Part shown: positions 1-64,000 of the stretch, piece by piece
Layout of the letters: each line of letters opens with the position of its first letter
Position numbering within the stretch: the stretch's first letter is position 1
Assembly: GCF_024213555.1 (NCBI RefSeq)
Contig: NZ_JANAVO010000001.1
Span: forward strand, 620,001-684,000
Length of the DNA stretch: 64,000 nucleotides
Source: Allokutzneria sp. A3M-2-11 16
GTDB taxonomy: Bacteria; Actinomycetota; Actinomycetes; Mycobacteriales; Pseudonocardiaceae
Direction: 5' to 3'
Notes under the pieces: generated by a model
Told to the model about the DNA's origin: nothing
Seen by the model: only the letters and a program-made list of their open reading frames with translations
The model's database searches: none
Made by a program: the position numbers and the translations under genes

Positions 1-618
1 GGCCTTGCTCGCCCGGCTCCCCCGCGTCGCCCGCGCCAGCAGGTCGTCGACGGCGGAGTCCAGCTCCTCGTCCGGCACCACGCGGTTGATCAAGCCCCAC
101 TGCTCGGCGGTCGCGGCGTCGATCGGATTGCCGGTCAACGCCAGCTCCATCAGGCGCTTGCGGCCGATGGCGCGGGCAACCGGAACGGCGGGCGTGTGGC
201 AGAACCACCCGGCCTTCCCACCAGGCAGCGCGAACCCGGCCGAGGCGGCCGCGACGGCCAGATCGCAGGACGCGACGAGCTGGCACCCGGCAGCCGTGGC
301 CAGCGCGTGCACCCGCGCGATCACCACCTGCGGGATCGACTGGACGGTGCGCATCACCTCGGTGCACAGCTCCAGCAGCTCGCGCACGCCGTCGAGGTCG
401 CGCGCGGCCACGTCCGCGAAGTCGTGCCCGGCGGAGAAGACCTTGCCCGTCCCGGCGAGCACCACCCCGGTCGCGTCGGACTCCCCCGCCGCGCGGAACG
501 CGGTCAGCAGCTCGGTCAGGTGCTCGGCGGAGAGGGCGTTGCGGCGCTCCGGCCGATTCATCGTGATCCGAACGATGTCGTCCGCACGATCGACGAGGAG
601 ATTCCGGTACTCGACCAT
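1..618 (-). CDS. Enoyl-CoA hydratase/isomerase family protein (3' end outside window)
   Basis: Crotonase-fold enzyme acting on acyl-CoA thioesters. Translation from the ATG at 618 begins MVEYRNLLVDR and shows the family features in order: a TMNRPERRNAL segment near residue 20, the first oxyanion-hole region AGTGKVFSAGHDF near residues 65-75, and ATAAGCQLVASCDLAVA near 110-125, where the second oxyanion glycine lies. The C-terminal trimerisation helix would lie beyond base 1, so the gene is truncated by the window. It is divergent from the LysE gene, with 36 bp between the starts. Crotonase homologues differ widely in reaction (hydratase, isomerase, dehalogenase), and the substrate cannot be read from this fragment. 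Confidence 0.85.
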   Translation of the reverse strand, partial: MVEYRNLLVDRADDIVRITMNRPERRNALSAEHLTELLTAFRAAGESDATGVVLAGTGKVFSAGHDFADVAARDLDGVRELLELCTEVMRTVQSIPQVVIARVHALATAAGCQLVASCDLAVAAASAGFALPGGKAGWFCHTPAVPVARAIGRKRLMELALTGNPIDAATAEQWGLINRVVPDEELDSAVDDLLARATRGSRASKA

Positions 619-654
619 GGCCCGACCGTAGCGCCGCGGAGTTAGCCTGACGAG

Positions 655-1284
655 GTGCCGGACTTACTCATCCCCTTTTTGGCCGTCGTTGTTGTGCTGA
701 CGGTCACACCCGGTCCCGACATGGCCCTCGTGCTGCGCAACGGGGTGCGCGGCGGTACGGCCGCGGCGTGGTGGACCGGGCTCGGCTGCTGCGCGGGCAT
801 CGCGGTGCACGCGCTCGCGGCGGTGGTCGGTCTCTCCGCGCTCCTGGCGGCGTCGGCGACCGCGTTCACCGTGGTGAAGCTCGCGGGCGCGGCCTACCTG
901 GTGTGGCTCGGCGTGCAGGCGCTCTGGGCGGCCCGGCACGGCCTGCGGGACGCTCCGGCGTCCTTGACGGATGCCGTCAAGGAGCCGATGGCGCGCGACG
1001 CCGCCTTCCGCCAGGGCGTGCTGAGCAACATCCTCAACCCCAAGATCGCCCTGCTGTTCCTGACCCTGCTGCCGCAGTTCGTGGCCGCGGGCGAGTCCCG
1101 CATGGCGACCTCCGCGGTACTGGCCGCCGTCTTCCTGGCCCTCGCCGTCGCGTGGTGGACCGTCTTCTCCGTCCTCATCGGCAAGCTGGGCCGTACCCTC
1201 TCCCGCCCGCGCGTCAAGCTCACCCTCGAACGCCTCACCGGCGCGGTCCTCGTCGCCCTCGGCCTCCGCGTGGCCCTCGACTGA
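655..1284 (+). CDS. LysE/RhtB family amino acid exporter
   Basis: A 209-residue integral membrane protein of the LysE/RhtB translocator superfamily, which exports amino acids or related small molecules. Seen: the N-terminal helix followed by the family signature VTPGPDMALVLRNG (residues about 17-30), a GLGCCAGIAVHALAAVVGL helix, the conserved QGVLSNILNPKIALLFL segment in the middle, and two C-terminal hydrophobic helices. The length matches the family (about 200-210). The start is the GTG at 655. The gene ends 155 bp before the converging AraC-type gene, and a palindromic element fills that gap. The exported compound is not determinable. Confidence 0.9.
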   Translation: MPDLLIPFLAVVVVLTVTPGPDMALVLRNGVRGGTAAAWWTGLGCCAGIAVHALAAVVGLSALLAASATAFTVVKLAGAAYLVWLGVQALWAARHGLRDAPASLTDAVKEPMARDAAFRQGVLSNILNPKIALLFLTLLPQFVAAGESRMATSAVLAAVFLALAVAWWTVFSVLIGKLGRTLSRPRVKLTLERLTGAVLVALGLRVALD

Positions 1285-1311
1285 CCCACATTTCCGCCGG
1301 GTGGTTGGGGC

Positions 1312-1419
1312 GTCTTCAAGTACCCCCAACCCACCCCCCAGCGGTCGCAAACCGCTACTAACCCCGGGGTTAGTAGCAGTTAGCGACTTTCGTGGGCCGG
1401 GTTCGCTGTACTTGAAGAC
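1312..1419. repeat. Palindromic intergenic element, copy A (108 bp)
   Basis: Ends in perfect 12-bp inverted arms GTCTTCAAGTAC (1312-1323) and GTACTTGAAGAC (1408-1419). The interior is a looser palindrome with a CTACTAACCCCGGGGTTAGTAG hairpin broken across 1354-1376. Two further copies with the same tips lie at 29927-30045 and 54204-54325. This copy sits between the convergent LysE and AraC genes, where it could act as a bidirectional terminator, but its recurrence suggests a dispersed element. Confidence 0.8.
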
Positions 1420-1439
1420 GTACGAACCTCGGCGGAGTG

Positions 1440-2393
1440 CTACGGGGTGTGGAAGGTGCGGCGGTACGCGCCGGGGGTCACACCGAGGGCGGAGTGCATG
1501 CGGCGGCGGAGGTTCGCGGCGGTGCCGAGGCCGCAACGGTCGGCCACGCGGTCGACGGACAGGTCGGTGGTCTCCAGCAGGCGTTGGGCGTGGCGAATCC
1601 GTTGTGCCAGTAGCCACTTCCCCGGCGTGGTGCCCATCGCCGAGGTGAACGCCCGGTGGAAGTTCCGCTCGCTCATCCCCGCGTGTGCGGCCAGGTCACC
1701 CACTCCGAGCGGCGACTCCAGGCGGGCGCTCGCCCAGTCCACTGTGGACCCAATGCCCGCCTGGGCCGGACGCGGCGGCACGGGTGCGTCGATGTACTGG
1801 CGCTGATCACCTTCGCGCGCGGGCGGCATGACCAACCGGCGGGCGAGCGCGGTCGCCACCGAAGCCCCCAGCGCCCGCCGCACCAGGTGCAGGCAGAGAT
1901 CCACTCCGCCGACCACTCCCGCCGACGTCAGCACCGTGCCGTCATCGGTGAAGAGCACATCGCCGCGGATCTCCGCGCGCGGAGCCGCGACGGCCAGCTG
2001 CGGCAGCAACCGCCAGTGCGTCGTCGCGGGCCGACCGTCGAGCAGCCCAGCCGCGGCGGCGGTGAATGCGCCGGAGCACAACGTCGCGATCACACCGTCA
2101 TACGCACGGAGCGCGCGGATCACCGACTGCGGCACAGGCGCAAGCGGCTCATAACGGCCCGGCAGCACGACCAGATCGCAGTCCGCCAGACCGCTCAACC
2201 CATGGGTGGGCACAAGTGCCCCGACAGGGCGCAGGGCCACGGAAGCCTTGCGGGGCGCGCAGATCCGCAGCTCGAAGGGCCCTCCGGAGGCAGCGATATT
2301 TGCCAGGGGCATATCGACGCTCCACACCTCGGCGGTCACGGCGACATCGAAGGACCGGGTGTCCGGCAGGGCGAGCAGTCCGACAGTGCGCAT
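1440..2393 (-). CDS. GlxA-family transcriptional regulator (DJ-1/PfpI domain plus AraC-type HTH)
   Basis: A 317-residue regulator with an N-terminal DJ-1/PfpI-like sensor domain (residues 1 to about 190) and a C-terminal AraC/XylS DNA-binding domain with two helix-turn-helix units. The sensor part shows the family nucleophile-elbow region ATLCSGAFTAAAAGLL, in which Cys takes the usual place, and the following THW motif. The AraC part contains MSERNFHRAFTSAMGTTPGKWLLAQR and ends GVTPGAYRRTF, the usual family ending. The ATG at 2393 is chosen because the PfpI domain starts directly there; the frame stays open further upstream. It is divergent from the isochorismatase by 72 bp, a common arrangement for this family and its target. 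Confidence 0.88.
   Translation of the reverse strand: MRTVGLLALPDTRSFDVAVTAEVWSVDMPLANIAASGGPFELRICAPRKASVALRPVGALVPTHGLSGLADCDLVVLPGRYEPLAPVPQSVIRALRAYDGVIATLCSGAFTAAAAGLLDGRPATTHWRLLPQLAVAAPRAEIRGDVLFTDDGTVLTSAGVVGGVDLCLHLVRRALGASVATALARRLVMPPAREGDQRQYIDAPVPPRPAQAGIGSTVDWASARLESPLGVGDLAAHAGMSERNFHRAFTSAMGTTPGKWLLAQRIRHAQRLLETTDLSVDRVADRCGLGTAANLRRRMHSALGVTPGAYRRTFHTP
1738..1750. repeat. Palindrome GTCCACWGTGGAC, copy 1 (in the AraC-type gene)
   Basis: GTCCACTGTGGAC; coding strand reads TCC ACA GTG GAC (Ser-Thr-Val-Asp) in GIGSTVDWAS. Confidence 0.8.
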
Positions 2394-2465
2394 GGCAGGA
2401 AAGTACTCCTTCGTGCCAGTTCTGCCACTCCCTTCCGCGCACACCCGACGGGCAGGCTCCACGGC
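2394..2465. promoter_or_regulatory. Shared divergent control region, AraC-type regulator / isochorismatase
   Basis: This 72-bp gap must hold the promoters of both divergent genes. It contains TGCCAGTTCTGCCA (from about 2416), a direct repeat of TGCCA that forms an inverted repeat with the TGGCA over the regulator start codon; this is a candidate operator. The minus strand has GAAGGAG as ribosome-binding site for the regulator. No convincing -35/-10 pair was identified. Confidence 0.35.
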
Positions 2466-3011
2466 ATGACAACAGCTCTGATCGTGATCGACGTGCAGCG
2501 CGGGTTCGACGACGCCGAGTTCTGGGGCAAGCGCAACAACCCTGACGCCGAGGCGAACATCCGCCTGCTCATCGAGGCGTGGCAGCGCGACGGCGCACCG
2601 ATCGTCTTCGTGCGGCACAACTCGAAAAGGCCCGATTCGCCGCTGCGCCCCGGCCAGGAGGGCAACGAGTTCAAACCCGAACTCGACGGCATCACGCCGC
2701 AGCTCGTGATCAACAAGAGCGTGCACTCCGCCTTCCACGGCGAGGAGGACCTGCACGCGTGGCTCCAAGAACGCGGCATCACCGAGCTCGTCACCTGCGG
2801 CATCCAGACCAACCGCTGCGTGGAGACCACGACGCGCGTCGGCGGGGACCTCGGCTACGAGATCAAGTACGTCCTCGACGCCACCTTCACCTTCGACGAG
2901 ACCGCGCAGGACGGATCGGTCGTCACGGCGGACGAGATCGCCCGCGTGGTCGCGGTGAACCTGCACGACAACTTCGCCGAGGTGACCAGCACGCGCGCCG
3001 TCCTTACCTGA
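2466..3011 (+). CDS. Isochorismatase-family cysteine hydrolase
   Basis: A 181-residue alpha/beta cysteine hydrolase of the isochorismatase/nicotinamidase superfamily. The catalytic triad positions are visible: Asp in LIVIDVQRGF (residue 9), Lys in INKSVHSAF (near 80), and Cys in GIQTNRCVETTTR (near 118), with the cis-peptide region just before the Cys. Length is typical. The ATG at 2466 begins the first strand directly. It is transcribed away from the GlxA-type regulator, so regulation by that neighbour is likely. The substrate could be a small amide, such as a ureido or carbamoyl compound. Confidence 0.88.
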   Translation: MTTALIVIDVQRGFDDAEFWGKRNNPDAEANIRLLIEAWQRDGAPIVFVRHNSKRPDSPLRPGQEGNEFKPELDGITPQLVINKSVHSAFHGEEDLHAWLQERGITELVTCGIQTNRCVETTTRVGGDLGYEIKYVLDATFTFDETAQDGSVVTADEIARVVAVNLHDNFAEVTSTRAVLT

Positions 3012-3053
3012 GAGGTAATCGATTCGGCGCGCTCGACCGACTAGAAATGAGGC

Positions 3054-3470
3054 ATGTCAACACGCGAGACGGTGATGGAACTGCTGCGGCGGATCGGCGA
3101 GGGCGACCCCGAGCGGATCGCGGAACTCTATGCGCCACAAGGCGATTGGAAACTCGACTGGCCCGAGTCGGAGCACGGGCGCGCCGAAACCCCGTGGATC
3201 CGGCACAGGTCCACGCGCGCCGACGCGGCCGCTCACTTCCGCGAGATCGGCGAGAACCACGTGCCCGGCGAAGCCGCGACGGAGATCGAACGCATCCTCG
3301 TCGACGGCGACGACGCCGTGGTGCTGGGCGAGATCCGGCAGACCGCGAAGTCCACCGGGCGGGCCTACCGAGCCCGCTTCGCCCTGCACCTCACGGTCGA
3401 GGACGGACTGGTCACGCGGCACCACGTCTACGAGGACAGCCTCGCCGTGGCACAGGCGTTCCAGCGCTGA
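3054..3470 (+). CDS. SnoaL-like / NTF2-fold protein
   Basis: A 138-residue protein with the pattern of SnoaL-like polyketide-cyclase/ketosteroid-isomerase (NTF2) folds: an N-terminal helix STRETVMELLRRIGEGDPERIAELY, then W, P and H residues typical of the pocket (GDWKLDWPESE), the strand VDGDDAVVLGEIRQT and the closing strands FALHLTVEDGLVTRHHVYED. Proteins of this fold bind or isomerise small hydrophobic ligands, but many have no known reaction. It lies 42 bp after the isochorismatase in the same direction and may be cotranscribed with it. It converges on ehuA with a 6-bp gap. Confidence 0.75.
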   Translation: MSTRETVMELLRRIGEGDPERIAELYAPQGDWKLDWPESEHGRAETPWIRHRSTRADAAAHFREIGENHVPGEAATEIERILVDGDDAVVLGEIRQTAKSTGRAYRARFALHLTVEDGLVTRHHVYEDSLAVAQAFQR

Positions 3471-3476
3471 GAAGTC

Positions 3477-4292
3477 CTAGGACTCCTCCAGCACGGACTG
3501 CAGGAACGACCGCGTCCGCTCGTGTTCGGGCGAGTCGAACATCTGCTCCGGCGGCGCGGCCTCGATGATCTTGCCCTCGCAGAACATCAGCACGCGGTGC
3601 GAGATGTCCCTGGCGAACTTCATCGCGTGGGTCACGCACAGCATGGTGACGTCGGTGGTCTTGGCGACATCGCGCAGCACGTCGAGCACCCCGGCGGCCA
3701 GCTCCGGGTCCAGCGCCGAGGTCACCTCGTCCAGCAGCAGCACGTCCGGCTGCATCGCCAGCGCGCGGGCGATCGCCACCCGCTGCTGCTGGCCGCCGGA
3801 GAGCTGCGAGGGATACGAGTCGATCTTGTGATCCAGGCCCACCATCGCCAGCAGGCCGAGCGCGCGCTCCTCGGCCTCCTCTTTGGACAGTCCGAGCACG
3901 TGCACGGGCGCCTCGGTGACGTTGCGCAGCACCCGCATGTTCGGGAAGAGGTTGAAGGACTGGAAAACCATGGTGATGCGCTGGCGCACCTTGCGGATGT
4001 GCGCCTCGCTCGCCTCCACCAGCCGCCCGCCGCGCTCCTCGTGGTGGAGGTAGTCCTCGCCAACGCGGATGGTGCCGGTGTCCGGCTGCATCAGCGTCAT
4101 CAGCATCCGCAGGATCGTGGTCTTGCCGGAACCGCTCGGCCCGATCAGCGTGACCCGCTCCCCCGCGCCCATCGCGAAGCAGAGGTCGTTGAGCACCACG
4201 TTGTCACCGAAGCGCTTGGTCACCTTGTCGAAGTGGATGAACTGCCCGTCCTTGCGCGAGGTCAGGGCCGCCTCTGTTGCCGACTGACTCAT
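3477..4292 (-). CDS. ehuA: Polar amino acid / ectoine-type ABC transporter ATP-binding protein
   Basis: ATPase subunit of an importer. Seen: Walker A GPSGSGKTT, Q-loop VFQSFNLFPNM, ABC signature LSGGQQQRVAIARAL, Walker B DVLLLDEVTSALDP, and a switch His in CVTHAMKFARDI. The last few of these closely resemble EhuA proteins as I remember them. The frame is open to a TTG at 4316, but the ATG at 4292 has AAGGA about 10 bases upstream and gives the usual N-terminus, so it is used. Last gene of a four-gene minus-strand set (binding protein, two permeases, ATPase). The ehu naming rests on sequence resemblance; a general polar amino acid transporter is the alternative. Confidence 0.8.
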   Translation of the reverse strand: MSQSATEAALTSRKDGQFIHFDKVTKRFGDNVVLNDLCFAMGAGERVTLIGPSGSGKTTILRMLMTLMQPDTGTIRVGEDYLHHEERGGRLVEASEAHIRKVRQRITMVFQSFNLFPNMRVLRNVTEAPVHVLGLSKEEAEERALGLLAMVGLDHKIDSYPSQLSGGQQQRVAIARALAMQPDVLLLDEVTSALDPELAAGVLDVLRDVAKTTDVTMLCVTHAMKFARDISHRVLMFCEGKIIEAAPPEQMFDSPEHERTRSFLQSVLEES

Positions 4293-4319
4293 GAGCTTGA
4301 GGTCCTTTCCTAGCAAGGG

Positions 4320-4985
4320 TCACACGGGCCGGGGAGCGGGAACCAGGCGTCGCTCCATCCGGCGCACCAGCCACGCGGTCGGCAGGCTCAGCGCCAGGAA
4401 GAGCACGCCGATGATGGTGACCGGCTCCAGGTAGCGGTAGTTCTCCGCGCCGAGCTGCCTGGCGACGGAGAGCAGCTCCATCACCGTGATCACGGTGAGC
4501 TGCGGGGTCTCCTTGAACATCGCGATCGCGTAGTTGCCCAGCGCCGGGATCGACGGCGGCACCGCCTGCGGCAGGATGACGCTCGTCCACACCCGCCGCG
4601 CGGGCAGGTTGAGCGCCTTCGCCGCCTCCCACTGCCCGGCGGGCACGCCCTCGATGCCGGAGCGGTACACCTCCGAGGTGTAGGTGGCGTAGTGCAGGCC
4701 GAGCCCGATCACACCGGTCATGAAGGCGGACAGCTCGATCCCGGCCTGCGGCAGCACGAAGAACAGCACGAACAGCTGCACCAGCAACGGGGTCGAGCGG
4801 ATGAACTCGACAAGGATCTCGGTGGGGATGGCGATCCACCGCGACGAGCTCCGCCGCAGCACGGTGAAGATCAGGCCCAGCACCAACGCGATCGCGGTAC
4901 CGGCCAGCGTCGCGAGCACGGTCACACCGAGCCCGTCGAGCAGCTGCGGCAGGGTTTCCCAGGCGTAGCCCCAGTCCCACGTCAT
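4320..4985 (-). CDS. ehuD: ABC transporter permease, EhuD-like
   Basis: A 221-residue His/Glu/Gln/Arg/opine-type permease. It has about five hydrophobic segments, the family EFIRSTPLLVQLFVLFF stretch after the first two helices, and the EAA loop in GQWEAAKALNLPARRVWTSVILPQA that docks on the ATPase. The start codon overlaps the stop of the preceding permease as ATGA (4982-4985), indicating translational coupling. Its partner is the EhuC-like permease; together they would form the heterodimeric channel for the substrate delivered by the lipoprotein. Confidence 0.8.
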   Translation of the reverse strand: MTWDWGYAWETLPQLLDGLGVTVLATLAGTAIALVLGLIFTVLRRSSSRWIAIPTEILVEFIRSTPLLVQLFVLFFVLPQAGIELSAFMTGVIGLGLHYATYTSEVYRSGIEGVPAGQWEAAKALNLPARRVWTSVILPQAVPPSIPALGNYAIAMFKETPQLTVITVMELLSVARQLGAENYRYLEPVTIIGVLFLALSLPTAWLVRRMERRLVPAPRPV

Positions 4986-5674
4986 GCGGACTTCACCCCC
5001 TTGATGCGCGCGAAGAATCCCGGAGTAGGCGGTCTGCCAAGGGATTTCGCCACGCGGCGCTCGATCAGTCGCACGATGGTCGTGAAGATCACCGCGAGGA
5101 CCGCGTACAGGATCAGCAGCGCGGTGAACACCGACGCGGAGTCGCCGGTGGCGTTGCGCACGATCTGCCCGGCGAAGGTCAGGTCGGGGATCAGCACGAT
5201 GTACGCGACCGACGTGCCCTTCAGCAGCTCGATGAGCAGGTTGCCGAACGGCGGCAGCATGCGCGCGATCGCCTGCGGCAGAACGACAAGACGCATCCGC
5301 TGGGCCCTGGTGAAGTTCAGCGCGACCGCTGCCTCGATCTGCGCGACCGGGACCGCGACGATGCCGCCGCGCACGACCTCCGCCCCGTACGCGCCGATGT
5401 TCAGCGCCAGCGCGAGGATGCCCGCCCACATCGGGTCGAGCTGCCAGCCCGCGTAGGGCAGCGCGAAGACGAACCAGAACAGCAGCACCAGCGCGGAGAT
5501 CCCGCGGAAGAGCTCGATGTAGCACCGGCCCGCCCCGCGCACCACGATGTTCGGGCTGCACGTCGCGATGCCCGCCGCGAAGGAGAACACCAGGCCGAGC
5601 GCCGCCGCTCCGATGGTGAGCTGCAACGTGGTCAGCAAACCCTCTAGCAGGTAGGCGAAAAGCTGGGGAGACAT
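4982..5674 (-). CDS. ehuC: ABC transporter permease, EhuC-like
   Basis: A 230-residue permease of the same family as its neighbour, with the ELFRGISALVLLFWFVFALP segment and an EAA loop VAQIEAAVALNFTRAQRMRLVVLPQA. The ATG at 5674 is preferred over the GTG two codons upstream because AGGTGA lies six bases before it. The gene starts 12 bp after the binding-protein stop and overlaps the next permease by four bases. It is part of a tight operon. Confidence 0.8.
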   Translation of the reverse strand: MSPQLFAYLLEGLLTTLQLTIGAAALGLVFSFAAGIATCSPNIVVRGAGRCYIELFRGISALVLLFWFVFALPYAGWQLDPMWAGILALALNIGAYGAEVVRGGIVAVPVAQIEAAVALNFTRAQRMRLVVLPQAIARMLPPFGNLLIELLKGTSVAYIVLIPDLTFAGQIVRNATGDSASVFTALLILYAVLAVIFTTIVRLIERRVAKSLGRPPTPGFFARIKGVKSA

Positions 5675-5686
5675 GATCACCTCAAC

Positions 5687-6586
5687 TCAAGAGCTGGTGT
5701 CGGTGCACAGCTCGGTGGCGGTCAGGGTGGTCATCTCGGACTCGGTGAAGCCGAACGGGCGCACCGTCGACAGCAGCTCACCGTTGGCCCGCATGAGGTT
5801 GAGCTCGACGTTGAACGCGTCCCGGAAAATCCTCTGGTCACGCCGGAAACCGAACGCGCCGCAGCCGAGCTTGCGCTTGCCGCCGATCACCGGGACGTAG
5901 GTCGGGGTCAGCTCCAGCGGTGCGTCCGGACGCTTGGAAAGGGCGTCCCGCAAGGAGATCGCGGTCAGCGAGAAGGCGTCCGCGCGGTTGGCGAGGATGC
6001 CGTCCAACCCGCTGAAGACGCTGTCGAAGATGACCGCGCGGTCCATCAGGCCGAGATCGGTCGCGTAGCTGATGTTCGCGCTGCCGGTGAGCAGACCAAC
6101 GCGAATGTCTTTCCTGGCAACGATGTCGTCGAGGGTCCTGATCCCCTTGGGGTTGCCCTTCGGCACCATCAGCGACTCGGGCGCCTGGTACTCCGGATCG
6201 GAGAACAGGATCTGCTCGCACCGCGCGGGGGTGACGAACATGCCCGCGGCGATGACGTCGAACACGCCGACCTGGAGCGCCGGGATCAGCGCGCCGAAGT
6301 CGGTGATCCGCGGGTTCATCCGCTCGACACCCAAGCGCTGGAAGACGATCCGCGCCAGCTCGGGCGCTTCGCCGGTGATCCGTCCGGCCCGGTCGACGAA
6401 GCCGTACGGGGCCTCGTTGGCGATCCCGATGTTGACCTCACCGCGGTCGCGAATCCGGCTGAGCAGGTCGCCGCCCGCCTCCTGCGCGGTCAGATCGACT
6501 GTGCTGCAAGAGGAAACGGCCATCCCGAGCGCGCCGGCCGCAGTGCCCATGAGGAAGTTCCGTCTGGAGACGTGCGCGGCACACAC
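5687..6586 (-). CDS. ehuB: Substrate-binding lipoprotein of the ehu-like transporter
   Basis: A 299-residue periplasmic-type binding protein (family 3 solute-binding). The N-terminus has a twin-arginine motif RRNFLMG followed by a hydrophobic stretch and the lipobox-like AVSSC, so it is probably a Tat-exported lipoprotein anchored outside the membrane. Mature features recall EhuB: VNIGIANEAPYGFVDRAG, GEAPELARIVFQRLG, and FDVIAAGMFVTPARC. The GTG at 6586 is chosen because AAGGAGT sits eight bases upstream; the frame extends 19 codons further without a good site. First gene of the importer operon; ectoine or hydroxyectoine is the inferred substrate. Confidence 0.8.
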   Translation of the reverse strand: MCAAHVSRRNFLMGTAAGALGMAVSSCSTVDLTAQEAGGDLLSRIRDRGEVNIGIANEAPYGFVDRAGRITGEAPELARIVFQRLGVERMNPRITDFGALIPALQVGVFDVIAAGMFVTPARCEQILFSDPEYQAPESLMVPKGNPKGIRTLDDIVARKDIRVGLLTGSANISYATDLGLMDRAVIFDSVFSGLDGILANRADAFSLTAISLRDALSKRPDAPLELTPTYVPVIGGKRKLGCGAFGFRRDQRIFRDAFNVELNLMRANGELLSTVRPFGFTESEMTTLTATELCTDTSS

Positions 6587-6624
6587 GAGGGGCGACTCCT
6601 TGCCTCGGCAACAGAACCCGGCGA

Positions 6625-6653
6625 ACGGTAGGTGCGGCGCCACACGGGGTCAA
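6625..6653 (-). promoter_or_regulatory. Sigma-70-type promoter of the ehu-like operon
   Basis: On the minus strand TTGACC (6653-6648) is followed after exactly 17 bases by TACCGT (6630-6625), a TAnnnT -10. A start point about seven bases on would give a 5' leader of roughly 30 bases carrying the AAGGAGT ribosome-binding site of ehuB. Spacing and position are good; the call is from sequence only. Confidence 0.55.
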
Positions 6654-6735
6654 AGGGTCCGTTGTGGACAGCCGCGTTCGCCGCCGCGGGTGTACCCCCC
6701 TTTCCCCCGGTCAAACCGCGAGTTCTATGCGAAGG

Positions 6736-8760
6736 TCACGATTCGGTCAAGCCGTGGGCTTTCCGGATGACCGTCACGATCTCGTCCATGATCTCGGTGA
6801 GCTCGTAGTCCTTGGGCGTGAACACCTTGGCCACACCGCGTTTCAGCAGTTCATCGGCATCGGCGGGCGGGATGATCCCGCCGAGCACCACGGGCACGTC
6901 GGTGACCCCGGCGGCCCTCAAACCCTCCACGACCGCGGGTACGACTTCCAGGTGTGACCCGGACAACACCGACAGTCCGACGACGTGCACGCCCTCCTGT
7001 ACCGCCGCCGCCACGATCTGCGCCGGAGTGAGCCGAATGCCCTGGTAGACCACCTCGAAGCCGACGTCCCTGGCCCGGACGGCGACCTGCTCCGCACCGT
7101 TGGAATGGCCGTCAAGCCCAGGTTTGCCGACCAGGATGCGCAACCGCTCGCCCAGGTCCTCGCCCGCCTTGGCCACCCGCTCCCGAACCCCGGCCAGCGC
7201 GGCACCGGCGACTCCGGCCGCGGACGCCCCGGAAACCCCGGTCGGCGCGCGGTACTCGCCGAAGACCTCGCGCAGCGCCGTCGCCCACTCGCCCGTGGTC
7301 ACCCCGGCCTTGGCGCAGGAAATGGTGGCCGACATGAGGTTCGTTCCGGTCTTGGCCGCCTCGCGCAGCCCGCGCACCGCTCCGTCCACAGTGGACGAAT
7401 CACGCCCGGAGCGCCACGCGCGCACGGCCTCGCTCGCCTCGCGCTCCACCTCCGGGTCGATCGTCTCGATCGCCTTGGCGCCCTCGGCCTGCAACGGACT
7501 CGGCTCGGTGGTGTCGAACTTGTTCAGCCCGACGACGACGTCCTCACCGGACTCCACCCGGCGGCGGCGCTCGGCCAGCGAGGAGACCATCTGCGACTTC
7601 ATGTAGCCGCTCTCCACCGCCGCGACCGCCCCGCCCATCGCCTGCACGCGGTCGATCTCGGCGCGCGCGCCGTCCACGATCTCGTCGACCTTGGCCTGGA
7701 CCACCGGCGACCCGTCGAAAAGGTCTTCGTACTCAAGGAGATCCGTCTCGTACGCGAGCACCTGTTGCATCCGCAGCGCCCACTGCTGGTCCCACGGGCG
7801 CGGCAGACCGAGCGCCTCGTTCCACGCGGGCAACTGGATCGCGCGGGCGCGGGCGTTGCGGGACAAGGAGACCGCGAGCATCTCCAGCACGATCCGCTGG
7901 ACGTTGTTCTCCGGCTGCTGCTCGGTCAGGCCGAGGGAGTTCACCTGCACGCCGTACCGGAAGCGCCGCTGCTTCGGGTTCTCGATGCCGTAGCGGTCGC
8001 GGGTGATCTCCTCCCACAGCACGCCGAACGCGCGCATCTTGCACATCTCCTCGATGAAGCGCACACCCGCGTTCACGAAGAAGGAGATCCGCCCGACCAC
8101 CTCGCCGAAGCGGTCGTCCGGCAGCTGGCCGGAATCGCGCACCGCGTCGAGCACCGAGATCGCCGTGCACATGGCGTAGGCGACCTCCTGCACCGGGGAC
8201 GCGCCGACCTCCTGCAGGTGGTAGCTGCAGATGTTGATCGGGTTCCACTTCGGCACGTGCTGCACCGCCCACGCCACCATGTCGGTGATCAGCCGCAGGC
8301 TCGGCCCCGGCGGGAACACGTAGGTGCCCCGCGACAGGTATTCCTTGATGATGTCGTTCTGCGTGGTGCCCGCGAGCTCGGCCAGCATCTCGTCGCGGTC
8401 AAGGCCCTCGGCCTCGGCCTGCTCCTCGGCGACGCCGACGTAGAGGGCGAGCAGCCACATCGCGGTGGCGTTGATCGTCATCGAGGTGTTGGCCTCGGCG
8501 AGCGGGATGCCGTCGAAGAGCTGGCGCATGTCGCCGATGTGGCTCACCGGGACGCCGACCTTGCCGACCTCGCCGCGGGAGAGCTCGTGGTCGGGGTCGT
8601 AGCCGGTCTGCGTCGGCAGGTCGAACGCCACCGACAGGCCGGTCTGCCCCTTGGCCAGGTTGCGGCGGTAGAGCGCGTTCGACGCGGTCGCCGAGGAGTG
8701 ACCGGCGTAGGTCCGCATCACCCAGGGGCGATCGCGTTCACGGTCGGACGGGTACGGCAC
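6736..8760 (-). CDS. meaA: MeaA-type acyl-CoA mutase (ethylmalonyl-CoA mutase family), B12-dependent
   Basis: A 674-residue single-chain mutase. The N-terminal catalytic barrel shows the family pattern RTYAGHSSATASNALYRRNL, GQTGLSVAFDLPTQTGYD, TTQNDIIKEYLSRGTY, and NINICSYHLQEVGA-like text (PINICSYHLQE). The C-terminal B12 domain has DGHSNG (the DxHxxG cobalt ligand motif), LSVLSGSH and VVLGGIIP. The length and unfused arrangement match MeaA/ethylmalonyl-CoA mutase rather than the two-subunit methylmalonyl-CoA mutase. It would rearrange a branched acyl-CoA, as in the ethylmalonyl-CoA pathway, using adenosylcobalamin. The adenosyltransferase gene at 11354 could provide the cofactor. An inverted-repeat operator candidate lies upstream. 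Confidence 0.87.
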   Translation of the reverse strand: MPYPSDRERDRPWVMRTYAGHSSATASNALYRRNLAKGQTGLSVAFDLPTQTGYDPDHELSRGEVGKVGVPVSHIGDMRQLFDGIPLAEANTSMTINATAMWLLALYVGVAEEQAEAEGLDRDEMLAELAGTTQNDIIKEYLSRGTYVFPPGPSLRLITDMVAWAVQHVPKWNPINICSYHLQEVGASPVQEVAYAMCTAISVLDAVRDSGQLPDDRFGEVVGRISFFVNAGVRFIEEMCKMRAFGVLWEEITRDRYGIENPKQRRFRYGVQVNSLGLTEQQPENNVQRIVLEMLAVSLSRNARARAIQLPAWNEALGLPRPWDQQWALRMQQVLAYETDLLEYEDLFDGSPVVQAKVDEIVDGARAEIDRVQAMGGAVAAVESGYMKSQMVSSLAERRRRVESGEDVVVGLNKFDTTEPSPLQAEGAKAIETIDPEVEREASEAVRAWRSGRDSSTVDGAVRGLREAAKTGTNLMSATISCAKAGVTTGEWATALREVFGEYRAPTGVSGASAAGVAGAALAGVRERVAKAGEDLGERLRILVGKPGLDGHSNGAEQVAVRARDVGFEVVYQGIRLTPAQIVAAAVQEGVHVVGLSVLSGSHLEVVPAVVEGLRAAGVTDVPVVLGGIIPPADADELLKRGVAKVFTPKDYELTEIMDEIVTVIRKAHGLTES
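7384..7396. repeat. Palindrome GTCCACWGTGGAC, copy 2 (in meaA)
   Basis: GTCCACAGTGGAC; coding strand TCC ACT GTG GAC in SSTVDGAVRG. Confidence 0.8.
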
Positions 8761-8804
8761 TGTCCACCTCCGCCTGCGGCTTCGGATTTCGCCGAGCCCA
8801 GCGT

Positions 8805-8842
8805 ACTGGTGAGTAACCAGTGATCTACGTGCGATTACTCAC
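8805..8842. promoter_or_regulatory. Overlapping inverted repeats upstream of meaA (candidate operator)
   Basis: Two nested signals share bases: ACTGGT (8805-8810) with ACCAGT (8816-8821) around a 5-bp spacer, and GTGAGTAA (8809-8816) with TTACTCAC (8835-8842), an 8-bp perfect pair. They lie 45-82 bp upstream of the meaA start. Such arms are typical of TetR- or GntR-type dimer sites; the regulator is not known. Confidence 0.45.
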
Positions 8843-8896
8843 AGGAGTGAACAGAACCGGTTCAGCGAGGGGTTCATGTCCGATCAAGGAACGCGC

Positions 8897-9182
8897 TCAC
8901 GCGAGGTCGATCTCGCCCGCGATCTTGCTGCCCGCGTTGAGCACCACCGCCTTGGTGCCCGGCTGGAGCTTGACGTCGAAGGGGACCTTGCCGGTCCGCT
9001 TCTGGTTCGGCTTGAGGTTCCCGGACTCCAGCCGCGGATCGGCGGGGGCGGCCGTGGCGTTGCCGTCGCCGGAGCTGATCTTCTTGCCGTCCGGCGTCTT
9101 GATCTCCACGTAGAGCGGGTTCACCGGTGAGACCAACCAGCACACCCACCACCACTGCGGAGACCACGACCCGACGACGCAT
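8897..9182 (-). pseudogene. Frameshifted small secreted protein (DUF4352-like mature part)
   Basis: The ATG at 9182 has GAAGGT five bases upstream and opens with a signal-like MRRRVVVSAVVVGVLVGLTG. That frame then becomes Arg/Gln-rich and unlike a real protein, whereas the +1 frame gives a plausible continuation from NPLYVEIKTPDGKKISS to the stop at 8897. The second part, with PNQKRTGKVPFDVKL and PGTKAVVLNAG, resembles the beta-sandwich DUF4352 proteins of Gram-positive bacteria. The shift falls near 9120-9128 (a GGTG run). It is either a real mutation or a sequencing error; function unknown. Confidence 0.5.
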
Positions 9183-9269
9183 GACGCACCTTCTACGGAA
9201 CGGCTTCGATTTCTACCGCCGCAGATCCTGGGAGGGCAGACCAGACGAGACGAACGCAGCGCGTACTTC

Positions 9270-10013
9270 TCACTCAAGGATCTCGCGAACGCGCCTCGCG
9301 AACAGGTACGCGTCACCGGGCCAGCGCGCTGAGACGTATCGGCCGTCGTCGACGACGAAGGCCGCCGCGTCGTCGGTCGCGGTGCCGCGCGCAGTCAGGG
9401 TCTTGGGGCCGCGGACGAAGTGCTCCGGCTCCGCGAGCGCGGCCCGCACCTCGTCCTCCACGTAGGCCGGGTACGTGCGGTAGTAGCGGCCGAGCTTCCA
9501 CGCGGTGAGGAAGTACGCGGTGCGCTCCATGTACTTCGGCAGGCAGGTGGTGCGCCTGCCGTGCAGCACGCTCCGGCCGGTGGCGGGATCGATCGCACGG
9601 GCCAGCACGAGCACGCCGTGGCAGATCGCACCGACCGGCCGACCGAGCCCCCAGAACTCGGCGATCTTCTTGTGCAGCAACGAAGACCCGAGGTACTGCC
9701 GCATGCCCGGCGCGTGCCCACCCGCCAGCACGAGGCCGTCGTAGTCGGCGGGCACGAGATCAGCCCACGCGACCGTCTCGCGGAACTCGCGGCTCTCCGT
9801 CAGCTCGCGGTAGAGCCGCTTGGGCTCCGGCTCCGCCCCGAGGGCACCGAAGATCACTCCGTCCAGCAGCCGCCGATCAGCCGAGGGGACCGTCCCGGCG
9901 CGCTCGGTGGCGAAGACGACCTCGTGCCCGGCCGACGTCAGCACGTGCCAGGGCACCGCCACCTCGGTCACGTCGAAGTCCGTGTCCGGCAACGGCAGCA
10001 GCACCCTGGCCAT
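9270..10013 (-). CDS. DJ-1/PfpI (class I glutamine amidotransferase-like) protein
   Basis: A 247-residue DJ-1/PfpI superfamily member with the nucleophile elbow PVGAICHGVLVLARA (Cys followed by His, as in Hsp31-type and protease-like members) and the motif LVLAGGHAPGM before it. It is longer than minimal DJ-1 proteins because of a C-terminal stretch with KYMERTAYFLTAWKLGRYY. Possible activities in the family include glyoxalase III/deglycase or chaperone; none is proven here. It is transcribed 6 bp after murA on the same strand and probably cotranscribed. Confidence 0.8.
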   Translation of the reverse strand: MARVLLPLPDTDFDVTEVAVPWHVLTSAGHEVVFATERAGTVPSADRRLLDGVIFGALGAEPEPKRLYRELTESREFRETVAWADLVPADYDGLVLAGGHAPGMRQYLGSSLLHKKIAEFWGLGRPVGAICHGVLVLARAIDPATGRSVLHGRRTTCLPKYMERTAYFLTAWKLGRYYRTYPAYVEDEVRAALAEPEHFVRGPKTLTARGTATDDAAAFVVDDGRYVSARWPGDAYLFARRVREILE

Positions 10014-10019
10014 CGCCGG

Positions 10020-11297
10020 TCAGCGCTCCGGCGGCGCGGAGACCCGCTGCACGTCGGCGCCGAGCCGCTGCAGGTTCTCGATGAACTGCGGGTAGCCGCG
10101 GTCGATGTGGAAGACGTCCCACACCTCCGTGACGCCCTCGGCGCACAGGCCCGCGAGCACCAGGCCAGCGCCCGCGCGGATGTCGGAGGCCCACACCGGG
10201 GCGCCGGAGAGCTTCTCGATGCCGCGGACCACGCAGTGGTGGCCGTCCGTGCGCGCGTCCGCGCCCATCCGCATCATCTCCTCGACGAAGCGGAACCGGG
10301 CCTCGAACACGTTCTCCGTGATCATCGAGGTGCCCTCGGCGACCGCGGCGAGCGCCACCGCGAACGGCTGGTTGTCGGTGGCGAAACCGGGGTAGGGCAG
10401 CGTGACGAAGTCCACCGCCTTGGGCCGCCCGTCCATCACCACGCGGAAGCCCTGCTGCGGCTCGGTCACCGTGGTGACCTCCGCACCCGCGCTGCGCAGC
10501 TTCTCCAGCACCAGGTTGAGGTGGCCCGGGTCGACGCCGAGCACCGTGATGTCGCCGCGCGTCATGGCGGCGGCCAGCGCCCAGGTCGCGCCGACGATGC
10601 GGTCACCGATCACCCGGTGCTCGGTCGGCTGGAGGGACTGCACGCCGTGCACGGTCAGCGTCGAGGTGCCGGCGCCCTCGATCTTCGCGCCCATCTGCTG
10701 GAGCATCACGCAGATGTCGATGATCTCCGGCTCGCGCGCGGCGTTGTCGATGACCGTGGTCCCGTCCGCGAGCACGGCCGCCATCAGGATGTTCTCGGTC
10801 GCGCCAACGCTCGGGAAGTCCAGCCAGATCTGCGCGCCGTGCAGGTTCTCCGCCTCCGCGACGACGCACCCGTGCTCGATCCCCGTGGTCGCGCCGAGCT
10901 GACGCAGCCCGTTCTGGTGCATGTCCAGCGGACGCGAGCCGATGGCGTCACCGCCGGGGAGCGCGACGACCGCCTTGCGGCAGCGCGCGACCAGCGGGCC
11001 CAGCACGCAGACCGAGGCGCGCAGCTTGCTCATCGACGCGAAGTCGGCGCGGTGGTTCGGCTTCGGGGGCGAGACGATGGTGACCTTGTCGTGGTCGATG
11101 TCGACCGCGCAGCCCAGACCTCGCAGCACGTCCGCCATCAGCGGGACGTCCAGGATCTCGGGGCAGTTGGTCAGCGTCGTGGTGCCTTCGGCGAGCAGTG
11201 CCGCCGCCATCAGCTTCAGGACACTGTTCTTCGCGCCGACGACAGAGACCTCGCCGACGAGGCGTGCGCCGCCCTGGACCCGGAAATGCTCACTCAC
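10020..11297 (-). CDS. murA: UDP-N-acetylglucosamine 1-carboxyvinyltransferase
   Basis: First committed step of peptidoglycan synthesis: transfers enolpyruvate from PEP to UDP-GlcNAc in the cytoplasm. The 425-residue length and motifs ([50 protein letters not shown]) are those of MurA. The active-site loop reads PGGDAIG, so residue 117 is Asp where E. coli has Cys115. In mycobacterial MurA the same Asp is known to block alkylation by fosfomycin, so intrinsic resistance of the enzyme is expected. Divergent from the adenosyltransferase gene across 56 bp; cotranscribed with the DJ-1 gene. Confidence 0.96.
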
Positions 11298-11353
11298 GAC
11301 TAGTCATCGTATGGGTCAAGCTAAATCGGCTCGTGACCCGTAGGGTCGCTGCC

Positions 11354-11932
11354 ATGTCTGTCCGGATCAACCGCGTCTACACCCGTGTCGGCGACAAGGG
11401 CACCACCGCGCTCGGGGACGGCTCCCGGGTCCCGAAAACCAGCACGAGGATCGCCGCGTACGCGGACGTGGACGAGCTGAACTCGGTCATCGGCGTCGCC
11501 CTCGCGCTCGGCCGCCCCGCCGCCGACGTGGCCGAGGTCCTCCAGGCCGTCCAGAACGATCTCTTCGACGTGGGCGCGGACCTGTGCACGCCGATCGTCC
11601 CCGACCCGCCGTACCCGCCGCTGCGGGTCACCGAGGGCTACGTGGAGCGCCTCGAAGGCTGGTGCGACGAGTTCAACGAGCGGGTCGGCAAGCTGGAGTC
11701 GTTCATCCTGCCCGGTGGCACCCCCGCCGCGGCCCTGCTGCACCAGGCGCGCACCGTCGCCCGCCGCGCCGAGCGCAACGCGTGGGCGCTGCTGGAGGAC
11801 CCGGCCGAGGCCGAGCGGTCCAACCCGCTCGCGGCCAAGTACCTCAACCGCCTCTCCGACCTGCTGTTCATCCTGTCCAGGGTGGCCAACCCGGACGGCG
11901 ACATTCTCTGGAAGCCCGGCGGCGACCGCTGA
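11354..11932 (+). CDS. pduO: PduO-type ATP:cob(I)alamin adenosyltransferase
   Basis: A 192-residue enzyme that adds the adenosyl group to cob(I)alamin. Family motifs are clear: the N-terminal VYTRVGDKGTTALGDGSRV (ATP-binding), YADVDELNSVIGVAL, QNDLFDVGADLCTP, FILPGGTPAAALLHQARTVARRAER and LNRLSDLLFILSR. The ATG at 11354 is followed at once by the conserved segment. It stands next to murA, as in mycobacteria, and would supply the cofactor for the MeaA mutase 3 kb away. Confidence 0.93.
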   Translation: MSVRINRVYTRVGDKGTTALGDGSRVPKTSTRIAAYADVDELNSVIGVALALGRPAADVAEVLQAVQNDLFDVGADLCTPIVPDPPYPPLRVTEGYVERLEGWCDEFNERVGKLESFILPGGTPAAALLHQARTVARRAERNAWALLEDPAEAERSNPLAAKYLNRLSDLLFILSRVANPDGDILWKPGGDR

Positions 11933-12039
11933 ACACTTGGGCATTTACACGAACACCGGCGCGTTCATAGTGCACATTTCCAAATGAGATTTCGCCTACC
12001 CTCGCAGCGACACACGAAAACGCTAGCGAGGGAGTGAAC

Positions 12040-12321
12040 GTGGTGGACGGTACAGGCATTTCGGTCGACTTCGACGGCCGGCTGCTCGTCGTGGAACCCA
12101 CCACCTCCGCGGCCAAGGAGGAACTCGGCACCAGCCGGTTGTCGCTGTTCATCACCGACATCTCCAGACTTTCCCTGAAGGGTGCCGGGGTACTGCGCGG
12201 CGGCAGGCTCAGCCTCACCATGCACGACGGCAGCCGCCACCAACTGGCGTTCAACCGCGCGCAACAGCCGCATTTCGCCCGCCTCTACAAGGAACTCCGC
12301 GCGGCGAAGTCCACTCCCTGA
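12040..12321 (+). CDS. Small PH-like protein (DUF4429-like)
   Basis: A protein of about 93 residues of alternating strands ending in a helix: ISVDFDGRLLVVEP, LSLFITDISRLSLKG, LSLTMHDGSRHQLAF, then FARLYKELRAA. This is the layout of short bacterial PH-like domains of the DUF4429 kind. GAGGGAG upstream fits the GTG at 12040 with five or six bases of spacing better than the GTG at 12034, where it would touch the start. The upstream gap has AT-richer text around 11965-11995, which may contain the promoter. Next to a broken XRE/ImmA-type regulator; function unknown. Confidence 0.65.
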   Translation: MVDGTGISVDFDGRLLVVEPTTSAAKEELGTSRLSLFITDISRLSLKGAGVLRGGRLSLTMHDGSRHQLAFNRAQQPHFARLYKELRAAKSTP

Positions 12322-12357
12322 GGCGCGCAGACCGTCCTTTCACGACAATTGCCACAG

Positions 12358-13256
12358 CGCGGATACAGCGGTATTGCGGCACCGACTCCTCCGCCGCCGA
12401 GATCGGCGCGAGGGTCGCCGAGGCCCGCCGACGAGCGGGCATGTCCGGATCAGAGCTCGGCGCGGCCATCGGCCTCCGCAAGGACCAGATCTCCAAGATC
12501 GAATCGGGCAAGCGGCGACTCGACGTCGGTGAACTTCCCGGTATCGCCGCCGCACTCGGCGTGACCGCGCGCCACCTGGTCGGCCAGCCGGAGCGCTCCG
12601 GACTGGCGGTGGCGGCCCGCCTCGCCGTCGGCACCGGCCCGGAGGCGACCCGCGCGGCGCGGCGGCGAGCGCGGCACCTGCTGGGGATCGACGACCTCCT
12701 CCGCCAGATCACCGGGATGCCCGATGCCCGGCCGAGCGCCACGGGCGAGGCCGTCCTGCGGCAAGCCCGCTCGGAGTTCTCCGCCCGCCCCACCGCCAGG
12801 GCGACCGCGCAGTCCAGGGGGCCCGGCTGGCCGAACTCACCCGGCGAGAACTGGATCTCGGCAGCGACGCCCTCGGCGACCTCGCCGCCCTGGTCGAACA
12901 GCACTTCGCCGTCGACGTGGCGCTGTCCCCGCTCGGCGAGGAGGCCGACGGCATCTGTGTCCACAGGCTCATCCTCGCCAGCAGCGACTTTCCGGACGGT
13001 CACCTGCGGTTCACCCTGGCGCACGAACTGGCGCACCACCTGCTGGACGATCAGCGAGCGAGCCGTCGTGGCCCTCATGGAGCACTTCGGCGTGTCGAGG
13101 GCAGCACTCATCTACCAGCTCAACGTGATCGGCCTCCTCGACTTCGAGACCGGGCAGCGGTTGAAGGAGAAGCCGGTGCACGCGCTGGTGGCACGGCACA
13201 GGGACGTGGCACCCACCAAGGCGGCAACGGGCCCCGAGGACGACATCACCCTGTGA
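12358..13256 (+). pseudogene. Broken XRE-family regulator with ImmA/IrrE-type metallopeptidase domain
   Basis: One frame carries an XRE helix-turn-helix, EIGARVAEARRRAGMSGSELG then KDQISKIESGKRRL (about 12393-12530). After about 12815 the coherent protein moves to another frame: LAELTRRELDLGSDALGDLA, then FTLAHELAHHLLDD with the HExxH zinc motif at 13022-13036. After about 13055 it returns to the first frame with VVALMEHFGVSRAALIYQL to the stop at 13256. The segment usually found between HExxH and the C-terminal helix is missing. So the gene has a frameshift and an internal deletion, and no good start precedes the HTH. A decayed stress or phage-type regulator is the best reading. Confidence 0.7.
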
Positions 13257-13460
13257 ACGCTCCACCCGCCGCCAAACCCCGAGTCCGCACAGAGCGGGCC
13301 GTGCGGGTGACTACACCGCGGCCGAACTCGCAGCCGGTCGGCTCGGCCGGGTCGGGCGTCCGTGAGACGACTCTGAGAACCGTCGCTCACCAGCACGAAC
13401 AGGGCCTTCGCTGTACATTTCACAGTCGCCCGAGTGTACAAATTGCTGATCTTGAAGGCG

Positions 13461-13889
13461 TCAGGAGGCCCAGGGAACGGAACGTCCCGGCGGAGTGGAC
13501 TCCAGCCAGGACAGGAACCCGGTCAGCGCGCCGGGCGGCATGGCGAGCTCGAAGTCACCCGCGGCGCTCTGGCAGCACAGCACCGTCGAGCCGGAGGGGA
13601 CCATGTAGGTCTCCGGGCCGGTGGGCTCGCGCCGGGAGTCGATCTCCAGGTCGACGCGGTTGAAGACCTGGTCCGGGCCCGAGCGCAGGCCGAGCGCGCG
13701 GAACCAGGTGAACTCGTCGCCCCGGTAGCGGCCGACGCCGATGTGCCAGCGCCCGCCCTTGTCGGTGCCGTAGCGCACGGCCACGTCGATACCGCCCTGG
13801 CGGAGCAGGCGCAGCCGACGCCAGATCACCAGCACGACCGTGGTCGCGGCAAGCAGCAGGACCAGTAGAAGGATCTCGACGATGCCCAT
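13461..13889 (-). CDS. DUF2550 family membrane-anchored protein
   Basis: A 142-residue protein: one N-terminal transmembrane helix (VEILLLVLLLAATTVVLVIW) followed by a cytoplasmic or surface domain RWHIGVGRYRGDEFTWFRALGL and SSTVLCC-like text. It matches the actinobacterial DUF2550 family, which lies directly after atpC in mycobacteria (Rv1312-like), as it does here with 28 bp between the genes. Probably cotranscribed with atpC. Its role is unknown; location suggests an envelope-associated function. Confidence 0.85.
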   Translation of the reverse strand: MGIVEILLLVLLLAATTVVLVIWRRLRLLRQGGIDVAVRYGTDKGGRWHIGVGRYRGDEFTWFRALGLRSGPDQVFNRVDLEIDSRREPTGPETYMVPSGSTVLCCQSAAGDFELAMPPGALTGFLSWLESTPPGRSVPWAS

Positions 13890-13917
13890 GGCCCGGCCCT
13901 ACCCGCTCAGCCGCGCG

Positions 13918-14283
13918 TCAGGCCGACTGTCCCGCGGCCTTCAGGCGGGCTGCCGCCCGGGCCCTCGCGTCGGTGTCCTCGGCGTCGATCCGCGCACGCG
14001 CGCGCTCCACGTCGATCTCGTGCGCGAGCTCGGCGCCCTCGGCGAGCACGCTCACCCCGTCGCCGGTCACGGACAGGAAGCCACCGTGCACCGCGGCCGT
14101 CACGACGTCACCGTCGGTGGTGGTGATCCGCACGACGCCACCCTCGGTCAGCTGGCCAAGCATGGGCTCGTGACCGGGCAGGATGCCGATCTCGCCCTCG
14201 GTCGTCTGGGCCACCACCATGGTGCCGGTACCGGACCACAGGCGGCGCTCAACGGCGACCAGCTGGACGGACATCTCAGCCAC
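13918..14283 (-). CDS. atpC: F1Fo ATP synthase epsilon subunit
   Basis: A 121-residue epsilon subunit of the rotor stalk, also a regulator of ATP hydrolysis. The beta-sandwich domain ([48 protein letters not shown]) is followed by a short helical tail rich in Arg and Ala. The GTG at 14283 (MAEMSVQ) is chosen over the upstream ATG because GGAG lies six bases before it and other actinobacterial AtpC start MAE. It is separated from atpD by the two genes at 14397-16282 on the opposite strand, so it cannot be on the main atp transcript unless that crosses a terminator and 2 kb of antisense DNA. Confidence 0.95.
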
Positions 14284-14319
14284 TGGCATCTCCTTCACAC
14301 GCTCGTCCGGGTCAGTCTA

Positions 14320-14343
14320 GACGGTCGCGCGGCAACCATTTCC
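14320..14343 (-). promoter_or_regulatory. ECF-sigma-like promoter candidate for atpC
   Basis: On the minus strand GGAA (14343-14340) is separated by 16 bases from CGTC (14323-14320), the general form of many extracytoplasmic-function sigma promoters. Transcription would begin around 14311 and give a leader of under 30 bases that includes the atpC ribosome-binding site. An ECF sigma gene starts at 14397, reading away. Candidate only. Confidence 0.4.
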
Positions 14344-14396
14344 ACCCGACCGGTGTGACCACAGGTGACCACCCGACGATCCACCCCGAGGGTTGT

Positions 14397-14912
14397 ATGA
14401 CAAGCACCGACGAGACGTTCGCGGAGTTCGTTCGCATGCGGTCCCCCGTGCTGCTCAGGACCTCGTTCCTGCTGTGCGCGGGTGACCGCGGCGCGGCGGA
14501 GGACCTGCTCCAGGACGTGCTGGAGCGGATGTTCTGCCGCTGGCGCCGAATAGCGGGCCCGCCAGAGCCCTACGCCCGCAAGGCGCTGGCCAACGCCGCC
14601 GCGAACCGGTGGCGGACGCGGTCCCGGCGGGTCGCCGAGGCCCCGCTCGACGACGTGCTCGGGCCGAGTGAGCCTGGTCACGAGGACGGCGTGATCGCAC
14701 GGGCCGAGCTGGTCCGCGCCCTCGCCGCCCTGCCGCCGAAGATGCGCACGGTGATCGTGCTGCGCTTCTTCGAGGACTACACCGAGGAGCAGACCGCCGT
14801 CGCGCTGGGCTGCGGCAAGGGCACGGTGAAGAGCCAGACCTCCCGAGGGCTCGCGCGACTGCGCGAACTGATCTCCCCTGACGCGTCTGAACTCCTTGAG
14901 GAGCGGCGATGA
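14397..14912 (+). CDS. ECF RNA polymerase sigma factor, SigE-like family
   Basis: A 171-residue group-4 sigma factor. Region 2 starts FAEFVRMRSPVLLRTSFLLC and includes EDLLQDVLERMFCRW; region 4 has LPPKMRTVIVLRFFEDYTEEQTAVALGCGKGTVKSQTSRGL, an HTH typical of the SigE-like subfamily common in actinomycetes. The ATG at 14397 follows GAGGG; the frame is open 14 codons further upstream without a better site. It overlaps the next gene by ATGA (14909-14912), so sigma and partner are translationally coupled. Both are inserted between atpC and atpD on the other strand. Confidence 0.92.
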   Translation: MTSTDETFAEFVRMRSPVLLRTSFLLCAGDRGAAEDLLQDVLERMFCRWRRIAGPPEPYARKALANAAANRWRTRSRRVAEAPLDDVLGPSEPGHEDGVIARAELVRALAALPPKMRTVIVLRFFEDYTEEQTAVALGCGKGTVKSQTSRGLARLRELISPDASELLEERR

Positions 14913-16282
14913 ACCCGGACAACGACCTGCTCGAAAGATCACTGCGGCACGCGGTGTCCGATGTGGACACTTCGCCGGAGTTCACCGACCGCGTGCTCCT
15001 CGGCAGCCGCCGCAGGCGGTTCCGCCGCCGCGCGGGCATGGCCACCACCGCGGCCGTCGTCACCGTCCTGGTGGGCGGCCTGGCCGCGAGCACGCCGGCG
15101 TGGCTGGCCGGGCCGGACTCCACCGTCCCGGCCGACCCGCGCATGGGCGAGCCGACCCGCGGCGACCTCGCGAAGGACACGGCGTTCCTGGACAAGGTCC
15201 TCAGCACGTGGCGGGCCGAGGGCATGGCCAGCAACAACCTGGCGGCCTACGACGCGAAGGACTGCTGGGAGTTCACCAAACCCGCCCACGTGCACTGGGC
15301 GGGCAACACCCCGGCGGGACCGGCGGCCCTGGTGCTCCAGCCGACCAGGGCCACGTCCGGCAACTGCCGGATCGAACCCGGGACCTCCACCTGGCTCGCG
15401 CTCGTCGGCACCAGGCCGGACGACGGTGCGGTGCACGTCCTGTACACGGCAGGCGACCGCGGCCAGGAGGTCTTCGCGTTCGGGCCGAAGTCCGGCACCC
15501 TCCTCGCCACCGAGGCGAGCGGCGCCCGCGGCGTGTCCGAGAAGATCGACGTCGGCCGGGACGGCACGATGACCAGGCGCGTCCAGGCGTTGTCGTTCCG
15601 GGACGGCGTCGCCCTGCACCGCATGGAGGCGGGCGCCTACGTGGAGCGCGACTTCGTCGTCACCCCGGAACTGCCCGACAGCCAGGGCCGGGTCACGAAG
15701 CACCCGCTGTACATCTCCCAGGCGGCGCTCCACTACACGCCATGGCCGCAGCAGGACTGGCCGCGGTTGCGGGGCGCCCTCGGAGGCATCCACATCCCCG
15801 ACGACGCGGGCCGCCGCCAGCTGCTCCGGAACGCGTTGAGGCACGCGGGGATGACCGATCCGTTCAGCCCCACCTTCGAGATCAGCGCCAACTGGTCGGT
15901 CTTCGCCGCGCTGCCGGACGGACGGACCGTGGGGGTCACCGAGCGGTTCGCGGACTCCAGCTCGCACCTCTACGCGGTGCTCCTCCCCGGTGACAAGCAG
16001 TCCCAGGAGAAGCTCGTCCGCGGGGAGAAGGTCCAGCAGACCGTGGTCTACGGCGGCAGGACCGACCAGAAGGCCGGGCACGTGCTGATGCGCCTGCCGG
16101 ACCGGCAGGGCTGGATCGTGGCCAGCCAGGGTGCCGTGATGCGGTACCGGGTCGGCAACCAGCCCTGGGTCCCCCTCGGCGGCGACGCCGCGCTTCTGCC
16201 CGACGCCGCGACCGAGGTCCAGCTGTCGAGGCCGGCGGCGCTCGGTTCCGATCCCGTCGTCAAGACCATCCCGCTGACCTGA
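14909..16282 (+). CDS. Membrane-anchored protein coupled to the sigma factor (putative anti-sigma or sensor)
   Basis: A 457-residue protein: a short N-terminal cytoplasmic part (DNDLLERSLRHAVSDVDTSPEF and an Arg-rich RRRRFRRRAG), one transmembrane segment near residues 44-66 (MATTAAVVTVLVGGLAAST), and a large extracytoplasmic domain of about 390 residues. The topology and ATGA coupling to an ECF sigma gene suggest a regulator of that sigma factor. I see no zinc anti-sigma motif (HxxxCxxC). The outer domain is not recognised; it is rich in short beta-type segments and contains two Cys. Ends at a strong bidirectional terminator facing atpD. Confidence 0.7.
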   Translation: MNPDNDLLERSLRHAVSDVDTSPEFTDRVLLGSRRRRFRRRAGMATTAAVVTVLVGGLAASTPAWLAGPDSTVPADPRMGEPTRGDLAKDTAFLDKVLSTWRAEGMASNNLAAYDAKDCWEFTKPAHVHWAGNTPAGPAALVLQPTRATSGNCRIEPGTSTWLALVGTRPDDGAVHVLYTAGDRGQEVFAFGPKSGTLLATEASGARGVSEKIDVGRDGTMTRRVQALSFRDGVALHRMEAGAYVERDFVVTPELPDSQGRVTKHPLYISQAALHYTPWPQQDWPRLRGALGGIHIPDDAGRRQLLRNALRHAGMTDPFSPTFEISANWSVFAALPDGRTVGVTERFADSSSHLYAVLLPGDKQSQEKLVRGEKVQQTVVYGGRTDQKAGHVLMRLPDRQGWIVASQGAVMRYRVGNQPWVPLGGDAALLPDAATEVQLSRPAALGSDPVVKTIPLT

Positions 16283-16290
16283 CACCGACG

Positions 16291-16329
16291 CGAAAGGGCC
16301 GGGCCCCCAACGGGAGCCCGGCCCTTTCG
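16291..16329. terminator. Bidirectional terminator between the sigma pair and atpD
   Basis: A perfect 14-bp stem, CGAAAGGGCCGGGC (16291-16304) with GCCCGGCCCTTTCG (16316-16329), around an 11-base loop. It lies 8 bp after the plus-strand membrane-protein stop and 16 bp after the minus-strand atpD stop, so it would end both transcripts and separate atpC from the atp operon. Confidence 0.85.
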
Positions 16330-16345
16330 GCGTCTCAGCCGAGGC

Positions 16346-18689
<2,344 letters not shown>

Positions 18690-18700
18690 GCGTCACCACG

Positions 18701-20347
18701 TCACTTCTTGGCCGGAGCCGGACGGTTCACCTTGACGGACTCCTGGCCCAGCTTGGAGTCGTCGATCGCGTCCGCGGCCGGGTCGGTGACGACCTGGGTC
18801 CCGTCGGAGGCGGTGAACTGCTTCTTGAAGGTCTCGATCAGCTCGCCGACCCGCTCGGAGTTCTCGTCCGAGAGGTCCTTGGTGTCGCGGATCTCGGCGA
18901 GCACGCCCTCGTGGTTGCGGCGGACCCAGTCCAGCAGCTCCGACTCGAAGCGGCGGACGTCGCCGACCGGCACCGAGTCGAGGTGGCCGCGGGTACCGGC
19001 GTAGATCGAGACGACCTGCTCCTCGACCGGGAACGGCGCGTACTGGGACTGCTTGAGCAGCTCGACCAGGCGGGCACCGCGCTCCAGCTGCGCCTTGGAC
19101 GCCGCGTCCAGGTCCGAGGCCAGGGCCGAGAAGGCCTCGAGCTCGCGGTACTGGGACAGGTCCAGCCGCAGCGAGCCCGCGACCTTGCGCATGGCCTTGA
19201 CCTGCGCGGAGCCACCGACGCGGGAGACCGAGATACCGACGTTGACCGCCGGGCGGACGCCCTGGTTGAACAGGTCCGACTCCAGGAAGCACTGGCCGTC
19301 GGTGATGGAGATGACGTTGGTCGGGATGTAGGCCGACACGTCGTTGGCCTTGGTCTCGATGATCGGGAGGCCCGTCATCGAACCGGCGCCCAGGTCGTCG
19401 GAGAGCTTGGCGCAGCGCTCCAGCAGACGCGAGTGCAAGTAGAAGACGTCGCCCGGGTAGGCCTCGCGCCCCGGCGGGCGGCGCAGCAGCAGCGAGATCG
19501 CGCGGTAGGCCTCGGCCTGCTTCGTCAGGTCGTCGAAGACGATCAGGACGTGCTTGCCCTGGTACATCCAGTGCTGGCCGATGGCCGAACCGGTGTAGGG
19601 GGCCAGCCACTTGAAGCCCGCGGAGTCGGAGGCGGGGGCGGCGATGATGGTGGTGTACTCCATCGCACCGCGGTCCTCCAGCGCCTTCTTCACCGCGGCG
19701 ATGGTGGAGCCCTTCTGGCCGACCGCGACGTAGATGCACCGAACCTGCTGGTCCGGGTCGCCGGTCTCCCAGTTGGCCTTCTGGTTCAGGATGGTGTCCA
19801 CGCAGACCGCGGTCTTGCCGGTCTTGCGGTCACCGATGATCAGCTGGCGCTGGCCGCGGCCGATCGGGGTCTGCGAGTCGATCGCCTTGATGCCGGTCTG
19901 CAGCGGCTCCTTGACGGACTGCCGCTGGACCACGGTCGCGGCCTGCAGCTCCAGGGCGCGGCGGTCGTCGGCGACGATCTCGCCGAGGCCGTCCACCGGG
20001 TGGCCGAGCGGGTTGACCACGCGGCCGAGGTAGGCGTCGCCGACCGGGACGGACAGCACCTGTCCGGTCCGCTTGACCTCCTGGCCCTCTTCGATCGACT
20101 CGTAGTTGCCGAGGATGGCAACACCGATCTCACGCACATCAAGGCTCAGCGCGACGCCCAGGACGCCGCCGGGGAACTCCAGCAGCTCGTTGGCCATCGC
20201 CGAGGGCAGGCCCTCGACATAGGCGATGCCGTCACCGGTCACGGTGACGGTTCCGACCTCTTCCCGGTTGACCTCCGGGGAGTAGCTGGAGACGTAGTTC
20301 TCGATCGCACTGCGGATCTCGTCCGACGAGATCGTCAGCTCCGCCAT
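18701..20347 (-). CDS. atpA: F1Fo ATP synthase alpha subunit
   Basis: A 548-residue nucleotide-binding subunit. Walker [29 protein letters not shown] before it, and the alpha signature [17 protein letters not shown] are seen. The C-terminus continues some 35 residues past the last E. coli-like helix ([22 protein letters not shown]), an extension of the type known in actinobacterial alpha subunits. The ATG at 20347 ([18 protein letters not shown]) is the standard N-terminus; the frame is open further upstream but reads as junk. Confidence 0.97.
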
Positions 20348-20444
20348 GTCGTTCCTGCTCTCGGTTCGTTCTCGACCAGTGTGGTCGTCGTTGAGGGGCC
20401 CGCACCCGTCCTGGGGCGGACGAGTACTGCCGTGGGCGTCGTTG

Positions 20445-21284
20445 TTATCCAGCGAGCTCGCGGCGGAGGGCCTCCAAGCGGCCAGCCGCACTTCCGTCGA
20501 TGACCTCGTCGCCGACGCGGATCACCATGCCGCCTCGCAGTGCCGCGTCGACCTCGATGTGCAGGGCGATCGGCCGCGAGTAGACACGCTGCAGCAGAGC
20601 GGACAGCCGGTCCTGCTGCGCCTCGCTGAGCGGGATGACCGACCGCACGTAGGCGACCGACCGCTCCCGCCGCTTGGCCGCAAGGCCAGCCAGCTGTTCG
20701 AGACCGGCCACCACCCCGAGTCCACGGGGCTCGGCGACCAGCTGCTCGGCGAGGGTCTGGGTGACCGGCTCCACCTTGCCCGCGGTCAGCGAGCGCAGCA
20801 GCTCGACCTTGCCCGCTGACTCGCGGGCCGGGTCGGAGAGCAGCCGGTCCAGGTCGGGCTGGGCGGCGATGATGCGGCCGAGCCGGAACAGCTCGTCCTC
20901 CACCGCGTCCAGCCTGCCGTCCTGCTCGGCGCGCACCAGGGAGACGGTGCGGGTGAGCAGCTCGATGCCGTCGACCAGCTCCCGGGGGCTGGACCACCTC
21001 GCGGTGACCACGGTGGCGAGCAGGTCGATCGCCCGCTCGCCCACCTTGCCCGCCAGCAGGCCGCGCACCAGCGACTCGCGCCCCGAGGGGTCGCTCGACG
21101 CGTCGGCGATGGCCCGGCGAAGGCCGATCTCCTTGTTCAGCAGGGTGGTGACGGCGAACAGCTCGTCGGCGAGCTTGCCGAGGCCGTCACCGTCCACCCC
21201 GCTGGTGATCTCCTGCAACCGCGCTTCCGCGCTGGCGAGCGCCTCGCGGCTGGCGGCGTGCATCGCACTCATGCCTTGGCTCAC
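20445..21284 (-). CDS. atpH: F1Fo ATP synthase delta subunit
   Basis: A 279-residue peripheral-stalk subunit. The C-terminal half carries the OSCP/delta pattern, with [21 protein letters not shown] and [27 protein letters not shown]. At about 280 residues it is longer than the 180 of E. coli, as is usual in actinobacteria that carry an enlarged delta. Starts at GTG 21284, overlapping the atpF stop as GTGA. The b subunit upstream is separate and of normal length, so there is no b-delta fusion of the mycobacterial type. Confidence 0.95.
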
Positions 21285-21823
21285 TTACCAGCCGGCGCCG
21301 AGACGGCGTCCAGCTCGTCGAGGAAGCGGTCCACCGTGCCGTGCCTGCGGGCCTCGTCCTCCAGGGACTCCCCGACGACGCGACCGGCCAGGTCGACGGC
21401 CATCCGCCCCAGGTCCCCGCGCAGTTCGGCGACGATCTGGGCGCGCTGGGCGGCGAGCTGGTTGTTGCCCTGCGCGATGATGCGAGCGGCCTCGGCCTGC
21501 GCCTTGGCGTAGAGCTCTTCCTTGATCTTCTCCGCCTCGGCACGGGCGTCGTCCCGGATCCGGGCGGCCTCGGCACGGGCGTCGGCCAGCTGGGCCTGGT
21601 ACTCAGCCAGGGCCTGCTGCGCCTGCGCCTGGGCCTGCTCCGCCTTGGCGATGCCGCCCTCGATCTTCTCGGTGCGATCGGCCAGCACCTTCTGGAAGGT
21701 CGGAAGCACCTTCTTCCAGAAGACGAAGCCGATGATCGCCAAGCAGACCGCGGACCAAACGATGTCGTACACCGCGGGAATCAGGGGATTCTGCGCGGCG
21801 GCGGCTAGCACTGTGGTCGTCAC
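21281..21823 (-). CDS. atpF: F1Fo ATP synthase b subunit
   Basis: A 180-residue stator subunit: one N-terminal membrane helix ([23 protein letters not shown]) and a long charged coiled coil rich in [23 protein letters not shown]. Length is normal. 37 bp after atpE and overlapping atpH by four bases. Confidence 0.96.
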
Positions 21824-21860
21824 GGTGTCACCGAATCCTTAGCTAGAGGACCCTTGCGGA

Positions 21861-23197
<1,337 letters not shown>

Positions 23198-23245
23198 CCC
23201 AGCAGCACCTTACCAACCGTTTGGACCGAGCTTGTGAACCGGGGG

Positions 23246-23707
23246 TCAATCTTCAATCTGCTGGCCAGACGGGGTGCGAGGGGCCGGCTCGACGTACGGA
23301 GCCTTGGACTTGATCACAGCGAGTGACTCTGTGACAAGCACTACCACGATCGAGAGCGCCGTCACGATGAAGAGTGTCGGTTTTGAGTAGAAATCCAGGG
23401 GTCGCAGCGCGAGCAGCACCACGAAGATCGCGACCATCTTCACCAACCAGGAGCCCATGACCGCCCCCAACGTGGCGGCCGGGCTCGCCTTCATCGTGGC
23501 CAGGACGGCGATGGTGGTGATGAGCAGGAAGACCCCGGCGATGCCCGCGCCGAGCACGGCGCCCCACAGGCCGGGCGTACCCGCGACCGGCCACGCCACC
23601 GCGACGGCGACCACGACGAGGGCGCCGAGCATGACGGCGGACTGGACGAGGGCCCTGCGCAGGACGTCGCTCGGGTTGGCCACGACCGTCTGCTTCAGCG
23701 GGTTCAC
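23246..23707 (-). CDS. atpI: AtpI-like membrane protein (ATP synthase protein I)
   Basis: A 153-residue protein with four predicted membrane helices (for example LVQSAVMLGALVVVAVAVAWPVAG and WLVKMVAIFVVLLALRPLDFY). First gene of the atp set proper; the same place in mycobacteria holds an AtpI-like gene (Rv1303-like). AtpI proteins are thought to aid c-ring assembly. The tail EPAPRTPSGQQIED is polar and cytoplasmic. Confidence 0.8.
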   Translation of the reverse strand: MNPLKQTVVANPSDVLRRALVQSAVMLGALVVVAVAVAWPVAGTPGLWGAVLGAGIAGVFLLITTIAVLATMKASPAATLGAVMGSWLVKMVAIFVVLLALRPLDFYSKPTLFIVTALSIVVVLVTESLAVIKSKAPYVEPAPRTPSGQQIED

Positions 23708-23750
23708 GTCCGAATTGTCCCTGACGTGCCCGGACGATCACCGCAGGGGG

Positions 23751-24914
23751 TCAGGAACGGCGTGACTCGCGCAGCCTGGGGACGGCCGAGGCGAGCAGCG
23801 CCAGCAGCAGGCCGACCCCGACCACCCAGATCACCGTGCCCACGTCGAAGACCGTCAGCGACACCGCGCCGAAGGCCAGCACCGAGGCCCACAGGTAGAT
23901 CAGCAGCACGGCGCGGCGCTGCGAGTGGCCGATCTCCAGCAGCCGGTGGTGCAGGTGCATCTTGTCCGGGGCGAACGGACTTCGGCCCGCCCTCGTCCGC
24001 CGCAGCACCGCCATCACCAGGTCCAGCAGCGGCACGAACAGCACCGCGGCCACCACCAGCAGCGGCGAGAGCAGCGCGAGCGTGCTCTTGCCGCCGTAGC
24101 TGGCGAAGTTGAGCTGGCCGGAGGCCGAGGTGCTGGCCGCGGCCAGCACCAGCCCGATCAGCATCGACCCCGAGTCGCCCATGAAGATGCGCGAGGGTTG
24201 GAAGTTGTGCGGCAGGAACCCGATGCACGAACCCGCCAGGGTGGCCGCCATCAGCGCGGCCGGGTAGGCGTTGGCGTTGCCGCCCTTGCCCGCGATCAGC
24301 ACCATGGTGAAGGCGCAGGTGGCCAGCGCGGCGATCATCCCGATGCCCGCGGCGAGGCCGTCGAGCCCGTCGACCATGTTCAACGCGTTGATCATGGTGA
24401 CCGCGAGCAGCACCGTGAACAGCGCGCCCTGGTCCATGTCGAGGATGATCAGCTGCCCCTTGCTCTCCGCCGATCCGCCCCACGGCACCCAGAACAGGTA
24501 CCACTGGACACCGAAGAGGACCAGCAGGCCGGCCGAGGTCACCTGGCCGGCCAGCTTGGTCAGCGAGTCCAGCTCGAAGCGGTCGTCGAGCGCCCCGACC
24601 ACCACGATCACCGCACCGGCGATGGCGACGCCGATGACCTCGGAGGAGATCGTGAAGGAGTTGCGCAGCACGGGCAGGTGCAGCGCGAGGAACATGCCGG
24701 AGAGCACGCCGCCGAACATCGCGACGCCGCCCATCCTCGGTTTGGGCTGGGCGTGCACGTCCCGTTTTCGGGGGTAGGCGACGGCACCGACCCGGAAGGC
24801 GAGTTGCCGCACCAGGCCGGTGAGCAGGAAGGTCACCGCAGCGGAGACCAACAGGACGAGAAAGAATTCTCTCACCGGCAGACCAGCGGAAGTGAAGGCA
24901 GGCGTTGGGCCCAC
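23751..24914 (-). CDS. wecA: Undecaprenyl/decaprenyl-phosphate GlcNAc-1-phosphate transferase
   Basis: A 387-residue polytopic enzyme of the MraY/WecA family that starts cell-wall linker or arabinogalactan synthesis on a lipid carrier. Seen: PKPRMGGVAMFGG (N-terminal loop), the catalytic DDRF (VVGALDDRFELD), NALNMVDGLDGLAAG (Mg-binding Asp pair), IFMGDSGSMLIG, and the HLHHRLLEIGHSQRRAV motif characteristic of WecA/TagO rather than MraY. It sits upstream of atpI as in mycobacteria (Rv1302-like). Confidence 0.9.
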   Translation of the reverse strand: MGPTPAFTSAGLPVREFFLVLLVSAAVTFLLTGLVRQLAFRVGAVAYPRKRDVHAQPKPRMGGVAMFGGVLSGMFLALHLPVLRNSFTISSEVIGVAIAGAVIVVVGALDDRFELDSLTKLAGQVTSAGLLVLFGVQWYLFWVPWGGSAESKGQLIILDMDQGALFTVLLAVTMINALNMVDGLDGLAAGIGMIAALATCAFTMVLIAGKGGNANAYPAALMAATLAGSCIGFLPHNFQPSRIFMGDSGSMLIGLVLAAASTSASGQLNFASYGGKSTLALLSPLLVVAAVLFVPLLDLVMAVLRRTRAGRSPFAPDKMHLHHRLLEIGHSQRRAVLLIYLWASVLAFGAVSLTVFDVGTVIWVVGVGLLLALLASAVPRLRESRRS

Positions 24915-24923
24915 GGTGGACTA

Positions 24924-26204
24924 TTAACCTCGCGGATAGGCAGGGTTCGCGGCGACCAGGTCGGCGACGGCACCGGCGACGGAGGCCAGTTCGGCATCCC
25001 CGCTCCCGGTACCGCGTTCGGCGCGGACGGCACGGCCGATCAGGCGTGCGATCTCGGCCATGTCCGTCTCGGTCATCCCCTGCGTGGTGACTGCCGGAGA
25101 ACCGATCCGGATACCGGACGCGGTCATCGGCGGGGCTGGGTCGTACGGAATCGCGTTCTTGTTCAAAGTGATCTTGGCGGCCCCGGTGCGGGCCTCCGCC
25201 TCAGCCCCGGTCACGCCCACCGGGCGCAGGTCGATCAGGGCGAGGTGGGTGTCGGTGCCACCGGAGACCGGCCGCATCCCCTCGGACTCCAGGCCCTTGG
25301 CCAGCGCGACGGCGTTCGCGACGACCCGCGCGGCGTAGGACTGGTACTCCGGGGAGGAGGCTTCCTTCAGCGCGACCGCCTTCGCGGCCACGTTGTGCAT
25401 CAGCGGGCCGCCCTGGCTGAACGGGAAGACCGCCTTGTCCAGCGCCTTGGCGTGCTCGGCGCGGGAGACGATCATTCCGCCGCGCGGGCCGCGCAGCACC
25501 TTGTGGGTGGTGAACGAGACGACGTCGGCGTAGGGCACCGGCGACGGGATCGCCTTGCCCGCCACCAGGCCGATGAAGTGCGCGGCGTCGACCCACAGGA
25601 TCGCGCCCACCTCGTCGGCGATCTCGCGGAACGCGGCGAAGTCGAACAGCCTCGGGTACGCGGTGGCACCCGCGACGATCATCTTCGGCCGGTGCTCCAG
25701 CGCGAGCTCGCGCACCTGGTCGTAGTCGATCAGCTCGGTGTCCTTGTCGACCCCGTAGGGCACCGGGTTGAACCACTTGCCGGAGAAGCTGACCTTGGAG
25801 CCGTGGGTGAGGTGGCCGCCCTGCTTGAGGTCCATGGCGAGCACGGTGTCGCCCGGCTTGCAGAACGCCGCGTACACGGCGAGGTTGGCGCTGGCGCCGG
25901 AGTGCGGCTGGAGGTTGGCGTGCTCGGCGCCGAAGAGCTCCTTGGCGCGGGCGATGCCGATCTCCTCGGCCTTGTCGACCTCCTCGCAACCGCCGTAGTA
26001 GCGGCGGCCGGGGTAGCCCTCGGCGTACTTGTTGGACAGCGTCGAACCGATCGCGGCGAGCACGGCGGGACTGGTGAGGTTCTCGCTCGCGATGAGTTGG
26101 AGCCCGCCGCGCAGCCGGTCCAGCTCACCGAGAACGACGTCGGCGATCTCCGGGTCGGTGGACTGCAGGGCGGAGAAGTCGGGGCCCCAGAACGGCGTTG
26201 TCAC
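24924..26204 (-). CDS. glyA: Serine hydroxymethyltransferase
   Basis: A 426-residue PLP enzyme that interconverts serine and glycine with tetrahydrofolate. Motifs: [43 protein letters not shown], and the PLP-Lys in [16 protein letters not shown]. Placed between sua5 and wecA, two genes that are adjacent in mycobacteria as I recall, so it is an insertion in the conserved order. Cotranscription with both neighbours is likely (45-bp and 9-bp gaps). Confidence 0.96.
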
Positions 26205-26249
26205 TGCGGTTGCTCCTGTCGTAGGGCGGCGCGAATCGCGTTTCGTACG

Positions 26250-26924
26250 CTACCGCGCCAATTCGACCTCGGTGCCCACGACCTCGGCCACATCGGCGAG
26301 GCTGATGGCACCTTCACGCAGCACCAACGGGTGTGGACCGGTGAGGTCCACGATGGTGGAGGCGACGGGGTCTCCGGACGGCCCTCCATCCAGATAGACG
26401 GTCACGGAGTCGCCGAGTTGCTCCTGTGCCCCGATCGCGGTAGTCGCGGGCGGGTGACCTGAGCGGTTGGCGCTGGAGACGGCCATCGGGCCGACCTCGC
26501 GCAGCAGGTCGATCGCGACCGGGTGCAACGGCATCCGGACCATCACGGTTCCCCTGGTGTCGCCCAGGTCCCAGTTCAACGAGGGGGCGTGCGGCAGCAC
26601 GATGGACAGCCCGCCCGGCCAGAACGCCTCGATCAGCAGGCGCGCCTGGTGCGGAACGGAAAGCACCAGTCCGTCCACAGTGGACCACGAGCCGACCAGG
26701 ACCGGCAGCGGCATGTCCCGCCCGCGCCCCTTGGCGTCCAACAGGCTCTGCACCGCCGCGGAGTCGAAGGCGTCGCACCCCAGGCCGTAGACGGTGTCGG
26801 TCGGCAGCACCACCAGCTGCCCGCTCCGAACGGCCCCGGCGGCAGCGGCCAGACCGGCCTCGCGCTGCGCCGCGTCATCCTCGCTCGCAGCCGTCCCACC
26901 CGCTGCGCTACACGCGTACACCAT
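26250..26924 (-). CDS. sua5: L-threonylcarbamoyladenylate synthase (Sua5/YrdC family)
   Basis: A 224-residue enzyme for tRNA t6A37 modification; makes threonylcarbamoyl-AMP from Thr, bicarbonate and ATP. YrdC-domain motifs are VVLPTDTVYGLGCDAF, the LDAKGRGRDMPLPVLV nucleotide-loop region and MAVSSANRSGHPPATTA. No C-terminal Sua5 domain is present, so it is the short form. The ATG at 26924 is used; the frame is open 18 codons upstream with no site. Contains one copy of the GTCCACWGTGGAC palindrome. Confidence 0.92.
   Translation of the reverse strand: MVYACSAAGGTAASEDDAAQREAGLAAAAGAVRSGQLVVLPTDTVYGLGCDAFDSAAVQSLLDAKGRGRDMPLPVLVGSWSTVDGLVLSVPHQARLLIEAFWPGGLSIVLPHAPSLNWDLGDTRGTVMVRMPLHPVAIDLLREVGPMAVSSANRSGHPPATTAIGAQEQLGDSVTVYLDGGPSGDPVASTIVDLTGPHPLVLREGAISLADVAEVVGTEVELAR
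26673..26685. repeat. Palindrome GTCCACWGTGGAC, copy 3 (in sua5)
   Basis: GTCCACAGTGGAC; coding strand TCC ACT GTG GAC in SWSTVDGLVL. Confidence 0.8.
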
Positions 26925-27004
26925 GCTCACCCCAGCACCATAGCCCCGCGCCCACACCGCACGATCGGGCGTGCCCACCCCACACCCCCAATGACCCGTT
27001 CAGG

Positions 27005-27883
27005 TCACGAGGTGCGGAGTGCGGTGGTGAAGCGGGGGCGGCCGGCGAGGTCGGCGTGCGGGGTCACCGCGGTGAGGACCGTGCGGGTGCTGAGCAGATT
27101 GGGGACGGCCATGCCGTGGGTGTCGTCGTGCTCGATCGCGACGCCGCCGCCGGGACGGAGGAGACGGGCGGCGGCGCGCACCACGTGCCGGATGACCGCG
27201 AGGCCCTGGTCCGCGGCGAAGACCGCGTGGGGCGGGTCGTAGTCGGCGACCTCGGGCGGGACGCGGGTGCCCTCGGGGACGTAGGGCGGGTTGCACAGCA
27301 CCAGGTGAACAGTGCCGTCGAGCTGCGACAACAGGCTCGGGGCGGTGACATCGCCGGAGTGCAGGCGGATCGGGGTGTCACCGTTGTGCGCGCGGGCGTC
27401 GGCGTTGTGCCGCGCCCAGGCCAGCGCCCGCTGGTCCAGTTCGACCGCGTGCACGACCGCGTCGGGGCGCTCGTGGGCGAAGCCGAGGGCGAGGGCGCCC
27501 GAACCGGTGCAGAGGTCCACCACGACCGGCTCGCGGACATCGGCCAGCAGGCGAAGGCCCCACTCCAGCAGGAGTTCGGTCTCCGGACGGGGCACGAACA
27601 CGCCGGGCCCCACGTCGAGGGGAACGCGGCCCATCACCGCCGAGCCGAGGATGTGCTGGAGGGGTTCGCGGGTGGCGCGGCGGCGGACGAGCTGGTGCAG
27701 CTGTTCGATCGCGGCCGGGTCGACCAGCGGGATCAGCGGGAGCCGCCCGCGCTCCACGCCGAGCACGTGGGCCGCGAGCAGTTCGGCGTCCACCCGGGGG
27801 CTGGCCACACCGGCGGTGGCCAGGATGCGCTCGGCGTCCATGACGGCGAGGCGCAGGGGCTGTCGGTTGTTCACGCTGGGCAC
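27005..27883 (-). CDS. prmC: Release factor glutamine methyltransferase
   Basis: A 292-residue SAM-dependent enzyme that methylates the GGQ Gln of peptide release factors. The catalytic NPPYVP motif (VLCNPPYVPEGTRV), the SAM loop VVDLCTGSGALALGFAH and the N-terminal HILGSAVMGRVPLDVGPGVFVPRPETE are present. It follows prfA, its own substrate gene, by 10 bp. Confidence 0.95.
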   Translation of the reverse strand: MPSVNNRQPLRLAVMDAERILATAGVASPRVDAELLAAHVLGVERGRLPLIPLVDPAAIEQLHQLVRRRATREPLQHILGSAVMGRVPLDVGPGVFVPRPETELLLEWGLRLLADVREPVVVDLCTGSGALALGFAHERPDAVVHAVELDQRALAWARHNADARAHNGDTPIRLHSGDVTAPSLLSQLDGTVHLVLCNPPYVPEGTRVPPEVADYDPPHAVFAADQGLAVIRHVVRAAARLLRPGGGVAIEHDDTHGMAVPNLLSTRTVLTAVTPHADLAGRPRFTTALRTS

Positions 27884-27893
27884 CGCTTCATGA

Positions 27894-28970
27894 TCACCCC
27901 TGCTGGCCGAGCCGCTCCGCCCGGTCCGCCTCGGCCAGCGCGTTGAGCACGCCGTCCAGCTCGCCGTCGAGCACCTGGTCGAGGTTGTAGGACTTGTAGT
28001 TCACCCGGTGGTCGGAAATCCGGTTCTCCGGGAAGTTGTAGGTGCGGATCCGCTCGGAGCGGTCCACCGTGCGGATCTGGCTGCGCCGGGCGTCCGAGGC
28101 GGTGCGCGCGGCCTCCTCCTCGGCGATCGCCTGCAACCGGGAGCGCAGCACCTGCATGGCGCGCGCCTTGTTCTGCAGCTGCGAGCGCTCGTTCTGGCAG
28201 GAGACCACCACGCCGGTCGGCAGGTGGGTGATCCGGACGGCGGAGTCGGTGGTGTTGACGCTCTGGCCGCCCTTGCCCGAGGACCGGAACACGTCCACGC
28301 GCAGGTCCTTCTCGTCGATCTCGACCTCGACGTCCTCGGCCTCCGGGTAGATCAGCACGCCCGCGGCCGAGGTGTGGATGCGGCCCTGCGACTCGGTCAC
28401 CGGGACCCGCTGCACGCGGTGCACGCCGCCCTCGAACTTCAGCCTCGCCCACACGCCGTCCGGCCCCTCGCCGCGGCCCTTGATCGCCACCGTGGCGTCC
28501 TTGTGGCCGTTGAGGTCGGACCGGACCTCGTCGAGCAGCTCGGTGCGCCAGCCCTGGCGCTCGGCGTAGCGCAGGTACATCCGCAGCAGGTCGCCCGCGA
28601 ACAGCGCCGACTCCTCGCCGCCCTCCCCGGACTTGATCTCCATGACCACGTCGGCCGAGTCGTGCGGGTCCCGGGGCAGCAGCAGCTCGGTGAGCTTGGC
28701 CTCCAGCACCGGGATGCGCCTGGCCAGCTCCTCGGCCTCCTCGGCGAAGGAGGAGTCCTCCTTGGCCAGCTCCGTGGCCGCGGTCAGGTCGGAGCGCAGG
28801 CCGTCCAGCTCCTTGACGGTCTGGGCGATCGGGGCCAGCTCGGCGTAGCGGCGGCCCAGCCTGCGCGCGGCGACCGGGTCGGCGTGCACGTCGGGGTCGG
28901 CCAGCTGGCCCTCCAGCTCGGCGTGCTCGGCGAGCAACGCGTCGACGGATTCGGCAACTGATCGAGTCAC
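27894..28970 (-). CDS. prfA: Peptide chain release factor 1
   Basis: A 358-residue RF1 reading UAA and UAG. The stop-codon tripeptide is in [15 protein letters not shown] (PVT), and the catalytic loop is [17 protein letters not shown]. The GTG at 28970 has GGAG five bases upstream and gives the usual N-terminus; the frame is open 13 codons further. Downstream of rpmE but behind a strong hairpin, so it has its own promoter or relies on read-through. Confidence 0.96.
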
Positions 28971-29028
28971 GGGTGCTCCGGAGGTCGGGGGTGGTGCCAA
29001 GTGTGACAAGTGCCCTGGCAGACACGCG

Positions 29029-29063
29029 AAGCGCCCGCCCGGATCAGCTCCGGGCGGGCGCTT
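29029..29063. terminator. Strong hairpin terminator after rpmE
   Basis: A 15-bp perfect stem, AAGCGCCCGCCCGGA (29029-29043) with TCCGGGCGGGCGCTT (29049-29063), and a 5-base loop. It follows the rpmE stop at once on the minus strand and lies between rpmE and prfA. There is no long U tract, as is common in actinobacteria. Confidence 0.8.
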
Positions 29064-29075
29064 GAGCGTGTGGGG

Positions 29076-29291
29076 CTACTTCCCGGCGCGCTTGCCGTAC
29101 CGCGCCTCGAAGCGGGCCACGCGGCCGCCGGTGTCCAGGATCTTCTGCTTGCCCGTGTAGAACGGGTGGCAGTTGGAGCAGACCTCGACGTGGATCGCAC
29201 CGGACTGCTTGGTGCTGTGCGTCGTGAAGCTGTTGCCGCAGCCGCAGGTCACGTTGGTGACCACGTAGTCCGGGTGGATGTTGCTCTTCAC
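29076..29291 (-). CDS. rpmE: Ribosomal protein bL31
   Basis: A 71-residue L31 of the zinc-binding (C+) type: Cys in NVTCGCGNSF and VCSNCHPFYTGKQK form the four-ligand site. The GTG start follows AGAGGA. Placed between rho and prfA as in mycobacteria, though a two-component pair and membrane gene intervene here. Confidence 0.96.
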   Translation of the reverse strand: MKSNIHPDYVVTNVTCGCGNSFTTHSTKQSGAIHVEVCSNCHPFYTGKQKILDTGGRVARFEARYGKRAGK

Positions 29292-29501
29292 CTGTGTGTC
29301 CTCTTCTCTCGACGGCCGCCGGGTCCCCGCAGCGCGCGGGGTGAACCGGAGCCAGACTTCGACCTACCAGTGTGCCAGACGCTCCCCGGACGTCGGCAAT
29401 TGCCCAAGATTCAACCGTTCGGCGGCCCCCGCCGACCACCCGCCGAGCCTCGAACGCGAACGTCTTCCCTTCCTCACGTTCGGCAGCAGACTGGACACGT
29501 G

Positions 29502-29900
29502 GTGTGCACAGCGGGACGTCGTCTTTCCCTGGCCGGGTGGCTGGGGTTGCCGCTGCTGTTCGTCGGCATGGTCGCGGGCCTGAACGGGGCGTTGTTCCTG
29601 GTCAGCGGCGCCCCGGTGGAGCTGACCAGCGCGCACTTCGGCGCGGCCGCCGCGCTCGCGGTCGCCACCAGCGGCGAGGTCCGCTGGCGCGCGCCCTGGC
29701 AGCGGCACTGGGTGCGCTGGCCATGGGCGGCAACGCTGCTCGTCGGCGGGGTATTCCTGCACGGGACGCTCATCCCGGCCGTGCCCGCCACCGCCACGGG
29801 CGTGCTGGCGACCGCGGTGCTCGCGGTGGGCCTGCACCGCGTCCAGCGCCGCGAGCGGCAGTGCCAGGAGGAGGACGACCAGCTCGCCGTCGGCACGTGA
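29502..29900 (+). CDS. Hypothetical membrane protein
   Basis: About 132 residues with four hydrophobic segments: LAGWLGLPLLFVGMVAGLNG, AHFGAAAALAVATSG, WPWAATLLVGGVFLHGTLI and GVLATAVLAVGLH, then a polar tail RRERQCQEEDDQLAVGT. Two GTGs are possible starts (29499 and 29502). The codon use fits its surroundings but I recognise no family. It converges on the response-regulator gene, with palindromic element copy B between. Confidence 0.55.
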   Translation: MCTAGRRLSLAGWLGLPLLFVGMVAGLNGALFLVSGAPVELTSAHFGAAAALAVATSGEVRWRAPWQRHWVRWPWAATLLVGGVFLHGTLIPAVPATATGVLATAVLAVGLHRVQRRERQCQEEDDQLAVGT

Positions 29901-29926
29901 GCTGAGCACCGCACCGAGGTTCCCCC

Positions 29927-30045
29927 GTCTTCAAGACCCCCCAACCCCATCCGGAACCATCGCAAACCGCCCCCAACCCCGGCGCCCCGGTCGGGTTGGG
30001 GGCGGTTTGCGATCGCTGGGACGGGGGTCGGGGGTACTTGAAGAC
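29927..30045. repeat. Palindromic intergenic element, copy B (119 bp)
   Basis: Outer arms GTCTTCAAG (29927-29935) and CTTGAAGAC (30037-30045); an inner perfect 21-bp arm pair, 29959-29979 with 29993-30013, starts ATCGCAAACCGCC and ends GGCGGTTTGCGAT. Between convergent genes. It shares the right-hand text GCTGGGACGGGGGT with copy C. Confidence 0.85.
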
Positions 30046-30048
30046 ACC

Positions 30049-30744
30049 TCAGGAGAGCTTGGCCAGGCCGACCTTGATGGCGAAGATCGCCAGCTGGACC
30101 CGGTTGTCCAGGCCGAGCTTGGCCAGCACCTTGGTGACCCGGTTCTTCACCGAGGGCTCGCTCAGGCCCAGCTCGGCGGCGATGCCCGCGTTGGACAGCC
30201 CGGAGGCGACCAGCCGGACCACCTCCACGTCCCGCCTGGTCAGCAGCTCCGTCCCGGCCAGGTCCGACTCCTCCGGCTCGACCAGCCGCCGCACCGTCTG
30301 CTGGATGAGCCTGCCGGTCACGCTCGGGCTGAGCATGCCGTCGCCCGCCGCGACCACCCGGACCGCCTGCGCGATCTCGTCGGGCGAGGCGTCCTTGCGC
30401 AGGAAGCCGCTCGCCCCCGCCCGCAGCGCGGAGTGCACGTACTCGTCGGAGTCGAAGGTGCTCAGCATCAGCACCCGCGGCCGCGGCTCCGGTGTGGTCC
30501 AGTCGGAGAGCAGCCGCCGCGTCGCGGTGATCCCGTCCATCACGGGCATCCGCACGTCCATCACCAGCACGTGCGGTCGCAGGCTGAGCGCGGCGCCCAA
30601 CGCGGAGAGCCCGTCGGCGGCCTCGCCGACGACCTCGATCGGCGGGCGCCGCGCGAGTAACGCGGCCAGCCCGGTGCGCACGACGACGTCGTCGTCGGCG
30701 AGCAGCACCCGAATCGGATCGGACGATCCGAACACCCCAGTCAC
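30049..30744 (-). CDS. NarL/FixJ-type response regulator
   Basis: A 231-residue regulator: receiver domain with VLLADDDVVVRTGL, phospho-acceptor Asp in VLVMDVRMPVMDGI, and the Lys in SGFLRKDASPDE, then a LuxR HTH with ELLTRRDVEVVRLVASGLSNAGIAAELGLSEPSVKNRVTKVLAKLGL. It is 32 bp downstream of its cognate kinase. The GTG at 30744 (VTGVFGSSDPIRV) is the probable start. The signal is unknown. Confidence 0.88.
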   Translation of the reverse strand: MTGVFGSSDPIRVLLADDDVVVRTGLAALLARRPPIEVVGEAADGLSALGAALSLRPHVLVMDVRMPVMDGITATRRLLSDWTTPEPRPRVLMLSTFDSDEYVHSALRAGASGFLRKDASPDEIAQAVRVVAAGDGMLSPSVTGRLIQQTVRRLVEPEESDLAGTELLTRRDVEVVRLVASGLSNAGIAAELGLSEPSVKNRVTKVLAKLGLDNRVQLAIFAIKVGLAKLS

Positions 30745-30776
30745 CTGAATCCACCCATCGACGATCCGCGGTCGAA

Positions 30777-31616
30777 CTACGCGGTCCGGTCCAACACCCC
30801 AGGTCTGTCCACCGGCACAGCGGCCAGCACCTGGTAACCGCCACCGGTCACCCGCCCGGCCGCCAGCCTGCCGCCGAGCCTGCGCACGCGTTCCCGCATA
30901 CCCCGCACGCCGAACCCGGAACCCGGGAACGGGCGCGGCCGGTCGACGCGGCACCGCTCGTTGCCGACGCCCGCCACCAACTCCCCGCCGACGACCTCCA
31001 GCCGCACCCGCACCCTGGTGGGCGAGGAGTGCTTGACCACGTTGGTCAGCGCCTCGCGCAGCACCCAGTAGATCTCCGGCGGCACGTCCTCCGGCAGGTC
31101 GCCCAACCGCAGCTCGACCTCGTTGCCCGCGGCCTCGGCGAAGCGGACCAGTTCGGGAACGCCGTCGATGCCGGGCTCGGGCGCACCGGGTTCTCCGCGC
31201 AACCTCGCCACGAGCGCGCCCAGGTCGGTCACCGCCGCCCGGCTGCTGTCCCGAATCCCGTTGGCGGCAAGGGAAATCTCCGGCTCCCGCCCCGCCGCGA
31301 GATCATCGAGCAGAGAGGTCCGCACGCTGATCGCGCCCAGGTGATGACCCATCACGTCGTGCAGGTCGGCCGCGATCTGGAGCCGTTGTTCGCGCAGCTC
31401 CTCAGCGTGACGCCGCTCAATAGACCGGAAAAGTCGTTGCCGCGCAACAATTCCCAGTAGGAACGCGGTGACGGTCAACGACAGCCAGGCGATCGGCGCG
31501 GAGCCCGCCAGCACTCCCGCGGCAACCCCCGCGGCCGGAAACGCCGTGGCAGCACCGAAAACGAGTCGGCGCCGATCCCCGTGCAATCGCGCTCGCACGC
31601 GCCGTCGCCTCCCCAT
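30777..31616 (-). CDS. Sensor histidine kinase, HisKA_3 type
   Basis: Two or so membrane helices (RRLVFGAATAFPAAGVAAGVLAG, IAWLSLTVTAFLLGIVA), then the dimerisation and phospho-acceptor box LQIAADLHDVMGHHLGAISV, and an ATPase domain with EALTNVVKHSSP (N box) and GSGFGVRGMRERVRRLGG (G box). There is no outer sensing domain, so sensing is probably in the membrane. The ATG at 31616 (MGRRRRVRARLHGD) is chosen; the frame is open to 31727 with possible GTG and ATG starts. Pairs with the regulator downstream. Confidence 0.82.
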   Translation of the reverse strand: MGRRRRVRARLHGDRRRLVFGAATAFPAAGVAAGVLAGSAPIAWLSLTVTAFLLGIVARQRLFRSIERRHAEELREQRLQIAADLHDVMGHHLGAISVRTSLLDDLAAGREPEISLAANGIRDSSRAAVTDLGALVARLRGEPGAPEPGIDGVPELVRFAEAAGNEVELRLGDLPEDVPPEIYWVLREALTNVVKHSSPTRVRVRLEVVGGELVAGVGNERCRVDRPRPFPGSGFGVRGMRERVRRLGGRLAAGRVTGGGYQVLAAVPVDRPGVLDRTA

Positions 31617-31844
31617 CGAGAGCCCCGTGATCCCCACGTAGTTGCATACCCGGCGATTCACATGACGACCAGGCCCGAACGATCCTTCCACCGCAATGGC
31701 GCAATCGCGGAGAGTCACAGATCTCATTTATTTGTCGAGATCGACCGCTGTCCGAGGTAACGGAGTACATCGAACAGATGGCTCCGGACGCGGAGGCGTC
31801 AGGCATTCACGGAATTGGCTGGGGATTGCCGCCCGGAAATGCAC

Positions 31845-31874
31845 GACGCCCCCGCTCCGAAGAGCGGGGGCGTC
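31845..31874. terminator. rho terminator hairpin
   Basis: GACGCCCCCGCTC (31845-31857) pairs with GAGCGGGGGCGTC (31862-31874) around a CGAA tetraloop. It lies 21 bp after the rho stop (31896) on the minus strand and before the kinase gene. Confidence 0.8.
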
Positions 31875-31895
31875 GAAACGGGGCTACGACGATCA

Positions 31896-33896
31896 TCAGT
31901 CGTCGCTGTTGCCGCCGGGGCTGTTCTTCGCGACCTGCATCAGGAACTCGATGTTCGTCCGCGTCTTGCGCAGCTGGGTGATCAGCAGGTCGATCGCCTG
32001 CTGGTTGTCCAGCGCCGCCAGCACGCGGCGGAGCTTGATGGTGACCGCGAGCTCGTCCGGCGAGAGCAGCAGCTCCTCCTTGCGGGTGCTGGAGGCGTCC
32101 ACGTCGACCGCGGGGAAGGTCCGCTTGTCGGCGATCTTGCGGTCCAGCTTGAGCTCGGAGTTACTGGCGCCCTTGAACTCCTCGAAGATGACCGTGTCCA
32201 TCGTGGAACCGGTCTCCACCAGCGCGGTGGCGAAGATGGTCAGCGAACCGCCACCCTCGATGTTGCGCGCCGCGCCGAGGAAGCGCTTGGGCGGGTAGAG
32301 CGCCGTGGAGTCCACACCACCGGAGAGGATCCGGCCGGACGCCGGGGCCGCCAGGTTGTAGGCGCGGCCGAGGCGGGTGATGGAGTCCAGCAGCACGACC
32401 ACGTCGTGACCGGCCTCGACCAGGCGCTTGGCCCGCTCGATGGACAGCTCGGCGACCGTGGTGTGGTCGGCGGGCGGCCGGTCGAAGGTGGAGGCGATGA
32501 CCTCACCCTTGACCGAGCGCTGCATGTCCGTGACCTCTTCTGGCCGCTCGTCCACCAGCACGACCATCAGGTAGCACTCGGGGTTGTTCTTGGTGATCGC
32601 GTTGGCGATCGCCTGGAGCACCGAGGTCTTACCGGCCTTCGGCGGGGACACGATCAGCGCGCGCTGCCCCTTGCCGATCGGGATCACCAGGTCGAGGACG
32701 CGGGTGGTGAGGATGTGCGGCTCGGTCTCCAGGCGGAGCCGCTCGTTCGGGTACAGCGGCGTCAGCTTGGTGAACTCGGGGCGGTTGCGCGAGGCCTCCG
32801 GCTCCAGGCCGTTGATGGTGTCCACCCGCACCAGCGGGTTGAACTTCTGCCGCTGCTGCTCGCCGTCGCGCGGCTGGCGCACCGCGCCGGTGATCGCGTC
32901 ACCGCGGCGCAGGCCGTGCCTGCGCACCAGGGACAGCGAGACGTAGACGTCGTTCGGCCCGGACAGGTAGCCCGAGGTGCGCACGAACGCGTAGTTGTCG
33001 AGCACGTCGAGGATGCCCGCCACCGGGAGCAGCACGTCGTCGTCGCGGACCTCGGTCTCGCGGTCGCCGCCGCCAGTGCCGCGGCCGCCGCCTTCCTCGC
33101 CACGTCCACCGCGGTTGCGGCGACGGTCGCGGAAGCGCCTGCCGCGCCTGCGGCCGCCGTCCTCGTCGTCCTCGTCGTCGCGGACCTGCTCGCGCTCGCG
33201 CTGCTGGCCGCGCTCGCCCCGGTCGCCACGGTCACCCCGGTCGCCACGGTCACCCCGGTCGCCACGGTCGTCGCGGTCCCGGTTGCGGCCACGGCCGCCG
33301 CGCTCGCCCCGCTCGGGACGGTCACCCCGGTCACCACGATCGCCCCGGTCGGACCGGTCACCGCGCTCGGAGCGCTCGCTCTGCTCCTCGCGGTCACCCC
33401 CGCGCTGGTTGCGCCGCTCGGACCGGTCGCCGCGCTCGGAGCGCTGGCCCTTGTCCTGCTGCGGCGCCTCCGCCTTCTCCTCGGCGGCGGGTGCCTGGAC
33501 CTCGGCGTCGCCGCGTTCGGCCTCCGGGCTGCCCGCGGGCCGGGACACGGCACGCCGCCTGCTGCGGCTGCGGCGGGCGTCGCCGCCCGCGGCCTCCGCG
33601 TCGGCGGCCGGGGCCTTGGCCTCGGCTGGGGCGGACTTGGCCGGGGCAGGAGCGCTCTCGGCCTCGGGCAGCGGGAGCTGCGCGGCCTGCTTGCGCGAGC
33701 CGGATCCCCCGCCCTGGCGCTCCTTGATGGCAGCGATCAGGTCACCCTTGCGCATCCCGCTGGTGTTGCCGATGCCCAACTCTCCCGCGAGTTGGCGAAG
33801 TTCGGCGAGCACCATCCCGGAGAGGCCACCGCGCCTCTTGGGTGCGGTCCCGTTCGTAGCGGGGGCGTCGCTGCTCAACAGTTCTGTGTCGCTCAC
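31896..33896 (-). CDS. rho: Transcription termination factor Rho
   Basis: A 666-residue Rho hexamer subunit, an RNA-dependent ATPase that ends transcription. Order: Rho_N SAP-like helices (about residues 24-62), an Arg/Gly/Asp/Glu-rich low-complexity insert (about 70-285), the OB-fold with the RNA-binding aromatic motif NYAFVR (301-306), Walker A PPKAGKTS (418-425), LVDERPEEV (Asp449 matching E. coli Asp210), Q-loop and R-loop regions, and a C-terminus LRKTRTNIEFLMQVAK. The insert is typical of high-GC actinobacterial Rho and may bind RNA. A second, short Rho lies at 42655. Confidence 0.97.
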   Translation of the reverse strand: MSDTELLSSDAPATNGTAPKRRGGLSGMVLAELRQLAGELGIGNTSGMRKGDLIAAIKERQGGGSGSRKQAAQLPLPEAESAPAPAKSAPAEAKAPAADAEAAGGDARRSRSRRRAVSRPAGSPEAERGDAEVQAPAAEEKAEAPQQDKGQRSERGDRSERRNQRGGDREEQSERSERGDRSDRGDRGDRGDRPERGERGGRGRNRDRDDRGDRGDRGDRGDRGDRGERGQQREREQVRDDEDDEDGGRRRGRRFRDRRRNRGGRGEEGGGRGTGGGDRETEVRDDDVLLPVAGILDVLDNYAFVRTSGYLSGPNDVYVSLSLVRRHGLRRGDAITGAVRQPRDGEQQRQKFNPLVRVDTINGLEPEASRNRPEFTKLTPLYPNERLRLETEPHILTTRVLDLVIPIGKGQRALIVSPPKAGKTSVLQAIANAITKNNPECYLMVVLVDERPEEVTDMQRSVKGEVIASTFDRPPADHTTVAELSIERAKRLVEAGHDVVVLLDSITRLGRAYNLAAPASGRILSGGVDSTALYPPKRFLGAARNIEGGGSLTIFATALVETGSTMDTVIFEEFKGASNSELKLDRKIADKRTFPAVDVDASSTRKEELLLSPDELAVTIKLRRVLAALDNQQAIDLLITQLRKTRTNIEFLMQVAKNSPGGNSDD
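33221..33270. repeat. 18-bp tandem repeat within rho
   Basis: The unit GGTCGCCACGGTCACCCC is repeated 2.7 times (33221-33238, 33239-33256, then degenerate). On the coding strand it encodes Arg-Gly-Asp repeats in the Rho insert. Such runs change length easily by slippage. Confidence 0.75.
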
Positions 33897-34322
33897 ACAT
33901 GTCCTTCCTGACCGGAACGCGCCTCCTACGCGAACCAGCGGAGCGCCGCCACCGCGGGACGCGGGAACAGCGCTTCAAGTCCAGTCTCGGTGGGGCCTCG
34001 CGGAACCTCGGGGTATCGCAGGCGATCATGGCCACCGATACGGAACTCGTCAGTCACTGCGGCGGTCGGGTACCCGAGGGCGCCGACCTTGTCGTGGTTG
34101 GGCCACAAGGTCAACTCTCAACGGGAGATGCGACCCGGAGACATGTGTCCGGGAACTGCACCGGCGACCGTGCGCGCGGTGACTGATGCTGCAAAGCGTA
34201 GACCCCGCCGCAAACCGGTGCAACAACCGGGCACCTCCGACGCGCCGCGAAGGGCCTTGTCTACCTGTGCTTTAGCGCATCCGGGTGAGGAAGATCGACT
34301 CATCCGCACCCGGGCGCGTCCT
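33897..34322 (-). other. rho leader region (426 bp without a gene)
   Basis: Between thrB stop and rho start on the minus strand. No reading frame here looks coding. The minus strand has AGGAAGGAC close to the rho ATG as ribosome-binding site. Further up are an imperfect hairpin after thrB (CCGGGTG/CACCCGG arms) and possible promoter pieces, but nothing clear-cut. A long leader would suit autoregulation by Rho, as known in E. coli. Confidence 0.4.
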
Positions 34323-35201
34323 TCACACCGGTTCGGCGCGCACGCCATCGAGGTCCACCGGCAGCCGGTGCGCGGTGAAACCGGTCAGCGGCAGCCCTTC
34401 CGGCAGCGCACGGGCCCCTGCGGGCAACGCGAGCACGGTGGGACCCGCGCCGGAGATCGCGGCCGCGATTCCCGCTTCCCGCAAGGCATCCACCAGGCGC
34501 ATGGACTCCGGCCACGCGGGCCTGCGGTACTCCTGGTGCAGCCGGTCGGCCATCGCGTCCAACAGCAGGTCAGGGCGGTTTCCGACGGCGTGCGCGGCCA
34601 GTGCGGCGCGCCCGGCGGCGAAGGCCGCGTCGCGGTGCGGCACCCGCTCCGGCAGGAGTCCACGGGTCGTCGCGGTCGACGATGTGACCTCCGGCACGAA
34701 CGCGATCGGGGCCAGTTCCGGGTGCGGTTCGACCCGCACAGCCCGGTGCCTGGCGCCGTCGTGCCAGGCGATCACCGCGCCGCCGTAGAAGCTCGCGGCG
34801 GCGTTGTCGGCGTGTCCCTCGAACTCCGCGGCGAGGTGCAATGCGTTGTCGTCAAGTTTGTGCCCGGCGAGCGCGTAGCCCGCCGCGATGCCCGCGACGA
34901 CGGCGGCGGCGGACGATCCGAGCCCCCGCGCGTGCGGAATGTTGTTATGACATCGAAGCCGCAGGCCGGGCGTGGCGAACCCGCAGGCGTCGAAAGCGGC
35001 GCGGATGGCGCGCACGACGAGGTGCGACTCGTCGGCCGGGACCTGGCCCGCACCCTCGCCGAAGACCTCGATCAGCAGGCCGTCGTCGGCGAGCTCGACC
35101 TCCAGCACGTCGTGCATGGCCAGCGCCATGCCCAGCGCGTCGAAACCGGAGCCCATGTTGGCCGTCGAAGCCGGGACTGTCACTCGAACGGCAGAGTTCA
35201 C
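34323..35201 (-). CDS. thrB: Homoserine kinase
   Basis: A 292-residue GHMP kinase that phosphorylates homoserine. Motifs: [18 protein letters not shown] (N-terminal GHMP), the ATP loop [18 protein letters not shown], and the C-terminal [13 protein letters not shown]. The GTG at 35201 has AGGTGAGGA upstream and is preferred; a GTG at 35213 overlapping the thrC stop is the alternative. Last gene of hom-thrC-thrB. Confidence 0.95.
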
Positions 35202-35209
35202 GACAGTCC

Positions 35210-36298
35210 TCACCTCAGGTTGAGCGCGGCGGCGATGACGCCCGGTTCCACCGGGAGCGCCTCCACTTCGGGCATATCGCGCAGTGCCGTGTCCGGGTCC
35301 TTGAGGCCGTGTCCGGTCACCGTGCAGACCACAAGGGCTCCCTTGGGCATTCGCCCGTCGCCCGATGTGAGCAACAGCCCGGCGACGCTCGCGGCGGACG
35401 CCGGCTCGACGAACACGCCCTCGCGCGCCGAGAGCAGCCGGTAGGCGTCCAGGATCTGCTCGTCGGTGACCGCGTCGATCAAACCGTTGGAGTCGGTTTT
35501 CGCCGTCATGGCGCCGTTCCACGAGGCGGGGCTGCCGATCCGGATGGCCGTGGCGATGGTTTCCGGGTTCGGGATCGGCGCGCCGTGCACCAGCGGCGCC
35601 GCGCCCGCGGCCTGGAAACCGAACATCCTCGGCGCGGACTCCACGACCCCGTCGGCCGCGTACTCCGAATAGCCCTTCCAGTACGCGGTGATGTTGCCCG
35701 CGTTGCCGACCGGGAGGCAGTGCACGTCCGGCGCCCGGCCGAGGACGTCGCAGATCTCGAACGCTGCGGTCTTCTGGCCCTCGATGCGCACCGGGTTGAG
35801 CGAGTTGACCAGCGAGATCGGGTACTCCGCCGCGGTCTTGCGGGCCAGCTCCAGGCAGTCGTCGAAGTTGCCGTCCACCTGGAGGATGCGCGCGCCGTGC
35901 GCCACCGCCTGGGCCAGCTTGCCGAGCGCGATCTTGCCGCGCGGCACCAGCACCGCGCTGGTCAGCCCGGCCCTGGTGGCGTACGCGGCGGCGGAGGCGG
36001 AGGTGTTGCCGGTGGACGCGCAGATGACCGCCTTGCTGCCCTCGGCGAGGGCGTGCGTCATCGCGACCGTCATCCCGCGGTCCTTGAACGAGCCGGTGGG
36101 GTTGTGCCCCTCCACCTTCAGCAGCACCCGGCAGCCGGTCAGCTCGGACAGGTGCGGGGCCTCCAGCAGCGGGGTCCCGCCCTCGTGCAGCGTCACCACC
36201 CGCGCGCCGTCCGGGACGGCGACCCGGTCCCGGTAGGCGTTGATGACCCCCGGCCAGCCCGCGCTGACCGGACTGATCGGGTTGTGCGTCGCGGTCAC
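35210..36298 (-). CDS. thrC: Threonine synthase
   Basis: A 362-residue PLP enzyme that converts O-phosphohomoserine to threonine. The PLP Lys is in [15 protein letters not shown]; the [14 protein letters not shown] loop and the [18 protein letters not shown] phosphate loop are clear. Starts at GTG 36298, overlapping the hom stop as GTGA. Confidence 0.96.
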
Positions 36299-37611
36299 TG
36301 TTCCTCGCCCTCGACACGCATCACGCTGACCACCTCGCGCACGACGGGCAGTCCCGCGACTTTGTCCACTGTGGACCGAAGGGCGGCATCGGGGGCGGCG
36401 TGGGTGACCACCACCAGGCTCGCGGAGGGCTCGTGGTCGCGGCCCTCCTGCCGCACCGCCGCGATGCTCACGCCGTGCTCGGCGAAGACCGCTGCCACCT
36501 GGGTCAGCACGCCCGGTTGGTCGGCGACGTCCAGGCTGATGTGGTAGGCCGTCCCCGTCTGGCCCATCGGCCGGACCGGCAGCTCGGCGTAGGCCGACTC
36601 GCGGGGCCCACGGCCGCTGGCCACCCGGTTGCGGGCCACCGCGACCAGGTCGCCGAGCACCGCGCTCGCGGTCGGCGCGCCCCCCGCTCCCTGGCCGTAG
36701 AACATGAGCTGACCGGCCGCGTCGGCCTCGACGAAGACGGCGTTGAACGCGCCGCCGACCCCGGCCAGCGGGTGCGACTTGGGGATCATCGCCGGGTGCA
36801 CGCGGACCGAGACGGCCTCGTCGCCTCCTGCGTCGATCACGCGCTCGCAGATCGCCAGCAGCTTGACCGTGCGGCCGAGCGAGCGGGCCGCGGCGATGTC
36901 GGCCGCGGTCACCGAGGAGATGCCCTCGCGGTGCACGTCCGCGGCGGTGACCCTGGTGTGGAAGGCGATCGAGGCCAGGATCGCCGCCTTGGCCGCGGCG
37001 TCGAAGCCGTCGACGTCGGCGGTCGGATCGGCCTCGGCGTACCCGAGCCTGCTCGCCTCCTCCAGCGCTTCCGCGTAACCGGAGCCGGTCGCGTCCATCG
37101 CGGAGAGGATGTAGTTCGTGGTGCCGTTGACGATGCCCATCACCCGGGTGATCCGGTCACCGGCGAGGGACTCGCGCAGCGGGCGCAGCAGCGGGATGGC
37201 ACCGGCGACGGCGGCCTCGAAGTAGAGGTCGGCGCCGGATTCGTCGGCGGCGGTGAACAGCTCGCCGCCGTTCTCCGCCAGCAGCGCCTTGTTCGCGGTC
37301 ACCACCGACTTGCCCGCCGAGAGCGCGTCGACCAGCAGCGTGCGCACCGGCTCGATACCGCCGATGACCTCGACCACCACGTCCACGTCCGCGCGCGAGA
37401 CGAGCGCGGTGGCGTCGGTGGTCAGCAGCTCGGCCGGGACGTCGCGGTGCTTGTTCGGCCTGCGGACCGCGATACCAGCCAGCTCGACCGGGGCTCCGAT
37501 GCGGGCGGCGAGGTCGCCCGCCTGCTCGTGCAGCAGCCGCACCACTTCGGTGCCGACCGTGCCGCAGCCGAGCAGCGCGACCTTGATCGGCTCTGCCGGT
37601 GTGCTCGTCAA
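36295..37611 (-). CDS. hom: Homoserine dehydrogenase
   Basis: A 438-residue NAD(P)H enzyme at the branch from lysine to threonine and methionine. N-terminal [16 protein letters not shown] nucleotide fold; catalytic Lys/Asp region in [14 protein letters not shown] and [20 protein letters not shown]; a C-terminal ACT domain ([28 protein letters not shown]) that in this family mediates threonine feedback. The start is TTG 37611 with GGAGG six bases upstream, overlapping nothing but only 1 bp after the lysA stop. Contains one GTCCACWGTGGAC palindrome. Confidence 0.95.
36364..36376. repeat. Palindrome GTCCACWGTGGAC, copy 4 (in hom)
   Basis: GTCCACTGTGGAC; coding strand TCC ACA GTG GAC in [10 protein letters not shown]. 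Confidence 0.8.
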
Positions 37612-37612
37612 C

Positions 37613-39031
37613 TCACGCCTCCAGGCGGAAGAGGTCTTCCTCGGTCTCCCGCCGCAGCAGCACCCGGGCCTGGCCGTTGCGCACGGCCACGACAGCGGGC
37701 CTGACCAGCCGGTTGTACCCGTTGGCCATGGCGTAGCAGTAGGCGCCGGTCGCGGCCACCGCGAGCAGGTCGCCGGGCGCGATGTCACCCGGCAGCCAGC
37801 AGTCTCGCACCAGAACGTCCCCGGACTCACAATGCTTGCCCACTACTCGGGACAGCACCGGCTCGGCCTCGGCGGATCGGGACACCAGGCGGCAGTCGTA
37901 CTCGGCGTCGTAGAGGGCGGTGCGGATGTTGTCGCTCATCCCGCCGTCGACGCTGACGTAGCGCCGCCGCGTGCCGCCGCCCAGCTCCAGGTCCTTGATC
38001 GTCCCGACCTCGTAGAGGGTGACGGTGCCGGGGCCGACGATCGCCCGGCCGGGCTCGACGGCCACCTTCGGAACCGGGATGCCCGCCTGACCGCACTCAC
38101 GCTCCACAATGGACAGGAGCTGCTCGGCGAGCTTGGCGGGCGGGGGCGAGTTGTCCGTTGGCAGGTAAGCGATCCCGAGCCCGCCACCGAGGTCCACAGT
38201 GGACAGATCGGCCAGCGCGTCGGCGCCGTGCTTCGCGCGCAGCTGCGCCAGCAGGCCGATCACCCGGTGCGCGGCGATCTCGAAGCCGTCCGCGTCGTAG
38301 ATCTGCGAGCCGATGTGGCTGTGCAGGCCGACCAGCGACAGGCCCTCCGCCTTGAGCACCCTGGCCGCCGCGTCGGCCGCGTCGCCCGCGGCGAGCGAGA
38401 AGCCGAACTTCTGGTCCTCGTGCGCGGTGGCGATGAACTCGTGGGTGTGCGCTTCGACACCCACCGTGACGCGGATCATCACCGGCTGGACGACGCCGCG
38501 CTCGCGGGCGATCTGGTCCAGCCTGGCGATCTCCAGGAACGAGTCGACAACGACGACACCGATCCGCGCGTCCACCGCCGCGGTCAGCTCGGGAACGGAC
38601 TTGTTGTTGCCGTGCAAGGCGATGCGCTCGGGCGGGAAGTCGGCGCGCAGCGCGATGGCCAGTTCGCCGCCGCTGCACACGTCGATGCCGAGGCCCTCCT
38701 CGGCGACCCAGCGGGCGATCTCCACGGACAGGAACGCCTTGGAGGCGTAGTGCACCAGCGCGGGATCGCCGAACGCCTCCGCGTGCTCGCGGCAGCGGGC
38801 GCGGAAGTCGGCCTCGTCCATCACGAACAGCGGCGTGCCGTACTGCTCGGCGAGGTCGCGGGCGTCCACCCCGGCGAGCTCCACCGCGCCCTGGTCGGTG
38901 CGGCGGGCGTTGCGCGGCCAGACGTTGGCGTGCAGCTCGTCCTGCTCCGGGAAGGAGACCGGGCGGGGGCCCGCGGTGTTCGCGGGGACGATGACATCGG
39001 CGTGCCGGGGACCGGCGGGGTGCGCTCTCAC
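37613..39031 (-). CDS. lysA: Diaminopimelate decarboxylase
   Basis: A 472-residue PLP alanine-racemase-fold enzyme, last step of lysine synthesis. PLP Lys in [25 protein letters not shown]-like barrel strands, [10 protein letters not shown], and [10 protein letters not shown]; the C-terminal ACESGDV-type loop reads [16 protein letters not shown], with the active-site Cys. GTG 39031 overlaps the argS stop. Contains one GTCCACWGTGGAC palindrome. Confidence 0.96.
38192..38204. repeat. Palindrome GTCCACWGTGGAC, copy 5 (in lysA)
   Basis: GTCCACAGTGGAC; coding strand TCC ACT GTG GAC in [10 protein letters not shown]. Confidence 0.8.
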
Positions 39032-40689
39032 ATTCGCTCCGGTGCGCTCACGCCCAGCAGGGCAAGTCCGTTGGCCAGCACCTGGCGGGCGGCGGCGCAC
39101 AGGTGCAGCCGCGGCACGGCCACCGCGCTGACCTCCTCGTCACCGCGCGGCAGGATGCGGCAGGAGTCGTAGAACTTGTGGTAGGCCGCGGCCAGCCCCT
39201 CCAGGTAGCGGGCGACGCGGTGCGGCTCGCGCAGCTCCGCGGCCGAGGCCAGCACCCGGGGGAACTCGCCGAGCGTGCGGATCAGGTCGCCCTCGCGCTC
39301 GTGGGTGAGCAGCGAGAGGTCCGCGTCGGCGACATCGCCCAGCTTGATGCCCAGCTCGGCGGCGGAGCGGCCGAGCGAGGCCAGCCGGGCGTGCGCGTAC
39401 TGGACGTAGAAGACCGGGTTGTCGCTGGTGCGCTTGCTCCACGTGTCCAGGTCGATGTCCAAGGTGGAGTCCGCCGACGCGCGGATCATGGCGTAGCGGG
39501 TGGCGTCCACGCCGATCGCGTCGACCACGTCGTCCATGGTCACGACGTTGCCCGCGCGCTTGCTCATCCGCACCGGCTTGCCCTCGCGGACCAGGCTGAC
39601 CAGCTGGCCGATCAGCACCTCGACCACCGCGGGGTCGTCACCGGCGGCGGCAGCGGCGGCCTTGAGCCGGGCGATGTAGCCGTGGTGGTCCGCGCCGAGC
39701 ATGTAGATGCACAGGTCGAAGCCGCGGGCGCGCTTGTCCTGGAAGTAGGCGATGTCACCGGCGATGTAGGCGGGGGCACCGTCGCTCTTGATGACGACGC
39801 GGTCCTTGTCGTCGCCGTAGTCGGAGGACCGCAGCCACCAGGCGCCGTCCTTCTCGTACAGGCTGCCCTGCGCCTTGAGCTTCTCGACGGCCTGCTCCAC
39901 CGCACCGGACCGGTGCAGCGAGTTCTCGTGGAAGTAGACGTCGAAGTCGGTGCCGAACTCGTGCAGGCTCTTCTTGATCTGCTCGAACATCAGGTTCACG
40001 CCGACCTTGCGGAAGGTCTCGTCCCGCTCGGCGTCCGGCTGCTCCAGCGCACCCGGGGCGGCCGTGACGACCTGGGTGGCGATCTCGCCGATGTACTCGC
40101 CGCCGTAGCCGTCCTCCGGGGCGGGCTCGCCCTTGGCGGCGGCGACCAGCGACTTCACGAAGCGGTCGATCTGCGCGCCCGCGTCGTTGAAGTAGTACTC
40201 GCGCGTGACCTCGGCACCCTGGGCACCGAGCACCCGGCCGAGCGCGTCGCCCACCGCGGCCCAGCGGGTCCCGCCGAGGTGGATCGGGCCGGTCGGGTTC
40301 GCCGAGACGAACTCCAGGTTGATCCGGCGCCCGGCCAGCGACGCGCCCTTGCCGTAGTCGTCGGCCGCGCTCAGCACGGCGCGCACCAGCCCGGCGGTGG
40401 CGTCGGCGGCCAGCCGGAGGTTGACGAAGCCCGGCCCGGCGACCTCGGCCGAGTCGATCGCGTCACTCGCCTCCAGCGCGGTGCTCAGCGCCGTGGCCAG
40501 CTCGCGCGGATTGACCCCGAGCTTCTTGGCGATCTGCATCACCAGGTTCGTGGCGTAGTCGCCGTGCTCGGGGTTGCGCGGTCGCTCCACCGTCACCTGG
40601 GCCGGCAGGGCCGCGGGGTCCAGACCGCGGGCGGTCAGGACGTCGACGGCAACGGAACGGACCAGTTCGGCGAGGGCAGCGGGGGTCAC
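39028..40689 (-). CDS. argS: Arginyl-tRNA synthetase
   Basis: A 553-residue class I synthetase. The HIGH-equivalent is [14 protein letters not shown] (HLGG, the form common in actinobacteria), and the KMSKS-like loop is [13 protein letters not shown]-terminal Arg-tRNA recognition domain and C-terminal DALR anticodon-binding domain (ending [16 protein letters not shown]) are intact. First gene of the argS-lysA-hom-thrC-thrB block; divergent from DUF3105. Confidence 0.96.
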
Positions 40690-40844
40690 CCGGCAAGTCT
40701 AGGGATACCCGAACGGAGCAGCGAACGCGCTTCCCCCGCTCCCGTCTGGTGGGAGCGGAATAGTCCGTTGAGCTGACCCCGGCTTGACCTGGCGTCCTTA
40801 GACTGGCGCGCGGTTGAGGGTGGGCGGCGAGGAGACGAGGACCG

Positions 40845-41657
40845 ATGGCCAGCGGCAAGAACAGCAAACAGGCGCGGCGGGACAGCGCCGCGCGGGCGGC
40901 GGCCGCGATCAAGAAGCCGACGCCGTGGGGGCTGATCGCCGCGATCGTCGTGGTCGTGGTGTTCGCGGGCGGTGTCTTCGGCTTCGTCTACTCCCAGCAC
41001 GCGGAGAACCAGTCCAAGCTCGACGCGCTCGCGCCGTTCACGCCGTCGCAGTCCAATCAGGACCCCTCGAAGCAGATCAAGGGCGTCGTCTCCAAGGACT
41101 ACAAACCGCAGAGCCACGTCTCCCCCGCCGACCGCGTCGCCTACGACCAGTCCCCGGCCTTCGGCGGCCCGCACGACGGCTACTGGGCGGCCTGCATGGG
41201 CAACGTCTACGAGCGGCCGGTGCGCACCGAGAACATGGTCCACTCGCTGGAGCACGGCGCGGTGTGGATCGCCTACCACCCGGACAAGGTCAAGGGCGCG
41301 GACCTGGAAGCGCTGAAGAAGCGGGTGGTCAACCAGCAGTTCATCATGATCTCGCCCTACCCCACGCTGGACAGCCCGGTGTCGTTGCAGTCCTGGGGGC
41401 GGCAGCTGAAGCTGGACAGCGTGAACGACGAGCGCATCGACCAGTTCATCCACGCGCTGCGCCGCAACCAGTACACCTACCCCGAGCTCAACGCCTCCTG
41501 CGACGCGCTCGGGCCGGGCGCGTTCGACCCGGACAACCCGCCGCCGTTCGACGCGACCCCGCCGGGCCCCGACGCCAAGCCGATGAACTACGAGCCGCCC
41601 GCCCCGCCGCCGAGCGGCCAGCCCCAGCCCCAACCGCAGCCGCAGCCCGGTGGCTGA
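40845..41657 (+). CDS. DUF3105 membrane-anchored protein
   Basis: A 270-residue protein: N-terminal charged part, one membrane helix (GLIAAIVVVVVFAGGVFGFVYS), then an outer DUF3105 domain with PAFGGPHDGYWAACMGNVYERPV and MVHSLEHGAVWIAYHP, the conserved His-rich motifs, and a Pro/Gln-rich tail (PSGQPQPQPQPQPGG). The conserved Cys/His residues suggest metal or redox chemistry, but the family is uncharacterised. It overlaps the DUF305 gene by eight bases; the two probably work together outside the membrane. Confidence 0.88.
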   Translation: MASGKNSKQARRDSAARAAAAIKKPTPWGLIAAIVVVVVFAGGVFGFVYSQHAENQSKLDALAPFTPSQSNQDPSKQIKGVVSKDYKPQSHVSPADRVAYDQSPAFGGPHDGYWAACMGNVYERPVRTENMVHSLEHGAVWIAYHPDKVKGADLEALKKRVVNQQFIMISPYPTLDSPVSLQSWGRQLKLDSVNDERIDQFIHALRRNQYTYPELNASCDALGPGAFDPDNPPPFDATPPGPDAKPMNYEPPAPPPSGQPQPQPQPQPGG

Positions 41658-42375
41658 CGGTGCCGTGCCCGATCCCGCCGACGAGATCGGTGTGGACCGG
41701 GCTCCCTCGGAGAGCTCCACCGGCATGCGGGTGCTCGTCGCGTCCGTCGCGGTGCTGGCGATCCTGCTGCTCGGTGCTGCGGGCGGGTTGCTGATCGGCC
41801 TGCCGGGCGGGGGCGGTGCGCCCGCGAGCAACTCCGTCGACGTCGGCTTCGCCCAGGACATGAGCGTGCACCACCGGCAGGCCGTGCAGATGGCGGGCTG
41901 GGCGCGCGACCACAGCACGGACCAGGCCATCCGGCAGATCGCCTTCGACATCGAGACCAGCCAGCTCGGCCAGGTCGGCCGGATGGAGGGCTGGCTCGGG
42001 CTGTGGGACAAGCCGGAGCTGCCCGCCTCCGGCAAGTACATGAAGTGGATGACCGGGCAGGAGGCGGTGGCGCACGGGCACGGCGCGACCAACCCGAACG
42101 ACCCGGGCGTGGACACCATGCCCGGCATGTACACCCAGCAGGAGTGGCAGCGCCTGCGCTCGCTGTCCGGCCGCGAGCTGGATGTGATGTTCCTCCAGCT
42201 GATGTTGCGGCACCACCAGGGCGGCACGCAGATGATGGAGTACGCCGCGAAGTACGGGACCAACCCCCAGGTGAAGAACCTGGCGCGGAGCATGTTGCTG
42301 TCGCAGGGAAAGGAGACCGAGACCCTGCGCAACCTGCTCACCGCGCGCGGCGGCCAGCCGCTCCCGATGAACTAG
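41650..42375 (+). CDS. DUF305 family protein
   Basis: A 241-residue protein with one N-terminal membrane helix (VLVASVAVLAILLLGAAGG) and an outer ferritin-like four-helix DUF305 domain: QDMSVHHRQAVQMAGWA and DVMFLQLMLRHHQGGTQMM, the paired His motifs that probably bind metal (copper has been suggested for relatives). GTG start 41650 overlaps the DUF3105 stop. Followed by a hairpin terminator. Confidence 0.9.
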   Translation: MADGAVPDPADEIGVDRAPSESSTGMRVLVASVAVLAILLLGAAGGLLIGLPGGGGAPASNSVDVGFAQDMSVHHRQAVQMAGWARDHSTDQAIRQIAFDIETSQLGQVGRMEGWLGLWDKPELPASGKYMKWMTGQEAVAHGHGATNPNDPGVDTMPGMYTQQEWQRLRSLSGRELDVMFLQLMLRHHQGGTQMMEYAAKYGTNPQVKNLARSMLLSQGKETETLRNLLTARGGQPLPMN

Positions 42376-42390
42376 CGCCCCAGCGCGGAG

Positions 42391-42422
42391 AACGCCCCTC
42401 GCCGAAGCCGGTGCGGGGCGTT
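42391..42422 (+). terminator. Terminator after the DUF305 gene
   Basis: AACGCCCC (42391-42398) pairs with GGGGCGTT (42415-42422), 16 bp after the DUF305 stop, with a 16-base loop and T-rich TTTCGCTTG after it. Confidence 0.65.
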
Positions 42423-42654
42423 TCGCTTGCCAGGACCGCGACGGCGAGGTACCTTCGGCTCATCTGCTCTTGCTGGATGACGCCCCGGTTCTCGAAACCG
42501 CGGTTCCCACAAGAGATCTGATCGCTCCTCCTCCACGCGGTGACCGCGTGTCGACCCGGAGCCGTAACTCTCACAGGCCGAAGCCCGTGGCGTCCGTCCT
42601 CTGTGGACCTACCACCTCCGGCCGCGATCAACGCTGTCCGGAAGGACCAAAACC
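42423..42654 (+). other. Leader region of the second rho-like gene
   Basis: This 232-bp stretch contains a small hairpin CACGCGG/CCGCGTG (about 42535-42551) and a frame from TTG 42470 whose TGA overlaps the ATG of the next gene (ATGA, 42655-42658). The frame has no good ribosome-binding site and may be chance. The Rho-like gene itself has GGAAGGA eight bases before its ATG. No clear promoter was recognised. Confidence 0.4.
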
Positions 42655-43731
42655 ATGAATGCCATCACCGGAATCCTTGACGTACAAGGAAAATCGGCCT
42701 CGCTGCACATCGAGGACGGGGACCGCATCACCGTCCCCTTGAGCCTCGTCCGCAAGTACGGCCTCCGCCGCGGCGACACCGTCAGCGGTTCCCTCGGCGA
42801 CCGCGACGCACTGTCCGAAGTGGACACTGTCAACGGCGGCTCGCCGGAGAGCTCCCGCGACAGGGCCGCGTTCACCGACCTGACCCCGATCCACCCGAAC
42901 GAACGACTGCGCCTGGAGACCGAGCCGCACCGGCTCACCGCGCGCGTGCTCGACCTCGTCATGCCGGTCGGCAAGGGCCAGCGCGCCCTGATCGCCGCAC
43001 CGCCGAAGGCGGGGAAAACCCTTGTGCTGCAAGACATCGCGCACGGCATCAGCAAGAACCACCCGGAGTGCCACCTGATGGCCGTGCTCGTCGGCGAGCG
43101 CCCCGAGGAGGTCACCGACATCCAGCGCTCGATGCCCGGCGAGGTCATCGCGTCCACCTTCGACCGCCCGCCCGCCGAGCACATCACCGTGGCGGAACTG
43201 GCGATCGAGCGGGCCAAGCGCCTCGTCGAGACCGGCCGCGACGTCGTGGTGCTGCTCGACTCGCTGACCCGGCTCGGCCGCGCGTACAACCTCGCCGCCC
43301 CCGGCTCCGGCCGCATCCTCAGCGGCGGCGTCGACGTCAGCGCGCTGCACCCGCCCAAGCGATTCCTCGGCGCCGCCAGGAACATCGAGGGCGGCGGCTC
43401 CCTGACGATCTTCGCGACCGCGCTCGTCGAGACGGGTTCGGTCGGCGACGGCGTGACCTACGAGGAGCTCAAGGGCGCGGGCAACGCCGAGCTGAAGCTC
43501 GACCGCAGGACGGCCGCGCGCCGCGTCTTCCCCGCCGTGGACGTCGAGCAGTCCGGCACCCGCCGCGAGGACCTGCTGCTCACCCCGGAGGAGCAGGCGA
43601 TCACGCGCACCCTCCGCCGGGCGCTGAACACCCGCGAGCACAACGGGATCGACCAGCTACTCGACGGCCTCCGCAAGACCCCCACCAACGCCGAGTTCCT
43701 CATGCGCCTCGCCACGCACCAACCCCGCTGA
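42655..43731 (+). CDS. Short Rho-like protein (second Rho)
   Basis: A 358-residue Rho homologue. It lacks the SAP-like domain and the Arg/Gly insert of the 666-residue Rho at 31896, and keeps a reduced OB-like part (GILDVQGKSASLHIED and then VPLSLVRKYGLRRGD). The aromatic FxF/FVR RNA-binding motif is absent. The ATPase core is complete: Walker A PPKAGKT (116-122), LDSLTRLGRAYNLA, ILSGGVDVSALHPPKRFLGAARN, and the C-terminal helix LRKTPTNAEFLMRL. Two positions that match the bicyclomycin site of E. coli Rho differ: Gly147 (Asp210) and Ile156 (Met219). It could be a specialised or resistant Rho, or a modulator that co-assembles. Confidence 0.88.
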   Translation: MNAITGILDVQGKSASLHIEDGDRITVPLSLVRKYGLRRGDTVSGSLGDRDALSEVDTVNGGSPESSRDRAAFTDLTPIHPNERLRLETEPHRLTARVLDLVMPVGKGQRALIAAPPKAGKTLVLQDIAHGISKNHPECHLMAVLVGERPEEVTDIQRSMPGEVIASTFDRPPAEHITVAELAIERAKRLVETGRDVVVLLDSLTRLGRAYNLAAPGSGRILSGGVDVSALHPPKRFLGAARNIEGGGSLTIFATALVETGSVGDGVTYEELKGAGNAELKLDRRTAARRVFPAVDVEQSGTRREDLLLTPEEQAITRTLRRALNTREHNGIDQLLDGLRKTPTNAEFLMRLATHQPR

Positions 43732-43754
43732 CCCCCACCCGCGCACACCTCTAG

Positions 43755-43817
43755 CCCGTTTCGTACTCCTATCGGGAAAAAGAGCGCTCCCAAATCCCGT
43801 TATGAGTACGAAACGGG
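43755..43817. terminator. 63-bp interrupted palindrome after the short rho gene
   Basis: Perfect 14-bp outer arms CCCGTTTCGTACTC (43755-43768) and GAGTACGAAACGGG (43804-43817). Inside are CGGGA/TCCCG arms and a central GAGCGCTC palindrome near 43782. It may act as the terminator of the Rho-like gene, or be a small mobile-type element; base composition is lower in GC than its neighbours. Confidence 0.55.
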
Positions 43818-44142
43818 GTTCTCCAGGTTGCCTCGGCGGAGGAGGTGTGCACCCTCGACAGTTCTTGCGTGCCAAGGCATCGTGTGTGCCTCCTTCCTCC
43901 AGTAGTTCTCCGGAGCATATCTGACCGACGTGCTTTGGTTGGTACGCAAGGGATTTTGTGGGCGAGGGTGGCTTTCGCACGCCCCGGGGAACCCCCCACC
44001 TTCAACGGTGCCAGGAGATGGCGGGGATGGCGAGCGACGGGTGTGGGGTGGGTGGAATTCGTTTCACGCCCGCGGGATGAGTGATCTCCAGCGGCACTCC
44101 GCGCTCACCGGGGCGCACGCGGTAGCGGCCTTTGCCGCGAGC
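43818..44142. other. Intergenic region without a recognisable gene
   Basis: About 325 bp between the palindrome and the promoter of the next gene. It has patches of low GC (for example around 43890-43970) and short chance frames only. It could be remnant DNA of an insertion. Confidence 0.5.
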
Positions 44143-44181
44143 TTGACACGGGTCTCCGTAACGGTGTTTTATAACAGCGTT
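44143..44181 (+). promoter_or_regulatory. Promoter with an overlapping palindromic operator
   Basis: TTGACA (44143-44148) is followed after 18 bases by TTTTAT (44167-44172). A 22-bp near-perfect palindrome covers that -10: left arm AACGGTGTT (44160-44168), centre TTAT, right arm AACAGCGTT (44173-44181), one mismatch per half. The layout is that of a TetR-type repressor site. It would control the membrane gene at 44205. Confidence 0.65.
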
Positions 44182-44204
44182 CCCAAACGATCGCGGAGAC
44201 CACC

Positions 44205-44621
44205 ATGACCCTTCAGCTCAGCCCGGCGTCGCAGTCGATCGCCGGGGTCGTCCTGCTGTCGATCGTGACCATCGAGGTCGGCGGCTGGTTCCTCACCAAG
44301 ATCGCGCGCGGCGCCGTGCCGATGACCAGGTTCCAGAAGGACTTCGCGCGGGCCGGGCACGCCCACGCCGGAGTGCTCGTCACGCTCGGGCTGATCTGCC
44401 TGGTGCTGGCCGACGCGACGGCGCTGGACGGGTTCGCGGGCTACGTCGCGAGGGCGGGTGTGCCGTTCGCGGCGATCCTGATGTCCGCCGGGTTCTTCGC
44501 CTCCTCGGCCGGGCGCGGCGAGGTGACGCGGCCGAACAAGCTCTTCGTCCTGGTGTGGATCGGGGCGCTGTCGCTGGCCGCGGGTGTGGTCACGCTCGGG
44601 ATCGGCCTGCTGACCGCATGA
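44205..44621 (+). CDS. Small four-helix membrane protein
   Basis: A 138-residue protein with four hydrophobic helices: SIAGVVLLSIVTIEVGGWFL, AHAGVLVTLGLICLVLAD, VPFAAILMSAGFFASS and LFVLVWIGALSLAAGVVTL. Helix 2 is preceded by a conserved-looking RAGHAHAGVL with two His, which could bind metal or haem. No named family is assigned. Controlled by the promoter/operator just upstream and ended by a strong hairpin. Confidence 0.7.
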   Translation: MTLQLSPASQSIAGVVLLSIVTIEVGGWFLTKIARGAVPMTRFQKDFARAGHAHAGVLVTLGLICLVLADATALDGFAGYVARAGVPFAAILMSAGFFASSAGRGEVTRPNKLFVLVWIGALSLAAGVVTLGIGLLTA

Positions 44622-44624
44622 CAA

Positions 44625-44652
44625 GGCGGCGGCCGGTTTTCCGGCCGCCGCC
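44625..44652. terminator. Bidirectional terminator
   Basis: GGCGGCGGCCGG (44625-44636), loop TTTT, CCGGCCGCCGCC (44641-44652): a 12-bp perfect stem between convergent genes. Confidence 0.85.
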
Positions 44653-44663
44653 CCGAGACTCGC

Positions 44664-44891
44664 TCAGTTGTACGCGTGCAGGTGCCACCGGAACTTCGGC
44701 GGCCAGCCGTGCACCTCAAGCTTGCACTCGGCACCGGCGATGCCGTCGCGGATCTTCCTGGCCTCCACCTCGCACGCGTCGAAGGAACCGAAGTACCTGT
44801 AGGTCGGGTAAGCCGACGCGCTCAGCGGCGTGACCGCGAGCAACCCGGTGACGGCGGCACCGATGAGAAGGGCCTTTCCAGCTCGCACCAC
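44664..44891 (-). CDS. Small secreted protein, unknown
   Basis: About 75 residues: a signal peptide (VVRAGKALLIGAAVTGLLAVTPLSASA, probably cut after ASA) and a mature part of about 48 residues beginning YPTYRYFGSFDACEVEARK and ending HLHAYN, with two Cys (in DACEV and AECKL) that could form one disulfide. The GTG at 44891 has GGGGAG eight bases before it. Unknown function; small basic secreted proteins of this type are common in actinomycetes. Confidence 0.65.
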   Translation of the reverse strand: MVRAGKALLIGAAVTGLLAVTPLSASAYPTYRYFGSFDACEVEARKIRDGIAGAECKLEVHGWPPKFRWHLHAYN

Positions 44892-45009
44892 GAATATCGC
44901 TCCCCAAGTGTGAAGTGACGAACAGGGGTTGGACTGTTCGCCACCGCGTTCGGTTGCGTCATCCCGTCCTCTGTCACCACTTCCGGGGGCACGGGCTAGC
45001 GTCTGGACC

Positions 45010-45483
45010 ATGAGCGAGCAGAAGCGCCTGGCCCCCGGTGACACCGCGCCGGGGTTCACCCTCCCCGACGCCGACGAGAAGCCGGTGTCGCTTGCCGACT
45101 TCAAGGGCAGGCACGTGGTCGTCTACTTCTACCCCGCCGCGAGCACGCCGGGCTGCACCAAGCAGGCGTGCGACTTCCGGGACAGCCTCGCCGAGCTCAA
45201 CGATTCGGACTTCACGGTGCTCGGCATCTCCCCGGACAAGCCCGCGAAGCTGGCGAAGTTCCGCGACGCCGAGGGCCTGACCTTCCCACTGCTGTCCGAT
45301 GTGGACAAAGCGGTGCTCGCCGAGTGGGGAGCTTTCGGCGAGAAGCAGATGTACGGCAAGACGGTCACCGGGGTGATCCGCTCGACCTTCGTCGTCGACC
45401 CGGACGGTGTGATCACCAAGGCGATGTACAACGTGCGCGCCACCGGCCACGTCGCGAAGCTGCGCCGCGAGATCGGCATCTGA
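45010..45483 (+). CDS. bcp: Thioredoxin-dependent peroxiredoxin (Bcp/PrxQ)
   Basis: A 157-residue peroxiredoxin that reduces peroxides with thioredoxin. The peroxidatic Cys is in YFYPAASTPGCTKQACDFRD; a second Cys five residues on (TPGCTKQAC) is the resolving Cys position of the PrxQ/Bcp class. Length and the N-terminal APGFTLPDADEKPVSLADF fit. ATG at 45010. Confidence 0.94.
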   Translation: MSEQKRLAPGDTAPGFTLPDADEKPVSLADFKGRHVVVYFYPAASTPGCTKQACDFRDSLAELNDSDFTVLGISPDKPAKLAKFRDAEGLTFPLLSDVDKAVLAEWGAFGEKQMYGKTVTGVIRSTFVVDPDGVITKAMYNVRATGHVAKLRREIGI

Positions 45484-45594
45484 TCCGGTTGTGAGGCAAC
45501 CTGGCTGACCAGGGCTTCCGTACGGAGCGACCGGGCGGGAAGTTGCCGTCGCCCGCCCACAACTTTCGGGTGAGCGACCCGCGTACCACCGGTC

Positions 45595-46503
45595 GTGAGA
45601 CCCACTGTTGTCCTGGTCAGCGCGGCCGTCGCCGCCGTGCTGCTGACGTGCGCCGCCCTGTTCGCCTCCGCGGGCGGGAACTCCGCGCCCGACGTGGCCT
45701 TCCCGGAGGTCGTGCCCGCGACCTCCGAGTCGCCCGTGCCCGAGTACCGGCCGGTGGTCCCGGAGCCAAAACCGGAGCCGAAGCCGAACCCGTCGCCGCG
45801 CGACCCCTTCAAGCCGTCGAGCGAGCAGGTCGTGCGGAACGCGCTGCGCAAGGCGGCGGGCGGGGCGACGGTCTCCGCGCAGGTGTTCGACCGCCGGAAC
45901 GGCACCTCGCTGTTCGAGGAGGTGGCGGACCGGCGGTTCCGGTCCGCGTCGCTGGTCAAGCTCATGATCGCGATCGACGCCCTCGACCGGGGCACGCACG
46001 GCCCCACCAGCACCAAGATGACCCAGATGCTCTCGCTCAGCCACGACGCGGCGGCCAGCGAGATGTGGGTGGCGGGCGGCGGCAGCAAGATCGTCCGCAG
46101 GGTCGCGGCCAAGCTGGGCCTGAACGCGGAGCCGCCGCAGCCCGAGGGGCGCTGGGGCAACACGATGATCACCGCGCGGGACGTGGTGAAGATCTACGAC
46201 CACATCCTCGACGCGGCCCCCGAGCTCATGCCCGCGCTGCGGTCCGCCCCCGCGATCGCCGCGGACGGGTTCGACCAGCACTTCGGCATCCCGCGCGCGC
46301 TCAACGGCCTGCCATGGGCGATCAAGCAGGGCTGGGCGGCGGGTGGCGGCAGCATGGACCTGCACACCACCGGCGTGATCGGCGACGACGACCGCTTCAT
46401 CGTCGTGGTGCTGACCAAGTCCGCGGGCGGGGCCAACTGGGGCTGGGGGTCGAGGATGACCACCGAGGCCACGCTGGCCCTGCGCCCGCTACTGGTCCGC
46501 TAG
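45595..46503 (+). CDS. Exported serine hydrolase (class A beta-lactamase-like)
   Basis: A 302-residue protein with an N-terminal membrane or signal helix (VVLVSAAVAAVLLTCAALFASAGG), a Pro-rich linker (VPEPKPEPKPNPSPRD), and a beta-lactamase-type domain. The SxxK catalytic motif is SASLVKL (Ser near residue 118), and WAIKQGWAAGGG may serve as the KTG-like element; the SDN and Glu166 motifs of true class A enzymes are not obvious. A penicillin-binding or peptidase role is as likely as beta-lactamase activity. Its end overlaps rdgB by 15 bp, tail to tail. Confidence 0.75.
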   Translation: MRPTVVLVSAAVAAVLLTCAALFASAGGNSAPDVAFPEVVPATSESPVPEYRPVVPEPKPEPKPNPSPRDPFKPSSEQVVRNALRKAAGGATVSAQVFDRRNGTSLFEEVADRRFRSASLVKLMIAIDALDRGTHGPTSTKMTQMLSLSHDAAASEMWVAGGGSKIVRRVAAKLGLNAEPPQPEGRWGNTMITARDVVKIYDHILDAAPELMPALRSAPAIAADGFDQHFGIPRALNGLPWAIKQGWAAGGGSMDLHTTGVIGDDDRFIVVVLTKSAGGANWGWGSRMTTEATLALRPLLVR

Positions 46504-47097
46504 CGAGCGCAGGTGCGGCAGCAGTGCCCGCAGCGCCAGGCCCCGGTGCGACATGGCGTCCTTCTCCGCCGGGTCCAGCTCGGCCGACGTGCGGTTCGAG
46601 CCCTCCGGAAGGAAGACCGGGTCGTAGCCGAAACCGTTGGTACCACTGGGTTCCCTGGCGATCGTGCCGCGCCACTCGCCCCGCACGACCAGCTCCTCGC
46701 CACCGGGCAGCGCCAGGGCGGCGGCGCACACGAAGCCGCCGCCGCGCCGCTCGTCCGGGGTGTCGGAGAGCTGGGCGAGCACCAGCGCCGTGTTCGCGGC
46801 GTCGTCGCCGTGCCCGCCCGCCCAGCGCGCGGAGAGCACACCGGGCATGCCGTTGAGGGCGTCGATCGCGATGCCGGAGTCGTCAGCGATGGCGGGCAGA
46901 CCGGTCGCCGCGACCGCGTCCCGCGCCTTGGCCAGCGCGTTCTCCTCGAAGGTCGCGCCGGTCTCCGGGGCCTCGGGGAACTCCGGCACGTCGTCGAGGC
47001 CGACGATCTCCACCCCGCGCACGCCCTCCGCCTCCAGGATGCGGCGCAGTTCGCCGAGCTTCTTCGCGTTGCGCGACGCGAGCAGGACCCGGGTCAC
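46489..47097 (-). CDS. rdgB: XTP/dITP diphosphatase
   Basis: A 202-residue Ham1/RdgB enzyme that removes non-canonical nucleotides. Motifs: [17 protein letters not shown] (N-terminus), [41 protein letters not shown], and [13 protein letters not shown] and [10 protein letters not shown]. Overlaps rph by four bases (ATGA type); convergent overlap with the serine hydrolase. Confidence 0.95.
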
Positions 47098-47858
47098 GCC
47101 TTGGGCCCCGTCGGCAGCTCGCCGGGGTACGGCGCCGCGAGCGCCTCCGCCTGGAGCTTGGCCAGCTGCGCGCAGCCCGCCAGCGCCACGTCGATCATGC
47201 GGTCCAAAGTGGACCTGGCGAAGGTCGCGCCCTCACCGGTGCCCTGCACCTCGACCAGGGTGCCCGCGTCGGTGGCGACCACGTTCATGTCGACCTCGGC
47301 GCGCGAGTCCTCCTCGTAGGGCAGGTCCAGCCGCACCCGGCCGTCCACCACGCCGACGCTGACCGCGGCGATCGAGCAGGACAGCGGCTTCGGGTCGGCG
47401 AGCTTGCCCGCGGCGCCCAGCCAGGTGACCGCGTCGGCGAGCGCCACGTAGGCGCCGGTGATCGCCGCGGTCCGGGTGCCGCCGTCGGCCTGGATCACGT
47501 CGCAGTCGATCGCGATGGTGTTCTCGCCGAGCGCGGACAGGTCGATGCACGCGCGCAGCGAGCGGCCGATCAGCCTGCTGATCTCGTGCGTGCGCCCGCC
47601 GACGCGGCCCTTGACGGACTCGCGGTCGCTGCGGGTGTGCGTCGCGGAGGGCAGCATCGCGTACTCGGCGGTGACCCAGCCCTTTCCGGAGCCGGTGCGC
47701 CACCGCGGCACGCCGTCCTGCACGCTCGCCGCGCACAACACCTTGGTCTTGCCGAACTCCACCAGGACCGAACCCGCTGGCCACTCCTGGAAGCCACGGG
47801 TGATCCGGATCTCGCGGAGGGCATCGTCGTTCCTGCCATCAGTACGCGCCACCCGCAC
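47094..47858 (-). CDS. rph: Ribonuclease PH
   Basis: A 254-residue phosphorolytic 3' exoribonuclease for tRNA maturation. Motifs: [75 protein letters not shown] and [21 protein letters not shown]. Coupled to rdgB. Confidence 0.96.
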
Positions 47859-47925
47859 AGATTAGGCGTTCACCACATCGGCTTGTCGTTGAACCACCCC
47901 GAGCCGCGGCACGTTGAATAGCTAC

Positions 47926-48441
47926 ATGGTGCTCGCACAGGACTTGACCACCGTTGACGGACTGCCGTTGCACCCGCTCGTCGTGCACGCCGTCGTGGTG
48001 CTGCTGCCCCTCGCCGCGGTGGGGGCGACCCTCATCGCGCTGCGCCCGGCCTGGCGCCGCCGCTTCGGCTGGCCGGTGCTCGCGGTGACCGTGCTCGGTG
48101 TCGCTTCCGTCCCCATGGCCGCCTTCAGCGGCAACCAGCTCAACGCGGCGATGGGTGGTGCGAATCCGCTCATCGCCGAGCACTCCGCACTGGCCTCCGT
48201 GCTGCTGCCGCTCGCGATCGGCTTCGGCGTGGCCGTGCTGGTGCTCGTGTTCGCCGGACGGGTCTCCGACCGCGAACCAGACCCCACCGACTCGCGAGCC
48301 CGTGTGTGGCGCCTTGTAAGCGTCGCCGCCGCCGTGCTCACCGTGGCGCTCGCGGTGGGCACCACGGTGCAGGTGGTGCGCACGGGCCACACGGGCTCAA
48401 CGGCGGTTTGGGAGGGCCGTGTGCCTACGAATGGTGGTTGA
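47926..48441 (+). CDS. DUF2231 membrane protein
   Basis: About 171 residues with four membrane helices; the DUF2231 signature GLPLHPLVVHAVVVLLPLAAVGA is at the N-terminus. The ATG at 47926 is used; a TTG 12 bases upstream is open too. It ends inside the MBL gene on the other strand (45-bp tail overlap). Family function unknown. Confidence 0.85.
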   Translation: MVLAQDLTTVDGLPLHPLVVHAVVVLLPLAAVGATLIALRPAWRRRFGWPVLAVTVLGVASVPMAAFSGNQLNAAMGGANPLIAEHSALASVLLPLAIGFGVAVLVLVFAGRVSDREPDPTDSRARVWRLVSVAAAVLTVALAVGTTVQVVRTGHTGSTAVWEGRVPTNGG

Positions 48442-49224
48442 GCCGTTCTGCGGGCCGATGGGATAGGTGACGCCCTGCTCGGCGAGCTGGATCGGTCCGG
48501 TGAACACCGCGCGGGCCTCGGTGAGCATCGCCCTGCGGTCCGTCCACGGCGGCACGTGGGTGAGCAGGAGCTGACGAACTCCCGCGGCCCTGGCCAGCTC
48601 TCCGGCCTCCCTGCCGGACATGTGCACGTCCACCGGGTTGGCGGGACCGTGCGGCCACGAAGCCTCGGACAGCAACAGGCTCGCGCCGTCCGCCAGTCGC
48701 CTCAGTGCCTCGCACGGCCCGCTGTCACCGGTGTAGACGAGGTGCTGTCCGGCGTGCGAAACGCGAAACCCGAACGCGGTACACGGATGCGCCACGCGCG
48801 CCGCGGTCACCTCGAACGGTCCTATATGGACAGTTCCTTCGGCGAGTGCGTGAAATTCGTACACGTCCGAAAGATCTGTCGCAGTGCGCTCTTCCTCGCT
48901 CGGCGCGTACGCGGCCGCGAGGCGGACCGGTGCCTCCTCCGGCGCGAAGACCGGCAGCCGTTGCTCCTTCGGGTCGTAGGGCGGCGCCGGGTGGTAGCGG
49001 CGGAGCACCGTCAGCGCCGAGAAGTCCGCGCAGTGGTCAGGATGCAGATGTGAAAGCACTACGGCATTCACGGAGAACGGGTCGCACCGCGACTGGAGCG
49101 CGCCGAGAGCCCCGTTGCCCAGATCGATGAGCAGCCGAAACCCTTCCGCCTCAACGAGATAGCCGGAGGCGGGGGCGTTCGGACCCGGAAGGCTGCCCGA
49201 GCAGCCGAGGATGGTCAGCAGCAC
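48397..49224 (-). CDS. MBL-fold metallohydrolase (cyclic-nucleotide phosphodiesterase-like)
   Basis: A 275-residue metallo-beta-lactamase-fold enzyme. Zinc motif LSHLHPDHCADFSAL, then VYTGDSGPCEAL and LLLTHVPPWTDR. It occupies the place of the mycobacterial Rv1339 gene, for which cAMP phosphodiesterase activity has been reported. Here that activity is inferred from locus and family only. The N-terminus LLTILGCSGSLPGPN is of the RNase Z-like subgroup. Confidence 0.88.
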   Translation of the reverse strand: MLLTILGCSGSLPGPNAPASGYLVEAEGFRLLIDLGNGALGALQSRCDPFSVNAVVLSHLHPDHCADFSALTVLRRYHPAPPYDPKEQRLPVFAPEEAPVRLAAAYAPSEEERTATDLSDVYEFHALAEGTVHIGPFEVTAARVAHPCTAFGFRVSHAGQHLVYTGDSGPCEALRRLADGASLLLSEASWPHGPANPVDVHMSGREAGELARAAGVRQLLLTHVPPWTDRRAMLTEARAVFTGPIQLAEQGVTYPIGPQNGSTTIRRHTALPNRR

Positions 49225-49272
49225 CAGTCGAGAGTGGCACGCCCCGGCGCGCTCGCCCAGGGGTCGTTCCGG

Positions 49273-50097
49273 TCAACCGGTCCCCGGCACCGGTAGCAAT
49301 CCGTCACCCGAGCCTGTCACCGTGCCCAGCACGGGCCCGAGGAACCGGTGCGCCAGCTTGGTGAACGGCTGCGGCGGCCCGGTGGCGACGAACTCGTGGT
49401 GCGGTGGCTCGTCACCCGGCTCGGCGAGCAGGTCCTCGGTGGTGAGCACGCGCAGGACGTCCTTCGCGGTCTCCTCCGCGCTGGAGACCAGCGTGACCGC
49501 GTCGCCCATGACGAGCTGGATCACCCCGGTCAGCATCGGGTAGTGCGTGCAGCCGAGCACGACGGTGTCGACCTCCGCGCGCTGCAACGGCTCCAGGTAA
49601 CTCTGGGCGAGCCCGAGGATCTGCCTGCCGGAGGTCACCCCGCGCTCGACGAAGTCCGCGAAACGCGGGCAGGCGACGCTGGTGACGCGCGTGCCGGGAG
49701 AGACGGCGAAGGCGTCCTCGTAGGCGCGGGAGGTCACCGTGGCGCGTGTGCCGATCACCCCGATCCGGCCGCTGCGGCTGGTCGCCACCGCGCGCCGGGC
49801 CGCGGGCAGCACGACCTCGACCACCGGGACGTCGTAGCGCTCGCGGGCGTCCCGCAGGCACGCCGCGGACGCCGAGTTGCAGGCGATGACGAGGGCTTTG
49901 ACCCCGCTGGCGACCAGGCGGTCGGCGACGTCGAGCGCGTGCTCCCTGACCTTCGCGATGGGCAGCGGGCCGTACGGGGAGTGCGCCGTGTCGCCGACGT
50001 AGCGCAGCCGCTCGGCGGGCAGCTGGTCGAGGATGGCGCGGGCGACGGTCAGCCCGCCGACCCCGGAGTCGAGAATCCCGATCGGCGCGCTGGTCAC
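49273..50097 (-). CDS. murI: Glutamate racemase
   Basis: A 274-residue enzyme making D-glutamate for peptidoglycan. Catalytic Cys pair in [12 protein letters not shown] and [29 protein letters not shown] and DTAHSPYGP are standard. Overlaps the rhomboid gene stop by four bases. Confidence 0.96.
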
Positions 50098-50741
50098 AGC
50101 CCGAGGTTACCGGGGAGTTCGGGCCTGCTCGAAGGCTGTCTGGCGGCCCGCGCCACCAGCCACGCGGCCAGCACGCCGCCGACCGCGCCGAAGAGGTGGC
50201 CCTGCCAGGAGATCCCCGGCTGGCCCGGCAGGATGCCCCACAGCGCGCTGCCGTAGAGGAAGAACAGCGCCACCGCGACGGCGATCTGCAGGAAGCGCCG
50301 GGTGAGGAAACCCCGCAGCAGCAGGAAGGTCAGCCAGCCGAAGATCAGGATCGAGGCCCCGGCGTGGATCGTGCCGTCGGGAGCGGTGAGCCAGACGCCG
50401 ACCCCGCCGACCAGCCAGATGGTCGCGGTCACCGCGACGAACTGGCCGATGCCTCCGGCCATCGTCAGGAACCCGAGCACCAGCACGGGGAGCGTGTTGG
50501 CCGCGAGGTGGTCCCAGCCGAAGTGCAGCGCGGGTGCCCAGATGACGCCGGTCAGGCCGGACAGCTCGCGCGGGGTGATCCCACCGGCGTCGAGCGCGCC
50601 GTTGGTGATCACGTCGATCAGCTCGATCAGGTACAGGGCGGCCACGAAGCCGACGATCGCGAGGGCCGCCTGCTTCGGCTTCGCCGGCAGCACGCGCGCG
50701 TCGGCACGGGGCGTCGGGGTCGTTCCGGGAACTGGCTGCAC
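50094..50741 (-). CDS. Rhomboid-family intramembrane serine protease
   Basis: A 215-residue protein with six or so membrane helices. The catalytic Ser is in [14 protein letters not shown] (GxS), the His in [16 protein letters not shown], and [12 protein letters not shown] is the conserved helix-2 HxxxN. The serine loop is GAS rather than the usual GASG. The location next to murI follows mycobacteria (Rv1337-like). Substrate unknown. Confidence 0.88.
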
Positions 50742-50776
50742 CTGGTCGAGGCTACGTCAGCGGGCTGAACCGGTCC

Positions 50777-51382
50777 TCAGGGACGAACCCTGATTCCTCC
50801 GGTCGTGACCAGCCACGACGCCCCGCACGCAGCGGCGGCGGCGATCGCGTGGGCGGCGACGCCCGACACCGACGCGTGGGTCTGGAAGAACAACGTCAGC
50901 GCGAAGAGCAGGAACAGCCACGTGGCCGTGGTCCCGCCGTCCTTGTCGGTCCCGAAGCAGCGCCGCGCGATCAGCACCCCGAGCCACCCCGCGACCACGA
51001 CGTACGGGCCGGAGTAGACCAGGTGCGAGGCGTTCATCCACAGCGCGAGGCCACCGACCACCCAGCTCACTGCGGTGATCACGGCGACGTGGCGCACGCC
51101 GAGGTGCCGCAGCGCCAGGAAGCCGATCGGCACCGTCCACGCGAGCGCGACGACGAGCGAGCCCAGCCCGCTGGTCACCAACGGCGCCCACAGCACCGCG
51201 AGGAAGCCGAAGGCGCTGTGGTGCGAGATGCCCGGCAGCCACAGCACCGGGGACAGCATCGACTGGAGCACCGAGACGCCGAAGAGCACCGCCGCCACTC
51301 CGAGCATGATCCGGCCCGCGGACTGCTCGGAAACGGCGTTGCCGCGCTGGCTGGCGTGGTGGAGCGGAGTGGAGGCGAACAT
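50777..51382 (-). CDS. Rhomboid-like protein lacking the catalytic serine
   Basis: About 201 residues with the helix order of its neighbour rhomboid. At the serine position it reads VYSGPYVVVAGWLG in place of [13 protein letters not shown], so the GxS motif is missing, while VAAHAIAAAAACGASW keeps a His. This fits a catalytically inactive rhomboid (iRhom-like). The ATG at 51382 is chosen from several in frame. 35 bp upstream of the active copy and probably in the same transcript. Confidence 0.7.
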   Translation of the reverse strand: MFASTPLHHASQRGNAVSEQSAGRIMLGVAAVLFGVSVLQSMLSPVLWLPGISHHSAFGFLAVLWAPLVTSGLGSLVVALAWTVPIGFLALRHLGVRHVAVITAVSWVVGGLALWMNASHLVYSGPYVVVAGWLGVLIARRCFGTDKDGGTTATWLFLLFALTLFFQTHASVSGVAAHAIAAAAACGASWLVTTGGIRVRP

Positions 51383-51461
51383 GGCGAGAACGCTAGGTCT
51401 GTGAACAGTCCGCCACATCAGGGGTGACCCGGATTCACGTCTCAGGGATTAGGGTCAGGTC

Positions 51462-53534
<2,073 letters not shown>

Positions 53535-53617
53535 GGTGGATTCCTCCAGTCAGCGAACGGACTTCAACACCTGAACCCGCGCGCGGGCCGGGATGTTCCC
53601 CGGCGGGCGCGGGAGCC

Positions 53618-54094
53618 TCAGCGACAGTCGGGAACGTCGTCCGGACCGGTGTTGGAGAGCATGAAGCGCTCGATGGACGCGTCGTAGGTGTCGACGATCT
53701 CCACCGGCTCCTCGGTCACCACGCCGTCGACGATGCGGTAGGAGCGGAACTCGTGCTCCTGCGGGTCACGGGTGGAGACGAGCACGTAGTGCGCGTCGGG
53801 CTCGGCGGCGATGTTCACGTCGGTGCGCGACGGGTAGGCCTCGGTCGCGGTGTGCGAGTGGTAGATGACCACCGGGGCCTCGCCGTTGGCCTCCAGTTCG
53901 CGGTGCAGGCGCAGCTGCTCCATCGAGTCGAACTGGTAGAAGGTCGGCGAACGCGCCGCGTTGGTCATCGGGATGAACCGCTCGGGCCGGTCGGAGCCCT
54001 CGGGACCGGCGAGGACACCGCACGCCTCGTCAGGGTGGTCCTCGCGGGCGTGCGCGACCATCGCGTCCACGAGGTCACGTCGGATCACCAGCAC
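53618..54094 (-). CDS. mec: JAMM/MPN+ metalloprotease (Mec-type)
   Basis: A 158-residue M67 family peptidase. The zinc signature is complete: Glu23 in DHPDEACGVL, His79-x-His81 in IYHSHTATE, and Ser89 and Asp92 in YPSRTD. In M. tuberculosis the equivalent Mec+ frees cysteine from the CysO-Cys adduct. Here it may also trim the CysO precursor. Operon order mec-cysO-cysM is standard. Confidence 0.93.
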   Translation of the reverse strand: MLVIRRDLVDAMVAHAREDHPDEACGVLAGPEGSDRPERFIPMTNAARSPTFYQFDSMEQLRLHRELEANGEAPVVIYHSHTATEAYPSRTDVNIAAEPDAHYVLVSTRDPQEHEFRSYRIVDGVVTEEPVEIVDTYDASIERFMLSNTGPDDVPDCR

Positions 54095-54203
54095 GGCGCC
54101 ATCCTACGGGGACCTGGAAGGGCCGTCCCAGAATGTGAACCCGAGACGCGCAGTTCAGCGCGTGGCGCGGTGTCCGCCAACCTGCGCCGTGCCGAGTCGG
54201 GGT

Positions 54204-54325
54204 GTCTTCAAGTCCCGCGAACCCCGCCGACGATCATCGTTAACCGCACCCAACCCTCGCGGGACTTCGCCGGGGTTTGGGGTGGTTAGTGACAGCTGGG
54301 ACGGGGGTTCGGTGTACTTGAAGAC
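54204..54325. repeat. Palindromic intergenic element, copy C (122 bp)
   Basis: Tips GTCTTCAAG (54204-54212) and CTTGAAGAC (54317-54325); an imperfect inner palindrome around GTTAACCGCACCC and GGGGTGGTTAG. The right arm shares GCTGGGACGGGGGT with copy B. Unlike A and B it lies between two genes of the same direction, upstream of mec and after the DUF2017-like gene. Confidence 0.8.
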
Positions 54326-54357
54326 CCCCGAACCAGGCCCACGTTCATGGACGTGGC

Positions 54358-54972
54358 CTAGTCGCTAGGGGTTGTGGGTTCGCTGTGGCCCCACGCCACC
54401 GCGGCCTCCAGCTGTCGCGCGAGGTCCGGACAGGCCGCGTGCACCAGGACCTCCATCAGGTCCTGGATCATCGTCAGCGTGGCCGCGGCGTCGTGGCCGC
54501 CGACGGTGCCGTGCATGAGACGGGTCCCCTTGCGCGGGGAGAACAGGAAGCGGGCCGCACCGAGCGCCGTCATCCAGTCGTCGAACTCGTCGGCGTCCAG
54601 CCGCACCTCGGCGACCCCGGTCCAGCCACCGAGCACCCTGCGGGTGGAGACCAGCACCTCCGCCCGCACCCCGGGCTCGTGCCGAGCGCGGAAATCGGCC
54701 GAGATGGCCGGGTCCGCGCTGACCGCGGGGAACATCCGGCGCAGCAGGATCGTCTGGCTGAGCCGGACGCGCCTGCCGAACGGCCCGCGGCCCGCCTCCG
54801 GCACGGTGCCCGATTCGAGCACGTCCAGCAGCTGGCGCAGCACCATCCGCACCGTCGCCGCCGCGGTCGGGGTCAGCCGGAGCAGGACCTGGTCGCCCTC
54901 ACGGGCGGTCTGGGCGGGCACGTCGTCGTTGTCGGGTGGCCGCGTGGCCGCGGAGTTCAGCTCTTCCACCAT
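54358..54972 (-). CDS. Divergent DUF2017-like protein
   Basis: About 204 residues. It has the outline of DUF2017 (helical start LTPTAAATVRMVLRQLLDVL, then LLRRMFPAVSADPAISADFRARHE, and VRLDADEFDDWMTALGAARFLF), but only weak resemblance to the canonical copy at 57543. Start uncertain: ATG 54972 is used; a GTG at 55026 overlapping the ClpS-like stop is possible. It mirrors the clpS-DUF2017 pair, placed after a ClpS-like gene. Role unknown; see findings. Confidence 0.65.
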   Translation of the reverse strand: MVEELNSAATRPPDNDDVPAQTAREGDQVLLRLTPTAAATVRMVLRQLLDVLESGTVPEAGRGPFGRRVRLSQTILLRRMFPAVSADPAISADFRARHEPGVRAEVLVSTRRVLGGWTGVAEVRLDADEFDDWMTALGAARFLFSPRKGTRLMHGTVGGHDAAATLTMIQDLMEVLVHAACPDLARQLEAAVAWGHSEPTTPSD

Positions 54973-55000
54973 GGATCCGCTCGCGGGATCGAGCCCCTTC

Positions 55001-55258
55001 TCAGCCAACGGTGGCCACCTCGGCACGGCTCAGGCCGCCGCGCAGTCCGCAGACCATCAGCCCGGACACCAGCCGTTCCGCCTCGGCCCGCTCGGTGAAC
55101 CGCGCCACCTCGGCGTAGCCCTGCTGATGGATCATGATCATTGTGCGGGCCGCGTCGATCAGGGACATGCCGCACACGCGATACAGCACGTACTGCACGA
55201 CGTGCGTGGTGTTGACGTCGTCGTCCCAGACCAGGACGCGCCAGCTCGCGTCGTTCAT
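55001..55258 (-). CDS. Divergent ClpS-like protein
   Basis: About 85 residues: WRVLVWDDDVNTTHVVQYVL, then ARTMIMIHQQGYAEVARF and AERLVSGLMVCGLRGGL. This follows the ClpS fold, including the acidic pair after the first strand and the pocket His (His44) that in ClpS binds the N-terminal amine of substrates, but the N-terminal extension is missing and the end differs from canonical ClpS (58130). Begins 39 bp after the ThiF stop on the same strand. It probably recruits a substrate or partner; interaction with ClpC/ClpA is inferred only. Confidence 0.75.
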   Translation of the reverse strand: MNDASWRVLVWDDDVNTTHVVQYVLYRVCGMSLIDAARTMIMIHQQGYAEVARFTERAEAERLVSGLMVCGLRGGLSRAEVATVG

Positions 55259-55297
55259 CGGGTCAGTATGGCGGGAGCACCCCGGCAACCGAACCCG

Positions 55298-56395
55298 TCA
55301 CCGGCCCGATTTCACCCCGCAGGCTGGACAGTCGGCCAGCCTGGGTGCCTCGACGACGTGCGCCTGCTCGGGGACGACCAGGTTCAGGCCACCGATCCGA
55401 CCGGAGCGCACCGGACTTATTCCGGCGACCAGAGAAATGACCGCATAAGAGGCCAGGAATCCCGCAATACCGGCGGAAGCGGCATGCGCGGCATTACTCG
55501 CGATTTCGGCTTCCTGTGCCGGATCGGCGAGCCGGAGGCATTCGTAGCAGGCACCGAGTCCCGGGACATAAACCGCGACGGCGGCGCGCGGCCCCTGATA
55601 GCCGGCGTCCACCCAGGGCGTCCGGGTCCGCAGGCAGGCGTGGTTGGCCGACTCGTGGACACCGCTGTGCCCGCCGATGGCGAGCACCAGCACGTCGAAG
55701 CGCCGCGCCAGGTCGGTCAGGTCGGTGCGCGAGGCGACGCGCTCGGCCGAGACCGTGACGCTGATGTCGGAGTTGAGATCGCGCAGCCTGGCCGCCGCCG
55801 CCTCCGCCTTGCCCCAGCCGATGTCGGGCTCGGAGTAGATCACCTGGTGGTTGAGGTCGGCCAGCTCCACCGTGCCGTCGTCGACGCAGTGCAGGTGCCC
55901 GACACCACTGGCGGCCAGCGACAACGCCAGCGCGCCGCCGGTTCCGCCGAGGCCGATCACGGCGACGCTGGCGTCCCGCAGCTTGAGCTGGGCCTCCCAC
56001 CTGCTCGGCCGCGGCGCGAGGTCCACCCACCGGTAGAACCGGGCGCCACGGGCGTACCGCGTCCGCTCGCGCTCGGTCAGCTCGTCCGGTTCGTCGGCCC
56101 TGGTGTCCTCGATGTAGCCCATGCCGATGAGCTGGCCGAGCACGCCGCGGATGTCCTCGCGGGTGCTGTCCGGGTGCCGTTCGGCGACGTGGTCGACGAC
56201 CTCGCCCGCGACGCGGGTCCCGTCCAGGTTCTCCAGCAGGGTCCACACGGCGCCGGTCGGATCGGCGATCTCGGTCGCGATTCCGTGCACCGAGCCGCCG
56301 ACCCTTATTCGGTCGGCGGAAATCCGGTGCGGCGCGTGCTCCGGTTTCACCCTCGGCTTCGCGCGCTCCACGAACTTCACATCGAACACCCCCAA
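55298..56395 (-). CDS. E1-like ThiF-family adenylyltransferase with N-terminal PqqD-like domain
   Basis: Up to 365 residues. N-terminal part (about 35-97: ADPTGAVWTLLENLDGTRVAG and REDIRGVLGQLIGMGYIED) has the winged-helix look of PqqD-like peptide-recognition domains. The E1 domain follows: VAVIGLGGTGGALALSL (ATP loop, 146-160), DGTVELADLNHQ (His183 where most E1 proteins have Arg), DIGWGKAEAA (Lys196), and two zinc CxxC pairs, CYEC (283/286) and CPAC (356/359). The start is uncertain (TTG 56395, GTG 56389 or 56380). First gene of a three-gene set. A carboxyl-activating enzyme for a peptide or for CysO are both possible. Confidence 0.8.
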   Translation of the reverse strand: MGVFDVKFVERAKPRVKPEHAPHRISADRIRVGGSVHGIATEIADPTGAVWTLLENLDGTRVAGEVVDHVAERHPDSTREDIRGVLGQLIGMGYIEDTRADEPDELTERERTRYARGARFYRWVDLAPRPSRWEAQLKLRDASVAVIGLGGTGGALALSLAASGVGHLHCVDDGTVELADLNHQVIYSEPDIGWGKAEAAAARLRDLNSDISVTVSAERVASRTDLTDLARRFDVLVLAIGGHSGVHESANHACLRTRTPWVDAGYQGPRAAVAVYVPGLGACYECLRLADPAQEAEIASNAAHAASAGIAGFLASYAVISLVAGISPVRSGRIGGLNLVVPEQAHVVEAPRLADCPACGVKSGR

Positions 56396-56491
56396 ACCCG
56401 GGCGAACCTATCGGCGCCGGGAACCGGGCGTCAATTGACCTGATACAACGCTGGGGCGCGCCTGAGCGGGATTTGACGATGCAATCCGAAT

Positions 56492-57550
56492 TTATTTCGG
56501 AGCACTCCGAAACGCGGACGGGTAGAGATCGCGGTAGGCGGGCTTCCCGGCGACCGCGACGGCCGCGAGCATCGCGCGCACGACCGCGCGGGTGACCGCG
56601 TCCGCCGCCGCGACGCACAGCCGGTCGAGCTCGCGCGGCCGGGTCTCGGTGGTGCGGTAGCGGTGCCCGGCCCCCGTGGGCAGCTCCCGCTCCCCCGTCG
56701 CGAGCACGAAGAACGTGTCGCCGTCGTACATGGTGTGCGCGGGCCGGACCGCGCGGGCCAGCCCGTCGTGAGCCGCGATCGCCAGCCGCTGGCACTCCGC
56801 CTTGCTCAACGCGGCGTCCGTCGCGACGACACCTATGGTGGTGTTCAGCGGCTCCGGCTTCGCACCGAGGCGCTCGCGAGCGGCGGCGACCTCACCGTCG
56901 TTGGGCGCGTCGATACCGAACTCGTCGGCGACCTCAACGGACGCGCCCCACGGCAGACCGCTGTTGGGGTCCACGGCCTCACCGCAGGCGTTCATGGCCA
57001 GCAGAACGCCCACTGTGCAGCTGTCGGTCACAACGGTGCTCGCGGTGCCTATACCGCCTTTGAGCATTCCGGCCGTCGCACCGGTTCCCGCGCCGACGCA
57101 ACCCATCACCACCGCGCCGTCAGTCGCGGCTTCACAGGCTGTGTAACCGAAATGCGCGTCCGGGCGGTTTCCCCAGTCGGACAGCGGGAGGTCGAACAGC
57201 ACCGCGGCCGGCACCAGGGGCACGACCTGTCCAGGCTCCGCACCGACCTGGAAACCGATCCCGCGCTCGCCCAGCCACCGCATGACGCCGTCCGCGCTGG
57301 CGAGGCCGTAGGCGCTGCCTCCTGTTAGGCACACGCCATGCACGCGCTGTATGAGCGTGGACGGCTCCAGTGCGGAGGTCTCACGCGTGCCCGGCGCTCC
57401 ACCACGGGTGTCGACCGCAGGGGTCGCGCCCTTGTCCGCCAAGACGACGGTGGTGCCGGTCGCCCATCCGTCTCCGATTCGCTCGTAGTGCCCAACGCGG
57501 ATTCCAGGGACATCGGTGATCGCGTTGTGCGCTCCGGGCAAATCAGTCAT
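56492..57550 (-). CDS. P1-family (DmpA-like) aminopeptidase
   Basis: A 352-residue Ntn-type self-processing peptidase/amidohydrolase. Motifs: NAITDVPGIRVGHYERIGDG at the start, LTGGSAYGLASADGVMRWL, and the nucleophile region around VEVADEFGIDAPNDGE/NTTIGVVATDAALSK, where autocleavage gives a new N-terminal Thr or Ser (NTTIGVV reads most like it). Corresponds to mycobacterial Rv1333. Overlaps the canonical DUF2017 stop. Confidence 0.87.
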   Translation of the reverse strand: MTDLPGAHNAITDVPGIRVGHYERIGDGWATGTTVVLADKGATPAVDTRGGAPGTRETSALEPSTLIQRVHGVCLTGGSAYGLASADGVMRWLGERGIGFQVGAEPGQVVPLVPAAVLFDLPLSDWGNRPDAHFGYTACEAATDGAVVMGCVGAGTGATAGMLKGGIGTASTVVTDSCTVGVLLAMNACGEAVDPNSGLPWGASVEVADEFGIDAPNDGEVAAARERLGAKPEPLNTTIGVVATDAALSKAECQRLAIAAHDGLARAVRPAHTMYDGDTFFVLATGERELPTGAGHRYRTTETRPRELDRLCVAAADAVTRAVVRAMLAAVAVAGKPAYRDLYPSAFRSAPK

Positions 57551-58133
57551 AGGCAGGATCGTCGTCGAACAGCAGCTCGTTGACCAGACTCCCCTGCACC
57601 CAGGTCAGCCATTGGTAGACGCCGTAGTGCGGGGCGCGGGGGTCGCTCGGGTCGAGCTCGTCCGGCATGTCGTCGGTGAGGTCGAGGGCGGTGCCCAGCG
57701 CGATGCGCACGTCGTTCAGCGCCGCGACCCAGGACTCGGCCTCCGCGTCGGTCAGCCGGGCCACTCCGCCGTCGACGGGGCACGTCTCCATGACCACCGT
57801 GGTCGCCGCCGTCTTCGCCTCCAGCACCGCGGGCTCGTGCAGCGACCGCAGCGCCGCCGCCGAGTTGGCGTACTCGGCGTCGAGCTCGCCCTCCGGGTCC
57901 TGCATGCTCGCGCGGTGGAAGTCCGGCAGCAGCCGAGCCATGATCGGGTTCTCCGGCGCCAACGACGGCCCGGTGCGGATGCCGGTCAGGGCGGCCAGCT
58001 CGTCCTGCGGGGCCTCCTCGGCCCTGCCGATGAGCATGTCCCTGATCTGGTCGACCATGCCGCGGATGAGCGCGGCCTCCTGCTGTGCCAGCGTCGCCAC
58101 GAGGCGATCGCCTTCACGACGCCAACTGTTCAC
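57543..58133 (-). CDS. DUF2017 family protein (canonical)
   Basis: A 196-residue helical protein: [71 protein letters not shown] and [14 protein letters not shown] are typical of the family. GTG 58133 overlaps the clpS stop as GTGA. Present next to clpS in actinobacteria; function unknown. Confidence 0.88.
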
Positions 58134-58438
58134 GAGTCCCGCTGCATGGTCGCCCAGAGACCCGCGGCGTGCAGCTTCGCCACGTCGGCCTCGACCTTCT
58201 CCTTGGCACCGGAGGACACCACGGCCCTGCCTTTGCTGTGCACATCCATCATCAGCTTCTCGGCGTGATCCCTGCTGAAGCCAAAGAGCTTCTGGAAGAC
58301 ATGGGTGACGTAGGACATCAGGTTGACCGGGTCGTTCCACACGACCGTCATCCACGGTTTGTCTTGGGCACCGACCGCGTCCTCGGTCGGCTCAACCTGT
58401 GTCCGCTCCTGCGCAACAAGCGTGGACATGGGGACCAT
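58130..58438 (-). CDS. clpS: ATP-dependent Clp protease adaptor ClpS
   Basis: A 102-residue N-recognin delivering N-degron substrates to the Clp protease. [36 protein letters not shown], and the C-terminus [13 protein letters not shown] match actinobacterial ClpS. Starts ATG 58438 with GGGAG upstream; divergent from pncB. Confidence 0.95.
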
Positions 58439-58534
58439 GGTGTCACGCTCCCACGACGGCTGCGAACGGCACGATCAGTGCATTGAATGACATTCGCCCC
58501 TTCCGCGTGAAGCTCGGTCGTAGGCTTCCACCCC

Positions 58535-59821
58535 ATGACCGCGTCGAGCACCGCTTTCCTGACCGACCACTACGAGCTGACGATGCTGGCCAGCGCACTG
58601 CGCGACGGCACAGCGGACCGGCCGTGCGTGTTCGAGTTGTTCGCGCGGCGGTTGCCGACAGGACGGCGCTACGGAGTCGTCGCGGGCACCGGTCGGTTCC
58701 TGGACGCGCTGGCGGACTTCCGTTTCGGCGAGGAAGAGCTCGCCAAGCTCGAAGCGTCCACGGTGGTCGACCGCGCGACCCTGGACTGGCTGGCGGACTA
58801 CCGGTTCAGCGGCGACATCGTCGGCTACCCGGAAGGCGAGCTGTACTTCCCCGGCTCCCCGGTCATGACCGTGACGGCGTCCTTCGGCGAGGGCGTGCTG
58901 CTGGAGACGCTGGCGCTGTCCATCCTCAACCACGACAGCGCTGTTGCCTCCGCGGCGGCGCGGATGTCGTCCGCGGCCAACGGGCGCAGGCTGATCGAGA
59001 TGGGCTCGCGGCGCACGCACGAGGAAGCCGCGGTTGCGTCGGCCCGCTGCGCGTACCTCACCGGCTTCACCTCAACGTCCAATTTGGAGGCCGGACGGCG
59101 CTACGGCATCCCGACCGCGGGCACGTGCGCACACGCCTTCACGTTGTTGCACGACAGCGAAGAGGACGCGTTCCGCGCACAGGTCGACGCGCTCGGCGTG
59201 CAGACCACGCTCCTCGTGGACACCTACGACATCAGCCGGGGCATCGAACGCGCTGTCCGCGTCGCGGGCCCGAAGCTCGGCGCGGTGCGGATCGACTCCG
59301 GCGACCTCGGCGTGCTCGCGCGACAGGCACGCGAACAGCTCGACGCCCTCGGCGCACGCGAGACCAAGATCGTGGTCTCTGGAGACCTGGACGAATATTC
59401 GATCGCCGCGCTGCGCGCCGAGCCGGTGGACGCCTACGGCGTGGGCACCTCGCTGGTGACCGGCTCCGGCGCGCCGACCGCCGGGATGGTCTACAAGCTG
59501 GTCGAGGTGGACGGTCGCCCGGTCGCGAAACGCAGCTCCCACAAGGAGTCCAGGGGCGGGCGCAAGGCCGCGCTGCGCCGCTACAAGGCGACCGGCACCG
59601 CGGTGGAGGAGGTCGTCTACCACGTGGACGGTCCCGCGCCGGAACATCACGATCACGACAGGGAACTCCAGATCCCCCTGGTGCGCGCTGGACAGGTGGT
59701 GCCGGACCTGCCCACCCTGGACGACGGCAGGCAGCGGCTGCGCCAGGCACTGGTCAGCGTACCGTGGGAGGGCTTGGCGCTCTCCGGCGGCGAGCCGGTC
59801 ATCCCGACGGTCTTCGCGTGA
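58535..59821 (+). CDS. pncB: Nicotinate phosphoribosyltransferase
   Basis: A 428-residue NAD salvage enzyme. TDHYELTMLASALRDG, FELFARRLPTGRRYGVVAG, GTCAHAFTLLHDSEEDAF, VRIDSGDLGVLARQAR and GVGTSLVTGSGAP are diagnostic. Followed 10 bp on by a nicotinamidase-type gene, which would supply its substrate nicotinate. Confidence 0.95.
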   Translation: MTASSTAFLTDHYELTMLASALRDGTADRPCVFELFARRLPTGRRYGVVAGTGRFLDALADFRFGEEELAKLEASTVVDRATLDWLADYRFSGDIVGYPEGELYFPGSPVMTVTASFGEGVLLETLALSILNHDSAVASAAARMSSAANGRRLIEMGSRRTHEEAAVASARCAYLTGFTSTSNLEAGRRYGIPTAGTCAHAFTLLHDSEEDAFRAQVDALGVQTTLLVDTYDISRGIERAVRVAGPKLGAVRIDSGDLGVLARQAREQLDALGARETKIVVSGDLDEYSIAALRAEPVDAYGVGTSLVTGSGAPTAGMVYKLVEVDGRPVAKRSSHKESRGGRKAALRRYKATGTAVEEVVYHVDGPAPEHHDHDRELQIPLVRAGQVVPDLPTLDDGRQRLRQALVSVPWEGLALSGGEPVIPTVFA

Positions 59822-59831
59822 GGGGGCTTCG

Positions 59832-60401
59832 ATGACTAGAGCACTCATCGTTGTGGACGTGCAGAACGACTTCTGCGAGGGCGGCTCGCTCGCGGTGAAC
59901 GGCGGGGCCGCGGTCGCGGCCGCGATCTCCCAGCACATCACCGCGAACGCCTACGACCACGTCGTGGCGACGCGGGACTACCACGTCGACCCGGGCGACC
60001 ACTTCAGCGAGAACCCGGACTACGTCGACTCCTGGCCAGTGCACTGCGTCGCGGGCACCGCGGGCGCGTCCTTCCACCCGGAGCTGGACATCACGCGTGT
60101 GGAGGCGGTCTTCTCGAAGGGCGCGTACTCGGCGGCGTACTCCGGCTTCGAGGGGGCCGACGCTGTGGGACGCACGCTCGCCGACTGGTTGCGCGAGCGG
60201 AACGTGGACGCTGTCGATGTCGTAGGGATCGCGACCGACCACTGTGTACGCGCGACAGCCTTGGACGCCGCACGTGAAGGTTTCTCGGTCACCGTGCTGC
60301 TCGGCCTCACCGCGGGCGTCTCGCAGTCCACTGTGGACACAGCGCTCACCGCGCTCGGTGACGCCGGGGTCCGGACAGACGGAACCCCGGTGGTCCGCTA
60401 G
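59832..60401 (+). CDS. pncA: Nicotinamidase (PncA-like isochorismatase-fold hydrolase)
   Basis: A 189-residue cysteine hydrolase. LIVVDVQNDFCEGGSLAV (Asp), metal-site TRDYHVDPGDHF, FSKGAYSAAYSGF (Lys) and VVGIATDHCVRATALDA (Cys) are the PncA pattern; deamidates nicotinamide to nicotinate. Its 3' end overlaps a terminator. Contains one GTCCACWGTGGAC palindrome. Confidence 0.93.
   Translation: MTRALIVVDVQNDFCEGGSLAVNGGAAVAAAISQHITANAYDHVVATRDYHVDPGDHFSENPDYVDSWPVHCVAGTAGASFHPELDITRVEAVFSKGAYSAAYSGFEGADAVGRTLADWLRERNVDAVDVVGIATDHCVRATALDAAREGFSVTVLLGLTAGVSQSTVDTALTALGDAGVRTDGTPVVR
60326..60338. repeat. Palindrome GTCCACWGTGGAC, copy 6 (in pncA)
   Basis: GTCCACTGTGGAC; coding strand TCC ACT GTG GAC in SQSTVDTALT. 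Confidence 0.8.
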
Positions 60402-60415
60402 GTCCCACCGGGGTT
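60383..60415. terminator. Terminator overlapping the pncA-like stop
   Basis: AACCCCGGTGG (60383-60393) with CCACCGGGGTT (60405-60415), an 11-bp perfect stem whose loop carries the stop codon. Between convergent genes; functions in both directions. Confidence 0.75.
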
Positions 60416-60435
60416 CGCCGTCAGCTCAGCGGAGC

Positions 60436-61095
60436 TCAGAAGCTGGGGCGGCACTCCACGCTGCCCACGATGATGCTGCCGCGCAACGGGGTGACCCCCG
60501 CGGGCGGGAACGCCACGCGCATCACGTTGAGGCGGATGGCGCCCTGGTCCTTGGTGACCTCGTTGAAGAACACGCGGGCGAGCAGCTCGCCCTTGTTGTT
60601 CTTCAGCGGGATCATGTGGCCCGCGGGCATCGGGTTGGGGATCTCCAGGCCGCTCACACCGCCGAGGGAGAACTTGCCGCTGGTCCCGGTCGGCGTCGAG
60701 GTGCACTCCGCGGAGTAGGTCGAAACGCGGGTGATCTTCGTGTAGCCGTACTGCTTCAGCGCGGTCAGCTCGAACTTCGTGCCGCTCATCTTGACGACGT
60801 TGTCGTCGCCGACCTTCTTGCACTCCGTGGTGCCCTTGCCGAACTTGGCGATGGAGCCGTACGTCTTCGCCGGTTCCGTACCGCTGCTCGGCGTCGGGGT
60901 CTGCGGGTCCACGTCGCAGAGCGCGAGATCGCCGCTGCTGGTCGTGGTCTCGCCGCTGGTGACGTTGACCCTGCCGACGTTGGCCGAACCGTCCTGGATC
61001 TCGCCCGCCGCGTACGCGGGCGAGCCGACCGCGACGGTGGTGGCCAGCACGGCGCCGATGACGGCGATCCGACGCATATCTGACCTGGTGCTCAT
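60436..61095 (-). CDS. Secreted protein, choice-of-anchor type
   Basis: A 219-residue exported protein. Signal peptide MRRIAVIGAVLATTVAVGSPAYA then a beta-rich mature region with ANVGRVNVTSGETTTSSG and four Cys (ALCDV, ECKKV, AECTS and VECRP) that could form two disulfides. It recalls extracellular choice-of-anchor proteins of actinomycetes. ATG 61095 follows AAGGT. No anchor was seen. Function unknown. Confidence 0.7.
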   Translation of the reverse strand: MSTRSDMRRIAVIGAVLATTVAVGSPAYAAGEIQDGSANVGRVNVTSGETTTSSGDLALCDVDPQTPTPSSGTEPAKTYGSIAKFGKGTTECKKVGDDNVVKMSGTKFELTALKQYGYTKITRVSTYSAECTSTPTGTSGKFSLGGVSGLEIPNPMPAGHMIPLKNNKGELLARVFFNEVTKDQGAIRLNVMRVAFPPAGVTPLRGSIIVGSVECRPSF

Positions 61096-61311
61096 TGTTG
61101 TTACCTTCTTCCGCGCCATGAACTGCGACGGCCCGTCCATTCAGGACGGACGCGTTCCTGCTCGGTTCATCGGCCGAACGGGCGAACGCTGTACAAGATT
61201 CACCGGCCGCCACCCGTTCGAGAGAGTCATCCGCCCCGTCCGAGCGACGACCCTCGATCGTCGCGACGGAGAGCAACCACGGGACACCCGACGCGGGTAC
61301 GGTGGGCGGAC

Positions 61312-62061
61312 ATGATCGATGCTGCGGCCCGCGCGGTCGCTCTCCGATTCCTCGCCACGCTGGACGAAGCGGCGCAGGGACTCGTCACCGGACTGCACGT
61401 GGTCGGGTCGGCGGTACTGGACGACTACCGGGCGGGCCACTCCGACCTCGACGTCGTCGTCGAACTCTCCCGCCCCGCCGATCTCGCCGTGCTCGCGGCC
61501 GCGCACACCGGCCCGGGGGTCGAGGTCGAGGCGCTGTACGTGCGCGAAGGCGAGCTGAACGGGCGGGTCGAGGACGTCGCGGCCGGGCCGTGGGCGAACC
61601 TGGGCGCCGTCACCACCACCGAGCGCTCCTTCCAGCTCAACCCCGTCACGTGGCTCCAGCTCGCCGGTCCGGCCGAGACCCTGCGCGGCCCCGAACCGAA
61701 GCCGCACGTCGACGTCGAGGCCGCGAAGCGGTTCTGCCGTCAGAACATCGCCGAGTACTGGGCACCGCTGCTCGACCAGGCGGCAGCCGCCGCGGTCCTG
61801 CCGCCCACCGCCGTCGAGTGGATCGCGCTCGGGCCGCCCCGGCTGTGGCACACGGTGCGGACCGGGGAAGTCGTCGGCAAGTCACAGGCAGGGCGGATCG
61901 CCGCCGCTCACTGGCCGGACCTGGCGGCCGAGCTGGACGACGTCGTCGCCGCGCGGGCCGGGCGGCCACGCGGCCTGACCGCACAGCACGGGAAGGCGGC
62001 TGTGGAACTCGGTCAGCGCGTGCTGCACGAGCTGTCGGGGGCGGGAGGTACCGTCTCCTGA
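61312..62061 (+). CDS. Nucleotidyltransferase-domain protein (aminoglycoside adenylyltransferase-like)
   Basis: A 249-residue protein with the nucleotidyltransferase motif HVVGSAVLDDYRAGHSDLDVVVEL (GS...DxD) and a C-terminal helical region (EWIALGPPRLWHTVRTGEVVGKSQAG), the layout of ANT(9)/ANT(3'')-type enzymes. Many such chromosomal proteins have no resistance function. Substrate not determined. dinG starts 1 bp after its stop. Confidence 0.82.
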   Translation: MIDAAARAVALRFLATLDEAAQGLVTGLHVVGSAVLDDYRAGHSDLDVVVELSRPADLAVLAAAHTGPGVEVEALYVREGELNGRVEDVAAGPWANLGAVTTTERSFQLNPVTWLQLAGPAETLRGPEPKPHVDVEAAKRFCRQNIAEYWAPLLDQAAAAAVLPPTAVEWIALGPPRLWHTVRTGEVVGKSQAGRIAAAHWPDLAAELDDVVAARAGRPRGLTAQHGKAAVELGQRVLHELSGAGGTVS

Positions 62062-62062
62062 C

Positions 62063-64000
62063 GTGTCCCCTGCCTCCCCCAGCACCCTGACCGCAACGCG
62101 AAAACCGCACGAGATCCCGGAAGTGCGCGCCTTGCTCGCCGCCGCCGTGGAGGCAGTCGGCGGAACCGAGCGACCAGGGCAGCTGACAATGGCGGAGGCG
62201 GTCGCGCACACCATCGCCAGCGGGGAGCACCTCGCCGTGCAGGCGGGCACCGGCACCGGCAAGTCGCTGGCCTACCTCGTCCCCGCGCTGCGGCACGCCG
62301 TCGCCGCCGAGGCCACAGTGGTGGTCTCCACGGCGACCATCGCGCTGCAACGCCAGCTGGTGGACCGCGACCTGCCCCGGTTGGCCAAGACGCTGAAACC
62401 GTTGCTGGGCAGGGAACCGCGGTTCGCGATCCTCAAGGGCCGCCGCAACTACCTGTGCATGCACAAGATCCACGGGGAGCTCGAGGACGAGCCCGAGGAC
62501 AACGCGCTGTTCGACCAGTTCGCGATCTCGGCCATGGGCCGCCAGGTGAAGCGGCTGCACGAGTGGTCGTCGGACACCGAGACCGGGGACCGCGACGAGC
62601 TCGTGCCCGGCGTGACCGACCAGGCGTGGCGGCAGGTGTCGGTCACCGCCAAGGAATGCCTCGGGGTGAGCAAGTGCCCCATCGGCGTGGACTGCTTCGC
62701 CGAACGCGCGCGGGGCGAGGCGGGCAAGGCCGATGTCGTGGTCACCAACCACGCGCTGCTGGCCATCGACGCCCTTGAGGGCTACAAGGTGCTGCCCGAG
62801 CACGACGTGGTGATCATCGACGAGGCGCACGACCTGGTGGACCGGGTGACCTCGGTCGCCACCAACGAGCTCACCTCCGGCCTGGTCGGCACTGCGGCCC
62901 GGCGGGTCGGCAGGCTGATCGACCAGGACGTGGCCGACCGGCTCGCGGAGGCGGCGGACGGGCTCGCGCTGATCATGGACGACGTGGCGTCCGGGCGGTT
63001 GGAGGCGCTGCCGAAGCCGCTGGCCGGAGCCCTGGCCGCGGTGCGCGACGCCGCGCACGCCTGCATCTCCGCGCTCGGCCCCGAGCGCAAGGAGGACCTG
63101 GACGGGACGGCCAAGCGCAAGATCGCGCTCGCCTCGCTCGACGAGGTGCACGACACCGCCTACCGGCTGCTCGGTGCGTTCGAGGCGCCCGAGGCGGAGC
63201 GGCGCGACGTGGTGTGGCTGTCCAGCGACTGGGAGCGGATCCGCCCGCCGTCGCTGCACGTGGCGCCGCTGTCGGTGGGCGGCCTGCTGCGGGAGAAGCT
63301 GTTCGGGCCGCGGTCGGTCGTGCTCACCTCCGCGACGCTCGCGCTCGGCGGCTCGTTCGACACCCTGGGCAGGCAGTGGGGGCTGCCGCCGTCGTCGACG
63401 GCCGTCCGGGCCGAGGGCGCCGCCATCGAGAAGGAGGTGCCGTCGGACGCGAGCGCTCCGCGCTGGACCGGGATCGACGTCGGTTCGCCGTTCGAGCACC
63501 AGCGCAGCGGCATCCTCTACATCGCGCGGCACCTTCCGCAGCCGGGCCGCGACGGCCTGCCGGAGGAGTACCTGAGCGAGCTGGCCGAACTGGTCCAGGC
63601 GGCGGGCGGGCGCACGCTCGGCCTGTTCTCCTCGATGCGGGCCGCGAAACAGGCGTCGGAGGAGCTGCGGAAGCGGATCGAGCAGCCGATCCTGTGCCAG
63701 GGCGACGACGCCACCGGGCAGCTGGTGAAGAAGTTCGCCGAGGACGTCGAGACCTGCCTGTTCGGCACGTTGTCGCTGTGGCAGGGCGTGGACGTGCCGG
63801 GTCCGTCGCTGCAACTCGTGGTGATGGACCGCATCCCGTTCCCGCGCCCCGACGATCCGCTGGCGTCCGCTCGGCAGAAGGCCGTCTCGGCGCGCGGCGG
63901 CAACGGCTTCATGACCGTGGCGGGCACCCACGCGGCGCTGCTGCTCGCCCAGGGCGCGGGGAGGCTGCTGCGCTCGAACGACGACAAGGGCGTGATCGCG
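62063..64000 (+). CDS. dinG: DinG/XPD-type iron-sulfur helicase (3' end outside window)
   Basis: 646 residues are within the window and the frame remains open at the edge. Motif I AVQAGTGTGKSLAYL, motif II VIIDEAHDL, motif III-like SATLALGGSF, plus a four-Cys Fe-S cluster region between I and II (NYLCMHK, KECLG, SKCPIG, VDCFAE). A DNA repair or damage-inducible helicase unwinding 5'-3' is expected. GTG 62063 directly follows the nucleotidyltransferase stop. The C-terminus is lacking. Confidence 0.92.
   Translation, partial: MSPASPSTLTATRKPHEIPEVRALLAAAVEAVGGTERPGQLTMAEAVAHTIASGEHLAVQAGTGTGKSLAYLVPALRHAVAAEATVVVSTATIALQRQLVDRDLPRLAKTLKPLLGREPRFAILKGRRNYLCMHKIHGELEDEPEDNALFDQFAISAMGRQVKRLHEWSSDTETGDRDELVPGVTDQAWRQVSVTAKECLGVSKCPIGVDCFAERARGEAGKADVVVTNHALLAIDALEGYKVLPEHDVVIIDEAHDLVDRVTSVATNELTSGLVGTAARRVGRLIDQDVADRLAEAADGLALIMDDVASGRLEALPKPLAGALAAVRDAAHACISALGPERKEDLDGTAKRKIALASLDEVHDTAYRLLGAFEAPEAERRDVVWLSSDWERIRPPSLHVAPLSVGGLLREKLFGPRSVVLTSATLALGGSFDTLGRQWGLPPSSTAVRAEGAAIEKEVPSDASAPRWTGIDVGSPFEHQRSGILYIARHLPQPGRDGLPEEYLSELAELVQAAGGRTLGLFSSMRAAKQASEELRKRIEQPILCQGDDATGQLVKKFAEDVETCLFGTLSLWQGVDVPGPSLQLVVMDRIPFPRPDDPLASARQKAVSARGGNGFMTVAGTHAALLLAQGAGRLLRSNDDKGVIA

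Follow-up and report, generated by a model that had tools for sequence, protein, structure and literature searches.

A probable pseudo-E1 with an RRE-like domain beside a second ClpS-DUF2017 pair at the mec locus of Allokutzneria

Gene organization between the S58 peptidase gene and mec

The window, a stretch of 64,000 nucleotides from Allokutzneria sp. A3M-2-11 16, contains three minus-strand genes that encode an E1-like ThiF protein, a ClpS-like adaptor (ClpS2) and a diverged DUF2017 protein (DUF2017b) in a slot bounded by a peptidase S58 gene and mec (Table 1). An earlier note on this DNA had described the three genes, placed them between the P1 peptidase and mec, and regarded ClpS2 and DUF2017b as second copies; profile searches bore this out, with canonical ClpS and DUF2017 genes also present. 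The 39 nt gap between the ThiF and ClpS2 genes is followed by 28 or -8 nt between ClpS2 and DUF2017b, and this short, same-strand spacing is found in three species, with an identical gene order in all three Allokutzneria genomes. DUF2017b has an alternative start at 55026, and ThiF may start at TTG 56395 or GTG 56389; residues are counted here from 56395, and numbers in the ThiF alignments run two lower than this TTG-based numbering. The hexamers and spacing of a weak possible promoter just before the ThiF start are common to the three Allokutzneria species; a consensus promoter scan found nothing at this position. The possible promoter occupies the place where ThiF homologues carry a precursor ORF. 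The slot accepts other inserts: in locus L237 it is occupied by an ArsR-like gene together with additional ORFs (ORF list, judged by eye).

Table 1. Positions in the window of the genes, domains, codons and elements discussed in the text
Feature	Position	Strand	Basis
cysM (cysteine synthase)	52301..53251	-	NCBIfam cysKM, above cut-off
cysO (ThiS-like)	53256..53534	-	Pfam ThiS 4e-19
mec (JAMM peptidase), right slot edge	53618..54094	-	Pfam Prok-JAB 1e-29
Dispersed inverted-repeat element	54204..54325		Between DUF2017b and mec
DUF2017b, diverged second DUF2017/AosR-type copy	54358..~54972	-	Pfam DUF2017 5.1e-18; alignment with AosR copies
ClpS2, second ClpS-like adaptor	55001..55258	-	Pfam ClpS 2.7e-13; PDB match ClpS 9ayn
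ThiF, probable pseudo-E1: RRE-like N-domain and ThiF/E1 fold	55298..56395	-	Pfam ThiF 8e-40
Codon G241 in place of catalytic Asp (MoeB D130)	55673..55675	-	Asp in 50/50 aligned homologues
Degenerate nucleotide pocket: codons G174, D180, H183 (homologues D, N, R = MoeB D64, N70, R73)	55847..55876	-	ThiF alignment
RRE-like winged-helix part, ~residues 12-97	56105..56362	-	Strand/helix order of model; region covered by PaaA match
Possible promoter TTGACG-N18-TAGGTT	56405..56434	-	Read by eye
Peptidase S58 (P1/DmpA type), left slot edge	56492..57550	-	Pfam 3e-70
Canonical DUF2017	57543..~58100	-	Pfam DUF2017 8.1e-46; best NCBIfam AosR, 217 bits (under cut-off 260)
Canonical ClpS (ClpS1)	58130..58438	-	Pfam ClpS 3.5e-22; NCBIfam ClpS 148 bits, above cut-off

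Recurrence of the second ClpS-DUF2017 pair

DUF2017b matches were present in 52 genomes. Leaving aside the three Allokutzneria genomes among them, we retrieved the matching locus from 20 of the remaining 49; in all 20 loci a ClpS-like gene lies directly upstream of DUF2017b. Among 20 genomes picked by hand rather than at random, the pair occupies the S58-to-mec slot in 9 of the 10 that carry multiple ClpS genes and in 0 of the 10 that carry one, with a partial S58 match in L240. By sequence, ClpS2-DUF2017b is thus a paralogue, seen repeatedly, of the canonical clpS-DUF2017 (aosR) pair. Allokutzneria alone was found to carry the full triplet (3/3 genomes). From the ThiF side, 58 of the 60 fetched loci are without ClpS2/DUF2017b and the remaining two are Allokutzneria, the fetched set covering all but 10 of the 69 ThiF places beyond the window. 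Conservation of the three genes as a triplet, which the earlier note had proposed as a check, is not supported: the pair recurs at mec, and the link to ThiF does not. ThiF and ClpS2-DUF2017b have two separate histories, and with the triplet confined to one genus its co-occurrence carries little statistical weight.

ClpS2 scores 49.9 bits against a Pfam ClpS cut-off of 23. The residues of the ClpS alpha-amino pocket are D35 and H66; Allokutzneria ClpS2 keeps both of them along with W33, N38 and M62, and has T at gate residue M40. Across the ClpS2 paralogues D35 is present in 34/34 and H66 in 16/33, so N-terminal recognition is no fixed trait of the group, and the gate M40 is replaced in most. 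The C-terminal Trp region of ClpS2 is changed; a docking table on M. tuberculosis ClpS lists a Trp94 contact that, by eye, is not conserved.

DUF2017b scores 66.3 bits against a Pfam DUF2017 cut-off of 25. It had no NCBIfam match, and even the canonical copy stays under the AosR model cut-off of 260. The AosR role that we attach to DUF2017 is presumed, in line with the name of the NCBIfam model. A search of solved structures gave no credible match for DUF2017, and a search of the open literature with this term found no paper.

An RRE-bearing E1-like protein with a degenerate ATP/Mg site

The best PDB match of the ThiF protein is MccB (3e-24), and E. coli ThiF scores equally well. The earlier note had read its N-terminal domain as PqqD-like; the Pfam PqqD match is weak (E=0.15), and the reading gains from a phmmer match in which PaaA extends across the domain (query 12-238, 4e-18) and from an AlphaFold2 model (pLDDT 86.6, pTM 0.84) in which the domain forms three strands and three helices, supporting an RRE layout. 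The glycine-rich loop and two CxxC zinc pairs (four Cys) are kept in all three Allokutzneria proteins. Judged by these matches, the protein is a member of the RRE+E1 family of MccB/PaaA-like RiPP type, in line with the RiPP-like alternative that the note had offered. All 25 of the 27 PADLOC matches listed for ThiF are E1-E2 models on the E1 domain (best 3e-13), and PADLOC gave no match for ClpS2 or DUF2017b; with only such models listed, we rejected an anti-phage assignment of the locus.

We compared catalytic positions with 50 homologues, obtained from a cluster of 51 non-Allokutzneria proteins by leaving out the L090 protein (7093-8424); this E1 is unrelated, has a JAB-like part and is not the RRE-ThiF of its locus. 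The homologues carry D174 in 50/50, N180 in 49/50, R183 in 49/50, K196 in 50/50 and D241 in 50/50, and all three Allokutzneria proteins carry G, D, H, K and G at these positions, so that the Lys (MoeB K86) is kept throughout. Among 24 named homologues (L142-L165) both Asp, the Asn and the Lys are present in 24/24 and the Arg in 23/24. Homologue L074 (= L163) shows the Arg-to-His change alone with both Asp kept, and this change by itself need not mean a dead enzyme; in yeast Tcd2, mutation of the matching Arg is described as giving 9% product and of the matching Asp 0.65% (PMC13139853). We conclude that Allokutzneria ThiF is most likely a pseudo-E1. A protein of this kind, without the catalytic residues, is not expected to activate either CysO or a peptide; its activating CysO is unlikely.

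The gene is nevertheless maintained. Purifying selection acts on ThiF, ClpS2 and DUF2017b (dN/dS 0.13-0.29 among the three Allokutzneria genomes), and the ThiF values of 0.21-0.24 lie inside the range of 0.12-0.40 for 23 intact pairs; sequence comparison thus shows an intact gene under selection. The ThiF values exceed those of mec, cysM and canonical DUF2017 (0.03-0.16), which counts against the scaffold reading favored below. Identity between the three species is 70-79% in the ThiF pocket and about 90% in the RRE.

The homologues commonly have a candidate precursor ORF of ~20-25 residues, 22 at L084, just upstream of ThiF: precursor HMMs matched in 32-33 of 39 held-out homologue genes, 0 of 1045 control genes and 0 of 3 Allokutzneria genes, with training and test loci that are mutually related. 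This test left L090 out and used three random two-fold splits (17+16, 19+14 and 17+15 of 39), with controls at 0/1045 in every split; a first run with L090 still in the cluster matched 18/20. Training peptides were chosen by a loose motif present in 13-18 of 19-20 training genes. Precursor HMMs, and a motif scan for a second precursor type, recognized neither type in the window, L077 or L078, and genome searches with single peptides as queries, an insensitive approach run with no positive control, were empty. A 17-24-residue ORF before the window ThiF (ending ...LYQVN) was rejected as a precursor, as the L078 frame has no matching start and the precursor HMMs miss it. Most of the actinobacterial RRE-ThiF loci in this comparison combine a tiny candidate precursor gene with an adjoining XRE or NB-ARC/TPR regulator. 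Searches of the open literature listed no paper on this set, judged by titles and abstract openings. Allokutzneria ThiF groups with Micromonosporaceae homologues (94/91; the tree includes L090 as a long outlier).

Possible roles and comparison with known systems

We tentatively favor a reading in which an RRE-E1 was recruited before ClpS2-DUF2017b, lost adenylation and now serves as a non-catalytic scaffold feeding ClpS2/Clp or DUF2017b, although the whole of it is somewhat doubtful. An RRE-bearing, MccB/PaaA-like E1 gene would have come to precede the diverged pair in the mec slot, and the adenylation chemistry would have been lost in Allokutzneria; we infer that the pseudo-E1 was thereby recruited to the ClpS2/DUF2017b module as a scaffold, like the RRE-E1 scaffolds of azole RiPPs. 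Its RRE may bind a peptide or protein tail and present it to ClpS2. This adaptor retains the Asp and His that bind the alpha-amino group, has an altered gate residue and could hand the cargo to ClpC-ClpP; alternatively, the peptide may tune the AosR-like DUF2017b. Ubiquitin-like conjugation would play no part. Neither a precursor nor any other ligand turned up, which counts against this reading, as does the variable H66 of the ClpS2 paralogues. The more specific picture of an ex-RiPP E1 acting as a dead RRE peptide receptor on the second ClpS-DUF2017, with modification-free presentation of a ligand or tail to Clp or sensing by an AosR-like regulator, is rather unlikely as it stands.

Almost as likely as the favored reading is that the pseudo-E1 has its own job in an insertion-prone slot, for example as a peptide-binding regulator left behind by a RiPP cassette or a signalling one, and that ClpS2-DUF2017b is independent. 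The pair occurs without this ThiF at every other locus examined, which speaks against a module (20/20 fetched DUF2017b loci and nine mec-slot loci of other genera); the slot holds other inserts, as in L237; and the grouping with Micromonosporaceae suggests a separate arrival. Against independence stand the close packing of the triplet on one strand, seen in all three species, and the selection on each of its genes.

The protein could also still be a RiPP enzyme with altered chemistry, or an inactive subunit in a heterodimer, working on a precursor encoded elsewhere, which we consider improbable. The RRE and the fold are kept in the model; D180 and H183 do not vary among the three species and might make up a new site; and yeast Tcd1 is described as lacking the Arg and aiding an active partner (PMC13139853). 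A partner could be supplied by another ThiF, encoded on contig C40 and 344 aa long, which has a long N-terminal extension and motifs that are intact by eye. That gene is on another contig, however, and is no close relative, the source genome giving no second ThiF match at E<=1e-30; nor do the precursor searches, insensitive as the single-peptide ones were, favor either version.

In the proposal of the earlier note, CysO or a peptide would be adenylated by an active E1 and coupled to Clp. This fits the nearby cysO and mec and a coupling that Iyer et al. suggested for the canonical operon as early as 2006 (PMC1779556), so that the link from ubiquitin-like modification to ClpS was not undescribed, but the proposal is very improbable given four ATP/Mg-site residues lost in three species and kept in 49-50 of 50 homologues, a MoeZ with a rhodanese domain and intact motifs encoded elsewhere in the genome, and, outside the genus, no examined RRE-ThiF locus with cysO or ClpS adjoining. 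This MoeZ is another E1 candidate for CysO. The window CysO ends in GGAR rather than GG; GG followed by (A/S/M)R ends CysO in 7 of 10 loci, and we rejected this signature as a link to ThiF because four of those seven are without ThiF.

Returning to the favored scaffold reading, the analysis turns a loose idea of an E1 and ClpS at the CysO operon into two testable parts, a recurrent second pair and a probable pseudo-E1, the latter a natural E1 that has lost catalytic residues and kept a peptide-binding domain. Presentation of peptides to ClpS2, if it takes place, would make this protein a bacterial degradation adaptor derived from an activating enzyme, with no conjugation.

MccB/PaaA/GrcB-type ThiF-like adenylyltransferases of RiPP pathways are described as having an N-terminal RRE fused to an E1 fold (PMC12250964). 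Allokutzneria ThiF shares this architecture, and its homologues carry short candidate precursor ORFs; it differs in lacking the catalytic Asp, Asn, Arg and Asp, in having no recognized precursor and in its mec locus. The ocin-ThiF/TOMM F proteins such as TclI likewise combine an RRE with an E1-like fold, there described as a peptide-presenting scaffold (PMC10634744, PMC4603692), whereas the nearest kin of Allokutzneria ThiF are RRE-ThiF proteins with intact catalytic residues; the ocin-ThiF NCBIfam model was absent among the 25 of 29 matches listed for the locus proteins, and no YcaO enzyme was found among nine proteins scanned at 52301-58438. ClpS2 resembles the ClpS N-recognin adaptors in its Pfam ClpS domain and Asp35 (34/34 paralogue rows) and departs from them as a group in the mostly replaced M40, the variable H66, the changed C-terminal Trp region and the diverged DUF2017 partner. 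The actinobacterial operon in row 4d of Iyer et al. 2006 (PMC1779556), given there as CysO-JAMM-cysteine synthase-ClpS-helical protein, the last of which we take to be DUF2017, is of the same type as the one here, to which a second, diverged pair of ClpS and DUF2017 is added and, within a single genus, also a probable pseudo-E1.

Gene order and distribution of the triplet

The minus strand of the window reads clpS1, DUF2017 (AosR-like), peptidase S58, thiF, clpS2, DUF2017b, mec, cysO and cysM. Since all three have clear Pfam matches, we confirmed the ThiF, ClpS-like and DUF2017-like genes that the earlier note had read between the S58 peptidase gene and mec. The window spans positions 620001-684000 of contig C11, in a source genome 8.8 Mb in size; its nearest named relative returned, Allokutzneria sp. 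NRRL B-24872 (L141), carries a ThiF that is 85% identical.

Features of the window and of fetched loci (L-numbers) referred to in the text
Feature	Location	Strand
thiF	55298..56395	minus
clpS2	55001..55258	minus
DUF2017b	54358..54972	minus
cysO 3' end	53256-53264	minus
Inverted-repeat copies in the window	54204-54325; 1312-1419; 29927-30045	
S58-mec interval of L237	6644-8209	
Further ThiF of the window genome (contig C40)	L004:1393-2427	
ThiF genes with N-terminal RRE, examples	L084:9597-10694; L079:9090-10169	
Gene row beside such a ThiF	L090:6443-8424	

A ThiF search returned relatives at E ≤ 1e-30 in 58 of 390 family genomes, and two matches, one of them the window's own, in a phylum sample of 396 genomes. 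We fetched 60 ThiF loci (59 of the 69 non-window places of the family search plus the other phylum-sample match) of up to 20 kb, with L019 and L037 shorter at contig ends. ClpS2 and DUF2017b adjoined ThiF in two of these (tblastn, E ≤ 1e-3), both from Allokutzneria; conservation of the triplet, which the earlier note had proposed to look for, failed outside the genus (0/58). No ClpS, DUF2017b, Mec or CysO was found, mostly within 5 kb on each side, around 25 named homologues (L142-L166), several of which come from the same genomes as the 60 loci. The full triplet is present in all three Allokutzneria genomes and nowhere else among the loci examined.

The ClpS2-DUF2017b pair has a wider distribution. 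DUF2017b matched in 52 of 390 family genomes (E ≤ 1e-5), and in all 20 loci that we fetched, each from beyond Allokutzneria, a ClpS-like gene lay directly upstream. It was recognised by tblastn in 17, by clustering in L134 and L137, and in L124 through relatedness to L129; the ClpS-like gene of L129 itself scores 18.3 against Pfam ClpS, below the cut-off of 23. The pair sits between S58 and mec in seven loci (L124, L129, L131, L133, L134, L135 and L137; L135 has three further ORFs in the interval) and away from this slot in 13; L139 carries a tandem double pair and L134 two DUF2017b genes.

Pfam ClpS matched in 384 of 386 family genomes, with two or three matches in 70 by hand count, although a per-genome count of this kind can miss divergent copies. 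When we fetched the canonical ClpS region from 10 hand-picked genomes of each class, S58 was followed by mec with no detectable pair in 10/10 single-ClpS genomes, and the pair occupied the slot in 9/10 genomes with two or three matches. In the tenth (L237) other ORFs occupy it; its ORF list, read by eye, shows an ArsR-like gene and further ORFs with no ClpS2 pair, and for this reason the slot looks insertion-prone. Of the 396 genomes in the phylum sample, 154 have a DUF2017 match. Second copies are rare outside the family, since two matches turned up in just three of these, the window genome, G307 and G064, and those of G307 are two adjacent stretches that are probably one gene. ThiF and the pair have two separate histories.

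A ClpS and a helical protein in a CysO/JAMM operon were already described in 2006, as was the idea of modification ahead of ClpS-dependent degradation (PMC1779556). Our open-literature search found no paper on DUF2017 and none combining ThiF, ClpS and DUF2017. Within the reach of this search, a second pair that recurs at the mec slot is new.

Two side observations concern the neighbouring sequence. CysO ends in GG in three of ten loci (the window and nine others) and in GG plus AR, SR or MR in seven, so the JAMM peptidase Mec may need to trim CysO ahead of use. An imperfect inverted repeat, whose arms read GTCTTCAAGTNCNNNGAACC, is dispersed in the window genome and has a copy between DUF2017b and mec, where the gap measures 263 nt; in the two congeners it measures 69 and 125 nt. 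With up to one mismatch, the repeat has 413 matches in the window genome and 10 and 13 in those congeners (0, 0 and 1 for the control with the pattern reversed). This is a REP/MITE-like element whose burst is specific to the species.

Loss of active-site residues in ThiF

The window ThiF, an E1-like protein with an N-terminal RRE of the MccB/PaaA RiPP type, is 38-47% identical to named homologues outside the genus. Its residues 174, 180, 183, 196 and 241 correspond to MoeB D64, N70, R73, K86 and D130, where 64 and 70 are presumably correct, being our own count along the MoeB sequence. Among 50 aligned homologues these positions are D (50/50), N (49/50), R (49/50), K (50/50) and D (50/50), and of the 24 named homologues L142-L165, all retain D, N, K and D, and 23 retain R; all three Allokutzneria proteins have G, D, H, K and G. 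R73, K86 and D130 of MoeB are listed as belonging to the active site, with counterparts in human UBA1 (PMC12355090). In yeast Tcd2, mutants of the equivalent Arg and Asp gave 9% and 0.65% of product, respectively (PMC13139853).

The gene is not decaying, because its dN/dS in three pairwise Allokutzneria comparisons (0.21-0.24) falls inside the range of 23 intact homologue pairs (0.12-0.40); mec, cysM and the canonical DUF2017 have lower values. The pocket is under relaxed constraint and the rest of the protein is not, since interspecies identity is 70-79% at residues 166-255 vs. 90-91% at 1-105 and 97-98% at 106-165 (boundaries as numbered in the identity and tree analysis); two intact homologue pairs have pocket identities of 83-86%. 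In the tree, the Allokutzneria proteins are monophyletic (100/100), with a stem of 0.84 changes per column, and are adjoined by Micromonospora and Rugosimonospora homologues (94/91). An AlphaFold2 model from 22 sequences (pLDDT 86.6, pTM 0.84) has an N-domain of three strands and three helices followed by the E1 fold. Most likely, the Allokutzneria ThiF is an E1 that has lost its activity. Judged by titles and abstract starts, our search found no pseudo-E1 of this type, and to that extent an inactivated RRE-E1 preceding the second pair, in one genus, is new.

Candidate precursor peptides of the ThiF family

We split 39 closer homologues outside the genus at random into two halves, three times over, and for each half built an HMM from the short ORFs just upstream and ran it on the opposite half. 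An upstream peptide matched for 32-33 of the 39 held-out homologues, compared with 0/1045 other genes and 0/3 Allokutzneria ThiF genes. The peptides have ~20-25 residues (e.g., MIEIVMVEREDAVHHVYCHDNN and MIEFIEVHRETTFSSPTQQS), and their ORF usually ends within ~40 nt of the ThiF start. Downstream, the next gene belongs to cluster c0 or c4 in 38/39 loci and is convergent in 36 (hand count); Pfam assigns NB-ARC plus TPR to one gene of c0 and HTH plus DUF5753 to one of c4, and a gene near c4 is one that we take to be DUF397. The Micromonospora and Rugosimonospora sisters have another candidate peptide, containing I-[ED]-I-R-K-L-D, downstream. We read these arrangements as RiPP-like layouts with candidate precursors.

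The window and the 20 kb loci of the other Allokutzneria genomes (L077, L078) gave no recognisable peptide of either type (best HMM E-value 0.15), and two single-peptide genome searches, run without a positive control, were empty. At the expected precursor position the three species share sequence with a possible promoter by eye; a consensus promoter scan of it found none.

Several loci elsewhere caught our attention. The RRE-ThiF group of Amycolatopsis, Saccharothrix and kin (L038-L052, L066-L076, L079-L094), most with a tiny upstream ORF and a convergent XRE/DUF5753 or NB-ARC/TPR neighbour, is a candidate undescribed RiPP or peptide-signal system. A further candidate RiPP cassette is that of the more distant ThiF genes in L059-L064. 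Their neighbours are an oligoendopeptidase of M3 type (by Pfam in L063) and a gene that by eye resembles MFS exporters, and in 5/6 a short peptide of the pattern M-T-x-x-x-[KR]-[IV]-R-K-T-S is encoded upstream. In L090, beside an RRE-ThiF gene, an ORF that by eye resembles ubiquitin, a small one that resembles E2 and an E1 that includes a JAB-like part stand in a row and may form an E1-E2-ubiquitin-like cassette. Contig C40 of the window genome carries a further ThiF of 344 aa, with a long extension at its N-terminus and motifs intact by eye; lying near a methyltransferase-like gene, it is possibly another RiPP-type locus.

ClpS2 and the role of ThiF

Asp35, Asn38, Met40 (the gate) and His66 of ClpS have roles in N-degron binding, as established for E. 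coli. Canonical copies are uniform at all four positions (10/10). Among 34 ClpS2 paralogue rows, some partial, Asp is retained at 35 in 34/34, Asn at 38 in 26, His at 66 in 16/33 and Met at 40 in only three; in the Allokutzneria ClpS2, W33, D35, N38, M62 and H66 are retained and Thr replaces Met40. We read ClpS2 as a putative ClpS-type adaptor of shifted specificity. M. tuberculosis ClpS numbering and a docking table appear in PMC6274998.

We infer that ThiF may be coupled to ClpS2 and/or DUF2017b, either or both of which would be the client receiving a peptide from it. Nearly as likely is the main rival, that ThiF is a hitchhiker in an insertion-prone slot. Activation of CysO by ThiF, suggested by the earlier note, is unlikely because the genome encodes a MoeZ with a rhodanese domain (NCBIfam MoeZ, 739 bits, cut-off 647) and motifs intact by eye; mycobacterial MoeZ has a role in cysteine biosynthesis, per the title of PMC3227635.

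On the coupled reading, the Allokutzneria ThiF would act as a peptide-carrying scaffold. There is precedent for E1-like proteins whose sole role is to carry a peptide. TclI of micrococcin synthesis is proposed to bind the leader via its RRE and present it to enzymes (PMC10634744), and in other azole pathways it is ocin-ThiF proteins that bind the leaders (PMC4603692); we liken the Allokutzneria ThiF to these scaffolds in role, without membership of their family.
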